Shown in pieces: positions 1-64,000 of a DNA stretch of 64,000 bases. The stretch comes from Streptomyces sp. Q6 (lineage in GTDB: Bacteria; Actinomycetota; Actinomycetes; Streptomycetales; Streptomycetaceae): positions 3,658,001-3,722,000 of the forward strand of contig NZ_CP146022.1 of assembly GCF_036967205.1 (NCBI RefSeq), given 5' to 3'. Position 1 is the first letter of the stretch; each line of letters opens with the position of its first letter. The notes under the pieces were generated by a model. It saw only the letters and a program-made list of their open reading frames with translations. It was not told where the DNA came from and made no database searches. The position numbers were made by a program, and so were the translations under genes.

Positions 1-302
1 GCGTAGGCGCGGCGCGCCCCGGCCCGGTCGGCGAGCGCTCCGGCAGAGAGCATCAGGCCGGCGAACATCAGCGTGTACGCGTCGACGACCCACTGGAGCC
101 CCGTCATGCTGCTGTCCAGCGACGAACGGATGTCGGGCAGGGCGATGTTCACGGCGGACACGTCGATGGTGATGACGGTGAAGCCGAGCAGCGCCGCGAC
201 CAGGGCCGCGCCACTGCGGGTGACACCCGGGCGGGCCCCCGTCAGGGGCCCTCCGCCGGTACCGGTGTCGATGCCGGCTTCGGTGTCGATGGTGGATGTC
301 AC
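1..302 (-). CDS. MFS drug-efflux transporter, N-terminal part (cut by window edge)
   Basis: Only the first ~100 codons are present; the gene runs off the left edge. Read from a GTG at 302, the product has a Gly/Thr-rich cytoplasmic tail of about 30 residues, then a first membrane helix (AALVAALLGFTVITID) followed by VNIALPDI and the segment LQWVVDAYTLMFAGLML. This pattern (acidic residue in helix 1, then V-N-x-A-L-P-x-I) is typical of the 14-helix DHA2 branch of the major facilitator superfamily, proton-driven exporters of drugs or metabolites in the cytoplasmic membrane. It is divergent from the XRE regulator at 522, a common arrangement for an exporter and its regulator. The substrate cannot be inferred. 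Confidence 0.85.
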   Translation of the reverse strand, partial: MTSTIDTEAGIDTGTGGGPLTGARPGVTRSGAALVAALLGFTVITIDVSAVNIALPDIRSSLDSSMTGLQWVVDAYTLMFAGLMLSAGALADRAGARRAY

Positions 303-521
303 GCGGGCCTCCCTGGGCGCGGAACGGACGGAACGAGCGGGTGGGTGGGGAGCTCGGGCCGCGGCCCTGCGACATGCGCTCCCTGGGCTCCGAACCCCCC
401 AGCCACCCGCGACAAGAGCCACTCTCTCCGGATTCGCGCCCGGGTGGCAGGCCGCGCCTCACCGGGGTCCCGCGTTCCAGGCCCTGACACACCCCCGCAC
501 GGCACCGGCGGCCCGTGGACA

Positions 522-1397
522 ATGGAACACATGGCTGAGATCACGGAATTGGGCCGCTATCTGCGGGCCCGCAGGGCCCAGGTCACCCCGGCCGAGGCCG
601 GTCTGCCCGCGGGGACCGGGCTGCGCCGCACGCCGGGCCTGCGCCGTGAGGAGCTGGCGACGCTCGCGGGCGTGAGCGTCGACTACTACACGCGGTTGGA
701 GCGGGGCCGCGAGACGAACCCGTCGACCGCGGTGATCGACGCCATCGGGCGGGCCCTGCGGCTGCGCGGCGACGCCCACGAGCGCCTCCACGACCTGGCC
801 GAACTGGCCTCGGGGCGGCTCTCGGAACCGAGGCCCACGCCCGACGACACGGTGCGCGACTCGGTGCTCCAGATGCTGGAGGCGCTGCGGCCGCTGCCGG
901 CGTACGTGGTGAGCCGGTTCAGCTACATGCTGGCCGCGAACCCGGCGGGCCGCAGGCTGCTGCCGGGCATGTGGGACCTGCCGCCGGAGCAGCGCAACGT
1001 GACCCGCTACCTCTTCCTGCACCCCGTCGGCCGGACGCTGTACGTGCCGTGGGAGGACACCGTCGCCCACTCGGTGGCGCATCTGCGCGCGGTCGGCGGC
1101 GCCGATCCCGACGACCCGAGGCTGACCGGGCTGGTCGGCGAACTCCTGGTCAAGTCACCGGAGTTCGGGCCGATGTGGGAGCGGTACGAGGTGCAGGAGC
1201 GCGGCGGCGGCACGAAGACGTTCGACCACCCGAAGGTGGGCGCGATGACGCTCACGTACGAGGTGATGCAGCTGGCGCGCACCGGCGGCCAGCGCCTGGT
1301 GACGTACCAGGCACCGGCCGGTTCGCCGGACGAGGCGGCGATGCTGAAGCTGGACCCGGCCCATTCGGCGCCGTCCGGCGGCGGCCGCGACAGTTAG
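522..1397 (+). CDS. XRE-family regulator with MmyB-like ligand-binding domain
   Basis: 291 aa. Residues about 10-70 form a Cro/C1-type helix-turn-helix (GLRREELATLAGVSVDYYTR followed by LERGRE). The remainder matches the MmyB-like ligand-binding domain common in actinobacterial regulators (LPAYVVSRFSYMLAANPAGR, later RYLFLHP and YEVMQLA). Such proteins sense a small hydrophobic ligand and usually control a neighbouring exporter or dehydrogenase gene. The ATG at 522 was chosen; a second in-frame ATG at 531 is equally possible because neither has a convincing ribosome binding site. Divergence from the MFS gene suggests local control of that exporter; this is inference. Confidence 0.88.
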   Translation: MEHMAEITELGRYLRARRAQVTPAEAGLPAGTGLRRTPGLRREELATLAGVSVDYYTRLERGRETNPSTAVIDAIGRALRLRGDAHERLHDLAELASGRLSEPRPTPDDTVRDSVLQMLEALRPLPAYVVSRFSYMLAANPAGRRLLPGMWDLPPEQRNVTRYLFLHPVGRTLYVPWEDTVAHSVAHLRAVGGADPDDPRLTGLVGELLVKSPEFGPMWERYEVQERGGGTKTFDHPKVGAMTLTYEVMQLARTGGQRLVTYQAPAGSPDEAAMLKLDPAHSAPSGGGRDS

Positions 1398-1409
1398 GGC
1401 CCGTCCGCC

Positions 1410-2714
1410 TCAGGCGCGCTCCAGGATCGCGGTCACCCCCTGGCCCCCGGCGGCGCAGATCGAGATCAGCCCGCGGCCCGAACCGCCGCGCCGGGCCAGC
1501 AGCGTGGCGAGCGTGGCGACGATCCGCGCCCCGGTCGCCGCGAAGGGGTGGCCGGTCGCGAGCGACGAACCGGCGACGTTGAGCCGGTCCCGGTCCACCG
1601 GCGCGAGCCCCTGCTTCTCCCAGGCGGCGAGCGTCGCGAGGACCTGGGACGCGAACGCCTCGTGCACCTCGAACAGGTCGAAGTCCTCGATGCCGAGCCC
1701 CGCCCGCTCCAGCATCCGCGGCACGGCGTACGCGGGTGCCATCAGCAGTCCGTCGCCGCCGTCACCGGTGACATCGCCGTGCACGAAGTCGACCGCGGCG
1801 GTCTCGTAGGCCGTCAGACAGGCCAGCGGTTCGAGGCCGCGCCCGCGTGCCCACTCCTCGCTCGCGAGCAGTACGACGGCGGCGCCGTCCGTCAGCGGCG
1901 TCGAGTTCCCCGCCGTCATCGTCGGGTCGGGGCCCTTGACCCCGAACACCGGCTTGAGCGTGGCGAGTTGCTCGACGGTCGAGCCGGGCCGCAGGTTCTG
2001 GTCGCGCTCAAGTCCCCGGTAGGGGACGACGAGTTCGTCCAGGAGGCCCCGGTCGTACGCGGCGGCGAGCCGCTGGTGACTGGCGGCGGCCAGCTCGTCC
2101 TGCGCCGCACGTCCGATGCCCCACGCGCGGGCGGTGACGGCGGCGTGCTCACCCATCGACAGGTGGGTGCGCGGCTCGGCGTTGCGCGGGATGTCGGGGA
2201 CGAGGTGCTGCGGCCTGATCCGGGCGAGGGCCTTGAGCCGGTCGCCGGTGGACTTCGCGCGGCGGGCGGCGAGGAGGATCTTGCGCAGTGCGTCGTTGAC
2301 GCCGAGCGGGGCGTCGCTCGCCGTGTCGGCGCCGCCCGCGATCGCGCTCTCGGTCTGACCCATCGCGATCTTGTTGGCGGCGGCGATCACGGCCTGGAGC
2401 CCGGTGCCGCAGGCCTGCTGGACGTCGTACGCGGGGGTGCGCGCGTCCAGCGTCGAACCGAGCACGGTCTCGCGCGCGAGGTTGAAGTCCCGGCTGTGCT
2501 TGAGGACGGCGCCCGCCACGAACTCCCCCACGGCGCCCGGCTCGTGGAGCCCCGCCCGGCCGACAAGGCCGTCGAGCGCGGCGGTCAGCATCTCCTGGTT
2601 GGAGGCCGTGGCGTACGGGCCGTCGGAGCGCGCGAAGGGGATGCGGCTGCCGCCGACGACGGCGACGCGGCGGGGCAGCGCAGGGGACGCCGGGGACTGC
2701 GCGGGACGTACCAT
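1410..2714 (-). CDS. Acetyl-CoA C-acyltransferase (thiolase), FadA2-like
   Basis: 434 aa, full thiolase length. The nucleophilic cysteine is in QQACGTGLQA (C102); the later active-site elements GHPFAATGAR (His) and CAAGGQG (second Cys) are intact. It would cleave 3-ketoacyl-CoA with CoA, or run in the condensing direction, in the cytoplasm. It is divergent from a two-domain ketoreductase followed by a MaoC dehydratase. That set corresponds to the mycobacterial fadA2 / fabG4 / htdX locus, so a role in a specialised beta-oxidation or fatty-acid remodelling cycle is likely. The 69-bp divergent promoter carries palindromes (2735-2762) suited to a TetR repressor. It stops 12 bp from the end of the convergent XRE gene. 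Confidence 0.93.
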   Translation of the reverse strand: MVRPAQSPASPALPRRVAVVGGSRIPFARSDGPYATASNQEMLTAALDGLVGRAGLHEPGAVGEFVAGAVLKHSRDFNLARETVLGSTLDARTPAYDVQQACGTGLQAVIAAANKIAMGQTESAIAGGADTASDAPLGVNDALRKILLAARRAKSTGDRLKALARIRPQHLVPDIPRNAEPRTHLSMGEHAAVTARAWGIGRAAQDELAAASHQRLAAAYDRGLLDELVVPYRGLERDQNLRPGSTVEQLATLKPVFGVKGPDPTMTAGNSTPLTDGAAVVLLASEEWARGRGLEPLACLTAYETAAVDFVHGDVTGDGGDGLLMAPAYAVPRMLERAGLGIEDFDLFEVHEAFASQVLATLAAWEKQGLAPVDRDRLNVAGSSLATGHPFAATGARIVATLATLLARRGGSGRGLISICAAGGQGVTAILERA

Positions 2715-2734
2715 CTCGACAACTCCTGACTAAT

Positions 2735-2762
2735 GAGTAACCTTACTCCGAAGTAAATTTAC
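2735..2762. promoter_or_regulatory. Palindromes in the thiolase / ketoreductase divergent promoter
   Basis: An AT-rich patch in otherwise very GC-rich DNA. It contains GAGTAA-CC-TTACTC (2735-2748), the overlapping TTACT-CCGA-AGTAA (2743-2756) and the perfect palindrome GTAAATTTAC (2753-2762). It lies 21-49 bp from the two divergent starts. TTACT-N4-AGTAA is the kind of site bound by TetR-family repressors of acyl-CoA metabolism; the TetR gene at 5070-5735, three genes away, is the obvious candidate. Confidence 0.55.
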
Positions 2763-2783
2763 GACCGCGCAGGGAGTTGGACA

Positions 2784-4102
2784 ATGGCCGACCGCTATCT
2801 GAACTTCACCGGCACGGCTCCCGGCCGCTTCCTGACCCGCCGCCTCGGCCTGCCGCAGCCCGCGCCCCTGCACCGCTGGAGCCCCGAACACCCCTTTCTG
2901 GAAGGGACGTTGCTGCACCTCACGGTCGGCGATCCGGCGCACCGGGAGGCGCTCGCGGCCGTGCTGGCCGACACCGGGCTCCCGGTCGCCGCCACCGCCG
3001 AGCGGCCCGCCGCGGTGGTCGTCGACGCCACCGCCGTCACCGGCCCGGACGCCCTCGCCGCGGTGCACGCCGCGCTGCATCCGGTCGTACGGTCCGTCGC
3101 GGCGAGCGGCCGCGTGCTCGTCCTCGGCATGCCGCCGTCCGCCGACGACCACCACCAGGCGGCGGCGCAGCAGGCTCTGGAGGGCTTCGTCCGCTCCCTC
3201 GGCAAGGAGATCGGCCGCGGCCGCACCGTGAACCTGGTCCGGCTCGCGGCCCCGGTGACGGCGGCGGCGTCGACCCTGCGCTTCCTGCTCTCCCCAAGTC
3301 GGCGTACGTCAGCGGCCAGGTCGTCGACGTGGCCGCCACCGGCGCGGAGTCGACACCGACCGTCGACGCCGAGCGGCCGCTCGCCGGGCGGACCGCGCTG
3401 GTCACCGGCGCCGCGCGCGGCATCGGCGAGGCCGTCGCCGAGACCCTCGTACGGGACGGGGCGCGGATCGTCCTGCTCGATGTGCCGTCCGCCGAGGAGG
3501 ACCTGGCGAAGGTCGCGGAGCGGCTCGGCGGGCGGGCGCTGCCGTTGGACATCACGGCGGCGGACGCGGGCGAGCGGATCGCCGCGTTCACCGACGGCCT
3601 CGACGTCCTCGTCCACAACGCGGGCATCACGCGCGACCGGCGCCTCGCCAACATGCCGGCCGAGCGCTGGAGTTCGGTCCTCGACGTCAATCTCGGCAGT
3701 GTGCTGCGCACGACGGACGCGCTGCTCACGTCGGGCGCGGTGCGGCGCGGCGGCAGCATCGTCGCGACGGCGTCCATCGCGGGGCTCGCGGGCAACGCGG
3801 GCCAGACCAACTACGCCGCGAGCAAGGCCGGCATCGTCGGTCTCGTACGGTCGCTGGCGCCGCGCGCGGCGGCCGAGCACGGGGTCACGGTGAACGCGGT
3901 GGCCCCCGGTTTCATCGAGACGAGGATGACGGCGGCGGTGCCGCTGTTCATCCGGGAGGCGGGGCGGCGGATGAACTCCCTCGCGCAGGGCGGGCTTCCG
4001 GTGGACGTGGCGGAGACGACGTCGTGGCTCGCGTCACCGGCGTCCGGAGCGGTGAACGGTCAGGTGGTGCGGGTGTGCGGGCAGAGCCTCCTGGGGGCGT
4101 AG
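2784..4102 (+). pseudogene. 3-oxoacyl-ACP reductase, FabG4-like two-domain SDR, frameshifted
   Basis: Conceptual product of about 440 aa with an N-terminal NAD-free flavodoxin-like region (from MADRYLNFTGTAPGRF) and a C-terminal short-chain dehydrogenase. The SDR domain has the NADP loop TGAARGIG, HNAG and the catalytic YAASK. The reading frame breaks at the C4 run 3292-3295: upstream it reads to ...LRFLLSP, downstream it resumes as KSAYVSGQVV. One extra C restores one continuous frame, so a sequencing error is more likely than true decay. The family reduces 3-ketoacyl thioesters. The start has GGGAG about 9 bp upstream. The MaoC gene follows after 58 bp and is probably co-transcribed. Confidence 0.87.
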
Positions 4103-4160
4103 CCGCAGAGCCGCCGCCCCCACCACCCCCGCGCCCGACAGCCGACCCCCAGGACCCGCC

Positions 4161-5024
4161 ATGACCGCGACGCGCACCGTCAGCCTCCCGTCCGTGCCCT
4201 CCCTCGGCCCCGCGATGATCCGCGGAGCCGTGCTCTCCCCGCTCAAGAGGCCGCGGGAGGCCGCCGCCTGGGACGGCGCCCGGCTCCACGTCGGCGACCT
4301 GCGGATACGCGACCGCCACCTCGCCGCCTACGAGCGGGTCTGCGGCTTCCCGACCGGCCGGCCCGAACTGCCGGTCAGCTACCCGCACCTCCTCGGGTTC
4401 CCGCTGGCCATGCGGCTGATGGCGGCCCGCAGCTTCCCGCTGCCGCTGCTCGGCCTCGTCCACACGTCGATCGGGATCACGCAGCACCACGACCTCTCCC
4501 CGACACAGGCGTACGAACTCGCCGTCGTCGTCACCGGGTTGAGGCCCCACCGGCGCGGTACCGAGGCCGTCGTCGTCACCGAGCTCCTCGACGGCGGCGC
4601 TCCCGCCTGGCGGTCGACCAGTACGTACCTCTCCCGGCACCGGACGCGGACGCCCGCCGCCCCCGAGACTCCCGGCACCCCCGAACCGCTGCCCGCGCTC
4701 GCCGAGTGGCGCCTCGGCGCCGACCTGGGACGCCGCTACGCCGCCGTGTCCGGCGACCGGAACCCCATCCACCTGCACCCGCTGACGGCCCGCCTCTTCG
4801 GCTTCCCGCGCGCGATCGCCCACGGCATGTGGACGGTGGCCCGCTGCCTCGCGGAGTTCGGCGCGCGGGGGCCCGTCGACGTCACGGCGCGGTTCAGGGC
4901 GCCGGTGCTGCTGCCGGGTGCGGTGACGTACGCGGCGCGCGGCACGGCCTTCGAGCTGCGGTCGGCGAAGGACGGCCGCACACACGTGAGCGGCGAGGTG
5001 CGGCCCCTGGGATCGCCGGACTGA
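4161..5024 (+). CDS. MaoC-family dehydratase / enoyl hydratase, HtdX-like
   Basis: 287 aa double hot-dog protein. The C-terminal half holds the R-hydratase signature YAAVSGDRNPIHLHPLTA with the catalytic Asp and His, followed by FGFPRAIAHGMW. The N-terminal half is the degenerate hot-dog repeat. The family hydrates or dehydrates (R)-3-hydroxyacyl thioesters. Position directly after the FabG4-like reductase and opposite the thiolase gives the three consecutive enzymes of a reductase-dehydratase-thiolase module, matching M. tuberculosis Rv0241c-Rv0243 in family content. The missing acyl-CoA dehydrogenase step must be supplied from elsewhere. Confidence 0.92.
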   Translation: MTATRTVSLPSVPSLGPAMIRGAVLSPLKRPREAAAWDGARLHVGDLRIRDRHLAAYERVCGFPTGRPELPVSYPHLLGFPLAMRLMAARSFPLPLLGLVHTSIGITQHHDLSPTQAYELAVVVTGLRPHRRGTEAVVVTELLDGGAPAWRSTSTYLSRHRTRTPAAPETPGTPEPLPALAEWRLGADLGRRYAAVSGDRNPIHLHPLTARLFGFPRAIAHGMWTVARCLAEFGARGPVDVTARFRAPVLLPGAVTYAARGTAFELRSAKDGRTHVSGEVRPLGSPD

Positions 5025-5069
5025 CCGGCGCGGTGGCCCCTGGGGCCACCGATCCGACCAGCGTGTCCG

Positions 5070-5735
5070 TCAAGGGCGCCGGTCCGACCAGCGCTGTCCG
5101 TCCATCAGGCTGCCGAGCCCGGACCACGCGAAGTTCATCATCGTCGTGGCGGCCTCCTTCGCGGAGACGGACGGGTCGGCGTTGGCCCAGCCCGCGAGGG
5201 CCTCCGCCGCGCCGACGAGTGCCTGCGCCAGGCCCGCGACCTCGCGCTCGGCGAGTTCGGGATCGCCGTGCGCCTCCCGCGCGGCCGCCGCGATCAGCGT
5301 CGTCACGAACGACACGATCTCGTCCCGCATCGCCCCGACCTCGGCGACGAACGGCTCACCGCCCGTGCGCGCGTGGCTGTGCAGGACGGCCCATCCGTCG
5401 GGGTGTTCGGCGGTGTGCGAGAAGAAGGCCGTGAGCCCCTCCCACAGCTGCCGGTCGGCCGGGGCGTCGGCGCGGACGCCCGCCCGTACGGCGGCGACGA
5501 GCGCGGCCGCCTCGCGCCGGATGCAGGCGGTGAAGAGGTCTTCCTTCGAGTTCAGGTACAGATACACCAGCGGCTTGGAGACTCCGGCGAGGTCCGCGAT
5601 CTCGTCCATCGAGGCGGCCCGGTAGCCGCGCTCGCCGAACACCCGTACCGCGGCGTCCGTCATCTGCCGCTCCCGCTCGGCCCGCGGCAGCCGCTTGGCC
5701 CGCCCGCTCTGCTGCCCGGCCTTCACGCCGCCCAC
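5070..5735 (-). CDS. TetR/AcrR-family transcriptional regulator
   Basis: 221 aa. The N-terminal HTH is complete (VFGERGYRAASMDEIADLAG, then VSKPLVYLYLNSKEDLF). The C-terminal domain is all-helical, Ala-rich and unassigned. It is convergent with the MaoC gene, 45 bp away. Being the only regulator beside the thiolase/reductase/dehydratase genes, it may sense acyl-CoA and bind the palindromes at 2735-2762; this is inference. The first ATG at 5735 gives a basic leader of about 20 residues before LPRAERERQ, so a downstream start is possible. Confidence 0.9.
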   Translation of the reverse strand: MGGVKAGQQSGRAKRLPRAERERQMTDAAVRVFGERGYRAASMDEIADLAGVSKPLVYLYLNSKEDLFTACIRREAAALVAAVRAGVRADAPADRQLWEGLTAFFSHTAEHPDGWAVLHSHARTGGEPFVAEVGAMRDEIVSFVTTLIAAAAREAHGDPELAEREVAGLAQALVGAAEALAGWANADPSVSAKEAATTMMNFAWSGLGSLMDGQRWSDRRP

Positions 5736-5859
5736 CCCTGCCGCCCTTCGTTCACGCGCTGTGCACGGTTCAGGGTACGCAGCGCGAAACGGCCGTGCCC
5801 CGCCGCCCGGACCAGGTCCGGGGGCGGGGCACGGCCGGTGGACGGCGCGCCGGGGGACG

Positions 5860-7176
5860 TCAGGCGGCGACCGCCACCTGCTGCTGCGGCTCGTCGACGG
5901 GAGACGCGGTGACCTGGTTGTACTTGTCGTGGTCGAGGATCTTCTCGCGGGCGGCGACGATCACGGGGACGAGCGCCTGGCCGGCGACGTTCGTCGCGGT
6001 GCGCATCATGTCCAGGATCGGGTCGATCGCGAGGAGCAGACCCACGCCCTCCAGCGGGAGGCCCAGCGTGGAGAGGGTCAGGGTGAGCATGACCGTCGCG
6101 CCGGTGAGACCGGCGGTGGCGGCGGAGCCGATCACCGAGACGAACGCGATGAGCAGGTACTCCTTGACGCCCATGTCGACGTCGAAGAAGTTCGCGACGA
6201 AGATCGCGGCGATCGCCGGGTAGATCGCGGCGCAGCCGTCCATCTTCGTGGTCGCGCCGAACGGCACGGCGAACGAGGCGTAGTCCTTCGGGACACCGAG
6301 CCGGATCGCGGACTGCTGGGTGACCGGCATGGTGCCGACCGAGGAGCGGGAGACGAACGCCAGCTGGATGGCGGGCCAGGCGCCCTTGAAGAACTGGATC
6401 GGGTTCAGCTTGGCCACCGTGGAGAGCAGCAGCGGGTAGACGCCGAACAGGACCAGGGCGCAGCCGACGTAGATGTCGGCGGTGAAGGTCGCGTACTTGC
6501 CGATCAGGTCCCAGCCGTACTGGACGATCGCGTTGCCGATGAGGCCGGCGGAGCCGATCGGGGAGAGCTTGATGACCCACCACAGGGCCTTCTGGAGCAG
6601 CTCGAGGATCGACTCGGAGAGGGTGAGGACCGGGGCGGCCTTCTCGCCGACCTTCAGGATCGCGATACCGGCGACGACGGCCATGAAGACGATCTGCAGC
6701 ACGTTCAGCTCGGTGAACGGCGTGATGATGTCGGTCGGGATGATGCCGGTGAGGAAGTCGATCCAGGAGCCCTGGGTCTCGGGCTTCGCGGCGTCGGCGG
6801 CCGAGAGCGTCGTGCCGTTGCCGGGGTTGGTCAGCAGGCCGATGGCGAGGCCGATGACGACCGCGATCAGCGACGTGATCATGAACCAGAGGAGCGTGCG
6901 GCCGGCGAGCCGGGCGGCGTTGTCGACCTTCCTCAGGTTGGTGATCGACACGAGGATCGCGAAGAAGACGAGCGGGGCGACGGCCAGCTTCAGGAGCTGG
7001 ACGAAGATCTCGCCGACCTTCGCCAGGGTCGTGCCGAGCCAGGACACGTCGGCGGTACGGGCGACGTAGCCGAGGAGCAGACCGACGACGAGGCCGAGCA
7101 GCACCTGGGCCCAGAACGGGATCTTCGGTATGCGGAAGCCGGTCTTCTGATCGGCTGCGGGGGTGTTCGCGGACAC
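5860..7176 (-). CDS. Cation:dicarboxylate symporter (DAACS family)
   Basis: 438 aa integral membrane protein. It has the DAACS hallmarks: the serine-rich re-entrant loop FVSRSSVGTMPVT, the cation/substrate element ATTKMDGCAA (the NMDGT-type motif) and the final helix LAIDPILDMMRTATNV. The family imports C4-dicarboxylates or acidic amino acids with Na+ or H+; the TKMDG variant fits dicarboxylate- or cystine-type members better than neuronal glutamate carriers, so the exact substrate is open. It is monocistronic, with a long leader on its 5' side that includes CTTTGAG direct repeats. Confidence 0.92.
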   Translation of the reverse strand: MSANTPAADQKTGFRIPKIPFWAQVLLGLVVGLLLGYVARTADVSWLGTTLAKVGEIFVQLLKLAVAPLVFFAILVSITNLRKVDNAARLAGRTLLWFMITSLIAVVIGLAIGLLTNPGNGTTLSAADAAKPETQGSWIDFLTGIIPTDIITPFTELNVLQIVFMAVVAGIAILKVGEKAAPVLTLSESILELLQKALWWVIKLSPIGSAGLIGNAIVQYGWDLIGKYATFTADIYVGCALVLFGVYPLLLSTVAKLNPIQFFKGAWPAIQLAFVSRSSVGTMPVTQQSAIRLGVPKDYASFAVPFGATTKMDGCAAIYPAIAAIFVANFFDVDMGVKEYLLIAFVSVIGSAATAGLTGATVMLTLTLSTLGLPLEGVGLLLAIDPILDMMRTATNVAGQALVPVIVAAREKILDHDKYNQVTASPVDEPQQQVAVAA

Positions 7177-7502
7177 GGAGGCACTCCAGTGATGTCGCGT
7201 GGGGACGAGTCGATGTGACGGGGCACGTGCAGGAGCGGCGACCGCGAGATGAGGTCAACGGCGCCGCTGCATCGGGAGAGATCGCGTCAGGCGCGACAGG
7301 CCGCGGACATGCAGCGGCAGAGATCGACATGCAGGCGCGCCACGAGCGGAACGCTCAGGGCAGGACCGCCGAGGGCGGTACGGGGCGCGGCTGATGTCTT
7401 CATGACAGGAACGTTAACACCAGCGCTTTGAGAACATCAAAGGGGTTCTTTGAGGAAATCGAGACTCCTCTACGCCCCTAAAGCCCGATTTACCTTGAAA
7501 AC
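7177..7502. other. Long intergenic region 5' of the symporter gene
   Basis: About 400 bp separate the symporter start from the DUF4229 gene. I see no coding region. The stretch 7400-7500 is AT-richer than its surroundings and is the probable promoter zone for the leftward symporter gene. It contains the direct repeats CTTTGAG at 7426-7432 and 7448-7454. Nothing recognisable was seen in 7200-7400. Confidence 0.5.
7426..7454 (-). promoter_or_regulatory. CTTTGAG direct repeats, candidate activator site
   Basis: Two identical CTTTGAG heptamers start 22 bp apart, two helical turns, with an AGAAC / GTTCT inverted repeat (7431-7435, 7445-7449) overlapping them. They lie about 250 bp from the symporter start codon. 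Directly repeated heptamers two turns apart suit a response regulator or dimeric activator. Confidence 0.35.
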
Positions 7503-7546
7503 GCAGGCGGCCCCGGCATCTGAGCGATGCCGGGGCCGAAGCCTGC
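7503..7546 (-). terminator. Rho-independent terminator after the DUF4229 gene
   Basis: Perfect 12-bp stem GGCCCCGGCATC (7509-7520) with GATGCCGGGGCC (7526-7537) and a 5-nt loop, extended by GCAGGC/GCCTGC outside a GAA bulge. On the minus strand the stem is followed by GTTTTC, so it fits termination of the leftward DUF4229 transcript. Confidence 0.8.
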
Positions 7547-7579
7547 TGTGACGTAACTTACGCGGAACCTACACGGGGA

Positions 7580-7885
7580 CTACGCGCCCTGCGTGTGCGC
7601 GCGGGAGCGGGCGGCGTCGTCCGCCTCGTCCTCCATGGAGCGGCTGGCGGCCATGTTGGCCTTCGCGCGGTCGACGCGGGCGACGATCTTCTCGGAGGCC
7701 CGGTCGCGCTCCTTGCGGAGCAGGACGAAGCTGAGCGGCGCGGAGACCACCAGGGCGAGCAGCGCGATCCAGAGGTAGTTGGAACCGCCGAGGCCCCGGG
7801 GCACGATGCCCGTGGCGACGAGTCCCCAGACGACGAGGAAGCAGCCCACGAAGATTCCGAGGCGCATCAGCGTGTAGCGGGCCAT
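7580..7885 (-). CDS. DUF4229 small membrane protein
   Basis: 101 aa from the ATG at 7885 (MARYTLMRLGIFVGCF), which has GGAAGAG upstream; a longer in-frame start at 7942 was rejected because its extra residues look non-coding. Two membrane helices (LGIFVGCFLVVWGLVATGI and LWIALLALVVSAPLSFVLL) are followed by a charged cytoplasmic tail (RKERDRASEKIVARVDRAK). This matches DUF4229, a small actinobacterial family of unknown function. It ends at a good terminator. Confidence 0.85.
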   Translation of the reverse strand: MARYTLMRLGIFVGCFLVVWGLVATGIVPRGLGGSNYLWIALLALVVSAPLSFVLLRKERDRASEKIVARVDRAKANMAASRSMEDEADDAARSRAHTQGA

Positions 7886-7992
7886 GTCAATCCACTCTTC
7901 CGTTCCTAAAAGGTGCGAGCGCTCATCCAGTGAAGCACGCACGGCAGCGCCCGGGAACGGCGGGGTGACCGCCGGCTGGCTACGCTCCCCGC

Positions 7993-8610
7993 ATGTCCCC
8001 GCACTTCGAACTGGACCCCTCCGTCACACCCGCTCTGCGCGACGGGCTGCTCTCCCTGTGGGCGGACGTCTCGAACGCCGGCGGCGCCGTGGGCTTCGTC
8101 CCGCCCGTCACGCCGGACGAGATACGCCCCGAGCTGGTCAAGCGGCTGGCCGAGCTGGCGGACGGGCGGACCCGTCTGCTCGTCGGCCGCGACGCGCGGG
8201 ACGGGAGCGTCGCGGCGTCCGCGTTCCTCGCGTACAACGCGCACCGCCTGATGAAGCACCACCTGTGGCTCTACGCGGTGATGGTCCACCCCGACCACCA
8301 GGGCAAGGGCTACGGCCGCGCCCTGATGTCGGCGGCGGCGGACGCGGCCCGCACCTTCGACGGCATCGAGGCGATCCGCCTCACCTGCCGCGGCGGTACG
8401 GGCGCCGACCACTTCTACGCGGCGTGCGGCTACCAGGAGGTCGGCCGCGTCCCGGGCGCGATCCGGGTGGCCCCGGGCGACGACCGGGACGACGTCCACA
8501 TGATGCTGCCGCTCCAGGAGCCCGTCCCCGGACTCCGCGCGCGACTCAGATCCGCATCGGCTGCGGCGAGTCCCGGCGGGCCGGGTCGGCACCCTCGTAC
8601 TCGCGGATGA
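7993..8610 (+). CDS. GNAT-family N-acetyltransferase
   Basis: 205 aa. The acetyl-CoA binding motif is visible as VHPDHQGKGYGRALM, preceded by strand LWLYAVM and followed by FYAACGYQEVGRVPG. The substrate is unknown. There is no Shine-Dalgarno sequence; instead TACGCT (7981-7986) lies 6 nt before the ATG, suggesting a leaderless mRNA. The last ~25 residues after MMLPLQ are low-complexity and overlap the 3' end of mqnE on the other strand by 65 bp, so the natural C-terminus may have been shorter. Confidence 0.86.
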   Translation: MSPHFELDPSVTPALRDGLLSLWADVSNAGGAVGFVPPVTPDEIRPELVKRLAELADGRTRLLVGRDARDGSVAASAFLAYNAHRLMKHHLWLYAVMVHPDHQGKGYGRALMSAAADAARTFDGIEAIRLTCRGGTGADHFYAACGYQEVGRVPGAIRVAPGDDRDDVHMMLPLQEPVPGLRARLRSASAAASPGGPGRHPRTRG

Positions 8611-9709
8611 TCTCGTAGCGCGTGTTGCGCTCGACGGGCCGGAAGCCGGCGTCGCGGATCAGGTCGAGCAGGTCCTCACGGGTCAGCTTGTTCGGCGTCC
8701 CGTAGTTGTCCGCGTCGTGCGTGATCTTGTACTCGACGACCGAGCCGTCCATGTCGTCGGCGCCGTGCTGGAGCGCGAGCTGCGTGGTGTGCAGGCCGTG
8801 CATGACCCAGAAGCACTTCACGTGCGGGACGTTGTCGAACAGCAGGCGCGAGACCGCGAAGGTCTTCAGCGCCTCGGCGCCGGTGGCCATGGTCGTACGG
8901 GCCTGGAGGCGGTTGCGCACCTTCCCGTCCTTCATGTCCACGAAGTCGTGCTGGTAGCGCAGCGGGATGAAGACCTGGAAGCCGCCGGTCTCGTCCTGGA
9001 GCTCGCGCAGCCGCAGCACGTGGTCCACGCGGTGGCGGGGCTCCTCGATGTGGCCGTAGAGCATGGTCGACGGCGTCTTGAGGCCCTTCTGGTGGGCCAG
9101 CCGGTGGATCCGCGACCAGTCCTCCCAGTGGGTGTCGTGGTCGACGATGTGCTGCCGGATCTCCCAGTCGAAGATCTCGGCACCGCCGCCGGTCAGCGAC
9201 TCCAGACCGGCCTCGATCAGCTCGTCGAGGATGTCGGAGGCGGACAGCCCCGAGATCTTCTCGAAGTGGTGGATCTCGGTGGCCGTGAACGCCTTCAGGC
9301 CGACGTTCGGCAGGGCCTCCTTGAGGGCCTTCAGGGAGCGCGGGTAGTAGCGCCACGGAAGGTTCGGGTGCAGGCCGTTGACGATGTGCAGCTCGGTCAG
9401 GTTCTCCGACTCCATCGCCTTGGCCAGCTTCACGGCCTCCTCGATGCGCATCGTGTACGCGTCCTTCTCGCCCGGCTTGCGCTGGAACGAGCAGTAGGCG
9501 CACGAGGCGGTGCAGACGTTCGTCATGTTGAGGTGGCGGTTGACGTTGAAGTGGACGACGTCACCGTTCTTGCGCGTCCGCACCTCGTGCGCGAGGCCGC
9601 CGAGCCAGGCCAGGTCGTCCGACTCGTAGAGCGCGATGCCGTCCTCGCGGGACAGCCGCTCGCCGTCCCTGACCTTCTGCTCCAGCTCGCGCTTGAGCCC
9701 TGCGTCCAT
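8546..9709 (-). CDS. mqnE: Aminofutalosine synthase MqnE (radical SAM)
   Basis: 387 aa. The radical-SAM cluster motif CTASCAYC (C66, C70, C73) is followed by FQRKPGEKDAYTMR, a family hallmark. MqnE joins the enolpyruvyl group of 3-[(1-carboxyvinyl)oxy]benzoate to S-adenosylmethionine to make 6-amino-6-deoxyfutalosine, the first radical step of futalosine menaquinone synthesis. The ATG at 9709 has GGAGAGG upstream. Neighbours include UbiX-, UbiA- and UbiD-type enzymes of the same pathway and an Lrp regulator, supporting the assignment over the related dehypoxanthine cyclase MqnC. Confidence 0.94.
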   Translation of the reverse strand: MDAGLKRELEQKVRDGERLSREDGIALYESDDLAWLGGLAHEVRTRKNGDVVHFNVNRHLNMTNVCTASCAYCSFQRKPGEKDAYTMRIEEAVKLAKAMESENLTELHIVNGLHPNLPWRYYPRSLKALKEALPNVGLKAFTATEIHHFEKISGLSASDILDELIEAGLESLTGGGAEIFDWEIRQHIVDHDTHWEDWSRIHRLAHQKGLKTPSTMLYGHIEEPRHRVDHVLRLRELQDETGGFQVFIPLRYQHDFVDMKDGKVRNRLQARTTMATGAEALKTFAVSRLLFDNVPHVKCFWVMHGLHTTQLALQHGADDMDGSVVEYKITHDADNYGTPNKLTREDLLDLIRDAGFRPVERNTRYEIIREYEGADPARRDSPQPMRI

Positions 9710-9783
9710 GCCCGTACCTCTCCTCAACTCAAGAGACCCATAAGAGTCCGGTCCACCGTACGCCCACGCCCCGACGGGGCGGC

Positions 9784-10239
9784 TCAGACCTCTTCGGGAA
9801 GCTCCCCGACCCGGTTCTCCCACTTGGTGGACAGCACGATGGTCGTCCGGGTGCGGGACACGCCCTTCGTGCCGCTGAGGCGGCGGATCGTCTTCTCCAG
9901 ACCGTCCACGTCGCTGGCGCGCACCTTGAGCATGTACGAGTCGTCGCCCGCGATGAACCAGCAGTCCTCGATCTCGTGCAGGTCCTTCAGGCGGTGCGCG
10001 ACGTCCTCGTGGTCGGCGGCGTCGGAGAGCGAGATGCCGATGAGGGCGATGACGCCCAGTCCCAGCGAGGCCGAGTCGACGGTGGCCCGGTAGCCGGTGA
10101 TGACGCCGGCCGCCTCCAGGCGGTTGATGCGGTCCGTGACGCTCGGCCCCGACAGGCCGACGAGACGGCCCAACTCGGCATAGGAGGCGCGGCCGTTCTC
10201 GCGCAGGGCCTGGATGAGCTGCCTGTCCACGGCGTCCAT
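9784..10239 (-). CDS. Lrp/AsnC-family regulator
   Basis: 151 aa from the ATG at 10239 (MDAVDRQLIQALRENGRASY), preceded by AAAGG; an upstream ATG at 10257 lacks a ribosome binding site. The N-terminal HTH (LGRLVGLSGPSVTDRINRLE) and C-terminal RAM ligand-binding domain (GDDSYMLKVRASDVDGLEK) are complete. It lies 74 bp upstream of mqnE in the same direction, so it may feed transcription into mqnE and control menaquinone synthesis or its own promoter in response to an amino acid or metabolite. The target is inference. Confidence 0.9.
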   Translation of the reverse strand: MDAVDRQLIQALRENGRASYAELGRLVGLSGPSVTDRINRLEAAGVITGYRATVDSASLGLGVIALIGISLSDAADHEDVAHRLKDLHEIEDCWFIAGDDSYMLKVRASDVDGLEKTIRRLSGTKGVSRTRTTIVLSTKWENRVGELPEEV

Positions 10240-10336
10240 AGGTCCAAAGCCTTTCATTATTCAGCGTTGACGCGAGTTTACGTGTAGAATCTAAGGCGAG
10301 CGGGGGCGACACCCCGCAAAATCTAAACCTCAGTCG

Positions 10337-10356
10337 GCGGATCACCGAAGATCCGC
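10337..10356. promoter_or_regulatory. Inverted repeat upstream of the 44-aa gene
   Basis: GCGGATC (10337-10343) and GATCCGC (10350-10356) form perfect 7-bp arms around ACCGAA. The element is between the divergent lrp gene and the small gene at 10388, about 30 bp before its start. It could be an operator for the Lrp protein or an mRNA hairpin. Confidence 0.4.
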
Positions 10357-10387
10357 GGATTCAACGATCTTCAGGAGTGTTGTCACC

Positions 10388-10522
10388 GTGTTCACGATCG
10401 AGATGGCGTACGCCCGCATGCGCGAGATGCAGGCCGAGGCCAATCGTTCCCGTGTCCACCAGTCCGCCACCGCCGAGCGCCGGGCGGCCAAGAAGCCCGC
10501 CGCGCGCGCCAAGAAGAGCTAA
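10388..10522 (+). CDS. 44-aa basic conserved-type small protein
   Basis: Short gene starting at GTG (MFTIEMAYARMREMQAEANR) with AGGAG 10 bp upstream. The product is an amphipathic N-terminal helix rich in Met, Arg and Glu, then a Lys/Ala/Arg-rich tail ending AARAKKS. It has the GC3 bias of a real gene, a proper ribosome binding site and sits in the lrp divergent region. Its stop codon overlaps the stop of the convergent UbiX gene by 4 bp. No function can be assigned; the basic tail could contact RNA or DNA. Confidence 0.65.
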   Translation: MFTIEMAYARMREMQAEANRSRVHQSATAERRAAKKPAARAKKS

Positions 10523-11220
10523 CCCTCCCGGGAGCCACCCCCCAGCTCTCCCTCCCAACGGCGGTACAGCGTGTGCGGCACCCCTGCCGCGTCCAGCGCC
10601 CGCCCCGCGACGAAGTCCACCAGATCCTGGATGTGCGTCGCCCCCGCGTAGAACGCCGGCGAGGCGGGCAGCACGACCGCGCCCGCCTCGTCCAGGGCCA
10701 CCAAGTGCTTGAGCGTCTGCCCGTTGAGCGGCGTCTCCCGCACCGCGACCACCAGCCTGCGCCGCTCCTTGAGCGTCACGCTCGCCACGCGCTGCAACAG
10801 GTCCTTCGACAGGCCGAGGGCCACACCCGCCACGCACGCCGTCGAAGCGGGCACGATGATCATGCCTTTGACCGGGTACGAGCCCGAGGACGGGCCCGCC
10901 GCGAGATCACCGGCGGCCCAGTACCGCACGCCGCTCAGGTCGATCCCGCCGAACGTGCCCGGCTTTCCGTCCGCGCCGCGCGCCAGCCACTCCCCCAGGT
11001 CCTCGCGCCAGTGCGCGTCCCGGAACGAGATGCCGGTCTCGTCGAGCAGCGTGAGCCGCGAGGCCCGCGACACGACCAGGTCGACGGCCTCACCGGCGTC
11101 GATCAGCGCGCGCAGCACGGAAGCGGCGTACGGGGTCCCGGACGCGCCGGACACTCCGACGACCCACGGTCTGCGGCTGCTTGGGTTGACGTGCTCCACA
11201 CCACCGAGCCTATCCGGCAT
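10519..11220 (-). CDS. mqnM: UbiX-family flavin prenyltransferase (menaquinone pathway)
   Basis: 233 aa. The N-terminal FMN-binding loop WVVGVSGASGTPYA and the later SYPVKGMIIVPASTACVAG and AVRETPLN segments identify UbiX/Pad1. The enzyme prenylates FMN with dimethylallyl phosphate to make prenyl-FMN, the cofactor of the UbiD-type decarboxylase encoded three genes away at 12891-14348. The mqnM name follows the role proposed for the UbiX protein of the Streptomyces futalosine cluster. The start is uncertain: GTG at residue 8 (VEHVNPSSRRPW) is an alternative. Confidence 0.9.
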   Translation of the reverse strand: MPDRLGGVEHVNPSSRRPWVVGVSGASGTPYAASVLRALIDAGEAVDLVVSRASRLTLLDETGISFRDAHWREDLGEWLARGADGKPGTFGGIDLSGVRYWAAGDLAAGPSSGSYPVKGMIIVPASTACVAGVALGLSKDLLQRVASVTLKERRRLVVAVRETPLNGQTLKHLVALDEAGAVVLPASPAFYAGATHIQDLVDFVAGRALDAAGVPHTLYRRWEGELGGGSREG

Positions 11221-11294
11221 GCTGGTGCGGGAACTTGACCAGGGGCCTGGTCGTTCAGCCCGCGACGGCGCGGGCTCCAGGGGTGGGGGCTGAG

Positions 11295-11906
11295 ATGACG
11301 GACAAGGCGATACACACGGACCAGTGGACGGCGCGGGATCGCGCGCTGGCCGCCGGGAAACTCATGGTGGGCTGGGTGGCCCTGCTGTGGGCCCTCGAAG
11401 CGCTCGACGTGGCGTCGGGCCACGCCCTCGACCGCTTCGGCATCCAGCCGCGCGATCCGGCCGAATTGGCCGACGTCGTCCCGGCGGCCTTCATCCACTT
11501 CGGCTTCGCGCATGTCGCGGCGAACTCGATCCCGCTGCTGGTCCTCGGCTTCGTCGCCGCGCTCTCCGGCATCCGCCGCTTCCTGCTGGCCGCCACGCTG
11601 ATCGTCGTCGCGGACGGACTCGGCGTCTGGCTCGTCGCCCCGGACCACACGAACACGGCGGGCGCGTCGGGCCTGATCTTCGGCCTGTTCGGCTTCGTCG
11701 TGCTGTCCGGCTTCGTGGAGCGCCGCCCGCTCGGCATCGTCGTCGGCCTGCTGATAGCGGCCTACTGGGGCACGACGTTCCTGGCGGGCCTCTCCCCGAC
11801 GAACGAGGGCGTCAGCTGGCAGGGCCATCTGATCGGCCTCGCGGCGGGGGTGGCCACGGCCTTCGTCGTCGCGCGGCGGCGACGCCCCCGACTTCCGGCG
11901 GCCTGA
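11295..11906 (+). CDS. Rhomboid-family intramembrane serine protease
   Basis: 203 aa, about six membrane helices. The catalytic dyad is visible: S125 in TAGASGLIFG and H178 in WQGHLIGLAAG, with the oxyanion motif HVAANS (H73, N77) in helix 2. It cleaves transmembrane substrates within the cytoplasmic membrane; its substrate is unknown. The ATG at 11295 was chosen over the upstream in-frame extension, which looks non-coding. It lies inside the menaquinone gene group but on the opposite strand, with no evident pathway link. Confidence 0.88.
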   Translation: MTDKAIHTDQWTARDRALAAGKLMVGWVALLWALEALDVASGHALDRFGIQPRDPAELADVVPAAFIHFGFAHVAANSIPLLVLGFVAALSGIRRFLLAATLIVVADGLGVWLVAPDHTNTAGASGLIFGLFGFVVLSGFVERRPLGIVVGLLIAAYWGTTFLAGLSPTNEGVSWQGHLIGLAAGVATAFVVARRRRPRLPAA

Positions 11907-11928
11907 GGCTTCGGACCCCGGTACGGCT

Positions 11929-11965
11929 GAGGGCGGCGGCACCGTGGACCGGTGCCGCCGCCCTC
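11929..11965. terminator. Bidirectional terminator between rhomboid and mqnP genes
   Basis: Perfect 15-bp stem: GAGGGCGGCGGCACC (11929-11943) pairs with GGTGCCGCCGCCCTC (11951-11965) across a 7-nt loop. It lies between two convergent genes and has no T-run, as usual in Streptomyces. Confidence 0.8.
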
Positions 11966-11985
11966 GGCGCGTACGGACGCGGGAA

Positions 11986-12891
11986 CTACACCGTCAGGCC
12001 GCGCACCAGCAGATCGAGCAGCGCGCACACGAACAGCGCGATCCCGATGAAGCCGTTGACCTGGAAGAAGGCGCGGTTCAGACGGGACAGGTCGTGCGGC
12101 TTGACGATCGAGTGCTCGTAGAGGAACGCACCCGCGACGATGACGAGACCGACCCAGAAGAACGTTCCGGCATCCGTCGCCAGCGCGTACCAGACGAAGA
12201 GCGCCGTCGTGAGGAAGTGGCAGACCCGCGCGCCCCAGATCGCGCCGGGGATGCCGAAGCGGGCGGGGACCGACTTCACGCCGACCTCGCGGTCGGTCTC
12301 CACGTCCTGGCACGCGTAGATCAGGTCGAAGCCGCCGATCCAGATGCCGACCGCGAGGCCGAGGATCACCGCGGTCCAGGACCACTCCCCCGTGATCGCG
12401 ATCCACGCGCCGATCGGGCCCATGGCCTGCGCGAGACCGAGGATGGCCTGCGGGAAGTTCGTGAACCGCTTGCCGTACGGGTAGACGACCATCGGGATCA
12501 CCGCGATGGGCGCGAGCGCCAGGCACAGCGGGTTCAGGAGGGCCGCCGAGGCGAGGAAGACGACCAGCGCGATCAGCGCGCCCGTCCACGCCGACTTCAC
12601 CGAGACCGCGCCCGTGACCAGCTCGCGGTGGGCGGTGCGCGGGTTACGGGCGTCGATCTCGCGGTCGATGATCCGGTTCGCCGCCATCGCGAACGTGCGC
12701 AGGCCCACCATGCAGATGGTGACCAGCAGGAGCCGGCCCCAGTGGATGTTCTTGTCCAGCTCGAACATCGCCGTCAGGGAGGCGATGTAGGCGAACGGCA
12801 GCGCGAACACCGAGTGCTCGATCATGACCAGGCGCAGGAACGCCTTGGTGCGGCCCGGCTGCTGCGGGAGCGCCGCGGATGCTGAGCTCAC
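11986..12891 (-). CDS. mqnP: UbiA-family prenyltransferase MqnP
   Basis: 301 aa, eight or nine membrane helices. Both Asp-rich motifs are present: NRIIDREIDARNPRT (NxxxDxxxD) and DVETDREVG. It transfers the polyprenyl chain to the 1,4-dihydroxy-6-naphthoate ring in the membrane, the step after futalosine processing. The GTG start (12891) overlaps the TAG stop of the UbiD gene by one base (TAGTG), indicating translational coupling. Adjacency to UbiD-, UbiX- and MqnE-type genes favours the menaquinone role over other UbiA functions. Confidence 0.92.
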   Translation of the reverse strand: MSSASAALPQQPGRTKAFLRLVMIEHSVFALPFAYIASLTAMFELDKNIHWGRLLLVTICMVGLRTFAMAANRIIDREIDARNPRTAHRELVTGAVSVKSAWTGALIALVVFLASAALLNPLCLALAPIAVIPMVVYPYGKRFTNFPQAILGLAQAMGPIGAWIAITGEWSWTAVILGLAVGIWIGGFDLIYACQDVETDREVGVKSVPARFGIPGAIWGARVCHFLTTALFVWYALATDAGTFFWVGLVIVAGAFLYEHSIVKPHDLSRLNRAFFQVNGFIGIALFVCALLDLLVRGLTV

Positions 12892-14348
12892 TAGAGTCCG
12901 TACTCCTTCCAGCGGCGGTCCACGAGGGACGCCGTCCGGGGATCGGAGACGACCATCTCGGGCCAGCCCCCGTCCCGCGTATAGCCCTCCTCGGGCCACT
13001 TCCTCGTCGCGTCGATACCGGCCTTGCCGCCCCAGAACTGCTGGTAGGAGGCGTGGTCGAGGTGGTCGACAGGGCCTTCGGTGATCATCAGGTCGCGGGC
13101 GTAGTCCGTGTTGCCGAGCGCGCGCCACGAGACTTCATGAAGATCGTGCACGTCGCAATCGGAGTCGACGACGACGATGAGCTTCGTCAGCGACATCATG
13201 TGCGCGCCCCAAATCGCGGACATCACCTTCTGGGCGTGCTTCGGGTACTTCTTGTCGATCGAGACGATCGCGCAGTTGTGGAAGCCGCCCGACTCGGGGA
13301 GGTGGTAGTCCACGATGTCCGGGACGATCACCTTGAGGAGGGGGAGGAAGAAGCGCTCCGTGGCACGGCCCAGCGGGCCGTCCTCCGTCGGGGGCCTGCC
13401 GACCACGATCGACTGGAGCAGCGGGCGCTTGCGCATCGTCACGCAGTCGATGGTGAGCGCCGGGAAGGGTTCCTGCGGGGTGTAGAAGCCCGTGTGGTCG
13501 CCGAAGGGGCCCTCGGGGAGCATCTCGCCCGGCTCCAGCCAGCCCTCGATGACGACCTCGGCCTGCGCCGGGACCTGCAACGGGACGGTCTTGCAGTCGA
13601 CCATCTCGACGCGCTTGCCCTGGATGAACCCGGCGAGCAGGTACTCGTCGATGTCACCGGGCAGCGGCGCCGTCGACGCGTACGTCACGGCCGGCGGGCA
13701 GCCGAAGGCGATCGCTACCGGCAGCTTCTCGCCCCGCTTGGCGGCCACCTGGTAGTGGTTGCGGCTGTCCTTGTGGATCTGCCAGTGCATGCCGATGGTG
13801 CGCTTGTCGTGGCGCTGGAGGCGGTAGAGGCCCAGGTTGCGGACGCCGGACTCGGGGTCCTTGGTGTGGGTGAGGCCCAGGTTGAAGAAGGAGCCGCCGT
13901 CCTCGGGCCACGTGAACAGGGCCGGGAGCTTGTCCAGGTCGACGTCGTCGCCGCGCAGCACGACCTCCTGCACGGGGGCCGCGTCGGACTTCACCTTCTT
14001 CGGCGGCACGTGCACCATCGAGCCGAGCTTGCCGAACGCCTCGCGCATCCCGACGAAGCCCTGCGGCAGCTCGGGCTTCAGCAGACCGCCGATCTTGTCG
14101 CTGATGTCGCTGTACGACTTCAGGCCGAGGGCCTTGAGGAGCCTGCGGTCGGTGCCGTACACGTTCATCGCGAGGGGCATCGCCGAGCCCTTCACGTTCT
14201 CGAAGAGAAGGGCCGGGCCGCCTGCCTTGTTCACCCGGTCGACGATCTCACCGACCTCCAGGTAGGGGTCGACTTCGGCCTTGATGCGCTTCAGGTCGCC
14301 CTCGCGCTCCAGCGCCCGGAGCAGGGAGCGAAGATCGTCGTAAGCCAT
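12891..14348 (-). CDS. mqnL: UbiD-family decarboxylase, menaquinone biosynthesis
   Basis: 485 aa, the usual UbiD length. Prenyl-FMN contacts are seen in RNLGLYRLQRHDKRTIGMHW, and the acidic active site in EGPFGDHTGFY. It would remove the 6-carboxylate of the prenylated dihydroxynaphthoate using the cofactor made by the UbiX protein. The start was set at MAYDDLRSLLRALE; the 16-residue upstream extension is atypical. It is coupled to mqnP through a 1-base stop/start overlap. The mqnL name is by pathway role. Confidence 0.92.
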   Translation of the reverse strand: MAYDDLRSLLRALEREGDLKRIKAEVDPYLEVGEIVDRVNKAGGPALLFENVKGSAMPLAMNVYGTDRRLLKALGLKSYSDISDKIGGLLKPELPQGFVGMREAFGKLGSMVHVPPKKVKSDAAPVQEVVLRGDDVDLDKLPALFTWPEDGGSFFNLGLTHTKDPESGVRNLGLYRLQRHDKRTIGMHWQIHKDSRNHYQVAAKRGEKLPVAIAFGCPPAVTYASTAPLPGDIDEYLLAGFIQGKRVEMVDCKTVPLQVPAQAEVVIEGWLEPGEMLPEGPFGDHTGFYTPQEPFPALTIDCVTMRKRPLLQSIVVGRPPTEDGPLGRATERFFLPLLKVIVPDIVDYHLPESGGFHNCAIVSIDKKYPKHAQKVMSAIWGAHMMSLTKLIVVVDSDCDVHDLHEVSWRALGNTDYARDLMITEGPVDHLDHASYQQFWGGKAGIDATRKWPEEGYTRDGGWPEMVVSDPRTASLVDRRWKEYGL

Positions 14349-14445
14349 GTGTTCCAGTTTGTCATCCCGCACCACGGATCTTGGCGGGGGTGTCACCGGT
14401 TCCCGCTACCCTGTGCCTCTCGTCTCACTAGGGGGTTGTCCGGCC

Positions 14446-14835
14446 GTGCTGAGGTATCTGCCGTTCCTGTTGGTCCTGGCGTTGTGGATCTACGCCTTCA
14501 TCGACTGCCTCAACACCCCGGAGGAGGAGGTGCGCGGGCTGCCCAAGGTGGTCTGGGTCATCATCATCCTGCTCTTCGGCGAGGTCCTGGTCGGGCCGAT
14601 CGCGTGGCTCGCGGCCGGGAAGCGGCGGCACGCCCCGGCCGGTGGCTCCACGCCCTCCGAGTGGCACCGCAACCACAGGGCGCCGTTCGTGGCGCCGGAC
14701 GACAACCCGGAGTTCCTCCAGTCCCTGAAGGAAGAGAACAAGAAGGACGAGACGCTGCTCAAGGACTGGGAGGCGGATCTGCGCCGCCGCGAGGAGGAGC
14801 TCAAGCGGCGCGAGCGCGAGCAGGGCAAGGACTGA
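14446..14835 (+). CDS. PLDc_N-domain membrane protein
   Basis: 129 aa from GTG at 14446, preceded by GGGGG. Two membrane helices (LRYLPFLLVLALWIYAFIDC and VVWVIIILLFGEVLVGPIAW) form the phospholipase-D-like N-terminal anchor domain (PLDc_N), here without any HKD catalytic domain. The C-terminal tail is a highly charged helix (LRRREEELKRREREQ), probably a coiled coil. Such proteins are common in Actinobacteria and of unknown function. It is divergent from the UbiD gene. Confidence 0.82.
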   Translation: MLRYLPFLLVLALWIYAFIDCLNTPEEEVRGLPKVVWVIIILLFGEVLVGPIAWLAAGKRRHAPAGGSTPSEWHRNHRAPFVAPDDNPEFLQSLKEENKKDETLLKDWEADLRRREEELKRREREQGKD

Positions 14836-14855
14836 CCGAGCGCCGGTCCCGGGCC

Positions 14856-14871
14856 GCGGTAGCTGTACCGC
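14856..14871. promoter_or_regulatory. Inverted repeat upstream of the first cytosine permease gene
   Basis: GCGGTA-GCTG-TACCGC, perfect 6-bp arms, 48 bp before the permease ATG. It contains the octamer AGCTGTAC (14861-14868), which recurs in inverted orientation in the palindrome 86 bp upstream of the second permease. A shared operator is plausible. Confidence 0.4.
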
Positions 14872-14918
14872 ACACTGGTAGGCGGAACCCTTCCCTCCCC
14901 TGTCCCCCGTAAAGGCCC

Positions 14919-16319
14919 ATGTCCAGACCCACGCACCCTTCCGCGCCCGCCCCCGACGTCGTCACGGGACCCGAGAGACTGATCGCCGTCGAGGAGCACG
15001 GCGCGGACCCGGTCCCGCACGACAAGCGGCACGGCAGCCCCCGTCAGCTCCTGTGGACCTGGGCCTCCCCGCAGGTCGGCTTCGCCACCGTGTTCATCGG
15101 GGTGCTGTCCGTCTCCGCGTTCGGCCTGAGCTTCTGGCAGGCGGTCGCCGCGCTGGTGCTCGGCGCGGGCCTCGGCTCGCTGGCCCACGGTCTGCTGTCC
15201 ACGGACGGGCCGCGGTTCGGCGTCCCGCAGATGGTGATCGGCCGGCTCTCGTTCGGCTACCGGGGCAACGCCCTGCCGTCCGCGGTCAACGCCTTCGTCG
15301 CCGGTGTCGGCTGGTTCGCCGTGAACACGGTCGGCGGCGCCTTCGCGCTCAACTCGCTGACCGGGCTCGCGCCGCTGCCGAGCCTGCTGATCCTGGTGGT
15401 CCTGGAGATCGTCATCGGGTACGTGGGGCACGATCTGGTGCACCGCTTCGAGAAGTACGCGTTCCCCGTCCTCGGCGTGATCTTCCTGCTCGCCGGGGTG
15501 TGGATCTTCAAGGGGGCCGAGCTCCAGGGCTCGGGCTCCGGCGGCGGCTTCGGCGGGTTCATGCTCGCCTTCAGCGCCGTCTTCGGCTTCACCGCGGGCT
15601 GGAACCCGTGCGCCGCCGACTACGCCCGCTACCTCCCCGCCGACACCTCGCGCCGCGCCACCGCCTGGTACGCCGGGCTCGGCCTGTTCGTCTCCGTCGC
15701 CGTCGTCTCGGTGATCGGCGCGGCCTCCGCCACGCTCGCCGCGCCCGCCGACGCCTCGCCCACCGACGCGTTCACCGGTCAGCTCCCGGGCTGGCTCGGC
15801 AACCTCACGCTCGTCGCGATCATCCTGGGCGCGATGGCCGCGGCCACCCTGAACGTCTACTCGGCGGCCGTCTCCATCTCCTCCCTCGACCTGACGCTGC
15901 CGCGCTGGATGAACCGCGCGGCCCTCGTCGCCCTCGTCGGCGCCATCGGCACCGCCGCCGGCTGGGCCTCGCTCGCCGACGCGGGCCACGCCTTCGAGAA
16001 CTTCCTGCTCGTCATCGCGTACTGGATCGCGCCCTGGCTCGGGGTCGTCCTCATGGAGCACTGGCTGCGCGCCCTGCCCGACGACGCCCTCGCCGCGCGG
16101 CTCCAGGACCGCGCGTTCGGCAATCCGGCCGGTCTGATCGCGCTGCTCGTCGGCGTCGCCGTGTCGGTGCCCCTCTTCTCCAACCAGGCCGTGTTCGTCG
16201 GCTGGGTGCCCAGCACCTGGCCGGCCGTCGGCGACCTGACCTGCCCGGTCGGCTTCGTGCTCGGCGCGCTTCTGTACGCCGTGCTGCGCCGCCGCGACAC
16301 CACCGACTCCCTTCGCTAG
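14919..16319 (+). CDS. NCS1-type cytosine/purine permease (paralogue 1)
   Basis: 466 aa with about 12 membrane helices. NCS1 hallmarks include SPQVGFATVFIGVLSVS at helix 1, a central FTAGWNPCAADYARYLP and the C-terminal FSNQAVFVGWVP. The family imports cytosine, purines, allantoin or related bases with H+ or Na+. A cytosine deaminase gene follows after 15 bp, so cytosine or a close analogue is the likely substrate. It is clearly paralogous to the permease at 16884, including start-region and motif spacing, indicating a local duplication. Confidence 0.9.
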   Translation: MSRPTHPSAPAPDVVTGPERLIAVEEHGADPVPHDKRHGSPRQLLWTWASPQVGFATVFIGVLSVSAFGLSFWQAVAALVLGAGLGSLAHGLLSTDGPRFGVPQMVIGRLSFGYRGNALPSAVNAFVAGVGWFAVNTVGGAFALNSLTGLAPLPSLLILVVLEIVIGYVGHDLVHRFEKYAFPVLGVIFLLAGVWIFKGAELQGSGSGGGFGGFMLAFSAVFGFTAGWNPCAADYARYLPADTSRRATAWYAGLGLFVSVAVVSVIGAASATLAAPADASPTDAFTGQLPGWLGNLTLVAIILGAMAAATLNVYSAAVSISSLDLTLPRWMNRAALVALVGAIGTAAGWASLADAGHAFENFLLVIAYWIAPWLGVVLMEHWLRALPDDALAARLQDRAFGNPAGLIALLVGVAVSVPLFSNQAVFVGWVPSTWPAVGDLTCPVGFVLGALLYAVLRRRDTTDSLR

Positions 16320-16334
16320 AAAGGCCCGTACCTC

Positions 16335-16784
16335 ATGGATCTCGATCTCGCCCGCACCTGGCTCGCCACCGCCGTCGAGGAGGCGCGGGCCGGCCGCGCC
16401 GAAGGGGGCATCCCGATCGGGGCCGCCCTGTACTCGGCCGACGGCGAGGTGCTCGGCCGCGGCCACAACCGCCGGGTGCAGGACGCGGACCCGTCCGTGC
16501 ACGGGGAGACCGACGCGTTCCGCGCGGCCGGGCGGCAGCGCTCGTACCGGGGCACCACCATGGTGACCACGCTCAGCCCCTGCTGGTACTGCTCGGGCCT
16601 GGTGCGGCAGTTCGGGATCTCGCGGGTCGTGATCGGCGAGGCGCGCACCTTCCACGGCGGGCACGACTGGCTGGCCGAGCACGGCGTGGAGATCGTGCTG
16701 CTGGACGACCCGGAGTGCTTCGGCATGATGGAGGACTTCATCGCGGCCGAGCCGCAGCTGTGGAACGAGGACATCGGCGTCTGA
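16335..16784 (+). CDS. Cytosine deaminase, yeast FCY1-like fold
   Basis: 149 aa. The zinc site is complete: HGE (H56, E58) and SPCWYC (C83, C86). The C-terminal end AEPQLWNEDIGV resembles the yeast cytosine deaminase ending (ERPQDWFEDIGE), and the length matches yeast FCY1 rather than the unrelated amidohydrolase CodA of E. coli. It would deaminate cytosine to uracil in the cytoplasm for pyrimidine salvage. It is the middle gene of a permease-deaminase-permease set and lies 15 bp after the first permease. Guanine or another base as substrate is not excluded. Confidence 0.82.
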   Translation: MDLDLARTWLATAVEEARAGRAEGGIPIGAALYSADGEVLGRGHNRRVQDADPSVHGETDAFRAAGRQRSYRGTTMVTTLSPCWYCSGLVRQFGISRVVIGEARTFHGGHDWLAEHGVEIVLLDDPECFGMMEDFIAAEPQLWNEDIGV

Positions 16785-16797
16785 GCCGCTGACGTCC

Positions 16798-16814
16798 ACG
16801 TACAGCTTGTACGT
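16798..16814. promoter_or_regulatory. Palindrome upstream of the second permease gene
   Basis: ACGTACA-GCT-TGTACGT, perfect 7-bp arms, in the 99-bp gap between the deaminase and the second permease. Its minus-strand AGCTGTAC octamer is shared with 14861-14868 ahead of the first permease. It is a likely operator or hairpin. Confidence 0.45.
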
Positions 16815-16820
16815 CGTCAC

Positions 16821-16883
16821 GCCCCCTGAAGCGGACAGTGCGCCCCTGTGCGGCGCGCGTCCGTGACCGGACACTCAGGGGGC
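16821..16883 (+). promoter_or_regulatory. Leader whose long-range stem would hide the ribosome binding site
   Basis: GCCCCCTGA (16821-16829) is complementary to TCAGGGGGC (16875-16883), which contains the AGGGGG ribosome binding site and abuts the ATG at 16884. Inside the 45-nt loop, GTCCG (16859-16863) can pair either with CGGAC at 16868-16872 or with CGGAC at 16832-16836. The arrangement allows alternative folds with the start site open or closed. No known riboswitch class was recognised. Confidence 0.4.
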
Positions 16884-18290
16884 ATGACGACCGCCTCCAC
16901 CAGCCCGCATCCCGCGCCCCTGCCCCCGCCCGCGTACGGCGACAAGGTCATCGCCGTCGAGACGGCCGGGGCCGAGCCCATCCCCGACGCCGAACGGCAC
17001 GGTGGCCCGCGGCAGTTGCTGTGGACGTGGGCCTCGCCGAACATCGAGTTCGCGACCGTCTACATCGGCGTGATCTCGGTGCTGTTCTTCGGCCTGACCT
17101 TCTGGCAGGCCGCGGCCGCGCTGCTGCTCGGCACGGCGCTCGGCTCGCTCACCCAGGGCGTGCTCTCCCTCGACGGGCCGCGGTTCGGCGTGCCGCAGAT
17201 GGCGATCGGGCGGCTCGCCTTCGGCCACCGGGGCAACGCGCTGCCCGCCGGGGTCAACGCCCTGGTGGCGGGCGTCGGCTGGTTCGCGGTCAACAGCGTC
17301 AGCGCCGCGTTCGCCCTGAACACGCTCACCGGGCTGCGGCCGCTGCCGTCGCTGCTGCTCGTCGTCGCGGCCGAGATCGTCATCGGCTTCATCGGGCACA
17401 ACTTCGTGCACGCCTTCGAGAAGTACGCGTTCCCGGTCCTCGCGGTGGTGTTCCTGCTCGCGGGGGTGTGGACGTTCGGCGAGGCGGACCTGTCGGGGTC
17501 CGGCGGCGGGGGCGGCATCGGCGGGTTCCTGCTCGCGTTCAGCACGGCGTGGGGGTACGCGGCGGGCTGGAACCCGGGGGCGTCGGACTACTCGCGCTAT
17601 CTGCCACGCACGGCGGACCGGCGGCGAACCGTGCTCTACCCGGCGCTCGGCCTGTTCGTCTCGGTGTCGGTCGTCTCGCTGATCGGCGCGGCCTCGGCGA
17701 CGATCGTGGCGCCCGCGGACGCGACGCCGACGGCCGCGTTCACCGGCCATCTCCCGTCCTGGCTGGGCCACTTGGTGCTGCTCGCCATCATCCTGGGCGC
17801 GGTGTCGGCGAACGCGCTGAACATCTACTCGTCCGCCATGTCGGTCACCTCGCTCGGTCTGCGGCTGCCGTCCTGGCTGGGGCGCAGCACGCTCGTGGTG
17901 GTCTCGGGGCTCGCGGGCACGGCCGCGGCGTGGTCGTCGCTGGCCGACGCCGGGCACGCGTACGAGGCGTTCCTGCTGGTGATCGCGTACTGGATCGGGC
18001 CGTGGCTGGGCGTGGTGCTCGTCGAGCGGTGGCGCCGCGCGCGGACGCCGGACGAGGAGCTCGCGGGGCGCCTGACGGACAAGGGCTTCGCCAACTGGCC
18101 TGGTTTCGCGGCCCTGCTGGTCGGGATCGCGGTCTCGGTGCCGCTCTTCTCCAACCAGGAGAAGTACGTGGGGTGGGCGCCGGAGCGGTGGCCCTCGCTC
18201 GGTGACGTGACGTGCGTGGTCGGGTTCGCGGTGAGCGCGGCGGTGTACGCCATCGCTTGCCGAGTGTTCGCTTCGCGTCGTACAGTCTGA
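16884..18290 (+). CDS. NCS1-type cytosine/purine permease (paralogue 2)
   Basis: 468 aa from the ATG at 16884, chosen for its adjacent AGGGGG; an upstream in-frame start at 16848 lacks one. It closely matches paralogue 1 throughout: SPNIEFATVYIGVIS, YAAGWNPGASDYSRYLP and FSNQEKYVGWAPE. About 12 helices. Having two near-identical permeases around one deaminase may give two affinities or two regulatory inputs. A promoter for the next gene overlaps its last codons (18257-18286). Confidence 0.9.
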   Translation: MTTASTSPHPAPLPPPAYGDKVIAVETAGAEPIPDAERHGGPRQLLWTWASPNIEFATVYIGVISVLFFGLTFWQAAAALLLGTALGSLTQGVLSLDGPRFGVPQMAIGRLAFGHRGNALPAGVNALVAGVGWFAVNSVSAAFALNTLTGLRPLPSLLLVVAAEIVIGFIGHNFVHAFEKYAFPVLAVVFLLAGVWTFGEADLSGSGGGGGIGGFLLAFSTAWGYAAGWNPGASDYSRYLPRTADRRRTVLYPALGLFVSVSVVSLIGAASATIVAPADATPTAAFTGHLPSWLGHLVLLAIILGAVSANALNIYSSAMSVTSLGLRLPSWLGRSTLVVVSGLAGTAAAWSSLADAGHAYEAFLLVIAYWIGPWLGVVLVERWRRARTPDEELAGRLTDKGFANWPGFAALLVGIAVSVPLFSNQEKYVGWAPERWPSLGDVTCVVGFAVSAAVYAIACRVFASRRTV

Positions 18291-18320
18291 GCCCTCAGGT
18301 GTTCGTCGGCCGACGAACAC
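18257..18320 (+). promoter_or_regulatory. Promoter and 22-bp perfect palindrome before the quinone oxidoreductase
   Basis: TTGCCG (18257-18262) and TACAGT (18281-18286) are spaced by 18 bp and fit a housekeeping promoter inside the end of the permease gene. A perfect 22-bp palindrome, GTGTTCGTCGG followed by CCGACGAACAC (18299-18320), begins at about +6. A third GTGTTCG half-site lies at 18264-18270 between the -35 and -10. The layout suits a repressor of the downstream gene; it could also act as a terminator hairpin of the permease. Confidence 0.5.
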
Positions 18321-18347
18321 TGGTGGGTGCGACGGAAGGCGTGCGTC

Positions 18348-19315
18348 ATGCGTGCGGTGCGATTCGGCGAGTACGGCGGCCCCGAGGTCCTGACGACGGC
18401 GGACGTGGAGGTCCCCGAGCCGGGGCCGGGCCAGGTCGCCGTCGACGTCGCCTACGTCGGCGTGAACTTCGCCGACCTGAAGGCGCGCGCCGAGGGGTAC
18501 CGGGTGACGTCCCTGCCGTACGTCCCCGGCCTTGAGGTCTCCGGCCGGATTCGCGCCCTGGGGGCGGGAGTCGAGGGTCTCGCCGTCGGCCAGGAGGTGG
18601 CCGCGCTGACCGAGGGCGGCGCCTACGCGGAGGTCGTCGTCGCGGACGCCGTCACCGCGTTCCCGCTCCCGGCGGGCCTCGACCTGCGCACGGCGGCGAC
18701 CCTGCCGACGGTCCTGCCGACGGCGTACGCGCTGCTGCACGCGGTGGGCCGGCTGCGGGAGGGGAGAGCGTGCTCGTCCAGGGCGCCGCCGGCGGAGTCG
18801 GCACCGTGGCCGGGCAGTTGGCGCGAGCGGCCGGGGCGGGGCGGGTCATCGGCGTCGTGTCGAGCCCGGCGAAGGCGGAGTACGCGCTCAAGTACGGGTA
18901 CGACGACGTGGTCCTCGCCGACGGATTCGGCTCCTCGGCCAGGGAGTTGACCGGCGGCCGGGGCGTCGACCTGGCGCTCGACCCGGTGGGCGGCGAGACG
19001 CTGCGCGAGACCCGCGAGGCGCTCGCGGTGTTCGGCCGCGTCGTCTCCTTCGGCAACGCGTCCTCGTCCCCCGCCTGGCAGATCGGCCAGGCCGAGCTCT
19101 ACCCGACGGGCCTGTCCGTCGGCGGCTTCTCCATCCTCAACCTGGCGCGGACCGCCCCGCACGAGCTGCGCGCCCTCGCCGAACGCGCCTTCGCCGTCCC
19201 GGGTGTCGAACTCCCCGTCACGGGCGAGTACCCGCTCGCCGACGCGGCCGAGGCCCATCGCGCGATGGGCTCGCGCACGACCACGGGGAAGCTGCTGCTG
19301 CGGATCGCGGACTGA
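18348..19315 (+). pseudogene. Zinc-independent quinone oxidoreductase (MDR family), frameshifted
   Basis: Conceptual ~322 aa medium-chain reductase of the NADPH:quinone oxidoreductase type. It starts MRAVRFGEYGGPEVL with GGAAGG upstream, has VNFADLKARAEGY, then the NADPH motif GAAGGVGTVAGQ. The frame breaks at the G4 run 18761-18764 (…LREG | ESVLVQGAAGG); one added G restores it. No catalytic-zinc cysteines are seen. The enzyme would reduce quinones or enones with NADPH. The palindrome at 18299-18320 probably controls it. I regard the frameshift as a likely sequence error. Confidence 0.85.
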
Positions 19316-19320
19316 GGGAA

Positions 19321-19376
19321 CGGGCGGCGACGGTGCGGATGCCCCCCTCCGGCGCCCGCACCGTGTCCGCCGCCCG
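19321..19376. terminator. Bidirectional terminator, imperfect stem
   Basis: The left arm 19321-19338 (ending ACGGTGCGG) pairs with 19356-19376 (starting CCGCACCGT) apart from a 3-nt bulge. It separates the convergent oxidoreductase and LppU-like genes. Confidence 0.7.
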
Positions 19377-19381
19377 TCCGG

Positions 19382-19981
19382 TCATCGGGCGTAGGAGCCG
19401 AGTCCCACGAGACAGTAGACGTACTCGTTGATGACCGTGCCGTTCATCGTGTACCGGGACGAAAAGGCGTACTCGGTCCGCGAGTTGCCGCCGCACCGCG
19501 TCAGATCGGACGTCATCGGGATGGTCTGGATCACCTTGTAGTGGGCGTCGGCGGCGGAGCAGTCGACCTCGTCGACGTCGTCGACCTCCTGGGCGGTGGT
19601 CGAGTCCGGCAGCGAACCGTTGAGGCAGGTGCCCGACGTGTACGGGCTGGGGTCCTCGGCGGTGGGCGTGACGGCGGCATCGGGAGTGGCGGTGCCGTAC
19701 GGATCGGTCGAGGCATACGGATCGGGCGACGCGTACGGATCGGTGGAGGCGTACGGATCGGTCGAGTAGGGGTCCGTCGAGTACGGGGCGCTCGCCGCCG
19801 GGGACGAGTACGCCGACGAGGCCGCGTCGTCCGTGTCGTCGTCGCCCTCGCCGAGCTGGATCAGGAGCAGCACGACGAAGGCCATGGCCGCGACCGTGGC
19901 GACCGCCACCAGGCAGCCGCGGGCGTTGTTCGCTGGGGTCGGAGGCGGTCCTGGGGGCGTGGGGGGTATCTGCTGGGACAC
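19382..19981 (-). CDS. LppU/SCO3897-like membrane-anchored secreted protein
   Basis: 199 aa from GTG at 19981. A short Pro-rich cytoplasmic tail (MSQQIPPTPPGPPPTP) leads into one membrane helix (CLVAVATVAAMAFVVLLLIQ) followed by an acidic linker. Next is a repeat tract of hexapeptides of the type DPYAST, and a C-terminal Cys-containing domain (GTCLNGSLPD, VDCSAADAHYK, RCGGNS, VYCLVG) like that of actinobacterial LppU-type proteins. It is probably anchored with the Cys domain outside the membrane; function unknown. It is divergent from a TetR gene, with a strong operator between them. Confidence 0.75.
   Translation of the reverse strand: MSQQIPPTPPGPPPTPANNARGCLVAVATVAAMAFVVLLLIQLGEGDDDTDDAASSAYSSPAASAPYSTDPYSTDPYASTDPYASPDPYASTDPYGTATPDAAVTPTAEDPSPYTSGTCLNGSLPDSTTAQEVDDVDEVDCSAADAHYKVIQTIPMTSDLTRCGGNSRTEYAFSSRYTMNGTVINEYVYCLVGLGSYAR
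19698..19787 (-). repeat. In-frame 18-bp tandem repeats encoding hexapeptides
   Basis: Four units of 18 bp each starting TACGGATCG (19698, 19716, 19734, 19752) plus a diverged fifth unit from 19770. They encode DPYAST/DPYASP-type hexapeptides in the external linker of the LppU-like protein. Near-identity of the units suggests recent slippage expansion. Confidence 0.85.
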
Positions 19982-20013
19982 GGTGGTCAGTGTGGCGCAG
20001 TGGGCCCACGAAG

Positions 20014-20041
20014 TGGAACGAGTTTCTAGAAATTCATTCCA
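20014..20041. promoter_or_regulatory. 28-bp palindromic operator of the divergent TetR gene
   Basis: A 28-bp near-perfect palindrome with 24 of 28 positions symmetric: outer arms TGGAA/TTCCA and the core TTTCTAGAAA. It is AT-rich in GC-rich surroundings and lies between the LppU-like gene (start 19981) and the TetR gene (start 20084). It is very likely the TetR autoregulatory site and could also repress the LppU-like gene. Confidence 0.7.
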
Positions 20042-20083
20042 TCCATCACGACCGGAACGACGTGTTCTACGCTTGCTGTCACC

Positions 20084-20677
20084 ATGACCCCCAAGCAGCA
20101 GCGCGGCGCCGAGACCGCCGACCGACTCCTGGACGCCGCCCTCCAGGTGTACGCCGAGGCCGGCGAGCAGGGCGTCACCGTCTCCGCCCTGACCAGGGCG
20201 AGCGGTGTGAGCCTCGGCAGCATGTACCACCACTTCGGCAGCGTCGACGGTCTGATGGACGCGCTGCTGACGCGCTGGCTGACCCGGCTGCTCGGGGAGC
20301 TGACCGCCGCCCTGGAGCGCTCGCGCACCGCCCGCACCGGGATCAGGGCCGTCGTCCAGACCTACCTGGGGTTCGTCGAGGAGCACCCGGACGCCGCCCG
20401 CCTGCTGCACTCCTCGTACGCGGACCGGATGAACATGGCGCAGGCCAGGCAGGTGCGGGACGCGCAGGAGGCGCGCCTGTCGCCGGTGGCCGCGTGGGTG
20501 GACGGGCGGATCGCCGCGGGCGAGCTGGTCGCGCTGCCGCTGCCGCTGATCGAGGGGCTGATCCTCGGCCCGGTCGTGGCGACGGCCCGCCGCCACCTCT
20601 CCGGGCTCGACGACGTCGACCTCGCTCAGGCGGCCCGGGTCCTGCCCGACAGGATCTGGCGCTCGCTGGCCCCCTGA
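20084..20677 (+). CDS. TetR/AcrR-family transcriptional regulator
   Basis: 197 aa. HTH region: YAEAGEQGVTVSALTRASGV then SLGSMYHHFGSVDGLMDALL. The C-terminal domain has a helical ligand pocket (LLHSSYADRMNMAQARQVRD). A TACGCT -10-like hexamer lies 10 nt before the ATG, so the mRNA leader is very short. The 28-bp palindrome at 20014-20041 just upstream is its probable operator. Its end overlaps the 3' end of the convergent PucR gene by 52 bp. Confidence 0.92.
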   Translation: MTPKQQRGAETADRLLDAALQVYAEAGEQGVTVSALTRASGVSLGSMYHHFGSVDGLMDALLTRWLTRLLGELTAALERSRTARTGIRAVVQTYLGFVEEHPDAARLLHSSYADRMNMAQARQVRDAQEARLSPVAAWVDGRIAAGELVALPLPLIEGLILGPVVATARRHLSGLDDVDLAQAARVLPDRIWRSLAP

Positions 20678-21881
20678 GGCCGGACGACCCGCGCGGCGCA
20701 CGCCGCCGCGAGCAGTTCGCCGAGCAGCTCCGGGTCGCCGACCTCCACGCCGAGCAGCGACTCGATCCGCTCCAGCCGCTGGTAGAGCGACTGCCGCCCG
20801 ATGTGCAGGAGCGCGGCCGTGCGGGTGGGGCTGCACCCGTGCCGCAGATGCACCTCCAGGGTGCGCACGAGGTCGCTGCCGTGCGTGGCCTCCCACTCCA
20901 GGAGCGGCCCGAGGACGTCGCCGACGAGCCGGGTCAGCCGGTCCCTGTTGGCCTCGACACCGCCGCGCGTCAGCTCCCGCTCCAGGGCGAGCGCCCGCGA
21001 CGACGTCACCAACGGCCCGTCCCCGTACGCCGGTTCGGCCGCTGGCACGGTCAGCGCGAGCTCCAGCGTCGTCCGGGCGGTGCGCAGCGTGTCGCTCCAG
21101 CGCAGCCAGCCGTCGCCGGCGCCCACGGCGTGCCCGACGGCGATCGTCAGGCCCGGCTCGGCCGTCGCGCGGAACGCGTCGCGCACCGCCCGTACGGCGT
21201 CCCGGCCGGGCGGTGCCACGAGCAGCGCGAGCACATCGCCGGGGAACGCCGCCCGCAGCACCCGGCGCCCCGCGACCCGGTCCACCGCCGCGAGGGCGAC
21301 CGCGCTCGGCCCGTGCACGGAGACGCCGACGAGCCGCGCCCCGGGCCCGGCCCGGAACCCGGCGAGCGCCGAACGGGCCTGCACCTCCGGCTGGTTGAGG
21401 GCTGCCCGTCGGCGAGGTCGGCGAGCAGCGCCGCACCCTGGTCGGCGTCGCGTACGTGGGGGACGGCGCGGGCGGCGAGGCCGTGCGCGACGATGGCCCG
21501 GTTGGCGGCCTCCGCGATCCGCACGAACGGCACGACGCGCCGCAGCGCCACCAGCGGAAACCCCAACTCGCGCGCCGCGGCGACCACTTCGCGGGGCATC
21601 CGCTCCAGCGAACGCCCCACCTCCACGGCGAGCCCGGCCACACCGCGGGCCGCGAGTTCCCGTACGTACAACCGCAGCGCGCCCTCGTCGGCGCCGAGGA
21701 ACGCGAAGCCGTTCGTCAGGAGCAGCTCGCCGCCGTCGAGGAACCCGGCGCCTTCGTAGACCTCGCTGGAGTGCACCCAGCGCACGGGCCGGTCCAGCGC
21801 GCCGTCCCCCGCGAGGAGTTCGGGCGACGCGTCGGCGACGACGTCGAGGGCCAGGATCTCGCGGAGCGTGAGAGCGGGCAC
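20626..21881 (-). pseudogene. PucR-family regulator, frameshifted
   Basis: Conceptual ~418 aa. From GTG at 21881 (PALTLREILALDVV), preceded by GGGAGG, it has the PucR sensor domain, a central CdaR/GGDEF-like domain (GARLVGVSVHGPSAVALAAV) and a C-terminal PucR HTH (RHGCSPTRTAALLHIGRQSL). The frame breaks at the G3 run 21399-21401 (…ADGQP | LNQPEVQARSALAG); adding one G restores a single frame, so sequence error is likely. The family controls purine or other nitrogen-source catabolism. It is divergent from the 2OG-Fe(II) oxygenase, its probable target. Confidence 0.85.
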
Positions 21882-21990
21882 GGGGCCTCCCGGGCGTACG
21901 GACGGTGCGGACATTCCGTCGGGGTGCGGGCTGCCCGGAGAGTACGGTGCGCACGTTGCCCCGGTGTTTCCGCGCCGCGAGAGTGGACGC

Positions 21991-22971
21991 ATGACTGCTG
22001 CTCCGGGCGCCGAGCCCCGCATCCCGACCATCGACCTGCTGCCGTGGCTGTCCGGCGACCCCGCAGCCCGCGCCGAGATCGCCCGCACGGTCGACCGGGC
22101 CCTTCAGACGGCCGGGTTCCTGCTGGTCACCGGGCACGGGGTCGACCCGGCGCTGCGCACCGCGATCCGGGAGGAGGCCCGCGCGTTCTTCCGGCTGCCG
22201 CCGACGGTGAAGGAGCCGTACGCCGTGAAGGTCGGCGGGCGCGGCTGGCTCGGTCCCGGCGCCGAGGCCAACGGCTACTCGGAGGGCACCGAGACGCCGC
22301 CCGACCTGAAGGAGTCCCTGTCGTACGCGACGGACACCGCCTTCGACGATCCGGCGGTGCACGCCGAGTGGTCCGGCGAGAACGTCTTCCCGGCGCAGAC
22401 CCCGCGCCTGCGGGGCCTGGTGGAGACGTACCTCGCCCGGATGCGGTCGCTCTCCGACCAGCTGCTCGAACTGCTCGCGGTCGCCCTCGACGAGCCGGCC
22501 GACTTCTTCACCCGGCACACCGCGCACCCCACCTGGGGCTTCAACATCAACTGGTATCCGGGCACGGAGGTCGTCGGCGCCCCGGAGCCCGGCCAGTTCC
22601 GGATCGGCCCGCACACCGACTTCGGCACGGTGACCGTCCTCGACCGGCAGGCCGGCAAGGGCGGGCTCCAGGTCTTCACGGACGAGGGCGGCTGGGAGGA
22701 CGCGCCGTTCGACCCGGAGGCCTTCACCATCAACATCGGTGACCTGATGGCCCGCTGGACCGGCGACCGCTGGCGCTCGGGCCGCCACCGCGTGCTCCCC
22801 CCGCCGGCGGACGCGCCCGCCGAGGAGCTGATGTCGCTCGTCTACTTCTACGAGTGCGACCCGCGCACGACGGTGGAGCCGGTGCCCGCGCCCAAGGGCA
22901 GGGTCGCGTACGAGCCGGTCGACTCGCACGTGTACCTGCGCGGGAAGCTGGACGCGATCACCGTCGGCTGA
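21991..22971 (+). CDS. Isopenicillin N synthase-like 2OG-Fe(II) oxygenase
   Basis: 326 aa. The N-terminal DIOX_N region (IPTIDLLPWLSGDPAARAE, AGFLLVTGHGVD) is followed by the double-stranded beta-helix with the iron ligands HTD (in GPHTDFGTVTVL) and a distal His in SGRHRV. It needs Fe(II) and probably 2-oxoglutarate. The substrate is unknown. The divergent PucR gene suggests a place in purine or nitrogen-compound breakdown, but no other catabolic gene is adjacent. No beta-lactam genes are nearby, so true isopenicillin N synthase is unlikely. Confidence 0.9.
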   Translation: MTAAPGAEPRIPTIDLLPWLSGDPAARAEIARTVDRALQTAGFLLVTGHGVDPALRTAIREEARAFFRLPPTVKEPYAVKVGGRGWLGPGAEANGYSEGTETPPDLKESLSYATDTAFDDPAVHAEWSGENVFPAQTPRLRGLVETYLARMRSLSDQLLELLAVALDEPADFFTRHTAHPTWGFNINWYPGTEVVGAPEPGQFRIGPHTDFGTVTVLDRQAGKGGLQVFTDEGGWEDAPFDPEAFTINIGDLMARWTGDRWRSGRHRVLPPPADAPAEELMSLVYFYECDPRTTVEPVPAPKGRVAYEPVDSHVYLRGKLDAITVG

Positions 22972-22991
22972 GCCCGCCCCACGACGGGCTC
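22970..22991. terminator. Short bidirectional hairpin between convergent genes
   Basis: GAGCCCG (22970-22976) pairs with CGGGCTC (22985-22991) over an 8-nt loop, between the oxygenase stop and the ccsB stop. Confidence 0.55.
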
Positions 22992-22998
22992 GGGGTTC

Positions 22999-24084
22999 CT
23001 ACAGGCCCGCGTACGAGTGCTTGCCGGTGACGAAGATGTTGACGCCGTAGTAGTTGAACAGCCAGCAGCCGAACGCGACCAGCGCCAGGTAGGCGGCCTT
23101 GCGGCCCTTCCACCCCGCGGTCGCGCGGGCGTGCAGGTAGGCGGCGTAGGCGACCCAGGTGATGAACGACCAGGTCTCCTTGGGGTCCCAGCCCCAGTAG
23201 CGGCCCCACGCGTCACCGGCCCAGATGGCGCCCGCGATGATCGTGAACGTCCACAGCGGGAAGACCGCCGCGTTCACCCGGTAGGAGAACTTGTCCAGGG
23301 ACTGCGAGGCGGGCAGCCGCTCCATGACCGAGGTCGCGAACCGGCCCGGCTTGCCGCCGCTCGCGAGCTTGTTCTCGTAGGAGTCCTTGAAGAGGTACAG
23401 GATCGTGCCGACCGCGCCGACGTAGAAGACCGCGCCGCAGAAGATCGCCGTCGAGACGTGGATGTACAGCCAGTACGAGTGCAGCGCGGGGACGAGCTGG
23501 TCGCTGGCGGTGTAGAGGACCGTGACGGCGAGGCCGAGGTCGAGCAGGACCGTGGTGACCAGCGGCAGGCCGAGCCAGCGGACGTTCTTCTTCAGCGTGA
23601 GCAGCGTGAGGTACACGCCGACCGCGACGGTGGAGAACGTCAGGTTGAACTCGTACATGTTGCCCCACGGCGCGCGCTGCACCGAGAGCGCGCGGGTGAG
23701 CACACCGGCGAACTCGACGAGGAAGCCGAGGGCCGTGAGCGAGATCGCGATCCGCCCGTACAGGTCGCCCTGCTCGTCGCCGCCGGAGGCACCCGGCCCG
23801 TCCGGCACGTCGCGGGCGCCGGCGGCGGCGCGGGTGACGACCTCGGGCCGCTCCAGGACGGCGGTCCCGCCGTTCTTGCGCTGCACGGTCACGGCCGGCG
23901 CGGCGGTGGTCGCGGTGGCCTTCCCGGTCAGGGCGGCGGCGGTGCGGCCGACCTTGCTGCGGCTGCCGAAGATCCACTCGGCCATGTTCGCGAAGAAGGC
24001 CAGCAGGTACACGGCCATGGACGAGTAGATGAGGACGTTACTGGTGTGCGCCAGGTTCTCATTGGTTGCGGCGGCGAGAATCAC
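22999..24084 (-). CDS. ccsB: Cytochrome c biogenesis protein CcsB
   Basis: 361 aa polytopic membrane protein. The heme-handling WWD motif is complete (WGRYWGWDPKETWSFITWV), and helices around it carry His residues (YIHVSTAIF). With ResB it forms the System II heme-delivery and ligation complex that attaches heme to c-type apocytochromes outside the membrane. A non-conserved Ala/Thr-rich cytoplasmic insert (about residues 50-105) separates helix 1 from the rest. The start overlaps the resB stop by 4 bp (ATGA), typical of an operon. Confidence 0.94.
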   Translation of the reverse strand: MILAAATNENLAHTSNVLIYSSMAVYLLAFFANMAEWIFGSRSKVGRTAAALTGKATATTAAPAVTVQRKNGGTAVLERPEVVTRAAAGARDVPDGPGASGGDEQGDLYGRIAISLTALGFLVEFAGVLTRALSVQRAPWGNMYEFNLTFSTVAVGVYLTLLTLKKNVRWLGLPLVTTVLLDLGLAVTVLYTASDQLVPALHSYWLYIHVSTAIFCGAVFYVGAVGTILYLFKDSYENKLASGGKPGRFATSVMERLPASQSLDKFSYRVNAAVFPLWTFTIIAGAIWAGDAWGRYWGWDPKETWSFITWVAYAAYLHARATAGWKGRKAAYLALVAFGCWLFNYYGVNIFVTGKHSYAGL

Positions 24085-25796
24085 TTCGTCTCAGCCCCTT
24101 CGGCGGCAGGAACAGCAGTGGATGTTTCGGAGGACTGCGGAGGTTCGGGGGCGCTGGGCGCCTCGGTGTGCAGCAGGCCGACCAGGTCGCCCAGCTCCTC
24201 GGGGAGCTTCGCGGACTCGCTGCGGCCGAGGCCGGCCATCTCGACGACGGTCACGCCGTCGGGACCCTCGACGGCCCGCACCCACACGCGGCGGCGCTGG
24301 ATGAACAGGGAGCCGGCCAGGCCGAAGATCGCGGCGACGGCACCGGCGAGCGCCCAGGTGTCACCGGGCTGGTGGGAGATCTGGAAGGTGACCCATTCCT
24401 TGATGTCCTTGTCGAAGGTGATGGAGCCCGCCCCATTCGGCAGCTTCATCGTCTCGCCGGGCAGCAGCCGCTGCTTGATCGCCTTGCCCTTGGAGTCCTT
24501 GAAGGCCTTCATGTGGGTGGTGTCGAGCTGGTACACGTTCTGCGGCAGGCCCGCGTTGACGCCGAGGTCGCCGTGGGTCGCGTTGAGCGCGAGGACGGGG
24601 AAGTCGAGCCCGGGGAACTGGGAGAACATCGTGCCCTGGCCGGCGCCCGCGAACGTGGGGACGAACCAGGCGCTGAAGCCGAGCTGCTCCTTCTCGCCCT
24701 TCGCGTTGCGGTAGCCGTCCATCACCTTGACGGCGCCCTGCGAGGTGATGTTGGAGTCGACCGGCAGCATCGGCACGGTCTGCTGCGAGACGACCTTGCC
24801 CTTGCCGTCGCGGACGGTCACGTTCACGGCGTAGCCGTGCCCGTTGAGGAAGATCTTGGTTCCGTCGATGTCCAGCGGGTGGTTCGACTGGATCGAGGTC
24901 TTCTTCTCCTTGCCGTCGGCGCCCTCGCTGTAGCTGACGTCGGCACGGAAGACGCGCGGGGTGCCCTTCTCGGGGCCCGTGCGCTCGTACGTCGCCGTGA
25001 ACTTGTCGAGGGTGAAGCTGAACGGCGACAGGTCGTCGTCACTGTCGAAGAGGCTGCCGGACTTGAAGTCGTCGTACTGGGTGAGGGTGTTGGCGAAGCC
25101 GTCGCCCTCGACGATGAGCTTGCCGCCCTCGAACTTGAACAGCTGCCCCCAGGCGAAGGCGACCAGCATCACGATCAGCGCGATGTGGAAGGCCAGGTTG
25201 CCGACCTCGCGCAGATAGCCCTTCTCGGCGGCGACCGCGTCCCCGGCGAGGTGGGCGCGGAAGCGGCGCTTCTTCAGGAGCGCGAGCGCGGCGGTGCGCA
25301 CCTGCTCCGGGTCGGCCTCGGTGCGCCAGGTCGCGTACGCGGGCAGCCGGGTGAGCCGCTTGGGCGCGGCCGGCGGGCGGCCGCGGAGCTGGCCGACGAA
25401 CTGCCAGGTGCGCGGCACGATGCAGCCGATGAGGGAGACGAACAGCAGGATGTAGATCGCCGAGAACCACACCGAGCTGTAGACGTGGAACAGGCCGAGC
25501 TTCTCGTAGAGCGGCCCGAGCGTGGTGTGCGCCTTCTGGAAGTCGGTGACCTTGAGCGGGTCGGTGCCCTGCTGCGGGATCAGCGATCCGGGGATCGCGC
25601 CCAGCGACAGCAGGAACAGCAGGATCAGGGCGACCCGCATCGAGGTGAGCTGCCGCCAGAACCAGCGGACCCAGCCGATGACGCCGAGCTTGGGCAGCGT
25701 CGGCGAGCGGTCCTCCGTGGGAGCCGTGCTCAGTTGGGAGGCGGCTTCCAGGTCGGTGGAGTCCGGGCCCTCGGGACCGGCGTTCGTCTTGCTCAT
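24081..25796 (-). CDS. resB: Cytochrome c biogenesis protein ResB
   Basis: 571 aa, usual ResB length. Three N-terminal helices begin after WVRWFWRQLTSMRVALILLF and GAIPGSLIPQQG; a large external domain follows GNLAFHIALIVMLVAFAWGQ, and a last helix is WALAGAVAAIFGLAGSLFI. It partners with CcsB in heme export and ligation. It is 4 nt from ccdA and overlaps ccsB by 4 bp. A Thr/Pro/Ala-rich C-terminal tail is typical for Streptomyces. Confidence 0.94.
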   Translation of the reverse strand: MSKTNAGPEGPDSTDLEAASQLSTAPTEDRSPTLPKLGVIGWVRWFWRQLTSMRVALILLFLLSLGAIPGSLIPQQGTDPLKVTDFQKAHTTLGPLYEKLGLFHVYSSVWFSAIYILLFVSLIGCIVPRTWQFVGQLRGRPPAAPKRLTRLPAYATWRTEADPEQVRTAALALLKKRRFRAHLAGDAVAAEKGYLREVGNLAFHIALIVMLVAFAWGQLFKFEGGKLIVEGDGFANTLTQYDDFKSGSLFDSDDDLSPFSFTLDKFTATYERTGPEKGTPRVFRADVSYSEGADGKEKKTSIQSNHPLDIDGTKIFLNGHGYAVNVTVRDGKGKVVSQQTVPMLPVDSNITSQGAVKVMDGYRNAKGEKEQLGFSAWFVPTFAGAGQGTMFSQFPGLDFPVLALNATHGDLGVNAGLPQNVYQLDTTHMKAFKDSKGKAIKQRLLPGETMKLPNGAGSITFDKDIKEWVTFQISHQPGDTWALAGAVAAIFGLAGSLFIQRRRVWVRAVEGPDGVTVVEMAGLGRSESAKLPEELGDLVGLLHTEAPSAPEPPQSSETSTAVPAAEGAETK

Positions 25797-25799
25797 GGA

Positions 25800-26576
25800 T
25801 CAGATTCCCACCGAGTAGCCGTTGGACCAGGTCTGCATCTGCTGCACGAGGGTGTCCCAGACACCGGTGAGCAGGAGCACGCCGGTCGCGATCATCATGA
25901 TGCCGCCGATGCGCATCACCCAGGCGTAGTGCTTCTTCACCCAGCCGAAGGCGCCGAGCGCCTTGCGGAAGGCGACCGCGGCGAGCACGAAGGGCACGCC
26001 GAGTCCGAGGCAGTACGCGACCGTCAGTATGGCCCCGCGTCCGGCGCTGCCCTGCTGCGAGGAGAGGGCGATCACGGAGGCGAGGGTCGGGCCGATGCAC
26101 GGGGTCCAGCCGATGCCGAACAGCGCGCCGAGCAGCGGCGCACCGACAAGCCCGGCGGTGGGCCTGCGGTGGAAGCGGAACTCCCGCTGGGTCATCCAGG
26201 GCATCAGCCCCATGAAGAAGACGCCCATGACGATCATGAGGACGCCGAGCACCTTGGTGAGCGTGCCCTGGTACTCCTGGAGCGTCTGCCCGAAGTAGCC
26301 GAACAGGGCGCCGCCCGAGACGAACACGACGGTGAAGCCGAGCACGAACAGCGCGGCCCCCGACGCCATCCGGCCGCGCCGGGCCTCCATCAGGTCGGTG
26401 CCGCTGACCCCGGTGACGTACGACAGGTAGCCGGGGACGAGGGGCAGGACGCACGGCGAGAAGAAGGAGATCAGACCGCCGAGCAGGGCGACCGGGATCG
26501 CGAGGATCAGGGCGCCGCTGAAGACGGTGTCGTTCATGCCGTCAGCGGCGAGGGTGGTGACAAGCGTGGGGGACAC
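25800..26576 (-). CDS. ccdA: Cytochrome c biogenesis protein CcdA (thiol reductant transporter)
   Basis: 258 aa with six helices. The two redox cysteines are in FFSPCVLPLVPG (C42) and GWTPCIGPTL (C160). CcdA passes electrons from cytoplasmic thioredoxin across the membrane to the lipoprotein thioredoxin encoded next to it, which keeps apocytochrome heme-binding cysteines reduced. The GTG start lies 6 nt after the tlpA stop. The gene order tlpA-ccdA-resB-ccsB is the complete System II set. Confidence 0.94.
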   Translation of the reverse strand: MSPTLVTTLAADGMNDTVFSGALILAIPVALLGGLISFFSPCVLPLVPGYLSYVTGVSGTDLMEARRGRMASGAALFVLGFTVVFVSGGALFGYFGQTLQEYQGTLTKVLGVLMIVMGVFFMGLMPWMTQREFRFHRRPTAGLVGAPLLGALFGIGWTPCIGPTLASVIALSSQQGSAGRGAILTVAYCLGLGVPFVLAAVAFRKALGAFGWVKKHYAWVMRIGGIMMIATGVLLLTGVWDTLVQQMQTWSNGYSVGI

Positions 26577-26582
26577 CGTCGC

Positions 26583-27203
26583 TCACTTCTCCGCGACGAC
26601 CGGGTCGAGCATGCTGCGCAGGCTCTTCTCGCTCAGCGCCTTCAGGGCCCGTGCCGCGATCTTCCCGTCCCGGTCGATGACGATCGTGGAGGGGATGGCC
26701 TGCGGGTTGAGGGTGCCCTTCTTGAACCTGAGGAGCAGCTTGCCGGACGGGTCGTAGAAGCTCGGGTACGCGACGCCGAAGTCCTTCTCGAACTCCCTGG
26801 CCGGGCTGGTCTTGGTGTCGCGGGTGTTGATCCCGACGAACTGGACGCCCTTGTCCTTGGTGGCGTTCGCGACCTTGACGAGGTTCGGGGCCTCGGCGCG
26901 GCACGGGCTGCACCAGGAGCCCCACACGTTCAGGACGACGACCTTGCCCTTGTAGTCGGCGAGGTCGATCGACTTGCCCTCCAGGTCGGTTCCGGCCAGG
27001 TCGGGGGCGGGCTGCCGCTCGCCCTTCGCGACCGTGGCGATGCCGCCGGAGTTCGTCACGAAGTTGGTGCTGCCACCGCCGCCGTTCGTGCCGCCGGAGC
27101 CGCACGCCGTCAGCGCGAGGGCCGCGACGGCGGCTCCTACGGTCAGCTTCACGGCGCGACGCGTGGTCGCGGCGGTGCGGGGGGCGCGGCAGGCGGCACT
27201 CAT
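26583..27203 (-). CDS. TlpA/ResA-type thioredoxin lipoprotein
   Basis: 206 aa. The signal peptide ends in a lipobox (LALTAC, Cys34); a Gly/Ser linker follows. The thioredoxin domain has the active site WGSWCSPC (C98, C101) and the cis-Pro region NPQAIPSTIVIDRDG. It works outside the membrane as a disulfide reductant for cytochrome c maturation, receiving electrons from CcdA. It is the first gene of the ccs operon in this window. Confidence 0.93.
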   Translation of the reverse strand: MSAACRAPRTAATTRRAVKLTVGAAVAALALTACGSGGTNGGGGSTNFVTNSGGIATVAKGERQPAPDLAGTDLEGKSIDLADYKGKVVVLNVWGSWCSPCRAEAPNLVKVANATKDKGVQFVGINTRDTKTSPAREFEKDFGVAYPSFYDPSGKLLLRFKKGTLNPQAIPSTIVIDRDGKIAARALKALSEKSLRSMLDPVVAEK

Positions 27204-27269
27204 GTGAAAAGTTTCGCATGTCTGTTTAGGGGATCTTCCGCACCCCCCTCGGGGCGGGAAAAGCCCACT

Positions 27270-28549
27270 TCAGGAGGGGTTTGAGCGGCTGCTTCCCGGG
27301 TCGGCGAGGAAGCGGCGCCACCCTCCGGCGGGCCGCTGCCCGACATCGAGCGTGCGCAGTTTCGCGAGCACCTTCGGATCCTGTACGTCCATCCAGTCGA
27401 CGAACTGCCGGAAGGACACCAGCCGTACGTCGCCGTGCTTCTCGGCGGTGGCCGCGATGTGCTTCAACGCGTCCTCCACGGCGTCCATGTAGATGCCGCC
27501 GTTCCACTCCTCGAAGTGGTTGCCCACGAAGAACGGGGCCCGGTTCGTCTCGTAGGCCCGCCGGAAGCCCTGGATGTACGCCTGCGTGGACTGCGCGCGC
27601 CAGGCCGGGTAGTTGTGGGCGGGGGCCCGGGTGGTGTTGAGGGACTGGTTGGCCAGCATGTTGTAGTCCATCGACAGGACCTCGAAGCTGCGTCCGGGGA
27701 ACGGGACGGCCTGGAGCGGCAGGTCCCACACCCCCTGCTTCTTGTCGGGCCAGCGCTGCCGGCCGCCGGGCGAGGAGGCGTCGTAGCGCCAGCCGAGCTC
27801 GCGGGCGGTGGGCAGCAGGCTGCTCTGGCCGAGCAGGCAGGGGGTGCGCCCGCCGGTCAGCTCCTTGTCGTAGTCGAAGGGCAGGGCGGGCAGGTCGGTC
27901 CAGCCGGTGTGCGTGCGCCACCGCTTCACGAAGGACGTGGCCTGGTCGATCTCGCTGCGCCACTGCGCGGGCGTCCAGTGGGCGACGGAGCCGGAGCCGG
28001 CGCAGAAGTGGCCGTTGAAGTGCGTGCCGATCTCGTGCCCGTCGAGCCAGGCCTGCCGCACGTACTTCAGGGTCTCCTTGACGTGCGCGTCGGTGAGGTA
28101 GCCGATGTCGGAGGCGCCGACGGCGTTGTTCGGCGGGTGGTAGAGGCGCTTCTTCGACTCGGGCAGCAGGTACAGGCCCGACAGGAAGAAGGTCATGTGC
28201 GCGTCGTGCCGCTCGGCGAGTTCGAGGAAGCGGGGGAAGAGGCCGTTGCCGACCTCGCCCGCGCCGTCCCAGGAGAAGATCACGAACTGCGGTGGCCGCT
28301 GCCCCGGTTCGAGCCGCTCCGGCGCGGCCGGCTGGTGCGGCTGCTTGCCGGTGTACGCGGTCGAGCCGTCGCCGATGGGCTTGGCGTCGGGGCGCTGGGG
28401 CGGCGGGCCGGGGTGGCCCTCGTCGCCGGGCGCGACGCTCGGGGCTCCCCGGCACCGGACCCGGTGCCCGACCCGCAGCCGGCGAGCGCCGCGGCGGCCG
28501 CCGCTCCGGCTCCCAGACCGAGAAGTCCCCTACGACTGACATCGCGCAT
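27270..28549 (-). pseudogene. Secreted polysaccharide deacetylase-like lipoprotein, frameshifted
   Basis: Conceptual ~426 aa. From ATG at 28549 (GGGGACGG upstream), MRDVSRRGLLGLGAGAAAAA leads to a lipobox ALAGC with a twin-Arg-like RR. The catalytic region reads FVIFSWDGAGEVGNGLFPRF, then THFNGHFC and a long C-terminal domain. The frame breaks at the C4 run 28447-28450 between the linker and the deacetylase; one added base joins them (…GSGAGG | APSVAPGDE). The family removes acetyl groups from cell-wall glycans. The NodB motif is atypical, so activity is uncertain. It sits between the hemL/phosphatase pair and tlpA, all leftward. Confidence 0.82.
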
Positions 28550-28670
28550 ACCGTCCCCATTCGTCGCGCCGTGCACCCATTCATGGCGGGCGCACAGTTA
28601 GAGGGCGCGACAAACACGCGGGTTCCGACAACTCGGAGGTATTTGCGGTGTTTTGATGGGGGACGCGAAA

Positions 28671-28691
28671 GGCCGCCGGTTGACGGCGGCC
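28671..28691 (-). terminator. Terminator after the hemL-phosphatase operon
   Basis: GGCCGCCG (28671-28678) and CGGCGGCC (28684-28691) form a perfect stem with a 5-nt loop. On the minus strand it comes 27 nt after the phosphatase stop and is followed by TTTC. Confidence 0.7.
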
Positions 28692-28718
28692 CTTCGGGAC
28701 GTGCGACGGGGTGCGGGA

Positions 28719-29411
28719 TCAGGCGCCGAACGCCTTGTCCTTGCCCTTCACCGGCTTGGCGCCGGCCCGCAGATGGGCCGGTACGAGATCGATGGCGGGC
28801 TCCGTGTAGCCCACGGACACGATCTTGTCGCCGCGGTAGGTGAACGTGGTCAGCGAGGCCAGCGTGCACTGCCGCTTGCGCGGGTCGTGCCACAGGCGGC
28901 GCCGCTCCACGTAACTGCGCACGATCCAGATCGGCAGCTGGTGGCTGACGCACACCGCCTCGTGGCCGCGCGCCGCGTCCTTGGCGGCGTCGAGCGCGCC
29001 CATCATCCGTACGACCTGGTCGATGTAGGGCTCGCCCCACGACGGCTTGAACGGGTTGACCAGGTGCTTCCAGTTGTCCGGGTTCTTCAGCGCGCCGTCG
29101 CCGACGCCGAAGGTCTTGCCCTGGAAGACGTTGCCCGCCTCGATGAGCCGGCCGTCCGTGTCCAGGTCGAGCCCGTGCGCCTTGGCGATCGGCGTCGCCG
29201 TCTCCTGCGCCCGCTCCAGCGGGGAGGCGACGACATGCGTGATGTCGCGGGACGAGAGGTGCTCGGCGACCCGGTCGGCCATCTGCCGGCCCAGTTCGGA
29301 GAGGTGGTAGTCGGGCAGCCGCCCGTACAGGATCCCCTCCGGGTTGTGCACCTCGCCGTGGCGCATCAGGTGGACGACGGTGATGTCGCTGTCGCTCTTC
29401 GGGGCGCTCAT
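28719..29411 (-). CDS. Histidine phosphatase family protein
   Basis: 230 aa. The catalytic LMRHGEV lies near the N-terminus, with the second His in [13 protein letters not shown] and the acid/base region [11 protein letters not shown]. It belongs to the branched histidine-phosphatase (phosphoglycerate mutase-like) superfamily. It overlaps hemL by 4 bp, so the two are translationally coupled; a phosphatase next to hemL is a conserved actinobacterial pairing, but the substrate is unknown. True phosphoglycerate mutase is unlikely because of sequence and context. Confidence 0.9.
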
Positions 29412-30733
29412 GCGGTGGCCTCCGCGGCGGCGCGGGCGGCGGCGGGGAGCGCGGCGGCGATGCGCTCGATCGCCCGCTCGTCGTGGGCGGTCGACACGAA
29501 CCAGGACTCGAAGGCCGACGGCGGCAGGTACACGCCCTGCTCCAGCATCGAGTGGAAGAAGCCGGTGAAGCGGAAGGACTCCTGGCCCTTCGCGTCGTCG
29601 TAGTTCCGCACCTCGCCCTCGGTGAAGAAGACGGAGAACATGTTGGAGGCGTTCTGCACGCGGTGCGCCACGCCTTCCTTGGTGAGCGCGTCGCTGACGA
29701 GCGTACGGAGCTGCTCGCTCACCGCGTCGACCTTCGCGTACTCGGCGTCGCCGAGCAGCCGCAGCTGGGCGAGGCCGGCCGCGGTGGCGACGGGGTTACC
29801 GGACAGGGTGCCCGCCTGGTAGACGGGTCCGGCCGGGGCGAGATGCGCCATGACGTCGGCGCGGCCGCCGAAGGCCGCGGCCGGGAAGCCGCCGCCCATG
29901 ACCTTGCCGAAGGTCATCAGGTCGGGGACGACACCGTCGACGCCGAACCAGCCGGCCTTCGACGTACGGAAGCCGGTCATCACCTCGTCGGAGATGTACA
30001 GCGCGCCGTTCTCCTGGCACACCGCCTTCAGTCCGGCGTTGAAGCCGTCGCGGGGCGGCACGACGCCCATGTTGCCGGGCGAGGCCTCCGTGATGACGCA
30101 GGCGATCTCGCCGGGGTGCGCGGCGAACGCGGCGCGGACGGCCTCGATGTCGTTGTACGGCAGGACGATCGTGTCGCCGGCCTGGGCGCCGGTGACGCCC
30201 GGGGTGTCCGGCAGGCCGAAGGTGGCGACGCCGGAGCCCGCGGCGGCGAGCAGCGCGTCGACGTGCCCGTGGTAGCACCCGGCGAACTTGATCACCTTGG
30301 CGCGGCCGGTGAAGCCGCGGGCCAGCCGGATCGCCGACATGGTGGCCTCGGTGCCGGAGGACACGAGCCGGACCTGCTCGACCGGCGCGATCCGGTCGAC
30401 GATCTCCTCCGCGAGGGCGACCTCGCCCTCGCCGGGCGTGCCGAACGAGGTGCCGCGGGAGACGGCGTCCTGCACGGCCGCGATGACCTCCGGGTGGGAA
30501 TGGCCGAGGATCATCGGCCCCCAGGAGCACACCAGGTCGACGTACTCGCGTCCGTCGGCGTCCGTGAGGTACGGACCGGTACCGGACACCATGAAACGGG
30601 GCGTACCGCCCACGGCGCGGAACGCGCGCACGGGGGAGTTCACGCCACCGGGCGTGACGACGGACGCCCGGTCGAAGAGTCCCTGCGACACGGGTGCCTC
30701 GTAGGGATAGGGGGTGTTGTTCGCCTCTGCCAT
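29408..30733 (-). CDS. hemL: Glutamate-1-semialdehyde 2,1-aminomutase
   Basis: 441 aa. The PLP lysine is K277 in [18 protein letters not shown], with [17 protein letters not shown] and [11 protein letters not shown] as cofactor contacts. It converts glutamate-1-semialdehyde to 5-aminolevulinate in the C5 heme route. It begins at ATG 30733 ([17 protein letters not shown]). Heme supply next to cytochrome c maturation genes in the same direction makes functional sense. The following phosphatase overlaps by 4 bp. Confidence 0.95.
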
Positions 30734-30996
30734 GCCTCTCAGCGTACGGCCAGTGCCCTCGGCACCCTCCGCGCGGACCCGGGGCGCCATAGACTCTCGC
30801 TGTCAGAACCCTGTACAGCATCTGGAGCGGCGGCGCGGGAGCGGCATGGCCCGGGGACTCGCGCAGTTGTCTCAGTCGGACGTTTCGGCGGGTGACCGTG
30901 GGGGAGGTCACTGACACGATGATCGGGTTGCGCGTCGGCGGTCGCGCGGCCTAGAAAAGGGCGAGGGCGCCCTGAGAACAGCAGTCGGGTGGAGAT

Positions 30997-31596
30997 ATGC
31001 ATCGCGGTGGCGGCGGACTGGGCGAGGGGACCGACGACCTGGGCCCCCGGCGTGCCCGACGGGGGAAGCACCGGCGCGACGGCCATGACGAGGCGGCGGC
31101 CCGGATCCAGCGAGCCGCGGGGAACACGGACGGCGGGGACAGCGGGAATGGTGGCCGGGTGGGGGTGACGTACAAATACTTCGGCGCGCCCGACGGCGCG
31201 ACGGCGGCCCGCGTTCCGATCTCCATGCGCCCCGAGGAGCTCGGCGGTGACGAGCTGGGCATGGGCGGCATGTTCACCAAGATCAAGCCGGAGACGATGG
31301 CGGCGATGGTCCTCACCGGCATCGAGGGCATACCCCTGCACAAGGTCCCTCCGCTGGAGCTGGTCGTCCTGCACCCCGACTACGCGGTGGTCAAGCTCCC
31401 CATGACGGTCGTCGACCCGCTGCGCGGCGTCGGCGAGGAGGCGGTCGGCGCGGCGGCGTTCATCTGGTCGACGGTCCCGGACCGCGGCGGCCCGCGCGAC
31501 GCGTTCAATGTGTACCAACTCCTGCACGAATGGCAGGACTTCAGCCACCGCCTGCACGAGGCGGGACACCAGCCGTACTGCCTGGTCTGGCCCTGA
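30997..31596 (+). CDS. Conserved hypothetical protein
   Basis: 199 aa, not assigned to a known family. The first ~55 residues are low-complexity (Gly, Arg, Asp). The folded part starts near VTYKYFGAPDGATAARVPIS and has MFTKIKPETMAAMVLTGIEG and AFNVYQLLHEWQDFSHRLHE. No signal peptide or membrane segment is seen; it is probably cytoplasmic. The 263 bp before it (30734-30996) shows nothing recognisable apart from the promoter space for the divergent hemL. The true start may be internal near residue 55. Confidence 0.7.
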   Translation: MHRGGGGLGEGTDDLGPRRARRGKHRRDGHDEAAARIQRAAGNTDGGDSGNGGRVGVTYKYFGAPDGATAARVPISMRPEELGGDELGMGGMFTKIKPETMAAMVLTGIEGIPLHKVPPLELVVLHPDYAVVKLPMTVVDPLRGVGEEAVGAAAFIWSTVPDRGGPRDAFNVYQLLHEWQDFSHRLHEAGHQPYCLVWP

Positions 31597-31703
31597 GCCC
31601 GTCCTCGCCCGCGGCCCCCGGGCTAACGTCGCAGCGGCTCCTCCTGGAACCCTTGACGGTCGCGCCGCGCGCGAGGCCCTGGTCTTCCTCGGGTCGCCCG
31701 GTC

Positions 31704-32570
31704 TCACAGCCGGGGTGGGCCCGCCTCGACGCGCTTCAGTACCGCGTCATATGAATCGACGAGTCCGCCCGTCTGGAGCTGGCGCTCGTCCCACCAGGTG
31801 GCGCCCGCGTCGGCGAGCGGGCCGATGATGTCGAGGGCCGCCGCCCTGTCGGTGGGGGTGAGTCCGCCGACGACGAACTCGAAGGGGGCGTCGGCGACGT
31901 CGCGGTGTTCGTTCACGTACGCGACGACGTCCGCGAACTGGTCCGGGCGCGGCGGTACGCCGTGCAGCGCGTCGGCGAACAGCGGGGCGGCCCCGTCCCA
32001 GCGGGCCGCGCGGCGCATCGGGCGGCGGTTCGGCCAGAAGCCGCCGAGCCAGACGGGCGGGCGGGGCCGCTGCACGGTGGCGGGGAGCAGCTGGGTCTCG
32101 CGGACGCGGTAGTGGGGGCCGTCGTGCTCGACCGTCCCGCCCGACCAGTAGCGGGTCAGCAGGTCGAGGCCCTCGTCGAGGCGTTCGGCGTGCACCACCC
32201 GGTCGACGGTGTCGCCGAAGCTGCCGTACTCGTCCTCGGCGGGCCCGCCGAGGCCCGCACCGAAGACGACCCGGCCGCCGCTGACGGCGTCCAGCGTGGC
32301 GACCTGGCGGGCGAGTTGCTCGATCCGGTAGCGGGGCACGGCGGTGACCAGCGTGCCGAGCCGCAGCCGGCTCGTGGCGAGGGCCGCCGCCGTGAGCAGC
32401 ATCCACGGGTCGCCGAACGGCTTGCCGCGCTGGACCTGTTTGTCATGCACGACGTGGTCCCAGATCAACAGGCCGTCCCAGCCCGCCTGTTCGGCCGCGG
32501 CCGCCGTCCGCGCGACGGTACGGGCGTCGGCGAAGTCACCGAAGTTCGGGATGTTGAGAGAGAAGCGCAT
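31704..32570 (-). CDS. LLM-class (F420-dependent type) oxidoreductase
   Basis: 288 aa TIM-barrel. The start at 32570 (MRFSLNIPNFGDFADARTVA) fits the family better than the longer ORF. Motifs: GWDGLLIWDH, RLRLGTLVTAVPRY, LDAVSGGRVVFGAGLGG. Luciferase-like monooxygenases of this type use F420 or FMN for hydride or oxygen chemistry on unknown substrates; a single-component F420 dehydrogenase is most likely in Actinobacteria. No functional partner is adjacent. Confidence 0.87.
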   Translation of the reverse strand: MRFSLNIPNFGDFADARTVARTAAAAEQAGWDGLLIWDHVVHDKQVQRGKPFGDPWMLLTAAALATSRLRLGTLVTAVPRYRIEQLARQVATLDAVSGGRVVFGAGLGGPAEDEYGSFGDTVDRVVHAERLDEGLDLLTRYWSGGTVEHDGPHYRVRETQLLPATVQRPRPPVWLGGFWPNRRPMRRAARWDGAAPLFADALHGVPPRPDQFADVVAYVNEHRDVADAPFEFVVGGLTPTDRAAALDIIGPLADAGATWWDERQLQTGGLVDSYDAVLKRVEAGPPRL

Positions 32571-32742
32571 GCGGTCATCGTGCCGGAACCGGGCTTGATC
32601 CGGGAGGAGTTGGCCGGTGGGCGCCGGTGGCACGGAGCGGGTCAGCGGGCCGCTCTGGGGCCGCGCCGCGGTGTGGTGCGCCGCTGCCCTCCGGCCGGCC
32701 GGTCGGCGTCCGGGGCGCCGACGCCCCGCACCGTGAACCCGA

Positions 32743-34134
32743 TCACCGCTCCCCGCCCTCCCTGTGCCCCGCGAACGGCGTCCCGTCGTGGGCGGCCGCG
32801 ACCTCCCGCACGATCGACAGGCCGAGGCCGGAGCCGGGCAGGCTGCGGGCCGTCGGGGCGCGGTAGAAGCGGTCGAAGACGCGGTCCAGGTCGTCCGCGG
32901 CGAGGCCGGGGCCGCGGTCGAGGACCTCCACGCGGACGCCGCCGCCCGGGGCGCGGCCGACGGCGATCTCGATGGGGCCGGTGCCGTCGCGGTCGAACTT
33001 GGCGGCGTTCTCCACCAGGTTCGACAGCGCCCGCTGGAGCAGCGCGGGGCGGCCCGCGATCGTCGTACCGTCGCTCTCGGCGCGGACGGTGACCGTGCGA
33101 CCGGTGCGGCGGCGGGCCAGGGTCGCGACGTCCTCGGCGGTCTGCGCGAGGTCGACCTCGACGACCGGCTCGTCGTCCTCCTTGCCGGCCGCGAGGTCCA
33201 CCAACTCGTTGACCAGGTCGGTGAGTTCGCGGGACTCCTGGGCGAGGTCGGCGACGAGTTCCTCGCGGGCGGCGGGCGGCAGTTCGTCGATCCGGCGCAG
33301 CAGCGAGATGTTCGTGCGCAGCGAGGTCAGCGGCGTACGGAGTTCGTGGCCCGCGTCCTGCACGAGGCGGCGCTGGTCCTCCACCGAGCGGGCCAGGCGT
33401 CCCAGCATCCGGTCGAAGGAGCGGCCGAGGCTGGCGACCTCGTCGCCGCCCTCGACCGGTACGGCCACGTCGAGGCGTCCGGTCGACGCCACGTCCTCCG
33501 CGGTCTCCGCGAGGCGGATCAGGCGGGACGTGACGCGGCGCGCCAGCCACCAGCCGAACAGGCCGGCCGCGAGCACCACGGAGGCGGCGTACAGGAGCGT
33601 GCGCCGCTGGAGTTCGCGCAGCAGGTCCTCGGTGTCGCTGAACTCCTGCGCGACCTGCACCGCGCCGCGCCCGCCGCCGAGCGCGACGGTGGCCGTGCGG
33701 TACTCGTCGCCGCGGATCTCGACGTCGTCGCGCTGCGCGAAGGTGCCGGCCGCGCGGGCGCCCGCGACGCTGCGGGCCTCGGCGTCGACGGGGAGCCGGG
33801 GGCTGCCGCTGTCGACGACGTCCCCGTCGGGCCCGAGGACCTGGACGTCGGTCCCGGCCGGGCTGGTCAGGTCGTCGCGCGGGCCGTCGTGGTCCGGGTC
33901 GCCGTAGACGAAGTCGTCGGGGGTGAGCCGCTCCTGCTGCACCTGGGCGCGCAGGTCGTGCACGGTCTCGTCGAAGACGGCCTGCTGGTCGACGCGGACC
34001 AGGCGGGCCGCCGAGTCGTACGAGAGGAAGCCGACCAGCGCGGTGACGCCCGCCGCGACCGCCGCGAAGGAGACCGCGAGCTGGGTGCGCAGGCTCCGCG
34101 GTGTCCGCCGGTGCGGGGCGCGCCCGGACGGCAC
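32743..34134 (-). CDS. Sensor histidine kinase (OmpR-type partner)
   Basis: 463 aa. Two membrane helices (about 17-38 and 179-197) enclose an external sensor region. A HAMP linker follows, then the H-box DAGHELRTPLTSL (H263), the N-box NLVENAAKF and the G-box GSGLGLSIVREVAAAHDG. It autophosphorylates and passes phosphate to the response regulator encoded immediately upstream; stop and GTG start are one nucleotide apart. The stimulus is unknown; the architecture resembles MprB-like stress sensors. Confidence 0.93.
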   Translation of the reverse strand: MPSGRAPHRRTPRSLRTQLAVSFAAVAAGVTALVGFLSYDSAARLVRVDQQAVFDETVHDLRAQVQQERLTPDDFVYGDPDHDGPRDDLTSPAGTDVQVLGPDGDVVDSGSPRLPVDAEARSVAGARAAGTFAQRDDVEIRGDEYRTATVALGGGRGAVQVAQEFSDTEDLLRELQRRTLLYAASVVLAAGLFGWWLARRVTSRLIRLAETAEDVASTGRLDVAVPVEGGDEVASLGRSFDRMLGRLARSVEDQRRLVQDAGHELRTPLTSLRTNISLLRRIDELPPAAREELVADLAQESRELTDLVNELVDLAAGKEDDEPVVEVDLAQTAEDVATLARRRTGRTVTVRAESDGTTIAGRPALLQRALSNLVENAAKFDRDGTGPIEIAVGRAPGGGVRVEVLDRGPGLAADDLDRVFDRFYRAPTARSLPGSGLGLSIVREVAAAHDGTPFAGHREGGER

Positions 34135-34135
34135 G

Positions 34136-34855
34136 TCAGCCCTCTCTCAGGACGTAGCCGACGCCGCGCACCGTGTGCAGGAGCGGGACGCCCTCCGGTT
34201 CGTCCACCTTGCGCCGCAGGTAGCCGACGTACACGGCGAGGTTCTTCGATCCCGGCCCGAAGTCGTAGCCCCAGATCCGGTCGTAGATCGTGGCGTGGTC
34301 GAGGACGATGCCGCAGTTGCGGGCGAGGAGTTCCAGCAGGTCGAACTCGGTGCGGGTGAGCTCCAGTTCGCGGCTGCCGCGCCAGGCGCGCCGGGCCTGC
34401 GGGTCGATGCGCAGGTCGGCGGCGGTGATCTGGCGGGTGTCGGGTTCCGCGGCGGGCTGCGGGGCCGTGCGGCGCAGCAGGGCGCGCAGCCGGGCGAAGA
34501 CCTCCTCGATGTCGAACGGCTTCACCACGTAGTCGTCGGCGCCCGCGTCCAGGCCCGCGATCCGGTCCGGGGTCTCCACCAGCGCGGTCAGCATCAGGAT
34601 CGGTGTCACGTCGCCCTCGGCGCGCAGCACGCGGCAGACCTGGAGTCCGTCGATGCCCGGCATCATCACGTCGAGGACGAGGATGTCCGGTTTCGTACGG
34701 TGGGCCGCGGCGAGCGCCTCGACGCCGTCGGCGACGGCCGTGACGGCGTATCCCTCCAGGGTGAGGGCGCGCTCCAGGGCGTTGCGGATGGCGCGGTCGT
34801 CCTCGGCGAGCAGGACGGTGGGGGCGGGCCTCGCGGCGGAGTCGGGTTCGGACAC
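34136..34855 (-). CDS. OmpR/PhoB-family response regulator
   Basis: 239 aa from GTG at 34855. Receiver domain: acidic pocket LLAEDD, phospho-acceptor D62 in ILVLDVMMPG, switch Thr in ILMLTAL and Lys in DYVVKPFD. The C-terminal winged helix reads TRTEFDLLELLARN and AVYVGYLRRKVD. It forms a two-gene operon with the histidine kinase. Direct CTTACCCGC repeats upstream (34917, 34950) may be its own binding sites. Confidence 0.93.
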   Translation of the reverse strand: MSEPDSAARPAPTVLLAEDDRAIRNALERALTLEGYAVTAVADGVEALAAAHRTKPDILVLDVMMPGIDGLQVCRVLRAEGDVTPILMLTALVETPDRIAGLDAGADDYVVKPFDIEEVFARLRALLRRTAPQPAAEPDTRQITAADLRIDPQARRAWRGSRELELTRTEFDLLELLARNCGIVLDHATIYDRIWGYDFGPGSKNLAVYVGYLRRKVDEPEGVPLLHTVRGVGYVLREG

Positions 34856-34916
34856 GCAGCCAGTGTGCCCCGGTGGCCGGAACGCATCCCCCGATCGGAC
34901 GTCCGCCAAAGGGCTT

Positions 34917-34958
34917 CTTACCCGCCTCTCACCCGGCCCGGAGCAGCGGCTTACCCGC
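34917..34958. promoter_or_regulatory. CTTACCCGC direct repeats upstream of the two-component operon
   Basis: Identical nonamers CTTACCCGC at 34917-34925 and 34950-34958 start 33 bp apart, three helical turns, in the 166-bp divergent gap with the glycosyltransferase gene. Direct repeats in helical phase are typical of OmpR-type regulator sites. Confidence 0.35.
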
Positions 34959-35021
34959 GTACAGGACGGTGAGCGACGACAACGGGCCCACGCCGGGCGC
35001 CCGCCGGGGAAGGCACTACGC

Positions 35022-36317
35022 ATGAAGATCGTGTTCCTGCTGCACAACGTGTACGCCATCGGCGGCACGGTGCGCACGACGCTCAACCTCGCCGCCGCGC
35101 TCGCCACGCACGGTGGCCACGAGGTCGAGATCGTGTCGATGTCCCGGCACCGGGAGAGCCCCCGTTTCGCGGTCGATCCGCGGATCGCGCTCGTCCCGCT
35201 GGTCGACACCCGCGCGGGCAGCGCGGACCTGCGGCAGCCCGCGTACGGGAAGCCGTCGCGGGACTTCCCCGCGGCCGAGAAGCGGTACGGGCAGTACACG
35301 CTCCTGCACGACCTGCGCGTACGGGAGTACCTGGAGGACCGCTGCGACGCGGACATCGTCCTCGGTACGCGGCCCGGCATCAACGTCTATCTGGCCCTGT
35401 GGGGTCCGCGGCGGGCGCTGCGGATCGCGCAGGAGCATCTGCGCCACGACGCGCACAGCAAGAAGCTCCGCGCCCAACTCACCCGCCATTACCGGGAGTT
35501 GGACGCCGTGGTGACGACGACGGAGGCGGACGCGGCCGTGTACCGGCGCCGGATGCCGCTGCCCGGTGTCCGGGTGGCGGCCGTGCCCAACATCGTGCCG
35601 CCGGTCGCCGTGCCGCCCTCCGACGGCACGGCGAAGGTCGTCGCGGCGGCCGGGCGGCTCACCCCCGGCAAGCGGTACGACCTGCTCCTGGAGGCGTTCG
35701 CGGCGGTCGCCGCGAAGGAGCCGGCCTGGGAGCTGCGGATCTACGGCGGCGGCCCGCAGGAGGACCGGCTGCGCGATCTGATCGCCGGGCTCGGGCTCAC
35801 CGGCCGGGCCCGCCTCATGGGGGCGGTGTCGCCGATCGAGCCGGAGTTCGCGCGGGCGTCGATCGTGGTCAGCGCCTCGGACGCGGAGTCGTTCGGGATG
35901 ACGCTGGTCGAGGCGATGCGCTGCGGGGTGCCCGTGGTCAGCACGGACGCGCCGCTCGGGCCCGCCGAGATCGTCACGGACGGGGTCGACGGGCGCCTCG
36001 TGCCGGTCGGGGACGCGCGCGGCCTCGCCGAGGCGCTCGTCGACCTGATCGAGGACGGCCCCGCCCGCGCGCGGATGGGCGCGGCGGCCCTCGCGTCGGC
36101 GCACCGCTACGACCCCGAGCCGATCGTCGAACGCTACGCCGCGCTCTTCACGGAACTCCGGGCGTCGCGCCGCCGCCGAGCGGGGCAGCGGCTGCACGCC
36201 CGTGCCACCAACTGGGCACGCCGAAAGGCCCGTTCGGTACGCGCACTGCTGCCCGCCGGGCCAGGGGGGACCTCACATGACCGACGCCGCCGCACCGCAC
36301 GCCCTCGGCTCCCGTAA
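35022..36317 (+). CDS. Glycosyltransferase family 4
   Basis: 431 aa GT-B enzyme. The N-terminal Rossmann domain opens MKIVFLLHNVYAIGGTVRTT; the C-terminal domain has AAGRLTPGKRYDLLLEAF, RIYGGGPQEDRL and the donor-binding E-x7-E element ESFGMTLVEAMRCGVPVV. It transfers a sugar from a nucleotide donor, probably for a cell-surface glycan or teichoic-acid-like polymer. It overlaps the next gene, a membrane glycosyltransferase, by 41 bp, so both likely act in one pathway. Confidence 0.9.
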   Translation: MKIVFLLHNVYAIGGTVRTTLNLAAALATHGGHEVEIVSMSRHRESPRFAVDPRIALVPLVDTRAGSADLRQPAYGKPSRDFPAAEKRYGQYTLLHDLRVREYLEDRCDADIVLGTRPGINVYLALWGPRRALRIAQEHLRHDAHSKKLRAQLTRHYRELDAVVTTTEADAAVYRRRMPLPGVRVAAVPNIVPPVAVPPSDGTAKVVAAAGRLTPGKRYDLLLEAFAAVAAKEPAWELRIYGGGPQEDRLRDLIAGLGLTGRARLMGAVSPIEPEFARASIVVSASDAESFGMTLVEAMRCGVPVVSTDAPLGPAEIVTDGVDGRLVPVGDARGLAEALVDLIEDGPARARMGAAALASAHRYDPEPIVERYAALFTELRASRRRRAGQRLHARATNWARRKARSVRALLPAGPGGTSHDRRRRTARPRLP

Positions 36318-37791
36318 GCGGGTCCCGGGCGGGGCCGCTCCACCGCGCGTCCGCCCGGTCGCGCTGCCCGGACGCCTGCGCACGACCCGCCCCGGCGCCT
36401 GGCTCGTCGCGGTCGCCGCGCTCTACTTCCTCACCCAGCTCCTCTTCGCCGTCACCCGGTTGGGCGGTCACGGGCTCGGCTGGGACGAGGCCGTGTACGT
36501 GTCGCAGTACGACCCGCGGAACCCGGCCGTGTTCTTCAGCGCCCCGCGCTCGCGCGGCACCAGCCTGCTCACCGCGCCGATCGTCGCGGCGACCGGCTCC
36601 ACCCTCGCCCTGCGCCTCGTGCTCGCCGCGCTGTCCTCGGCCGCGCTCTACGCCGCGTTCCGGGTGTGGCGGCCGCTGGTCGGGGCGCGGACGACGGCGT
36701 TCGCGGCACTGCTCTTCGGCACGCTGTGGATCGCGACGCTCTCCGGCGCGATGGCCATGCCCAACCTGTGGGTGGCGTTCGGCGCGGTCGGCGCGGTCGG
36801 CTGGTTCCTGCGCGGCGGCGGCCGGTGGCTCGCGGGGTGCGTCGCGCTCGTGGCCCTGTTCCGCGCGCCGGACGCGGTGTGGCTGGTGCTGCCGCTCGCC
36901 GCGTACGCCCTGGTCGTACGGGACAGGCGCCGCCTGCTGCCGTATCTCGCGGCGGGGCTCGCCGCGGGGCTCGCGCAGTGGGTCGTGGAGGCGTACGCGC
37001 GGTGGGGCGGGGTCGCCGAGCGGCTGCGCGTGTCCAGCGTCACCGAGGGCGACATGGGCCTGCACCTCAACCTCGGCACGGTCTGGCACACCGTGAACGG
37101 CGGGCTCCTGTGCCGCCCGTGCACGGCGGGCCCGCCGCACCACCCCGAGCTCGCCCTGTGGTGGCTCGCGCTGCCCTTCCTGACGGCCGCCGCGGTGTAC
37201 GTGGCCGTCCGCGAGCGCCGTCCGGCGCCGACGGTCCTGCCGGTGGTCTGCGCGATGTCGCTGAGCGTCCCGTACGTCCTGCTCATCGGGTACGCGGCGC
37301 CGCGCTTCCTGCTCCCGACGTACGCGCTCCTGTCGCTCCCGGTCGCCGTGCTCCTGCGCCGCATGGGCCGCACCCGCCCGCTCGCGATCACGGCGGTCGC
37401 CGTCGTCGCGCTCCAGCTGGCGACCCAGTACGCCGTGCTGAACCGCGTCGCCGCGTCGACGGGGGCGACGAACGCGCGGTACGTCGCCGCCGCGCACGGC
37501 CTGCGCACGATGGGCGTGACCCCGCCCTGCCTGGTCACGGGCCCGCGCGCGCTGCCCATCGGCTACGCGGCGGGGTGCGCCTCGGCCCAGACCCGGGGCA
37601 ACAACGCGTCCACGACGCGGGCCGCCCTGGTGCGGCGCGCGACCCGTGTCCCCACGGTCGTCCTCACGGAGCCGGGGCGGCGCCCGCCCGGGTTCGCCCG
37701 GGACTGGACCCCGTACGAGCTGCCGCACTCGGACGGCATGACGGCCTGGAAGGCGCCGGTGCCGTACCGCCTGCAGCTCCTGAATCCATGA
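36277..37791 (+). CDS. Polytopic membrane glycosyltransferase-like protein (GT-C type)
   Basis: 504 aa with roughly ten membrane helices. The first external loop carries an acidic motif (GLGWDEAVYVSQYDPRNPA) in the D/E-x-x pattern of GT-C transferases that use polyprenyl-phosphate sugars. The C-terminus is a soluble external domain. It starts with ATG inside the end of the GT4 gene (AGGGGGG upstream). It likely adds a sugar to an extracytoplasmic acceptor. The exact family is not certain; an ArnT/PMT-like mannosyltransferase is the best guess. Confidence 0.75.
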   Translation: MTDAAAPHALGSRKRVPGGAAPPRVRPVALPGRLRTTRPGAWLVAVAALYFLTQLLFAVTRLGGHGLGWDEAVYVSQYDPRNPAVFFSAPRSRGTSLLTAPIVAATGSTLALRLVLAALSSAALYAAFRVWRPLVGARTTAFAALLFGTLWIATLSGAMAMPNLWVAFGAVGAVGWFLRGGGRWLAGCVALVALFRAPDAVWLVLPLAAYALVVRDRRRLLPYLAAGLAAGLAQWVVEAYARWGGVAERLRVSSVTEGDMGLHLNLGTVWHTVNGGLLCRPCTAGPPHHPELALWWLALPFLTAAAVYVAVRERRPAPTVLPVVCAMSLSVPYVLLIGYAAPRFLLPTYALLSLPVAVLLRRMGRTRPLAITAVAVVALQLATQYAVLNRVAASTGATNARYVAAAHGLRTMGVTPPCLVTGPRALPIGYAAGCASAQTRGNNASTTRAALVRRATRVPTVVLTEPGRRPPGFARDWTPYELPHSDGMTAWKAPVPYRLQLLNP

Positions 37792-37864
37792 TCCACGGGC
37801 GGTCGCGCCGCATCGAGCAGGATCCGAGAAGCCAGTCGGGCCCCGTGGCTCCTAGCGTGAGGAC

Positions 37865-38506
37865 ATGACTTCTTCTCTTACGTCCGTCACCCTCGAAGTG
37901 ACCGACCTCGCCGCCGCCGAACGCTTCTACGCCGACGCCTTCGGCCTCACCGCACCCCGTCTGCGCCTGCGCGCCGGCGACGCCCCGACCGAGGGGTTCC
38001 GCGGGTTCACGATGTCGATCACCGTGGCCCGGCCCTCGGACGTCGACAGCTTCCTCGCCTCCGCCGTCGCGGCCGGTGCCACGACGATCAAGCCCGCCGC
38101 GAAGTCCCTGTGGGGCTACGGCGGTGTGGTCCAGGCCCCCGACGGCACGATCTGGAAGCTCGCCACCTCGGCGAAGAAGGACGCGGGCCCGGCCACCCGG
38201 GAGATCGGCGAGCTGGTGCTGCTGCTCGGCGTCGAGGACGTCAAGGCCACGAAGCAGTTCTACGTCGAGCAGGGCCTGACGGTGGGCAGGAGCTTCGGCA
38301 GCAAGTACGTCGAGTTCGCCGCCGAGGAGTCGAGCCCCGTCAAGCTCGCCCTCTACAAGCGCCGCGCCCTGGCCAAGGACGCGGGCGTCCCCGTCGAGGG
38401 CTCCGGCTCCCACCGCCTCGCCCTCGGCGGCACGACCGCCGCCCCGTTCACGGACCCGGACGGGTTCGCGTGGGAGGCGACGGCGTCGGCGACCACGACG
38501 TCGTGA
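37865..38506 (+). CDS. Two-domain VOC (glyoxalase/bleomycin resistance) protein
   Basis: 213 aa with two tandem VOC modules: residues about 5-105 (VTLEVTDLAAAERFYADAFG) and 115-205 (LVLLLGVEDVKATKQFYVEQ). The family includes metal-dependent lyases, dioxygenases and drug-binding proteins; the substrate is unknown. TAGCGT (37853-37858) lies 6 nt before the ATG and no Shine-Dalgarno sequence is present, pointing to leaderless translation. Confidence 0.88.
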   Translation: MTSSLTSVTLEVTDLAAAERFYADAFGLTAPRLRLRAGDAPTEGFRGFTMSITVARPSDVDSFLASAVAAGATTIKPAAKSLWGYGGVVQAPDGTIWKLATSAKKDAGPATREIGELVLLLGVEDVKATKQFYVEQGLTVGRSFGSKYVEFAAEESSPVKLALYKRRALAKDAGVPVEGSGSHRLALGGTTAAPFTDPDGFAWEATASATTTS

Positions 38507-38657
38507 GGGCCGGGGTCGCGGCCTCCGGCTCAGCCGCGCCCCCGAACCCGTGTCTCGCCCCGCTCCCGGACGACGACCCCGTCGACGGTGACGTCATAGA
38601 CCCGGATCGTCATACGCGAACGCCGCCGCTGCTCCGGCAACTGCTATTCAGCCAGCC

Positions 38658-38907
38658 ATAGAGAGCGACGTACGACAGACCCCCGCGACCGAGCCCGACC
38701 AGGCCGAAGTGGGAGCAGATCGCCGAGGTGGTCCGTGAGCGGATCGCCGGCGGCGAGTACCCGGAAAAGGGCCTCGTCTCCGAAGTGAAGCTGGAAGCCG
38801 AGTTCGGCGTCGCCCGCGACACCGTCCGCAAAGCGACCAAGGCCCTCCGCGAAGAGGGCCTGATCACCACGACCCCGGGGATGGGGTCCTTCGTGGCGCC
38901 GCGCTAG
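38658..38907 (+). pseudogene. GntR-family regulator remnant
   Basis: The HTH body is well preserved: KWEQIAEVVRERIAGGEYPE followed by VSEVKLEAEFGVARDTVRKA and EEGLITTTPGMGSFVAPR, ending at the TAG 38905-38907. However, no ATG, GTG or TTG precedes it in frame. The expected N-terminus (ESDVRQTPATEPDQA) is in another frame and begins with ATA instead of ATG; an extra G near 38706 separates the two. Small GntR proteins of this length are common in Streptomyces. Loss of both the start codon and the frame argues for real decay here, unlike the single-base losses elsewhere. Confidence 0.65.
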
Positions 38908-39354
38908 TCAGACGAGGGAAGCCACAAGCGCGACGAAGGCGGCCACGATGACCGCGACGCGGGCGTAGTGGTAGCTCTCCCAGCGCTTCATCTGCTCCTT
39001 CCAGTCCGCGGGGCGGTTCTGCGCGGTCCACGTCTTGCCCCGGTTGTTGATCGGGACGAGCAGCAGCAGCGACATGATCACGCTGACGATGAGCAGCACG
39101 CCCGAGGTGACGACGAGGCCCGTGCCCGCATCGCCCCAGCCCGCGACCGCCCAGATCGCGACGAGGACGACCGAGCTGATGTACCAGACCGGCATCGCGG
39201 CGCCGAGCATCCGGCCACCGTGGGAGTGGGCCTGCTGATTCGCGTCGTCCGGGAGCGCGTGGAAGATCCGGTTCATGACGAAGGCGACGGAGAACTCCAC
39301 CCCCACCATCAGGCCGACGGAAACGGTGGTGAAGACCTCAAGTGCGTTGAGCAT
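38908..39354 (-). CDS. DUF1772 (anthrone oxygenase-like) membrane protein
   Basis: 148 aa with four membrane helices (VFTTVSVGLMVGVEFSVAFV; WYISSVVLVAIWAVAGW; VVTSGVLLIVSVIMSLLLLV; VAVIVAAFVALVASL). Between helices 3 and 4 are NNRGKTW and RWESYHYAR, typical of DUF1772. The family is linked to anthrone oxygenases but most bacterial members are uncharacterised. It is divergent from the TetR gene at 39447, with CTAGC-type operators covering both promoters, so that TetR protein probably represses it. GGAGGGG precedes the ATG. Confidence 0.87.
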   Translation of the reverse strand: MLNALEVFTTVSVGLMVGVEFSVAFVMNRIFHALPDDANQQAHSHGGRMLGAAMPVWYISSVVLVAIWAVAGWGDAGTGLVVTSGVLLIVSVIMSLLLLVPINNRGKTWTAQNRPADWKEQMKRWESYHYARVAVIVAAFVALVASLV

Positions 39355-39372
39355 GACGACCCCTCCGGATTT

Positions 39373-39436
39373 CTAGCGTTGCTAGCTGATGAGGCAACGC
39401 TAGCTCTACTGTCGCTCGCTTGTCTAGCGGTGCTAG
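39373..39436. promoter_or_regulatory. Two CTAGC-N3-GCTAG operators plus a half-site
   Basis: CTAGCGTTGCTAG (39373-39385) and CTAGCGGTGCTAG (39424-39436) are the same inverted repeat. GCAACGCTAGC (39394-39404) is the first site's sequence reversed, a likely partial third site. They lie in the 92-bp divergent promoter. The second site overlaps TAGCAT (39434-39439), the probable -10 of a leaderless tetR transcript; the first is close to the DUF1772 start. This is a strong candidate for TetR autoregulation. Confidence 0.7.
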
Positions 39437-39446
39437 CATTTCAGTC

Positions 39447-40025
39447 ATGTCGGTACAGGAACGCAAGCAGCGCGAACGGGCGGAACGTGAGCGCCTCATC
39501 GTGGCCACGGCCCGCGAGCTCGCCGAGCAGCAGGGCTGGGACGCGGTCACCACCCGCCGCCTCGCCGAGCGCATCGAGTACAGCCAGCCCGTCCTCTACA
39601 GCCACTTCCGCGGCAAGCGGGAGATCATCGGCGCGGTCGCCCTCCAGGGCGCCGGCGAGATGGCCGTGGCGGTGCGGGCCGCGACCGCCGCGGCGACCGG
39701 CCCGCGCGAGCGCGTCGCCGCGCTCGCGCACGCCTATCTCGACTTCGCCGCGGCCAACCCGGCGGCCTACGACGCCCTCTTCCAGCTCGACGGCGGCCTC
39801 GCGTACGCGCAGGAGGACACCCCGGAGCCGTTGAAGGATGCCTTCGCCGCGCTCCAGGAGACCCTCGGCGAGGTCGCGGGCGACGGTGTCGGACCGGGCC
39901 TGTTCACGGAGACGTTCTGGGCGTGCCTGCACGGCCTCGCGACCCTGACCCGGGCGGGACGGCTGCCTCCGGAGCACACCAAGGCGCGCGTGGACCTGCT
40001 GGTGGACCGGCTCGCCGTCCACTGA
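39447..40025 (+). CDS. TetR-family regulator (TetR/WHG type)
   Basis: 192 aa from ATG 39447 (MSVQERKQRERAERERLIVA). HTH: AEQQGWDAVTTRRLAERIEY then SQPVLYSHFRGKREIIGAVA. The C-terminal domain (FWACLHGLATLTRAGRLPPE) matches the WHG-type TetR C-terminal domain. The upstream start in the same frame adds nine unlikely residues. TAGCAT lies 7 nt before the ATG and there is no ribosome binding site, so it is probably leaderless. It likely represses itself and the DUF1772 gene. Confidence 0.92.
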   Translation: MSVQERKQRERAERERLIVATARELAEQQGWDAVTTRRLAERIEYSQPVLYSHFRGKREIIGAVALQGAGEMAVAVRAATAAATGPRERVAALAHAYLDFAAANPAAYDALFQLDGGLAYAQEDTPEPLKDAFAALQETLGEVAGDGVGPGLFTETFWACLHGLATLTRAGRLPPEHTKARVDLLVDRLAVH

Positions 40026-40036
40026 GGCCCTACGGC

Positions 40037-41044
40037 CTACGGAACCACCGCCGGTTCGAGCAGGGACAGCGTGCGTTCGCCCGCGTCGAGGGCGGCGCGC
40101 ACGCCCACGGGCATCGGCAGATTCGGGCCCGCGTGGCCGAAGTCGACGTGGCCGAGGACCGGGATGTCGCGGTCGCCGAGGGCGTCGAGTACCAGTTCCC
40201 GGAGGGGCGGGGCGCCGTCGGGCGAGCCGGGGCCGGCGAGCCCTTCGATCGCCTCCGGGACGCCCACGACCATGCCCGAGATCCGGTCGAGGATGCCGCT
40301 GTGCCGCATGATCTGCAGGAAGGTCCAGACGTGCGACGCCTGGCCGCCCAGCTCCTCCCAGAACAGCACGGCGCCGTCGAAGCGCTCCGGCGGCAGCGCG
40401 TACGGCGTCGCCTGCACGAGCACCATGCGGTTGATGACCGCGCCGACCAGCGGACCTTCGGCCCGGCCCGCGCGCCAGCACTCCCAGGTCGGGGCGGTGG
40501 GCAGCGTGCCGAGCGGATCCGTGCCGGTGAGCAACGCCGCGTAGAGCCTGCGCAGTTCGTCCCTGCGGGCCGGGGTCGCGCGCTGCCAGTGCCCGCCGAG
40601 GCCGGGCGTGGCCAGGTCGGTGTGGAAGCCGACCAGGCCCGTGCGCGCGTGGAGCACCAGGTGCAGGAGCGAGATGTCGCTGAGGCCGAGGACCGGCTTG
40701 GGGTCGGCCGTGATCGCGTCGAAGTCGATCAGGTCGAGGTAGCCGAACACCGTCTGCCCGCCGTCGTGCCCGACGATGGCCCGCACCTCGGGGTCGCGCA
40801 GCAGAGCGTTGAACTCCGCCGCGATCTCGTCCGGCCGCGCCGCGCTCCACCACCGGGACCGGCCCGCTTCGAGGAGCGGCGCGAGCCGCACCCGGAACCC
40901 CATCCGCTCCAACTCGGCGACCGCCAGCCGGAGATCGGGCTCGTACTGGGGATGCAGCGGCCCGGAGAGCGCCGCCACGACGACGAGGTCTCCGGGCAAC
41001 AGGGCGCGCGGGCGCAGCAGTTGGGGCAGAGCGGCATTGATCAC
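40037..41044 (-). CDS. S66-family LD-carboxypeptidase (LdcA/MccF-like)
   Basis: 335 aa. The nucleophile serine is in VLGLSDISLL (S122); the glutamate is in AVLFWEELGG and the histidine in VLGHVDFGHAGPNLP, completing the Ser-Glu-His triad. LdcA enzymes remove the terminal D-Ala from murein tetrapeptides during peptidoglycan recycling; MccF relatives cleave microcin C-type peptides. The absence of a signal peptide fits the cytoplasm. It is convergent with the TetR gene, 11 bp apart. Confidence 0.91.
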   Translation of the reverse strand: MINAALPQLLRPRALLPGDLVVVAALSGPLHPQYEPDLRLAVAELERMGFRVRLAPLLEAGRSRWWSAARPDEIAAEFNALLRDPEVRAIVGHDGGQTVFGYLDLIDFDAITADPKPVLGLSDISLLHLVLHARTGLVGFHTDLATPGLGGHWQRATPARRDELRRLYAALLTGTDPLGTLPTAPTWECWRAGRAEGPLVGAVINRMVLVQATPYALPPERFDGAVLFWEELGGQASHVWTFLQIMRHSGILDRISGMVVGVPEAIEGLAGPGSPDGAPPLRELVLDALGDRDIPVLGHVDFGHAGPNLPMPVGVRAALDAGERTLSLLEPAVVP

Positions 41045-41116
41045 CGCCGCAGTATCGCGACGCCGCCCGGCCCCACGCCACGCATTAATCCGGGCCGGGC
41101 ATCCGTCCGGCCCCGC

Positions 41117-41767
41117 TCACTCGCCCCGCAGCGCCGCCAGTCTCTGCTCGAACGGTACGAGGCCCGTCGCGAAGCCGGCCGACGGGTCGACGGAGGTGAT
41201 CGCGCCGTGCAGGGAGCGGGGTGCGATCGCCGCCGTGGTGTCGACGTCCGGGACGGTGGCGGGTGCCATGAAGCGGGCCAGCTCGCCGCCCGCGCGGGCG
41301 ATCCGGGTCGCGAGGCCCTCCTCGCCCCAGTCCTCCGACGCCGCGTACACGGCGGTCGGCAGGACGAGGGCCCGCAGGTACGTGAAGAGCGGGCGCAGGG
41401 CGTGTTCGGTCACCAGCGAGTGGCGTGCGGTGCCGCCGGTCGCCCCGATCAGTACGGGCTTGCCGGTCAGCGCGTCCCTGTCGATGACGTCGAAGAACGA
41501 CTTGAACAGGCCGCTGTACGACGCCGCGAAGACCGGCGAGACCGCGATCAGGCCGTCCGCCGAGGCCACCGCGTCGAGCGCGGCGGCGAGCCGGGCCGGC
41601 GGGAACCCCGTGACGAAGTGCTGGGCGATCTCCGTCGCCAGGTCGCGGAGTTCGATGACCTCGACCTCCGCGTCGACGTGCGCGGTCGTGGCCGCCGTGA
41701 GGCGGTCGGCCAGGAGCCGGGTGGACGACGGGGCGCTCAGCCCCGCCGACACGACGACGAGCTTCAT
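41117..41767 (-). CDS. NADPH-dependent FMN reductase (CE1759-type)
   Basis: 216 aa flavodoxin-fold reductase: KLVVVSAGLSAPSSTRLLAD phosphate-binding loop, then GLIAVSPVFAASYSGLFKSF and GATGGTARHSLV. It supplies reduced flavin. The start codon overlaps the end of the upstream LLM monooxygenase by 4 bp, so the pair forms a two-component flavin monooxygenase system, an arrangement known as the CE1758/CE1759 families. The substrate is unknown. Confidence 0.9.
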   Translation of the reverse strand: MKLVVVSAGLSAPSSTRLLADRLTAATTAHVDAEVEVIELRDLATEIAQHFVTGFPPARLAAALDAVASADGLIAVSPVFAASYSGLFKSFFDVIDRDALTGKPVLIGATGGTARHSLVTEHALRPLFTYLRALVLPTAVYAASEDWGEEGLATRIARAGGELARFMAPATVPDVDTTAAIAPRSLHGAITSVDPSAGFATGLVPFEQRLAALRGE

Positions 41768-42855
41768 GCCTGCGTCACCTCCTGGCGCTTGGCCTCGACA
41801 CGGGCGGCGTGGGTGGGCGCGTCCGGCACGTTCGCCGGGCGACGGTTCGCGAACTCCTTGCGCAGGACGGGGACGACCTCTTCGCCGAGCAGGTCGAGCT
41901 GCTCCAGGACCGTCTTGAGCGGCAGGCCCGCGTGGTCCATCAGGAACAGCTGGCGCTGGTAGTCGCCCACGTAGTCACGGAAGGACAGGGTCCGCTCGAT
42001 GACCTCCTGCGGCGAGCCGACCGTCAGCGGCGTCTGCGACGTGAACTCCTCCAGGGACGGGCCGTGCCCGTACACCGGCGCGTTGTCGAAGTAGGGGCGG
42101 AACTCGCGCACCGCGTCCTGCGAGTTCTTGCGCATGAACACCTGGCCGCCGAGCCCGACGATCGCCTGCTCGGGGGTGCCGTGCCCGTAGTGGGCGTAGC
42201 GCTGCCGGTACAGGTTCACCATCTGCTTGGTGTGGCTCGCGGGCCAGAAGATGTGGTTGTGGAAGAAGCCGTCGCCGTAGTACGCGGCCTGCTCGGCGAT
42301 CTCCGGGGAGCGGATCGAGCCGTGCCAGACGAAGGGCGCGACCCCGTCGAGCGGGCGGGGAGTCGAGGTGAACGACTGGAGCGGGGTGCGGAACTTGCCC
42401 TTCCAGGTGACGACGTCCTCGTCCCACAGGCGGCGCAGCAGCGCGTAGTTCTCGATGGCCAGGTCGATGCCGTCGCGGATGTCCTTGCCGAACCACGGAT
42501 AGACGGGGCCCGTGTTGCCGCGGCCCATCATGACGTCGACCCGCCCCTCCGCGACGTGCTGGAGCATCGCGAAGTCCTCGGCGATCTTCACCGGGTCGTT
42601 GGTGGTGATCAGCGTCGTGGACGTGGACAGGATCAGGTTCTCGGTGCGCGCGGCGATGTAGCCGAGCATCGTCGTCGGCGACGACGGGACGAACGGCGGG
42701 TTGTGGTGCTCGCCGGTCGCGAAGACGTCGAGCCCGACCTCCTCGGCCTTCTGCGCGATGGCGAGCATCGCCTTGATCCGCTCGTGCTCGCTGGGAGCGC
42801 GTCCGGTCGTCGGGTCGACGGTGACGTCTCCGACGGTGAAGATTCCGAACTGCAT
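41764..42855 (-). CDS. LLM-class flavin-dependent oxidoreductase (CE1758-type)
   Basis: 363 aa. The start at 42855 (MQFGIFTVGDVTVDPTTGRA) has AAGGTG upstream; GTG 42873 has GGAGG directly abutting and is less likely. Motifs: ATGEHHNPPFVPSSPTTMLG, LSTSTTLITTNDPVKIAEDF, RVDVMMGRGNTGPVYPWFG. Luciferase-like monooxygenase that would use FMNH2 from the reductase encoded next. Substrate unknown. Confidence 0.91.
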   Translation of the reverse strand: MQFGIFTVGDVTVDPTTGRAPSEHERIKAMLAIAQKAEEVGLDVFATGEHHNPPFVPSSPTTMLGYIAARTENLILSTSTTLITTNDPVKIAEDFAMLQHVAEGRVDVMMGRGNTGPVYPWFGKDIRDGIDLAIENYALLRRLWDEDVVTWKGKFRTPLQSFTSTPRPLDGVAPFVWHGSIRSPEIAEQAAYYGDGFFHNHIFWPASHTKQMVNLYRQRYAHYGHGTPEQAIVGLGGQVFMRKNSQDAVREFRPYFDNAPVYGHGPSLEEFTSQTPLTVGSPQEVIERTLSFRDYVGDYQRQLFLMDHAGLPLKTVLEQLDLLGEEVVPVLRKEFANRRPANVPDAPTHAARVEAKRQEVTQA

Positions 42856-42958
42856 GCTGCTCACCTTGCTCACCCTCCGCAGGTTGTTGATGCTTCAACT
42901 ATACCTGCTGAACGGTGCCCCCGCCCCCGCTATTCCCGGGCCCCCGGAGCCCCGGCCC

Positions 42959-43549
42959 TCACCCCCGTACGGGATCCCGCCCGGTCGCCGCCAGCAGCCG
43001 CTCGAACGCCGACGCGTCCTCGCCCACCGCCACCGGCTCCCCGAACACGCCCATCGACCGCGCGGTCGGGCCCAGCTCGGCCACCGCCGCCGCGAGCGGC
43101 GCCACCGCCCGCGGCGCGGGCTCGAACGGCCGTCCCGTGGCCCGCGCCAGGTCCCACGCGTGCACGGTCAGATCGAGCAGCGCCATCGAGCCGACGAGCC
43201 GCGCCGGCATGTTCATCGCGCCGGTCGTGCCGTCCTCGGCGCCGGGCGCCGACCAGGCCGCCACCAGGGCGCCGGCCTCCGCGGCGAACCGCTCGCGCCA
43301 GCCGTCCCGCGACACGAAATCGGGGGTCACGGTGAAGTCGTCCTGCTGCTTCGCCGCCAGCTTCTGGAACTGCACCACCACCTGGAAGAGGTGGTTGACC
43401 AGCGCCTTCACGTCGTAGTCCGCGCAGGGCGTGGGCTCCGCGAGCGCCTTGTCCTCGATCCCGGCCACGACGGGCACGGCCCGCTCCACCGCCGCGCCGA
43501 TCAGGTCACCGATGCTCTCGTTCGCCGTCACGTTCTCGTTCGTGTCCAT
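42959..43549 (-). CDS. TIGR03086-type DinB-like metal-binding protein
   Basis: 196 aa from ATG 43549; the longer ORF upstream runs into the AraC promoter. A four-helix bundle of the mycothiol maleylpyruvate isomerase/DinB class: PTPCADYDVKALVNHLFQVV and SMALLDLTVHAWDLARATGR, with His residues that would bind a divalent metal. Many members work with mycothiol, but the specific reaction is unknown. It is divergent from the AraC gene. Confidence 0.88.
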   Translation of the reverse strand: MDTNENVTANESIGDLIGAAVERAVPVVAGIEDKALAEPTPCADYDVKALVNHLFQVVVQFQKLAAKQQDDFTVTPDFVSRDGWRERFAAEAGALVAAWSAPGAEDGTTGAMNMPARLVGSMALLDLTVHAWDLARATGRPFEPAPRAVAPLAAAVAELGPTARSMGVFGEPVAVGEDASAFERLLAATGRDPVRG

Positions 43550-43628
43550 GCGATCGACGCTACGAGGATCCGCCCCGCGCCTCTTGAACGAACGCGACGC
43601 TGTCAGTGCCCCGCCGTACGATCCGCGC

Positions 43629-44429
43629 ATGGCCCACGACCGTGACACCCGCGGGATCGTCGACCCCTCCGCGCTGCTCACGCGCGTGCGGTTCCGGCGG
43701 CACGACCCCGCCGAGGCGCTGCGCCCGTACGTCGAGAACTACTGGTTCATCGACTGGGACCTGCCCGCGCCCTACGCCTCGCACATCGTGCCGCACCCCG
43801 CCGTGAACCTGACGTTCCAGCGCGACGAGGCGACGGAGCCCGCGTACGGGGAGTTCACCGGGGTCTTCGCGCCCGGGATCTACACGCGCAAGCTCGGCGG
43901 GCGGGGCCAGGTGTGCGGGGTGAAGTTCCGGCCGGGGGCGTTCCGCCCGTTCGCGCCGGACGTGCCGGTCGCCGAGTGGACCGGGCGGGTCCTGCCGTAC
44001 GAGGAGGTCTTCCCGCCCACCGACCCCGCGGCGATCCTCTCCCCCGCCGACGACCAGGACCGGATCGACGCCCTCGACGCCTACCTGCTGCCCCTCGCCC
44101 CCGCCCGGCCCGACCCGCGGGCCGAGCTCGCGCGCGACCTCGTCGCCCGGATCCGCGCCGAGCGCGAGCTGCGCCGCGTCGCCGACCTCGCCCGCGCCAC
44201 GGGGCTGTCCGTGCGAGCGCTCCAGCGGCTGTTCTCCGCGTACGTCGGCGTCAGCCCCAAGTGGTGCGTCCTGCGCTACCGCATCCACGAGGCACTGGAG
44301 ACCGCCGCCCGGCGCGACGACATCGACTGGGCGGCCCTCGCCGCCGACCTCGGCTACGCCGACCAGGCCCACCTCGTACGGGACTTCACCGCGACGGTCG
44401 GCGTCCCGCCGACCGCCTACCCCGGCTGA
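43629..44429 (+). CDS. AraC-family regulator
   Basis: 266 aa. N-terminal half carries the DUF6597-like/AraC effector region (RPYVENYWFIDWDLPAPYAS, HPAVNLTFQ). The C-terminal AraC HTH pair is complete (VADLARATGLSVRALQRLFS; DLGYADQAHLVRDFTATVGV). TACGAT (43617-43622) is 6 nt before the ATG without a ribosome binding site, indicating a leaderless mRNA. It may control the divergent DinB-like gene. Confidence 0.9.
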   Translation: MAHDRDTRGIVDPSALLTRVRFRRHDPAEALRPYVENYWFIDWDLPAPYASHIVPHPAVNLTFQRDEATEPAYGEFTGVFAPGIYTRKLGGRGQVCGVKFRPGAFRPFAPDVPVAEWTGRVLPYEEVFPPTDPAAILSPADDQDRIDALDAYLLPLAPARPDPRAELARDLVARIRAERELRRVADLARATGLSVRALQRLFSAYVGVSPKWCVLRYRIHEALETAARRDDIDWAALAADLGYADQAHLVRDFTATVGVPPTAYPG

Positions 44430-44462
44430 GCCCCACGAGCGACGCCGGGCCCGGCGAGCGGC

Positions 44463-44894
44463 CTACCGGAGCGACTTCTTGAAGTGGAACGACGTGATCT
44501 TCATGCGCTCCCGCAGGTAGAACCGGTGCGCGTCCGTGCGCTGCGTCCCGGAGTCCAGGTCGAGCTGCACACAGCCCAGTTGCCGCCCGCGCTCCTCCAG
44601 ATGCCCGAGCAGCGCCCGGCCCACCCCGCCCGAGCGGGCCGCCTCGCCGGTCACCAGGTCGTCGACGTACAGCTTGCGTCCCGCGCTGGTGTTGACCACC
44701 ACCCGCCACCCGGCGACGCCGACGCACGCGCCGCCGTCGTCGTACGCGGCGGTGAACCGCAGCCCCTGCCCGTACCCCTCGGCGTACACCTCGCGGAACA
44801 GGTCGGCGGTCAGATGCGGGCGCAACTCCCGCAGCACGGGCAGCACTTCGGCCGCGAGACGCTCGTCACCCGGCTCGAGATCGACTGTCTTCAT
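44463..44894 (-). CDS. GNAT-family N-acetyltransferase
   Basis: 143 aa. Acetyl-CoA motif: YVDDLVTGEAARSGGVGRAL, followed by LGCVQLDLDSGTQRTDAHRF and YLRERMKITSFHF. The small size and motif spacing match single-domain GNAT enzymes. Substrate unknown. It is co-directional with the small membrane protein and SDR genes upstream, with a 22-bp gap, so the three may form one operon. Confidence 0.9.
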   Translation of the reverse strand: MKTVDLEPGDERLAAEVLPVLRELRPHLTADLFREVYAEGYGQGLRFTAAYDDGGACVGVAGWRVVVNTSAGRKLYVDDLVTGEAARSGGVGRALLGHLEERGRQLGCVQLDLDSGTQRTDAHRFYLRERMKITSFHFKKSLR

Positions 44895-44916
44895 GCGCCG
44901 AAGCGTACGGGTCGGG

Positions 44917-45099
44917 CTACTTGGCGTGGGAGATCGCGTAGATCATCACGAACGCCACCAGGTGGATACCGAAGAGGAAGTAGCCCAGGTACCACCACAT
45001 GTACCGCTCGCCCTTCTTCTCCTGGGCGAGGCGGCGCTCGTCGTACTCCCGCTGGAGCGCCTCCAGCGGGTCGGGAGCACCGGGAGCGTCAGAGCTCAC
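44917..45099 (-). CDS. Small single-pass membrane protein
   Basis: 60 aa. A charged N-terminal half (DPLEALQREYDERRLAQEKK) is followed by one membrane helix (WWYLGYFLFGIHLVAFVMIY). It overlaps the SDR gene upstream by 11 bp, suggesting translational coupling. No family recognised; its small size, operon overlap and strong codon bias support a real gene. Confidence 0.75.
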   Translation of the reverse strand: MSSDAPGAPDPLEALQREYDERRLAQEKKGERYMWWYLGYFLFGIHLVAFVMIYAISHAK

Positions 45100-45856
45100 G
45101 GTGCACCTTCGTGTTGGAGGCCTGGGCGCGCGGGCGGACCACCAGCAGGTCGATGTTCACGTGCGGGGGCCGCGTGACCGCCCACGTGATGGTGTCCGCG
45201 ACGTCGTCCGCCGTCAGCGGCTCGGCCACACCCGCGTACACCTTCGCCGCCTTCTCCTGGTCACCGCCGAACCGGGTCAGCGCGAACTCGTCGGTCTTCA
45301 CCATGCCGGGCGCCACCTCGATGACCCGCACTGGCGTGCCCACGATCTCCAGGCGCAGCGTCTCCGCGAGGACGTGCTCGGCGTGCTTGGCCGCCACGTA
45401 ACCGCCGCCGCCCTCGTACGTGCCGTGCCCGGCGGTCGAGGAGAGGACGACGACCGTGCCGTCGCCGGAGGCGGTGAGGGCGGGCAGCAGGGCCTGCGTC
45501 ACGTTCAGCGTGCCGAGGACGTTCGTCTCGTACATCTGCCGCCACTGCTCGGGGTCGGCGGAGGAGACCGGGTCCGCGCCGAGCGCGCCGCCCGCGTTGT
45601 TCACCAGGACACCGACCGTCCTGAACGCGGACGCGAACTCGTCGACCGCCGCGCGGTCCGTGATGTCGAGGGCGAACGCCGCCGCGTCGTGACCGGCCGC
45701 CGTGATCTCCTCGGCGAGGGCCTCGATCCGGTCCTTGCGGCGGGCCGTCAGCACGACCCGGTACCCGGCCGCCGCCAGCTGCCGCGCCGTCGCGGCGCCG
45801 ATACCGCTGCTGGCACCCGTGACGACGGCGATGCGGGACGCTGCTGCGGGGGCCAT
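45089..45856 (-). CDS. Short-chain dehydrogenase/reductase
   Basis: 255 aa classical SDR. Cofactor loop TGASSGIG near residue 14, NNAGG, catalytic Ser in VVVLSSTAGHG and YVAAK (Tyr/Lys). An Arg-rich VLTARRKDRIEALA after beta-2 favours NADP(H). Closest in style to the YdfG/serine-dehydrogenase group. Substrate unknown. First gene of a likely SDR / small membrane protein / GNAT operon. Confidence 0.92.
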   Translation of the reverse strand: MAPAAASRIAVVTGASSGIGAATARQLAAAGYRVVLTARRKDRIEALAEEITAAGHDAAAFALDITDRAAVDEFASAFRTVGVLVNNAGGALGADPVSSADPEQWRQMYETNVLGTLNVTQALLPALTASGDGTVVVLSSTAGHGTYEGGGGYVAAKHAEHVLAETLRLEIVGTPVRVIEVAPGMVKTDEFALTRFGGDQEKAAKVYAGVAEPLTADDVADTITWAVTRPPHVNIDLLVVRPRAQASNTKVHREL

Positions 45857-45931
45857 GAGCTACTCCTCGTACGTGTGGTCGCTTCCGGCCCAGGATAGGC
45901 CGCCGCCCGGGGGCGCCCCGGGCGGCGTGGA

Positions 45932-46267
45932 TCAGTCGCCCCGCGGCGCGTACATGATCACGGCCATCCCGACCAGGCAGATCAGGGCCCCGGTCACGTC
46001 CCACCGCGTCGGCCGGTAGCCGTCCACGACCATGCCCCAGGCGATCGACCCGGCCACGAACACCCCGCCGTACGCCGCGAGGATCCGCCCGAACTCGCCG
46101 TCCGGCTGGAGCGTCGCCACGAACCCGTACAGACCGAGCGCGATCACCCCGGCCCCGATCCACGCCCAGCCGCGATGCTCCCGCACCCCCTGCCACACCA
46201 GCCACGCGCCACCGATCTCCAGAAGGGCGGCCAGCGCGAACAGGAGCACGGAACGGGCGACGATCAT
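45932..46267 (-). CDS. YnfA/UPF0060 family membrane protein
   Basis: 111 aa with four membrane helices, start [20 protein letters not shown]. Family motifs [36 protein letters not shown] and [20 protein letters not shown]. The UPF0060 family resembles small multidrug resistance transporters. Function unproven. Confidence 0.93.
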
Positions 46268-46375
46268 GCGCCCCAGGGTGTCACGCACGGGTGGCGCGGA
46301 CGCGGCTCGCGTGTCGTGGTCCGGCCGGCGTGGGATACATCCGGCGCCCGGCCACCCCTTCGTACGGAGGTCACC

Positions 46376-46825
46376 ATGCACCCCGCGCTCGTCCCCGCCG
46401 CCGTCGCCCTGCTCCTCACCGTCCCGGCCGAAGGCACCACGCCCGAGGCCGACCTCGCGCACCACGGCGGCATCACCATGACCGGCGCCCACGTCGCCGT
46501 CGCCCTCACCCCGCAGAACCACGGACCGTCCGACGTGACCGACAGCACCCTGCGCCTGGCCTGGTCCGTGCCGCTCGCCGACGACCAGACGCTGCCCGAC
46601 GCCTGCCTGCGCAGCGGCCCGCGCACCGTCGACTGCCGCACCGGCGCGCTGCCCGCGGCGGCGTACGGGACCCCGTTCACCGTCGACGTCCGGCTGGCCG
46701 CCGCCACCACCGAGGTCACCGTGCGGATCGACACGGTCTGGACGGGCGGCCCCGTCGACCACAACGGGCAGAACAACCGGCACCGGGTCCTGGTCCTGGA
46801 CACCGGCGACACGTACTACTTCTGA
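46376..46825 (+). CDS. Small secreted protein with a DUF11-like domain
   Basis: 149 aa. GGAGG precedes the ATG at 46376. A signal peptide ([20 protein letters not shown]) leads to a beta-rich domain with [19 protein letters not shown] and two cysteines (DACLRSG, VDCRTG), resembling a DUF11 or CARDB-type adhesion domain. Extracellular; function unknown. It lies immediately before the MarR gene. Confidence 0.72.
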
Positions 46826-46844
46826 GGCGGCTACGTTGGGGCCC

Positions 46845-47345
46845 GTGCCCACGTCCGAGTCGCAGACCGCCCCCGCCTCCCGCCGGCCCGCACTGCTCGC
46901 CGAGCTGTCCGTCGAGTCCCGGCGCTACATGGCGTCGTACGCCCTGTTCAACCAGGCCGTCGCGGACCACATCGGGCTGCACCCCACCGACCTCCAGTGC
47001 CTCAACCTCCTCACCCTGGAGAAGGCCCCCGTCACCACGGGCCGCATCGCCGAGCTCACCGGCCTGACGACGGGCTCGGCGACCCGGCTCGTCGACCGCC
47101 TGGAGCGGGCCGGCTACGTGGTGCGCGAGCGGGACACGGCCGACCGGCGCCGGGTCCTGGTCGTGCCCGTGCCGGAGAAGGTCGCCGAGTTCGGCCGCAT
47201 GTGGGACCGGCTCGGGGCCGGCTGGTCCACGCTCTTCGACGACCTCGACGACAGCGAACTCGCCCTGATCGTGCGGCACATGAAGCGCACGGTGGAGTTC
47301 AGCGCGGGCCAGGTCGAGCGGCTGCGCTCGGACGACTTCGGCTAG
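46845..47345 (+). CDS. MarR-family transcriptional regulator
   Basis: 166 aa from GTG 46845, supported by TACGTT (46832-46837) 7 nt upstream, i.e. leaderless. Winged helix: [20 protein letters not shown], then wing [14 protein letters not shown]. Its stop codon TAG (47343-47345) is part of the CTAG at the left end of the MITE-like element. Target genes unknown. Confidence 0.9.
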
Positions 47346-47533
47346 GTCCTGTCCGGCGGACCAGGTCGCGGCCGGGGTGGCCCGCGCCCTTCCGCGCCGG
47401 TGAGCGGGGTCCGACGCGTCGAGACGCACGGCGGCGGAGGGCGTCCACGCGGAGCGCCGGCAACCCGCGCCGGCGCCGCAGGTCGGCGTGGCAGACCCCG
47501 CGTCCGCGACCAGGTCCGCCGGACATGGCCTAG
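47342..47533. mobile_element. MITE-like element, 184 bp plus CTAG duplications
   Basis: Terminal inverted repeats of 25 bp (47346-47370 and 47505-47529) match at 22 of 25 positions, sharing the core TGTCCGGCGGACC and the end GGTCGCG. They are flanked by CTAG on both sides (47342-47345 and 47530-47533), a 4-bp target duplication. The interior has no gene. A CTAG duplication fits the YTAR target preference of IS701-family elements, so it may be a non-autonomous derivative. The element lies exactly between the stop codons of two convergent regulators. Confidence 0.65.
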
Positions 47534-47943
47534 GCGGCTCCGGCCGCGGCGTCGTAGGTCTCCCTGGCGTCCGCCACCTCGTCCATGTGCGTCTCCGCCC
47601 AGTCCTTCACCGCGAGCAGCAGGCCGCTCAGGCTCCGGCCCAGGTCCGTCAGTTCGTAGTCGACCCGCACCGGCACCGACGGCGTCACGGTCCGCGCGAC
47701 GATCCCGTCCCGCTCCAGCGTCCGCAGGGTCTGCGTCAGCATCTTCTGACTGACGCCCGCGATCTTCCGCCCGAGGTCGGAGTAGCGCATGGGCCCCTCG
47801 TGCCCGGCGAGCGCGCTCACCACGAGGCTCACCCACTTGTCGCTCAGCCGCGCGAGCAGCTGGTTCGTCGGGCATTCCCGCAGGAACGCGTCGTACGCGA
47901 ACCGCGCCTGCTCGCGGCGCTGCGCCGCCGTCATCGTCGCCAT
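47530..47943 (-). CDS. HxlR-family transcriptional regulator
   Basis: 137 aa from ATG 47943 (MATMTAAQRREQARFAYDAF), with GGAAGGGCGGGG upstream. HxlR winged helix: LSDKWVSLVVSALAGHEGPM, then YSDLGRKIAGVSQKMLTQTL and RVDYELTDLGRSL, plus the conserved Cys in RECPTNQ. HxlR proteins often sense electrophiles and control nearby oxidoreductases; the divergent quinone oxidoreductase at 48117 is the probable target. Its stop codon is part of the right CTAG of the MITE. Confidence 0.92.
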   Translation of the reverse strand: MATMTAAQRREQARFAYDAFLRECPTNQLLARLSDKWVSLVVSALAGHEGPMRYSDLGRKIAGVSQKMLTQTLRTLERDGIVARTVTPSVPVRVDYELTDLGRSLSGLLLAVKDWAETHMDEVADARETYDAAAGAA

Positions 47944-48009
47944 GTCCCCGCCCTTCCGTGCGACGCGTACGTCGTCCGCGCGCACTCCGTGGTGACGTAC
48001 GCACCTCCG

Positions 48010-48019
48010 AGTACGTACT
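48010..48019. promoter_or_regulatory. AGTACGTACT palindrome in the HxlR divergent promoter
   Basis: A perfect 10-bp palindrome 67 bp from the HxlR start and about 98 bp from the oxidoreductase start. HxlR-type regulators bind short symmetric GTAC-containing sites, so this may be its operator. Confidence 0.4.
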
Positions 48020-48116
48020 TACCGAAAGAGAGTAGCGCTCCCTAAGGTTGCGGTCGTGGGCAGGAAAGCCCCACAGAGCACCACCAACCCCCTTATACAC
48101 GGCAGGAGTTGCTCCC

Positions 48117-49005
48117 ATGCGCGCAGCAGTCGTCACGACGTTCGGCGGTCCGGAAGCGGTCGAGATCGCGGACGTCGAGATCCCCGAACCGGGCGCGGCC
48201 CAGATCCGCGTCAAGGTCGCCGCCGCCACCCTCAACCCGGTCGACGCGGGCATCCGCTCCGGCGTCTTCGGCGGGGCCGGCAAGCGGCTCGGCCTCGGCT
48301 GGGACGTGGCCGGGACCGTCGACGCGACCGGTGTCGCCACCGGCTGGACGGTCGGCGACCAGGTGGTCGCCCTGCACTACGGAACGGCCAACCCCCTTGG
48401 CGCGCACGCCGATTACGTGGTCGTGGACGCGTCGGCGGCGGCCGCCGCGCCCACCTCCCTCGACCCGGTCGACGCCGCGACCCTCCCCCTCAACGCCCTC
48501 ACCGCCGCCCAGGCACTCGACCGACTCGCCCTGGAACCCGGCCGGACGCTCCTCGTGACCGGCGCGGCGGGCGCGGTCGGCGGCTACGCGATCCAGCTCG
48601 CCGCGCACCGGGGCGTCGAGGTCACCGCGTACGCGGGCCCCGGCGACGAGGACCTGGTCCGCTCCCTCGGCGCCACCCGCTTCGTGCCGCGCGGCACCAC
48701 CCCGACCTCGCGGACGGCGTCCTCGACACCGCCGTCATCGGCGCCGAGGCGCTGTCGTGGGTGCGCGACGGGGCGCGTACGTCGGGGTGATCCTCGGCGC
48801 GGCACCGGCCCCGGAGCGCGGGGTGCGCACCGGGGCGGTGGAGGTGGCGGCGGACGGCACGCGCCTCGCGGAACTGGTCCGCCTCGCCGACGAGGGCGTC
48901 CTGACGACACGGGTCGCCGAGACGTACGCCCTCACCGACGCGGCCAAGGCCCACGCGCGGCTCGCCGAGGGCGGGGTCAGGGGACGTCTGGTCCTGATCC
49001 CCTGA
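48117..49005 (+). pseudogene. Zinc-independent alcohol dehydrogenase/quinone oxidoreductase, two frameshifts
   Basis: Conceptual ~297 aa medium-chain reductase starting MRAAVVTTFGGPEAVEIADV with CAGGAG upstream. It shows AATLNPVDAGIRSGVFG, the nucleotide motif GAAGAVGGYAIQLA and a C-terminal LVRLADEGVLTTRVAETYAL. Two separate single-base losses break it: C4 run 48700-48703 (…PRGTTP | DLADGV) and G4 run 48770-48773 (…WVRDG | GAYVGV). Adding a base to each restores the frame. Divergent from the HxlR gene, a common pairing for electrophile-inducible reductases. Confidence 0.85.
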
Positions 49006-49043
49006 CCTCGGGGACCTCGGGCCCCCTGACGCCGACCGGGCCT

Positions 49044-50486
49044 CTAGTGCGGGTGATTCGCGGGGGCCTCGCGCGGCAGCAGGCGCACGACACCGCAGCA
49101 GACCAGGGCGACGACGGCGACGACGGCGAGGCTCACGACGGTGGCGTGGGCCGCGCCGCGCCCGTCGGCGGCGGCGTGGAAGTAGACGGTGGTGACGAGG
49201 GCGGCGCCGAGCCCGTTGGAGAGCTGCTGGACCGCGCCGAGCGCGCCGCTCGCGCTGCCGGCCTCGTCCGGGGCGATGTCGCCGATGGTGACGTCGTACG
49301 TGGACCCGAAGCAGGTCCCCATCCCGACGCCGATGACGAACAGGCAGCCACCGAGCGGCCAACCGCCCACGTCCACACCGCTGTCGGCGACGAGGGCGAG
49401 CAGGCAGAGCGTGCCGAGCAGGGTGACGCACAGTCCGGCGAGCACCAGCCGGCGGCCGAACCGGCCGATCAGCCGGTAGCAGGCGATCGACGCGACGACG
49501 ATCCCGGCGGAGAGCGGAACGAGCGCGAGGGCCGCCTCCGAGGGCGACCTGCGCAGGCCGTCCTGGAGGAACAGCGACACGACGTACAGCAGTCCGGCGA
49601 CGGCGGCGAAGAACACGACACCGAGCAGAAGTCCGGCCGTGAACCCGCGGTTGCGCAGCAGGGACGGCCGGATGAGGGGGTGGGGCGCGACGCGCTGGCG
49701 CCGGCCGAAGGCGGCGAAGAAGCCGGCCCCGGCGACGAGCAGCGCGACCGGGCCCGCGGACCAGCCGTGGCCCGCGCCCTCGATGAACCCGCCGAGCAGC
49801 CCGAGCATGGCGAGCCCGAGCAGCACGGAGCCGAGCGAGTCGACGACGGTGGACCGGTCGCCGCGATCACGCGGCAGCAGCAGGACGGCGGCGAGGAAGG
49901 CGGCACCGCCGAGCACGATGTTGACGAGGAACATGGAGCGCCAGCCGAGCCCGCCGAGGTCGGCGTCGATCAGGAAGCCGGCGAGCACGGGACCGCCGAC
50001 GGCGGACAGGCCCATCACGGGCCCGAACAGGCTGAACGCCTTGCCGATCTGCTCGCGCGGCCAGGTGGCGCCGAGGACGCCGAAGCCCTGCGGGATGACG
50101 AGGGCGCCGAAAGCGCCCTGCACCAGCCGTGCGGCGACGAGGAGTTCGGGCCCGTTCGCGAGTCCGCAGGCGACGGACGCGACGGTGAACCCGCCGAGCC
50201 CGAGGAGGAAGAGGCGGCGCCTGCCGAACCTGTCCCCGAGCCTGCCGCCGAGCACGAGCAGCACGCCGAGGGCGAGGGCGTACGAGGCACCGAGCCACTG
50301 GACGAGCCCGGGGCCGCCGCCGAGGTCGCGGGCGATGGTCGGGGCGGCGACGTTGGTGACGGTGGCGTCGACGAGGTCGAGCACGTCGGCGGCGAGGACG
50401 ACGCCGAGCACGGCCCAGCGCCGGCCGGCGCCGAGGGCGGGTGGAGCCTCGGCCGCGCTCGGGGCGGCCGGAAGCGTGGAAGTCAT
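49044..50486 (-). CDS. MFS transporter, DHA2-type drug exporter
   Basis: 480 aa, about 14 helices, start MTSTLPAAPSAAEAPPALGA with GGGGATC upstream. Motifs: ADVLDLVDATVTNVAAPTIA in helix 1, LGGRLGDRFGRRRLF (motif A), QGAFGALVIPQGFGVLG and GPVMGLSAVGGPVLAG (motif C of exporters). Proton-driven efflux pump; substrate unknown. A strong promoter lies at 50580-50609. Confidence 0.93.
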   Translation of the reverse strand: MTSTLPAAPSAAEAPPALGAGRRWAVLGVVLAADVLDLVDATVTNVAAPTIARDLGGGPGLVQWLGASYALALGVLLVLGGRLGDRFGRRRLFLLGLGGFTVASVACGLANGPELLVAARLVQGAFGALVIPQGFGVLGATWPREQIGKAFSLFGPVMGLSAVGGPVLAGFLIDADLGGLGWRSMFLVNIVLGGAAFLAAVLLLPRDRGDRSTVVDSLGSVLLGLAMLGLLGGFIEGAGHGWSAGPVALLVAGAGFFAAFGRRQRVAPHPLIRPSLLRNRGFTAGLLLGVVFFAAVAGLLYVVSLFLQDGLRRSPSEAALALVPLSAGIVVASIACYRLIGRFGRRLVLAGLCVTLLGTLCLLALVADSGVDVGGWPLGGCLFVIGVGMGTCFGSTYDVTIGDIAPDEAGSASGALGAVQQLSNGLGAALVTTVYFHAAADGRGAAHATVVSLAVVAVVALVCCGVVRLLPREAPANHPH

Positions 50487-50579
50487 GGGTGATCCCCAAG
50501 GTGCGGACGGAATGCAGCCGCGACGCCGGCACTGTGTCCTACTCCATCGGCGTCGCGCAGAAGCTGCGTGACACAGATA

Positions 50580-50609
50580 AATATGCGGGCGGGGCGACGG
50601 CACTGTCAA
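50580..50609 (-). promoter_or_regulatory. Consensus promoter for the MFS gene
   Basis: On the minus strand TTGACA (50604-50609) is 18 bp from CATATT (50580-50585), a near-consensus vegetative promoter about 95 bp before the start codon. It is unusually AT-rich for this genome. Confidence 0.7.
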
Positions 50610-50630
50610 GCCCACGGACCGGACCCGCGC

Positions 50631-51457
50631 TCAGCCCGCCAGGAACTCCCGCGCGCCCCGCAGCCGGACCCGCAGCGCCGCCTGCGTCCGCGTGCTGTCG
50701 AGCCGGATGTCCCGCGCCGCGGGGCACGCCCGGCGCGCAGGGCGGCCGGGTCGCACCCGTCCCGGCGGGCGATCAGCGCGCCGAGCTCGTAGCGGCTGAC
50801 CGCGTCGGCGCCACCGAGGTGCACGACCCCGGCGGCGTCCCCGTCCGCCAGCTCCAGCAGCGCGGCCGCGAGATCCCCGACGTGCACCGGGCAGCGCACG
50901 TCGTCGGTGAACAGCACGCCCTGGCGTCGGCCGGACGCGAGCGCGTGCACGAACTCCTCGTGCTTCGAGCACCCCGCGCGACCGGGGTCCTCGGCAGGTC
51001 CGCCGCCGATGATCAGGGACGTCCGGGCCACGACCGCCGACGGGTCGACCGCGCGGACCGCCGTCTCGGCCGCCGCCTTGGCCGCGCCGTACGTCGTGTT
51101 CGGATCGGGCGGGCACCCCTCGTCGTAGCGCACGTCCGCACCCGAGAAGACGGCGTCGCTCGACACGTGGACGAGCCGGCACCCCCGCGCGCGGGCGGCG
51201 ACCGCCAGGTGCGCGGCGCCGTCGGCGGTCACCGCCCAATCGGCCCCGCCCGACGACGCGTTGACGACGACACGCGGCTGTACGGCGTCGAGAACAGCGG
51301 CGACGGAACCGGGCTCCCGCAGATCGGCCGCGAGCCACCTGACGTCACCCTCACCCCCGGGGCGTGAGGCGTACGTGGCCGCGACGGCCCGCCCGCCGTC
51401 GAGGGCGGCCCGCACCAGCAGCCGCCCCAGAAACCCGCTGCCGCCCACGATGAGCAT
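50631..51457 (-). pseudogene. NAD-dependent epimerase/RmlD-like sugar reductase, frameshifted
   Basis: Conceptual ~275 aa extended SDR. Cofactor loop VGGSGFLGRLLVRAAL, then VHVSSDAVF and the catalytic TTYGAAKAAAE. It resembles dTDP-4-dehydrorhamnose reductase (RmlD). The frame breaks at the G4 run 50721-50724 near the C-terminus; one added base joins …RAGRAP to AARDIRLDSTRTQAAL and the proper end EFLAG at 50631. The gene is 10 bp downstream of a GNAT gene in the same direction. Substrate unknown. Confidence 0.83.
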
Positions 51458-51467
51458 CGAAGCCGCC

Positions 51468-52331
51468 TCAGTACGCGAAGTCGTACACGGACCAGTCGGT
51501 GACCAGTTCGTACCCGAGCCGCCGGTAGAGGGCGTTGCTCGTGGAGTTGGTCGCGTCCGTGCACAGGACGGCCTCCCTGGCGCCCCCGGCCAGCGCGGCG
51601 CGGCTCACCTCGACCGTCACGGCCGCCGCGTACCCGTGTCCGCGCAGCGCGGCCGGGGTGTAGACGGGGTCCACCTGGGCGACCCCCTCCACCACCGGGT
51701 TCACCCCGGCCATGGACAACGGTGTCCCGTCCTCGGCCTCCCAGAACGTGTACGTCTTGTCGGCGAACCGCGTGCCCGACCACGTACCGGCGTCGATGAC
51801 GACATCCTCCCCGACATCGGCGGCGAACTCCCGGCACCAGCGCATGAGTTGCTCGCGGTCCGCGCCCTCCACGACCCGGCCCCGCCCCGCCGGGAACGGC
51901 TCCGGCGGCGTCAGCGTGCCCAGCCGGTACAGACACATCGGCACCCGCAGCTCCGCCGTGACACCGGTGTGCCGCTGCCAGGCCGCGACGAACGCGTCGG
52001 CGGTGGCCCGGTCGGCGCTGACGTACGGGACACCAACCCCCCGCCCCGCCAACCGCGCGGCGAGCCCGTCGGCCTGCTCGGGGGTGAGCGGCGTGAGCCC
52101 GACCCCCTGCGAGGGCAGCCGGTGGAACGTGCCCTCGATCCCGCCGTCGGCCCGCTCCAGGCTGCCGAACAACGGCGCGTCCGGCCCGTACCAGGCCGCC
52201 CCGCGCTTGCGCAGCCGCGCGAGCGCCGTCAGCTGCACCAGGTGCGCGACGGGCCGCGACCGTACGAAATCCCCCGCCCGGTCCAGAAAGCCGTCCAGGT
52301 CTTCGGTGAGGTGCCAGTGGTCCGAGTGCAT
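51468..52331 (-). CDS. GNAT-family N-acetyltransferase (two-domain)
   Basis: 287 aa from ATG 52331 (MHSDHWHLTEDLDGFLDRAG). The C-terminal GNAT core reads VDPVYTPAALRGHGYAAAVT and LCTDATNSTSNALYRRLGYE. The ~130-residue N-terminal part (SRPVAHLVQLTALARLRKRG) is GNAT-like but degenerate, as in predicted acetyltransferases of this size. Substrate unknown. Likely co-transcribed with the RmlD-like gene. Confidence 0.9.
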   Translation of the reverse strand: MHSDHWHLTEDLDGFLDRAGDFVRSRPVAHLVQLTALARLRKRGAAWYGPDAPLFGSLERADGGIEGTFHRLPSQGVGLTPLTPEQADGLAARLAGRGVGVPYVSADRATADAFVAAWQRHTGVTAELRVPMCLYRLGTLTPPEPFPAGRGRVVEGADREQLMRWCREFAADVGEDVVIDAGTWSGTRFADKTYTFWEAEDGTPLSMAGVNPVVEGVAQVDPVYTPAALRGHGYAAAVTVEVSRAALAGGAREAVLCTDATNSTSNALYRRLGYELVTDWSVYDFAY

Positions 52332-52427
52332 GCCGCATGATCCCACTCACACGAGTGACGCTGATCGATTTTCCGGTCGAGCTACAACGCGCTGGCTAGC
52401 GTCATGGACGACAACCAAAAACAGTGC

Positions 52428-52462
52428 GGCCCCCGGCGGGATTGCAGTCCCGGCCGGGGGCC
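52428..52462 (+). terminator. Strong hairpin in the leader of the homing endonuclease gene
   Basis: GGCCCCCGGC (52428-52437) pairs perfectly with GCCGGGGGCC (52453-52462), with an inner GGGA/TCCC stem. It lies 28 nt before the endonuclease ATG. It could be a transcription terminator isolating the gene or an mRNA stem at its 5' end. The rest of 52350-52489 has no recognised gene. Confidence 0.5.
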
Positions 52463-52489
52463 TGACCAGAAGGAAGGCAGTGACTTCCC

Positions 52490-53341
52490 ATGGCTGAACG
52501 CGAGCCTAGCGCTCACCAGTTGGCGTTCGACGTCTCCTCGGGATTCATGGACCTGGGGGTGCCGGAGTACTCGTACATGTACGGATTTCTGCAGATGGAC
52601 GGGCACCTCTCGCGACAATCCCGCGACCGGGGCCGCATGACCGTCGAGATCAACATCCGTGACATCGAAATCCTGCGCAGCTTCCAGAAGTTGACGCCGT
52701 ACAACAGCACCATCTCCGAGCGGGTACGGTCGACGAACTTCGCCACGTCCCACCACTCGGCGATCTGGACCCTGTGCTCGCTGGAAGCGCGCACGAAGCT
52801 CAATGAGCTCGGATTGCCGTACGGGCGCAAGTCCCAGCAGATCAAGCCGCCCCGCGTGCCGTTCTCACGGCCCGACTACCTGCGGGGCGTGATCGACGCC
52901 GACGGGTCCGTGGGCTACACGAAGCAGGGGCTGCCGTTCGTCTCCCTCACGACGGCAAGCACCGCGATCGCCGCGTACTTCTGCTTCTACGCCAAGAAGA
53001 TCACTGGTGCCTCCCGGCACCCGGGCCGGAACGAGCGGGACGCGATCTACAACATCCTGTACTCGAAGGAGGCGTCCCAGGCCCTGGCGGCGCATCTCTA
53101 CTATCCGGGCTGCCTCGCACTTGAGCGCAAGCAGGCAGCCGCCGACTCGTTGCACGCCTGGGTGCGCCCGCCCGGCATGAAAACCTCTCCCCACCACCGC
53201 CGCTGGAGGGAATGGGAGGACCGCATCCTCCTCGGGCACAGCAGCATCACCGCAGCCGCCGAGGAGTTGGGCCGCAGCTACCAGAGCTGCCAACTGCGGC
53301 AGTGGCGCCTGCGCACCGGGCGGGTATCCATGCCCGAATAG
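52490..53341 (+). CDS. Free-standing LAGLIDADG homing endonuclease with Myb-like C-terminus
   Basis: 283 aa. Two LAGLIDADG motifs, MYGFLQMDG (residues 30-38) and LRGVIDADG (131-139), both keep the catalytic Asp before the final Gly, so a single-chain active enzyme is likely. A C-terminal domain (RRWREWEDRILLGHSSITAA followed by AEELGRSYQSCQLRQWR) resembles a Myb/SANT-type HTH that could add DNA specificity. AGGAAGG precedes the ATG by 12 nt. G+C of two hand-counted 60-nt blocks is 57%, well below the flanking genes. It is convergent with rtcB, 47 bp apart. No intron or intein context was seen. Confidence 0.85.
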   Translation: MAEREPSAHQLAFDVSSGFMDLGVPEYSYMYGFLQMDGHLSRQSRDRGRMTVEINIRDIEILRSFQKLTPYNSTISERVRSTNFATSHHSAIWTLCSLEARTKLNELGLPYGRKSQQIKPPRVPFSRPDYLRGVIDADGSVGYTKQGLPFVSLTTASTAIAAYFCFYAKKITGASRHPGRNERDAIYNILYSKEASQALAAHLYYPGCLALERKQAAADSLHAWVRPPGMKTSPHHRRWREWEDRILLGHSSITAAAEELGRSYQSCQLRQWRLRTGRVSMPE

Positions 53342-53350
53342 CCGGAATGT

Positions 53351-53378
53351 GGGCCCGAGCCGCTACCGGCTCGGGCCC
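53351..53378. terminator. Bidirectional terminator between endonuclease and rtcB
   Basis: Perfect 12-bp stem GGGCCCGAGCCG (53351-53362) with CGGCTCGGGCCC (53367-53378) and a CTAC loop, between two convergent stops. Confidence 0.8.
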
Positions 53379-53388
53379 TAACGGCAGT

Positions 53389-54582
53389 TCAGCCCTTCAC
53401 ACAGATGACTTGCTTGATCTTCGCCACGACCTCCACGAGATCGCGCTGCTGCTCCATCACGTGCTCGATGTTCTTGTACGCGCCGGGAATCTCGTCCAGC
53501 ACGCCGGAGTCCTTGCGACACTCCACACCCCGCGTCTGCTCCTCCAGGTCGCGCACCGTGAAATGCCGCTTCGCCGCACTGCGGCTCATACGCCGACCAG
53601 CACCGTGCGAAGCCGAGTTGAACGCCTTGCTGTTTCCCAGGCCCTTCACAATGTACGACGCGGTCCCCATGGAGCCGGGAATGATCCCGTAGTCGCCCGC
53701 GCCGGCCCGGATGGCACCCTTGCGCGTAATAAGCAGGTCCATGCCGTCGTAGCGCTCTTCGCTCACGTAATTGTGATGACAGGACACCTCGGACTCGAAG
53801 GTCGGCTTCGCCTTCTTGAACTCCTTGCGGATCACGTCCTTGAGAAGCGCCATCATGATCGCGCGGTTGTACTTGGCGTACTCCTGGGCCCAGTACAGAT
53901 CGTTCCGGTACGCCGCCATCTGCGGGGTCTCCGCTATGAACACCGCCAAGTCGCGGTCGACCAGGTTCTGGTTGTGCGGGAGGCTCCGTGCGACGCCGAT
54001 GTGGTGATCTGCGAGTTCCTTGCCGATGTTGCGGGAACCGGAGTGCAGCATGAGCCATACCGAACCTGACTCATCAAGGCACACTTCAGCCAGATGATTT
54101 CCGGCTCCGAGCGTTCCCATCTGCTTATGAGCGCGTTCCTGACGGAATTTGACCGATTCGGCGACCCCCTCGAACCGCGCCCAGAAGTCGTCCCAGCCGG
54201 CCGTGCCGAAGCCGTGCAGCCGGCCCGGGTCGACCGGGTCGTCGTGCATGCCGCGGCCCACCGGGATCGCCTGCTCGATCTTCGCGCGGAGGCGGGAGAG
54301 GTCGCCGGGCAGGTCGTTGGCCGTCAGGGACGTCCTGACCGCGCTCATGCCGCAGCCGATGTCCACGCCGACCGCCGCCGGGCAGACCGCGCCCCGCATC
54401 GCGATGACCGAACCGACCGTCGCCCCCTTGCCGTAGTGGACGTCGGGCATCACGGCCAGGCCCTGGATCCAGGGCAGGGTCGCCACGTTGCGCAGCTGCT
54501 GCATCGCCCCGTCGTCGACCGACGCCGGGTCGGCCCACATGCGGATGGGGACCTTGGCCCCCGGCACCTCTACGTATGACAT
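53389..54582 (-). CDS. rtcB: RNA-splicing ligase RtcB
   Basis: 397 aa from ATG 54582 (MSYVEVPGAKVPIRMWADPA). Mn-binding and catalytic residues are complete: VGVDIGCGMS (D74, C77), GAGNHLAEV (H163), LMLHSGSR (H180), SCHHNYV (H269/H270) and the guanylated His in SASHGAGRRMS (H326). RtcB joins 2',3'-cyclic-phosphate or 3'-phosphate ends to 5'-OH ends using GTP in RNA repair or tRNA splicing. Hand counts show 54181-54420 at 75% G+C but 53401-54180 at 61%, a switch near codon 137. The low-GC part adjoins the homing-endonuclease gene. No archease gene is nearby. Confidence 0.94.
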   Translation of the reverse strand: MSYVEVPGAKVPIRMWADPASVDDGAMQQLRNVATLPWIQGLAVMPDVHYGKGATVGSVIAMRGAVCPAAVGVDIGCGMSAVRTSLTANDLPGDLSRLRAKIEQAIPVGRGMHDDPVDPGRLHGFGTAGWDDFWARFEGVAESVKFRQERAHKQMGTLGAGNHLAEVCLDESGSVWLMLHSGSRNIGKELADHHIGVARSLPHNQNLVDRDLAVFIAETPQMAAYRNDLYWAQEYAKYNRAIMMALLKDVIRKEFKKAKPTFESEVSCHHNYVSEERYDGMDLLITRKGAIRAGAGDYGIIPGSMGTASYIVKGLGNSKAFNSASHGAGRRMSRSAAKRHFTVRDLEEQTRGVECRKDSGVLDEIPGAYKNIEHVMEQQRDLVEVVAKIKQVICVKG

Positions 54583-54771
54583 GAAATCCCCCGTGAACAG
54601 GACCGGTTGGGACAGATCGCCGGTCAGAAGTATGGATGCGCGCATACCGGTGCCAAGTCGACGAAGCGGACGGCGGACCGGCGCCCACGGCGGTGCGTGC
54701 GATAGATATCGTCGTCACCGGCCGCCCCGTGCGGCAACCGAATAACACCGGCGAACAGAGGAGCCCCCACG

Positions 54772-55581
54772 GTGCAGCGGAAGTCCTACGCGTTGGTGCC
54801 GGGTGCCGCCGTGCTCCTGACGGCGTTGCTCACGGGCTGCACCGGAAGTTCCGACCCCGACGGCGGTGCGGACGACTCCAAGCCCGGTGAGGTGAGCGCG
54901 TCGGCGTCGATGGCCCAGCCCGGCAAGTACCGGACGCTGCCCGAGCCCTGCTCCCAGCCGGGGAAGGCGACGCTGGACGAGATGCTGCCGGGGATCGCCG
55001 AGGTGCCCGACGAGGAGCAGCGCGAGAAGGCGTACGAGGGTGTGGCGACGACCACGTTCGACACGGGCCGGCGGGTGGGGTGCCGGTGGAAGGACGACTC
55101 GGCGAAGGACGGCACGCACCGGCTGACGCTCGACTTCGAGCGGGTGGTGTCGTACGGCACGACGGTGAGCGACGACGCGGAGGCGCAGGAGGTGTTCGCG
55201 TCGAAGCAGGTCGCGGCGGACCTGCCGGCGCCGGTGTCCTCGTCGCCCGCCGAGGACCCGACGGACGAGGCGTCGGACGAGCCGTCGCAGGAGGGGTCCG
55301 ACGAGCCGTCGCAGGAGGCCGGGACGGCGTCGCCCTCGGCGTCGGAGCTTCAGCCGCGTGTGCTGGACGATCTCGGCGACGAGGCGTTCGTCGACGATGT
55401 GCTGTCGGGCACGGCGTCGGGGAAGCGGACGGTGACTGTGGTGTTCCGCACGTCCAACGTGCTGGTGACCGTCGAGTACGAGGCGCAGTCGGCGGTCGTC
55501 GGCGAGACGCCGGACAGTGAAGAAATGCAGGACACAGCGCGTGAGCTGGCGCGGAAGCTGGTCGGTCAGTTCGGCGAGTAG
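54772..55581 (+). CDS. DUF3558-type lipoprotein 1
   Basis: 269 aa. Signal peptide and lipobox (ALLTGC, Cys24) are followed by an external domain with PCSQPGKATLDEML, VGCRWKDDS and a DEPSQEGSDEPSQEA repeat in the middle. The C-x-n-C-x-W pattern fits DUF3558, common mycobacterial and actinomycete surface lipoproteins of unknown function. GAGGAG is upstream of the GTG start. A paralogue follows 148 bp downstream. Confidence 0.82.
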   Translation: MQRKSYALVPGAAVLLTALLTGCTGSSDPDGGADDSKPGEVSASASMAQPGKYRTLPEPCSQPGKATLDEMLPGIAEVPDEEQREKAYEGVATTTFDTGRRVGCRWKDDSAKDGTHRLTLDFERVVSYGTTVSDDAEAQEVFASKQVAADLPAPVSSSPAEDPTDEASDEPSQEGSDEPSQEAGTASPSASELQPRVLDDLGDEAFVDDVLSGTASGKRTVTVVFRTSNVLVTVEYEAQSAVVGETPDSEEMQDTARELARKLVGQFGE

Positions 55582-55729
55582 GGCCCGCGGGGCGGGCGGT
55601 CGCGGTCCGGGGAAGGCGAGGCGTGCGGGGCCGCTTCGGCGTACGGTGGCCCATCGGACCCGGGCGAAGGGGTGGTACACCGCCCCCGGACCGGGGCCGG
55701 TGTCCTGTCAGCGGCCCAGTGAAGGAACC

Positions 55730-56581
55730 ATGCACCGTCCCACCATGCGACTCCCCCGCCTCCTCGTCTGCGCAGCCGCCGTGCCGGCGGTGCTCGTCGT
55801 GGCCGGCTGCTCCTCCGACTCCGGCTCGGGTTCCGGTGACGGTGCGAAGCGGGAATCCCAGGCGAAGGCTTCCGCGTCGACCGCCGGGGGCGCGGCGAAG
55901 AAGGTGAAGGCCGCGACGTACAAGGACCTGCCGCAGGCGTGCTCGGCGCTCTCGAAGAAGACGCTGGGCGATCTGGTGCCGAAGGGCACGAGCAAGGCGG
56001 GTTCGTCGGACGACGAGTCGACGCGTGCGAGCTGCTCCTGGGCGAGCCTGGACAGCAACGGCGTGAAGGGCTCGCAGTACCGCTGGCTGAGCGTCTCGCT
56101 GATGCGTTTCGACTCGGACGTGAACCGGGGCAGCGGCGACAAGCTGGCGGCGGAGTACTACGCGAAGCAGGTCAAGGACGCCGAGGCGACGGACGGCGCG
56201 AAGAGCGTCAAGACGTCGCCGGTCTCCGGTACGGGCGACGAGGCGACGCTGGTGCGCTACGACAGCAAGTACGAGGAGAAGAAGGGCAAGGACGTCACGT
56301 CGCGGCAGCAGACGGTCGTCTCGCGCGTGGACAACGTGGTGGTGACGGTCGACTACAACGGTTCGGGTCTGGCCGGTGACAAGACGCCGGACGCGAGCGA
56401 TCTGTCGAAGGACGCGCAGAAGGCGGCCAAGGAGGCGGTGGCGTCGGTCGTGGACTCGGCCTCCGCCGCGAAGTCCCCGTCGTCGGACGCCTCCGCGTCG
56501 ACGTCGCCGTCGTCGAAGTCCTCGTCGTCGAAGTCGCCGTCCGCGAAGTCCTCCGCTTCTTCGGACTCCAAGAAGGACTGA
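55730..56581 (+). CDS. DUF3558-type lipoprotein 2
   Basis: 283 aa from ATG 55730, AAGGAA upstream. Lipobox VVAGC (about residue 27) after MHRPTMRLPRLLVCAAAVPA. The domain repeats the DUF3558 pattern of its neighbour: ACSALSKKTLGDLV, ASCSWASLDSN and RQQTVVSRVDNVVVTVDYN. The C-terminus is a 50-residue Ser/Ala/Lys-rich tail ending SDSKKD, probably extended in the wall. The pair arose by duplication. A terminator (56618-56648) follows. Confidence 0.85.
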   Translation: MHRPTMRLPRLLVCAAAVPAVLVVAGCSSDSGSGSGDGAKRESQAKASASTAGGAAKKVKAATYKDLPQACSALSKKTLGDLVPKGTSKAGSSDDESTRASCSWASLDSNGVKGSQYRWLSVSLMRFDSDVNRGSGDKLAAEYYAKQVKDAEATDGAKSVKTSPVSGTGDEATLVRYDSKYEEKKGKDVTSRQQTVVSRVDNVVVTVDYNGSGLAGDKTPDASDLSKDAQKAAKEAVASVVDSASAAKSPSSDASASTSPSSKSSSSKSPSAKSSASSDSKKD

Positions 56582-56617
56582 GAACGAGCGAACAGGCTCT
56601 GTTCGTCCGCTGTTTGA

Positions 56618-56648
56618 GGAGCCCGGCCCCCGTGGGGTGCCGGGCTCC
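56618..56648 (+). terminator. Terminator after the DUF3558 genes
   Basis: GGAGCCCGGC (56618-56627) pairs with GCCGGGCTCC (56639-56648), with an inner CCCC/GGGG stem. A smaller hairpin, CGAACAG-GCT-CTGTTCG, lies at 56589-56605. Confidence 0.75.
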
Positions 56649-56727
56649 GGGCGTACCGGCCCACGGCTGTCCGCACGCGTGTGCCAGTCTGTGGGACGCA
56701 ACATGCCGAACTGGGAGGGGAACTGGA

Positions 56728-58029
56728 GTGGCCGCGCCACTGGAGCTGACACGGACGCACCGGATACTCATCGCTGTGGTGGTGGCCGGTGCCGTCGTCA
56801 TCGCGGGGATCGGTTTCGCCGGTTCGTACGCTGCCGTGCGGGAGCTGGCCATCGAGAAGGGCTTCGGCAATTTCTCGTACGTCTTCCCGATCGGGATCGA
56901 CGCGGGCATCTGTGTGCTGCTCGCCCTTGATCTGCTGCTGACGTGGATCCGGATCCCGTTCCCGCTGCTGCGTCAGACGGCGTGGCTGCTGACGGCGGCG
57001 ACGATCGCGTTCAACGGCGCCGCGGCGTGGCCCGACCCGCTGGGCACCGGGATGCACGCGGTGATCCCGATCCTGTTCGTGGTGGCGGTGGAGGCGGCCC
57101 GGCACGCGATCGGGCGGATCGCGGACATCACGGCGGACAAGCACATGGAGGGCGTGCGCATCACGCGCTGGCTGCTCTCCCCGCTGCCGACGTTCCTGCT
57201 GTGGCGGCGGATGAAGCTGTGGGAGCTGCGGTCGTACGACGCGGTGATCAAGCTGGAGCAGGAGCGGCTCGTCTATCAGGCGCGGCTGCGGTCGCGGTTC
57301 GGGCGGGCGTGGCGGCGCAAGGCTCCGGTGGAGTCGCTGATGCCGTTGCGGCTGGCGCGGTACGGGGTGCCGCTGGCGGAGACCGCTCCGGCGGGTCTCG
57401 CGGCGGCGGGGATCGAGCCGCAGTTGCTGCCGCCGCATCCGGTGGCGTCCGGTCCGGCCCAGTTGGAGGCGCCGGTCGCGCAGCAGCAGATGGCGACGGA
57501 GCAACAGGGGCCGGGGCAGCCGGTGCCGGGGCAGCAGCCGGTGGCGGCGCGGCAGCAGGTGGCCGAGGCGCCGAGCCAGTGGTTCGCGGAGCCGCAGCCG
57601 AAGGAGTACCACGGCGGGTACGACCCGGGGTTCGAGCCGCCGACGTTCGTGCCGGAGCAGGAGCACCAGGAGTGGTACGAGGAGCAGCCGCAGCAGATTC
57701 CGGTGCCCGTGCCGCGTCCTCGGGGGCCCGAGCCCGAGCCGGTGCCGGTGACGGAACCGGAGTTCCCCGTGCCGAACGGGGCGGGCGGGACGCGTCCGCT
57801 GGGTGACGGGGTCGCGGAGGCGGCTGCCGAGGGGCCCACGGAGGACGACCTGTACCGGATGTTCCGGCTGTCGCGCGAGGACGGGATGATGCCGACGCCG
57901 GGCGCGTTCGCGGCGAACGTGGAGGCGCAGTATCCGGGTGTCCGGATGCAGGGCCAGGACCTGCGGAACTACATGGACCTGTTCACGCCGCGCCTGGAGA
58001 GGGAACTTCTGGACGATCACGTGGCCTGA
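56728..58029 (+). CDS. DUF2637-domain membrane protein
   Basis: 433 aa from GTG 56728, GGAGGGG upstream. Four to five N-terminal helices (ILIAVVVAGAVVIAGIGFAG and VFPIGIDAGICVLLALDLLL) form the DUF2637 domain, followed by the WLLSPLPTFLLWRRMKLWEL signature. The C-terminal half is Pro/Gln/Glu-rich and low-complexity (PGQPVPGQQPVAARQQVAEA) ending in a helical RELLDDHVA segment. DUF2637 proteins are common in streptomycetes and resemble integrative-element Spd-type membrane proteins, but this copy is stand-alone. Function unknown. Confidence 0.87.
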   Translation: MAAPLELTRTHRILIAVVVAGAVVIAGIGFAGSYAAVRELAIEKGFGNFSYVFPIGIDAGICVLLALDLLLTWIRIPFPLLRQTAWLLTAATIAFNGAAAWPDPLGTGMHAVIPILFVVAVEAARHAIGRIADITADKHMEGVRITRWLLSPLPTFLLWRRMKLWELRSYDAVIKLEQERLVYQARLRSRFGRAWRRKAPVESLMPLRLARYGVPLAETAPAGLAAAGIEPQLLPPHPVASGPAQLEAPVAQQQMATEQQGPGQPVPGQQPVAARQQVAEAPSQWFAEPQPKEYHGGYDPGFEPPTFVPEQEHQEWYEEQPQQIPVPVPRPRGPEPEPVPVTEPEFPVPNGAGGTRPLGDGVAEAAAEGPTEDDLYRMFRLSREDGMMPTPGAFAANVEAQYPGVRMQGQDLRNYMDLFTPRLERELLDDHVA

Positions 58030-58071
58030 GGCCGGACGGATGTCCCCGGTTCCTCAAAGGTGACCGGTCGA

Positions 58072-58116
58072 CGGGAGAGGGGCGGCACCGGAGTTCTCCG
58101 GTGCCGCCCTCTCCCG
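58072..58116. terminator. Bidirectional terminator between DUF2637 and lysS
   Basis: A ~21-bp stem with a one-base bulge: left arm 58072-58093, right arm 58096-58116 (starting CTCCGGTGCCGCC), 2-nt loop between convergent genes. Confidence 0.82.
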
Positions 58117-58125
58117 TTGTCGCGG

Positions 58126-59889
58126 TTACGCGCCGAGCAGCTTGCGGACGCGGTCCGCGCCGACGGCGAGGAGCAGCGTGGGCAGGCGCGGGCCGGTGTC
58201 CCGGCCGACCAGGAGGTCGTAGAGCAGGGCGAAGAACGTGCGCTGGGCGGTCTTGATCTCCGGCGGGAGTTCCTTGGCGGTGGCGTCGGCGGAGTAGCCG
58301 GCCTGCACCTTCGGGACGCCGTAGACGAGGTGGGTCAGGCCGTCCAGGGACCAGTTGTCGTCCAGGCCCTCCAGGAGGAGGCGGATCGAGTCGCGGGACG
58401 CGTCGTCGAGACCGGCGAGCGCCTGCGTGTCCGGCTCCGTGCGCACGATGGTGCGGGACTCGGCGGGCACGTACTTGGTGATCCACGCCTCGGCCTTGTC
58501 CAGGCGGGGCCGGACGGTGGCGAGGTCGGTGACCGGGTTCTCCGGGTCGAGCTCGGAGAGGATGCGCAGCGTCTGCTCCGTGTCCCCGGCGGTCACGTCG
58601 GCGACGGAGGCCAGCGTGCGGTACGGCAGCGGGCGCTCGGTGCGCGGCAGTTCGCCGGCGGCGGTGCCGACGGCGCGGCTGTACGCGGCCGCGTCGGCGG
58701 GCAGCACGCTGCCGTCGGCGACCTTGGAGCCGAGCTTGTCCCACTCGTCGTAGAGCCGCTGGATCTCCTGGTCGAAGGCGATCTTGAAGGACTGGTTGGG
58801 GCGGCGGCGGGCGTAGAGCCAGCGCAGGATCTGCGGCTCCATGATCTGGAGGGCGTCGCCGGGGGTCGGGACGCCGCCCTTGCTCGACGACATCTTCGCC
58901 ATGCCGCTGATGCCGACGAAGGCGTACATCGGGCCGATGGGCTGCTTGCCGCCGAAGATCCGGTCGACGATCTGGCCGCCGACCTGGAACGACGAGCCCG
59001 GGGACGAGTGGTCGACGCCGGACGGCTCGAAGATCACGCCTTCGTAGGCCCAGCGCATCGGCCAGTCGACCTTCCAGACCAGCTTGCCGCGGTTGAACTC
59101 CGACAGCAGGACGGTCTCGGTGAAGCCGTCGAGCGTGCAGGTGTAGGACAGCTCGGTCGTCGCGTCGTCGTACGAGGTGACGGTGGTGAGGTCCTTGCCG
59201 CACTCGCCGCAGAACGGCTTGTACGGGTAGTAGCCGCCCGCGCCGCCGCTGCCGTCGTCCTCGGAGGCGGCGCCGGAGCCCTCGGCGGCCTCCAGCTCGG
59301 CCTCGTCGACCGGCTTCTGGTTCTTCTGCTGCTGCGGCTTCTTGCCGGGATCCTTCTTCGTGCGGTACTGGTCGAGGATCGCGTCGATGTCGCCGCGGTG
59401 CTTCATCGCGTGCAGGATCTGCTCGCGGTAGGTGCCCGCCGTGTACTGCTCGGTCTGGCTGATGCCGTCGAACTCGACGCCGAGCTCGGCGAGGGCGTCG
59501 ACCATGGCGGCCTTGAAGTGCTCGGCCCAGTTCGGGTACGCGGAGCCGGCCGGGGCCGGGACCGCGGTGAGCGGCTTGCCGATGTGGTCGGCCCAGGACG
59601 CGTCCGTGCCCGGCACCCCGTTGGGGACCTTGCGGTAGCGGTCGTAGTCGTCCCAGGAGATCAGGTGCCTGACCGTGTATCCGCGGCGGCGGATCTCGTC
59701 GGCGACCAGGTGCGGGGTCATGACCTCGCGGAGGTTGCCGAGGTGGATCGGGCCCGACGGGGAGAGGCCGGAGGCGACGACGACCGGTTTGCCCGGGGCA
59801 CGACGCTCGGACTCGGCGATGACATCGTCCGCGTAACGGGAGACCCAGTCGGCGTTCTCTGGGGTCTCCGGTCCGGTGCTCTGGGCCAC
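58126..59889 (-). CDS. lysS: Class I lysyl-tRNA synthetase
   Basis: 587 aa. The HIGH-like signature is PIHLGN (H49) and the KMSKS-like loop is AKMSSSKGG, placing it in class I LysRS (archaeal/actinobacterial type) rather than class II. A zinc-like pair CGECGK appears mid-protein after an acidic, Gly-rich insert (KKDPGKKPQQQKNQKPVDEA). It charges tRNA-Lys. GTG 59889 was chosen (AAGGA upstream); GTG 59898 is an alternative. It is divergent from argS, with the FN3 gene between. Confidence 0.95.
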   Translation of the reverse strand: MAQSTGPETPENADWVSRYADDVIAESERRAPGKPVVVASGLSPSGPIHLGNLREVMTPHLVADEIRRRGYTVRHLISWDDYDRYRKVPNGVPGTDASWADHIGKPLTAVPAPAGSAYPNWAEHFKAAMVDALAELGVEFDGISQTEQYTAGTYREQILHAMKHRGDIDAILDQYRTKKDPGKKPQQQKNQKPVDEAELEAAEGSGAASEDDGSGGAGGYYPYKPFCGECGKDLTTVTSYDDATTELSYTCTLDGFTETVLLSEFNRGKLVWKVDWPMRWAYEGVIFEPSGVDHSSPGSSFQVGGQIVDRIFGGKQPIGPMYAFVGISGMAKMSSSKGGVPTPGDALQIMEPQILRWLYARRRPNQSFKIAFDQEIQRLYDEWDKLGSKVADGSVLPADAAAYSRAVGTAAGELPRTERPLPYRTLASVADVTAGDTEQTLRILSELDPENPVTDLATVRPRLDKAEAWITKYVPAESRTIVRTEPDTQALAGLDDASRDSIRLLLEGLDDNWSLDGLTHLVYGVPKVQAGYSADATAKELPPEIKTAQRTFFALLYDLLVGRDTGPRLPTLLLAVGADRVRKLLGA

Positions 59890-60060
59890 GGTCGGCACGT
59901 CCTTCTTCCTCGTTCTGCTCGTACGTCCTGAAGTGATGTCCGCGGGGCGGCGCCGTCCGGCGGTCCTGCCCCGCCGCCCATTGTCACCCGCGCCGGTTCC
60001 TGGCGGAAAACGGATTGCCCGGCCGTACAACCCCAGGGGGTGCGCGGCGGTCCTCTGTGC

Positions 60061-62397
60061 GTGATCACAGACAGATTCGGGGCCGGGCTGCGCGTGGGAG
60101 CGGCCGGACTCGCGATGGCGCTGCCCACGGCCTGCCTCGTCCTGGCGGCCCCTGCCGCCGAGGCCGCCGTGACCTGCGGCGACACCACGTTCAAGCGGAC
60201 GTTCTACGCGAACACGTCGTTCTCCGGCACGCCGAGGAAGACGGACTGCGACACCACGATCGACCAGAACTGGACGGGTGCGCCGCTCACCGGGATGGCG
60301 AAGAACTCGTTCGGCGTGCGCTGGTCCCTGACCCGCGACTTCGGTTCGGGCGGCTGTTTCACCTACCGCCTGTCCGGCACGGACGGCCTGCGGCTGTACG
60401 TGGACGGGGTGCGCAAGGTCAACAAGTGGACGAACACGGGGGACGCGGGCAACAGCGTCCCCGGCACGTTCTGTGTCGGCTCGGGCTCGCACACCGTCCG
60501 TGTCGACCACGTGAACTGGACGGGCCTGTCCCGGGTCAAGTTCACCTGGCCCGCGTCCTCCGACAGCAAGGCTCCGCTGGCTCCGGCCGGCATCACCACC
60601 GCGTACGACACGGCGACCGGACGGGCGAGCGCTTCCTGGAAGAAGAACCGGGAGCTGGACATCGCCCACTACCGGGTCACCGTGGAGACGCCGGAGGGCG
60701 GGGTGTCGAGCTGGACGACGACCGGCACCACGGCCTCGTACACGCCGCCGAAGGACGGCAGGAAGTACCGGTTCTGCGTGCAGGCCGTCGACCGGTGGAC
60801 GAACTACGGCGCCACCGCGTGCGGCCCGTACGTGACGACGCCGGACACGACGGCCCCGGCGGTCCCCGACGTCCGCGCCTCCGATGTCACGGTGACGGTG
60901 ACCAGCGGCTACGAGGGTTCCGACGGCACGCCGATCCCGCGCGTCAACGTCTGGCTCGGGCAGGTCTGGCCGTCCGACGGTCCCGTCTTCACGCTGTGGC
61001 GGGCGACGGCGGCGGCGGGCCCGTTCACCAAGGTCGCCGCCCTCGACCTGCGGCAGACGCCCGATGAGCAGTACCTGTACGACGAGACGGCCGCCGAGAA
61101 GCGGACGTACTACTACGCGGCGACGGCCACCGACGTCGCGGGCAACACGTCGGCGCGGACCGCGCCGGTCGCGGTGACCACCCCCGACATCGGCGCCCCG
61201 GGCGCGGTGACAGGCCTCGCGGCGAAGGCGGACACCAGCGCGGTCGCCCTGTCCTGGAACGCGTCGGCGGACGACGCCGTGCGCTGGCAGGTCTACGGCG
61301 CGGACGGCGGCGCCGAGCCGGTGCTGCTCGGCACGGCCACGGCCGCCGCGTACCGCGACACCACGGCGAAGCCGGGCGTCACCCGCACGTACACGGTGTA
61401 CGCGCTCGACGCGGCCGGGCACCGCTCCGCGACGGCGGCGAAGATCAGCGCGCGGCGCCAGGTGGCCCCGGCGATGCCCGTGGGGCTGCGTCCCGACGCG
61501 GACGGCAGGCCGGTCCTGACCATCCGGGTGGCGGCGGACAACGACCACAGCGGCGGCTTCCGCGTCTACTCCGGCACGAGCGCCTCCACGGTCCGCACCA
61601 ACCCGCGGGCCTGCGCGCCCGAGGAGGTCCTGAGCACGGACCTGTACGTCGAGTACCGGTGCACCCTGACGGACTTCGGCGGTTCGACGGACCGCTATGT
61701 CACCGTCTTCGCGGTGGCCGGGAACGGGGTGCTGTCGACCGACTTCAAGGCCGTGGCGTACCAGGACACCACCGCCCCGGCCCGCCCGGCCGCGCTCACC
61801 GCGACGCCGACGGCGTGGGGCACCGACCTGCGCTGGGAGGCGCCGGGCGCGGCGGACCTGCACACCTACTGGCTGCGCGCGGGGCGTCCCGAGACGGTCG
61901 ACGGGGTGCTCACCTGCGCCGGCGGCGACACGGAGGTGCTGGCGGGCGGCGTCACGTCCTTCCAGGACACCGCGGGCCTGCCCGACGGCGAGGACCGCTG
62001 CTGGGAGCTGCGGGCGGTGGACGGCTCGAACAACTACAGCGAGGCCGTCACCGTCCACGCGACCGAGCAGGACACCCGGCCCGCCGAGGCGACCGCGCCC
62101 GGCTCCCCGGTGACCGGGCTCGACGCCGTGGCGAACGCGGGCGACGCCGCCCTGAACTGGACCGCGGTCGACGGGGCCACGGCGTACCGCGTGTACCGCT
62201 GGGACCGTGCCGCGGGCGCCTACACGCGGATCGCCGAGGGGGCGCTGGTGAACTCGGGCAACGACGCCTTCCGGCACTACCGGGACGAGGACGCCCCGGC
62301 CGGAACGGCCGTCTACTACCGGGTGACGGCGGTGGCCGCGGACGGCACCGAGTCCGCTCCGGCGCTCGCCGCGGTGGTGATCCCGCCCGTGTCCTGA
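60061..62397 (+). CDS. Secreted PA14 and fibronectin type III repeat protein
   Basis: 778 aa from GTG 60061; start uncertain (GTG 60040 possible). A signal peptide ([20 protein letters not shown]) is followed by a PA14-like domain at about residues 30-160 ([29 protein letters not shown]). After it come repeated FN3-type beta-sandwich units marked by [33 protein letters not shown] and [20 protein letters not shown]. No catalytic domain is visible. It probably binds polysaccharide or cell-wall material. It separates the tRNA-synthetase genes lysS and argS. Confidence 0.82.
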
Positions 62398-62415
62398 GGT
62401 GACGGGCCCGGGGGT

Positions 62416-62458
62416 GGGGCGGGCGGGCGGTAATCCGTGCGACCGCCCGCTCCGCCCC
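62416..62458 (+). terminator. Terminator after the FN3 gene
   Basis: Left arm GGGGCGGGCGGGCGG (62416-62430) pairs with 62443-62458 (CCGCCCGCTCCGCCCC) with a one-base bulge and a 12-nt loop. Confidence 0.7.
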
Positions 62459-62524
62459 GTGGGAGACTGGGGACGTCTTCGGTATCCCTACCTGTACTCC
62501 TACGAGCGGAACGGCATCCTCTCC

Positions 62525-64000
62525 ATGGCCTCGGTCACGTCCCTCACGTCCTCCGTCCACCAGCGTCTCTCCGACGCCCTCGTCGCCGCCCTCCCCGAGG
62601 CCGGTACGGGCGCGGATCCGCTGCTGCGACGTAGCGACCGGGCGGACTACCAGGCCAACGGGATCCTGGCGCTCGCCAAGAAGGCCAAGGCGAACCCGCG
62701 GGAGCTGGCCACCCAGGTCGTCGAGAAGATCGTGACCGGTGACCTGCTCGCCGACGTCGAGGTCTCGGGTCCCGGCTTCCTGAACGTCACGGTCACCGAC
62801 CGGGCGATCACCGAGACGCTCGCCGCCCGTGCCGCGGACGGCGACCGGCTCGGCGTGCCCACGAAGGACCGGCCGGGCATCACGGTCGTCGACTACGCCC
62901 AGCCGAACGTGGCGAAGGAGATGCACGTCGGCCACCTGCGGTCGGCGGTCATCGGGGACGCGCTGCGCGGCATGCTCGACTTCACCGGCGAGCGGACGAT
63001 CGGCCGGCACCACATCGGCGACTGGGGCACCCAGTTCGGCATGCTCATCCAGTACCTGATCGAGAACCCCGACGCCCTGGCCCCGGCCGCCGAGGACGCG
63101 GTCGACGGCGAGCAGGCGATGAGCAACCTCAACCGGGTGTACAAGGCCTCGCGCGCCGTCTTCGACGCGGACGAGGACTTCAAGGAGCGGGCCCGCAAGC
63201 GGGTCGTGGCGCTCCAGTCCGGTGACAAGGAGACGCTCGACCTGTGGCAGCGGTTCGTCGACGAGTCGAAGGTCTACTTCTACTCGGTCTTCGAGAAGCT
63301 CGACATGGAGATCCGCGACGAGGAGATCGTCGGCGAGTCCGCGTACAACGACATGATGGCCGAGACGGCCCGGCTCCTGGAGGAGTCGGGCGTCGCCGTC
63401 CGCTCCGAGGGCGCGCTGGTCGTGTTCTTCGACGACATCAAGGGCAAGGACGACCAGCCGGTCCCGCTGATCGTGCAGAAGAAGGACGGCGGCTTCGGCT
63501 ACGCGGCCTCCGACCTCTCGGCGATCCGTGACCGGGTCCAGAAGCTGCACGCCACGTCGCTGATCTACGTCGTGGACGTACGGCAGTCGCTGCACTTCAA
63601 GATGGTCTTCGAGACGGCCCGCCGCGCCGGCTGGCTGAACGACGAGGTCACGGCCCACAACATGGGCTACGGCACGGTCCTGGGCGCGGACGGCAAGCCG
63701 TTCAAGACCCGTGAGGGCGAGACGGTGAAGCTGGAGGACCTCCTCGACGAGGCCGTCGAGCGGGCCACGGTCGTCGTGCGCGAGAAGGCCGAGAAGGTGG
63801 GCCTGACCGAGGAGGAGATCGTCGAGAACGGCCGGTACGTGGGCATCGGCGCCGTGAAGTACGCGGACCTGTCGACGTCGCCGAGCCGCGACTACAAGTT
63901 CGACCTGGACCAGATGGTGTCGCTGAACGGCGACACGTCGGTGTACCTCCAGTACGCGTACGCGCGGATCAAGTCGATCCTGCGCCGGGCCGGTGAGAGC
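62525..64000 (+). CDS. argS: Arginyl-tRNA synthetase, N-terminal 492 codons (cut by window edge)
   Basis: Open to the right edge. [20 protein letters not shown] starts the N-terminal additional domain; the HIGH motif is [15 protein letters not shown] (H134-H137) and the catalytic core continues through [34 protein letters not shown] and [20 protein letters not shown], the last replacing a KMSKS-type lysine loop. Ends before the anticodon-binding domain is complete. It charges tRNA-Arg. Start ATG 62525 lacks a clear ribosome binding site. Confidence 0.95.

Follow-up and report, generated by a model that had tools for sequence, protein, structure and literature searches.

Intronless homing is a strategy known mainly from viruses. 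Within rtcB itself, a mobile element is present in Pyrococcus horikoshii, whose RtcB carries an intein that, unlike the gene described here, is protein-spliced. In the T4 systems SegF and SegG, a free-standing endonuclease gene lies beside a conserved gene, the cut falls at a distance within that neighbor, and co-conversion carries the endonuclease along (available text of PMC2988022, PMC6083498). Collaborative homing, which the consulted parts of PMC6083498, PMC2988022 and PMC3984707 treat, is exemplified by F-CphI and psbA of cyanophages. Free-standing LAGLIDADG genes are also found on a cellular chromosome, in the glycosylation islands of Haloferax, and gene conversion has been suggested for them; the accessible sections of PMC5867893 give neither a target gene nor a tract.

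The locus considered here lies in a 64,000-nucleotide stretch of a Streptomyces chromosome (the window) and combines rtcB, encoding an RNA ligase, with a free-standing LAGLIDADG endonuclease gene (HE). It resembles the Seg systems in the position of a free-standing gene beside a conserved one, in a probably distant cut and in co-conversion. In contrast, Seg enzymes are of the GIY-YIG type and act between coinfecting phages, whereas the enzyme here would be a LAGLIDADG protein acting in a bacterial chromosome on rtcB. F-CphI differs in its Endo VII motif and in the intron that protects the donor gene. With Haloferax the locus shares a free-standing LAGLIDADG gene on a cellular chromosome. Bacillus phages carry a homologous enzyme (five phages, the best matches among phage records, 42-44% identity over 91% of the query) in the same gene and at the same codon boundary, but there the LAGLIDADG ORF is associated with a group I intron, while here it is free-standing. 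No paper on this rtcB-HE system was found by title or abstract among open PubMed Central papers.

The Endonuclease and Its Leader

HE and rtcB are convergent and 47 bp apart, as the initial annotation had stated and the ORF coordinates confirm (Table 1). rtcB is the single RtcB match in the genome. It is one uninterrupted ORF and so has no group I intron, no Rfam intron match occurs in the window, and no intein is present in the 397-residue protein, which covers the Pfam model end to end without a large insertion. Since this rtcB lacks an intron, donor protection would have to come from an altered target sequence.

The HE protein matches Pfam LAGLIDADG_3 (26.9 bits, cut-off 22.5) and PHROG 4645 "endonuclease" (5e-19). 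Its predicted model contains two LAGLIDADG-type repeats and three C-terminal helices inside residues 241-276, and comparison by VIA-align places it within the LAGLIDADG fold, with matches that cover residues 16-232 and barely touch the C-terminal helices. As a guess, the C-terminal domain might be Myb-like. D37 and D138, the last acids of the two LAGLIDADG motifs, are invariant in 27 aligned homologs and presumably occupy the catalytic position, in agreement with the earlier description of a single-chain enzyme that keeps both catalytic aspartates. A median dN/dS of 0.31 over 2012 homolog pairs indicates purifying selection. The G+C content of the gene is 65.4%; the figure of about 57% given previously was a miscount.

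The HE leader is part of the sole Rfam gathering match within the window, to RF02673 (scr4677; 53.2 bits, cut-off 41), and this cut-off is reached in 10 of 20 HE-bearing loci searched. In hairpin 1, 8 of the 11 base pairs of the fold are backed by compensatory changes among 36 leaders. The motif of hairpin 2 recurs in 71 of 75 HE-bearing loci with a resolved start and is absent from the RNAalifold consensus of the 36 leaders; the hairpin may keep HE translation low.

scr4677 is defined by the region upstream of SCO4676 in S. coelicolor. It is described as antisense to SCO4676 in the consulted part of PMC3896431. Contrary to that description, the RF02673 model matches in the sense of HE, and either the strand of RF02673 may be inverted or the leader may be a common module that serves other genes too. 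The genome contains two further, weaker scr4677-like matches (G000:C1:4816628-4816773, L062, 36.1 bits; 3859245-3859457, L063, 25.7 bits), which are below the cut-off and lie upstream of genes other than HE. DNA of the leader piece also matches scattered sites in several Streptomyces. An inverted repeat similar to the one between the convergent stops is visible in the intergenic region of L248.

Table 1. Features of the rtcB-HE locus (window coordinates).
Feature	Position	Strand	Basis
HE leader	52347..52489	+	part of Rfam RF02673 (scr4677) match 52310-52490
Leader hairpin 1, covarying	52428..52462	+	fold; compensatory changes
Leader hairpin 2, GGAAG...CTTCC, pairs likely ribosome-binding site beside HE start codon	52472..52488	+	fold
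HE gene, free-standing single-chain LAGLIDADG, 283 aa, C-terminal helical domain	52490..53341	+	ORF, Pfam, PHROG, homologs
Lower-GC3 stretch, rtcB codon 141 to HE; candidate co-converted block	53342..54162		GC3; comparable blocks directly observed between sister genomes elsewhere
Inverted repeat between convergent stops, possible shared terminator	53351..53378		read by eye
rtcB, RNA ligase, 397 aa; putative target and co-converted gene	53389..54582	-	Pfam RtcB 4e-122
rtcB codons 156-180, putative focus of cleavage and conversion	54043..54117	-	intron homology, tracts, GC3

Linkage of HE to rtcB

Of 295 Streptomyces genomes, 285 have an RtcB match (a few weak) and 45 an HE match. About full length is reached by 33 of the 45, one of them interrupted by a TAA; the other 12 are split, partial or marginal. 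HE is present in some genomes only, stands free and occupies a constant position next to a conserved gene, which is the arrangement of intronless homing. rtcB is next to HE in all 30 loci fetched from this genome set. Among the 80 named Streptomyces loci kept from 161 relatives, HE is convergent to rtcB in 79, 78 without and one with a small overlap, which answers for Streptomyces the earlier question whether HE always sits at the rtcB 3′ end. The 80th locus, L250 (S. mexicanus Marseille-Q0842, 4001-5910), has HE at the same site and no rtcB in its 8.8 kb; HE adjoins there a lipoprotein gene 48% identical to that of the window, and such a gene is found beside rtcB in 155 of 158 Streptomyces loci.

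A class-wide sample, in which 11 of 394 genomes have any match, adds three HE genomes; the gene adjoins rtcB in one of them and not in the other two. An order-wide sample adds two of another family, both beside rtcB and one decayed (53 of 294 with any match). In G415 and G487, distant actinobacterial copies, no rtcB lies beside HE in the 15-17 kb read. These copies, from one genus (G487, L412 7306-8088; G415, L413 7000-7770), have an HE that is 47-48% identical, and a change of target is possible.

Phage Relatives and the Putative Target Site

In the three Bacillus phages fetched (Goe27, BSP36, 278BB001), HE follows a group I intron (RF00028, 67-73 bits) inside rtcB. The exon junction, G[TS]LGGG|NHF, corresponds to the 161|162 codon boundary in rtcB of the window, with bases 54100 and 54099 on either side, and the surrounding GxGxGNH is presumably the catalytic motif of RtcB. 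rtcB is split at the same junction in the viral contigs L301, L303, L310, L311 and L313. L301 has an Rfam group I intron match (68.4 bits); at E 0.1, Rfam detects none in L303, L306, L310, L311 or L313. In L306 (3523-5618), rtcB is split before the catalytic motif into two ORFs with HE between them. The Goe27 rtcB (L067 2544-3437) is broken again at codon 74, where two group I intron matches of 30 and 29 bits fall below the cut-off, and it possibly holds three introns.

Among the 80 viral contigs kept of 81 (L303 equals L304 in its matches, and L305 is apparently the L068 phage), rtcB is in the locus of 15 of the 18 best relatives (E 5e-27 or better) vs. 1 of the 62 others. An RtcB match occurs in just 530 of 50,697 phage records (E 1e-20), and because rtcB is so rare in phages, chance neighborhood with HE is a poor explanation. 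Relatives of HE also lie beside unsplit rtcB. Examples are a copy on a Jeotgalibacillus plasmid, 36 nt after rtcB, whose frame is closed by a stop ahead of the C-terminal helices, and one in a 485-kb phage, where the matching stretch starts directly behind rtcB and the first motif is missing. The viral homologs L300, L312 and L315 have no rtcB in the locus. The initial annotation had named HE at unrelated loci as evidence against a link with rtcB. For the stretches read, G415, G487 and three viral copies have HE away from rtcB; within Streptomyces the gene is linked to rtcB.

The initial annotation had proposed cleavage in rtcB, with a change of composition near codon 137, and had taken the archaeal RtcB intein as a parallel. 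The proposal is supported, but the likely cut lies at about codon 161, not ~137, and the phage group I intron at 161|162 fits better than the intein. Sequence comparison identified no resistant target, and no fixed difference between HE-bearing and HE-less alleles stood out by eye in codons 151-172.

Composition of rtcB

A recount of the window gives 74.6% G+C for 54181-54420 and 61.3% for 53401-54180, in line with the 75% and 61% first reported. This step near codon 137 had been read as a mark of transfer. The step exists, but it is mostly intrinsic to Streptomyces rtcB: across codon 137, G+C falls from 70.5 to 64.6% in 38 HE-less genes and from 70.3 to 62.9% in 34 HE-bearing genes. Since HE-less genes show most of the drop, raw G+C was rejected as evidence of transfer. 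The informative measure is GC3. For rtcB of the window it stays close to 1.0 through codon 140, with 0.8-1.0 in each bin of 10 codons, has its minimum of 0.3 at codons 161-170 and amounts to 0.87 for codons 201-397.

The comparison across Streptomyces uses 158 distinct rtcB alleles, 6 others having been dropped (length not 397 or downstream flank under 1200). Alleles count as HE-bearing when at least 240 of 283 residues are matched, which admits a few split copies (the match is uninterrupted in 90 of 94), and 8 partial copies form a separate class. Between 94 HE-bearing and 56 HE-less genes, GC3 is alike over codons 1-136 (0.928 vs. 0.929) and differs over codons 140-397 (0.881 vs. 0.919, p=6e-8). 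A dip at codons 141-180 is common to the two classes (0.78 and 0.68 with HE, 0.81 and 0.74 without) and absent in 28 other actinobacterial genes (0.91, 0.95), a control that includes one HE carrier, L210. At codons 142-196 of HE-less Streptomyces, some E, G, D and R codons keep low-GC third positions, and third-position diversity is high.

Pairing sharpens the boundary. In 51 disjoint pairs of HE-bearing and HE-less alleles (upstream-flank distance <0.20, median 0.15), GC3 does not differ at codons 1-112 (p=0.15) or 113-155 (p=0.74), and it is lower with HE at codons 156-180 (-0.051, p=0.018), 181-300 (-0.046, p=3.2e-6) and 301-397 (-0.043, p=3.5e-6). The shift therefore sets in close to the position of the phage intron and is on the side that faces HE. 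In a second genus, GC3 over codons 161-180 is 1.00 in four HE-less congeners and 0.75 in two HE-bearing genes; in a third, it is 0.55 in one HE-bearing gene vs. 0.85 in one HE-less congener.

Divergent Tracts, Replaced Blocks and Trees

Upstream distances were taken for 8287 pairs, leaving out pairs with fewer than 700 aligned bases. Of 164 close pairs (distance <0.13), a divergent tract in rtcB is supported for 123; codon 161 falls inside the tract in 116 of them, vs. 25.3 expected by length. Because pairs share genomes, 63 disjoint pairs were also taken, a supported tract here being one that beats all of just 60 codon shuffles per pair. Where HE or a fragment is present, 40 of 54 disjoint pairs have a tract and 37 of the 40 cover codon 161 (9.7 expected). 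Where both members lack HE, a tract is present in 5 of 9 pairs and includes codon 161 every time (1.1 expected). Under homing, such tracts and the GC3 dip in HE-less strains must be blamed on HEs since lost. Tract 5′ edges at codons 113-116 are partly intrinsic, since codons ~111-153 are variable in HE-less genera as well.

Some sister genomes bracket single events. L261 and L116, both HE-bearing, are 95-100% identical outside one block, apart from a 262-base indel downstream, and 48-87% identical within it, from rtcB nt ~340-400 to the HE 5′ end at ~2180; in L274/L121 the replaced block runs from ~470 to ~2000. L248, which bears HE, and L053, which does not, have flanks 91-100% identical, and they differ by a divergence of rtcB from codon ~115 and by a ~1 kb insertion containing HE. 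Other such pairs differ more widely downstream (L285/L140), and L276/L173 has no downstream match. Between L123, with a full HE, and L135, with a remnant, rtcB differs by 32% at codons 135-202 and by 3% elsewhere, and the pair reads as a converted target next to a decaying HE.

Insertion linked to a tRNA or a prophage was rejected: a search of the window for tRNA and tmRNA genes was negative, and the maps of L248/L053 and L112/L082 show a gain of just ~1 kb.

Separate trees of the two parts of rtcB, suggested by the initial annotation, are in conflict. Two 3′ trees disagree with 29 and 26 of the 45 supported 5′ clades, whereas one 3′ tree disagrees with 15 of 44 clades of the other. On the tree of codons 1-112 (150 genes), HE presence requires 37 changes (200 label shuffles: mean 45.6, minimum 39), and being below the shuffle minimum, this number leaves some HE signal in the 5′ tree; on the two equally long 3′ trees of these genes it requires 29 and 27. 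HE distances correlate about equally with those of rtcB 5′ (r 0.50), rtcB 3′ (0.50-0.52) and the upstream flank (0.55), so that this Mantel test shows no preferential tie of HE to the 3′ half. The equality points to largely vertical or regional inheritance, with long vertical stretches between homing events. Co-conversion from the cut to the HE gene is indicated by sequence comparison only, to which the Mantel test added nothing.

Alternative Explanations

The low-GC block might be intrinsic to rtcB and involve no transfer, as the fall in G+C in HE-less Streptomyces would allow. This is very hard to reconcile with the lower GC3 of the HE-bearing partner in 42 of 51 disjoint pairs (codons 181-300) and 40 of 51 (301-397) or with the conflict between 5′ and 3′ trees, and the replaced blocks in closely similar chromosomes largely refute it; we give it almost no credence. 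More can be said for passive hitchhiking, in which HE is a mere passenger at the rtcB 3′ end, itself an ordinary hot spot of recombination or a region under diversifying selection. It would account for tracts over codon 161 in pairs without HE, for the correlation of HE history with the upstream flank and for the variability of RtcB codons ~111-153 in HE-less genera. Yet the excess over codon 161 is missing in HE-less pairs of other genera (11 of 43 tracts, 10.1 expected) and present where one member bears HE (9 of 9, 0.9 expected), in a control whose pairs were chosen by rtcB distance, not by flank. The GC3 shift is moreover confined to codons between the phage intron site and HE, and codon 161 is where relatives of HE occur in introns. 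Hitchhiking is therefore unlikely.

HE could also be a domesticated DNA-binding regulator or a partner of RtcB in RNA repair. WhiA-type LAGLIDADG regulators are nearly universal and have lost the catalytic acids; HE retains its acids in all 27 homologs and is patchy (45 of 295 Streptomyces genomes, 12 of these copies broken, partial or marginal), and a WhiA-type regulator was rejected on both counts. Against either role also stand the convergent, not co-directional, orientation to rtcB, the intron-associated relatives and the retention of HE where the site has no rtcB (L250), which make domestication very unlikely.

Probable Homing by Co-Conversion and Its Meaning

Highly probable, by comparison of sequences, is intronless homing of the SegF/SegG kind on a bacterial chromosome, with rtcB co-converted from a cut near codon 161. 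The co-conversion of rtcB proposed in the initial annotation is in this form supported by the linkage, the intron-site homology, the tracts, the replaced blocks and the trees, together with the present, decayed and absent states of HE. HE would be a selfish free-standing gene. DNA of an HE-bearing strain, entering probably by conjugation, would meet an HE-less rtcB allele in one cell, and HE would cut that allele in the codons of the catalytic motif, at about 161-162. Repair from the HE-bearing donor would then copy a tract that begins near the cut, takes in the 3′ part of rtcB and the intergenic region, and ends in or beyond HE. The recipient would thereby inherit HE, its rtcB from codon ~114-160 onward would be overwritten by the donor allele, and the converted target would presumably be resistant. 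Later, HE would decay by frameshift and deletion and might be lost.

With less assurance, we lean towards a wider reading, in which one HE lineage aimed at the same rtcB catalytic codons acts as a natural gene drive in bacterial chromosomes, and repeated homing has rewritten Streptomyces rtcB, leaving at the catalytic motif a scar in GC3 and diversity that persists after HE loss. This lineage would occupy three settings: a group I intron, in phages; a free-standing position next to rtcB, in phages and on the Jeotgalibacillus plasmid; and a free-standing, convergent one, in Streptomyces and two or more further actinobacterial genera. Mobile introns have been proposed to originate from the entry of a pre-adapted, free-standing endonuclease into an intron (accessible part of PMC3984707), and the presence of the same enzyme family beside introns at the putative target codon bears on this proposal. 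The 158 distinct Streptomyces rtcB alleles, with HE present, decayed or absent, and the sister genomes that bracket single events would open the homing cycle to comparison and to mating in Streptomyces. A selfish gene could make a mosaic of a housekeeping gene and mislead rtcB phylogenies. If the gene-drive reading is true, the locus would be a living record of free-standing endonucleases and introns exchanging places.
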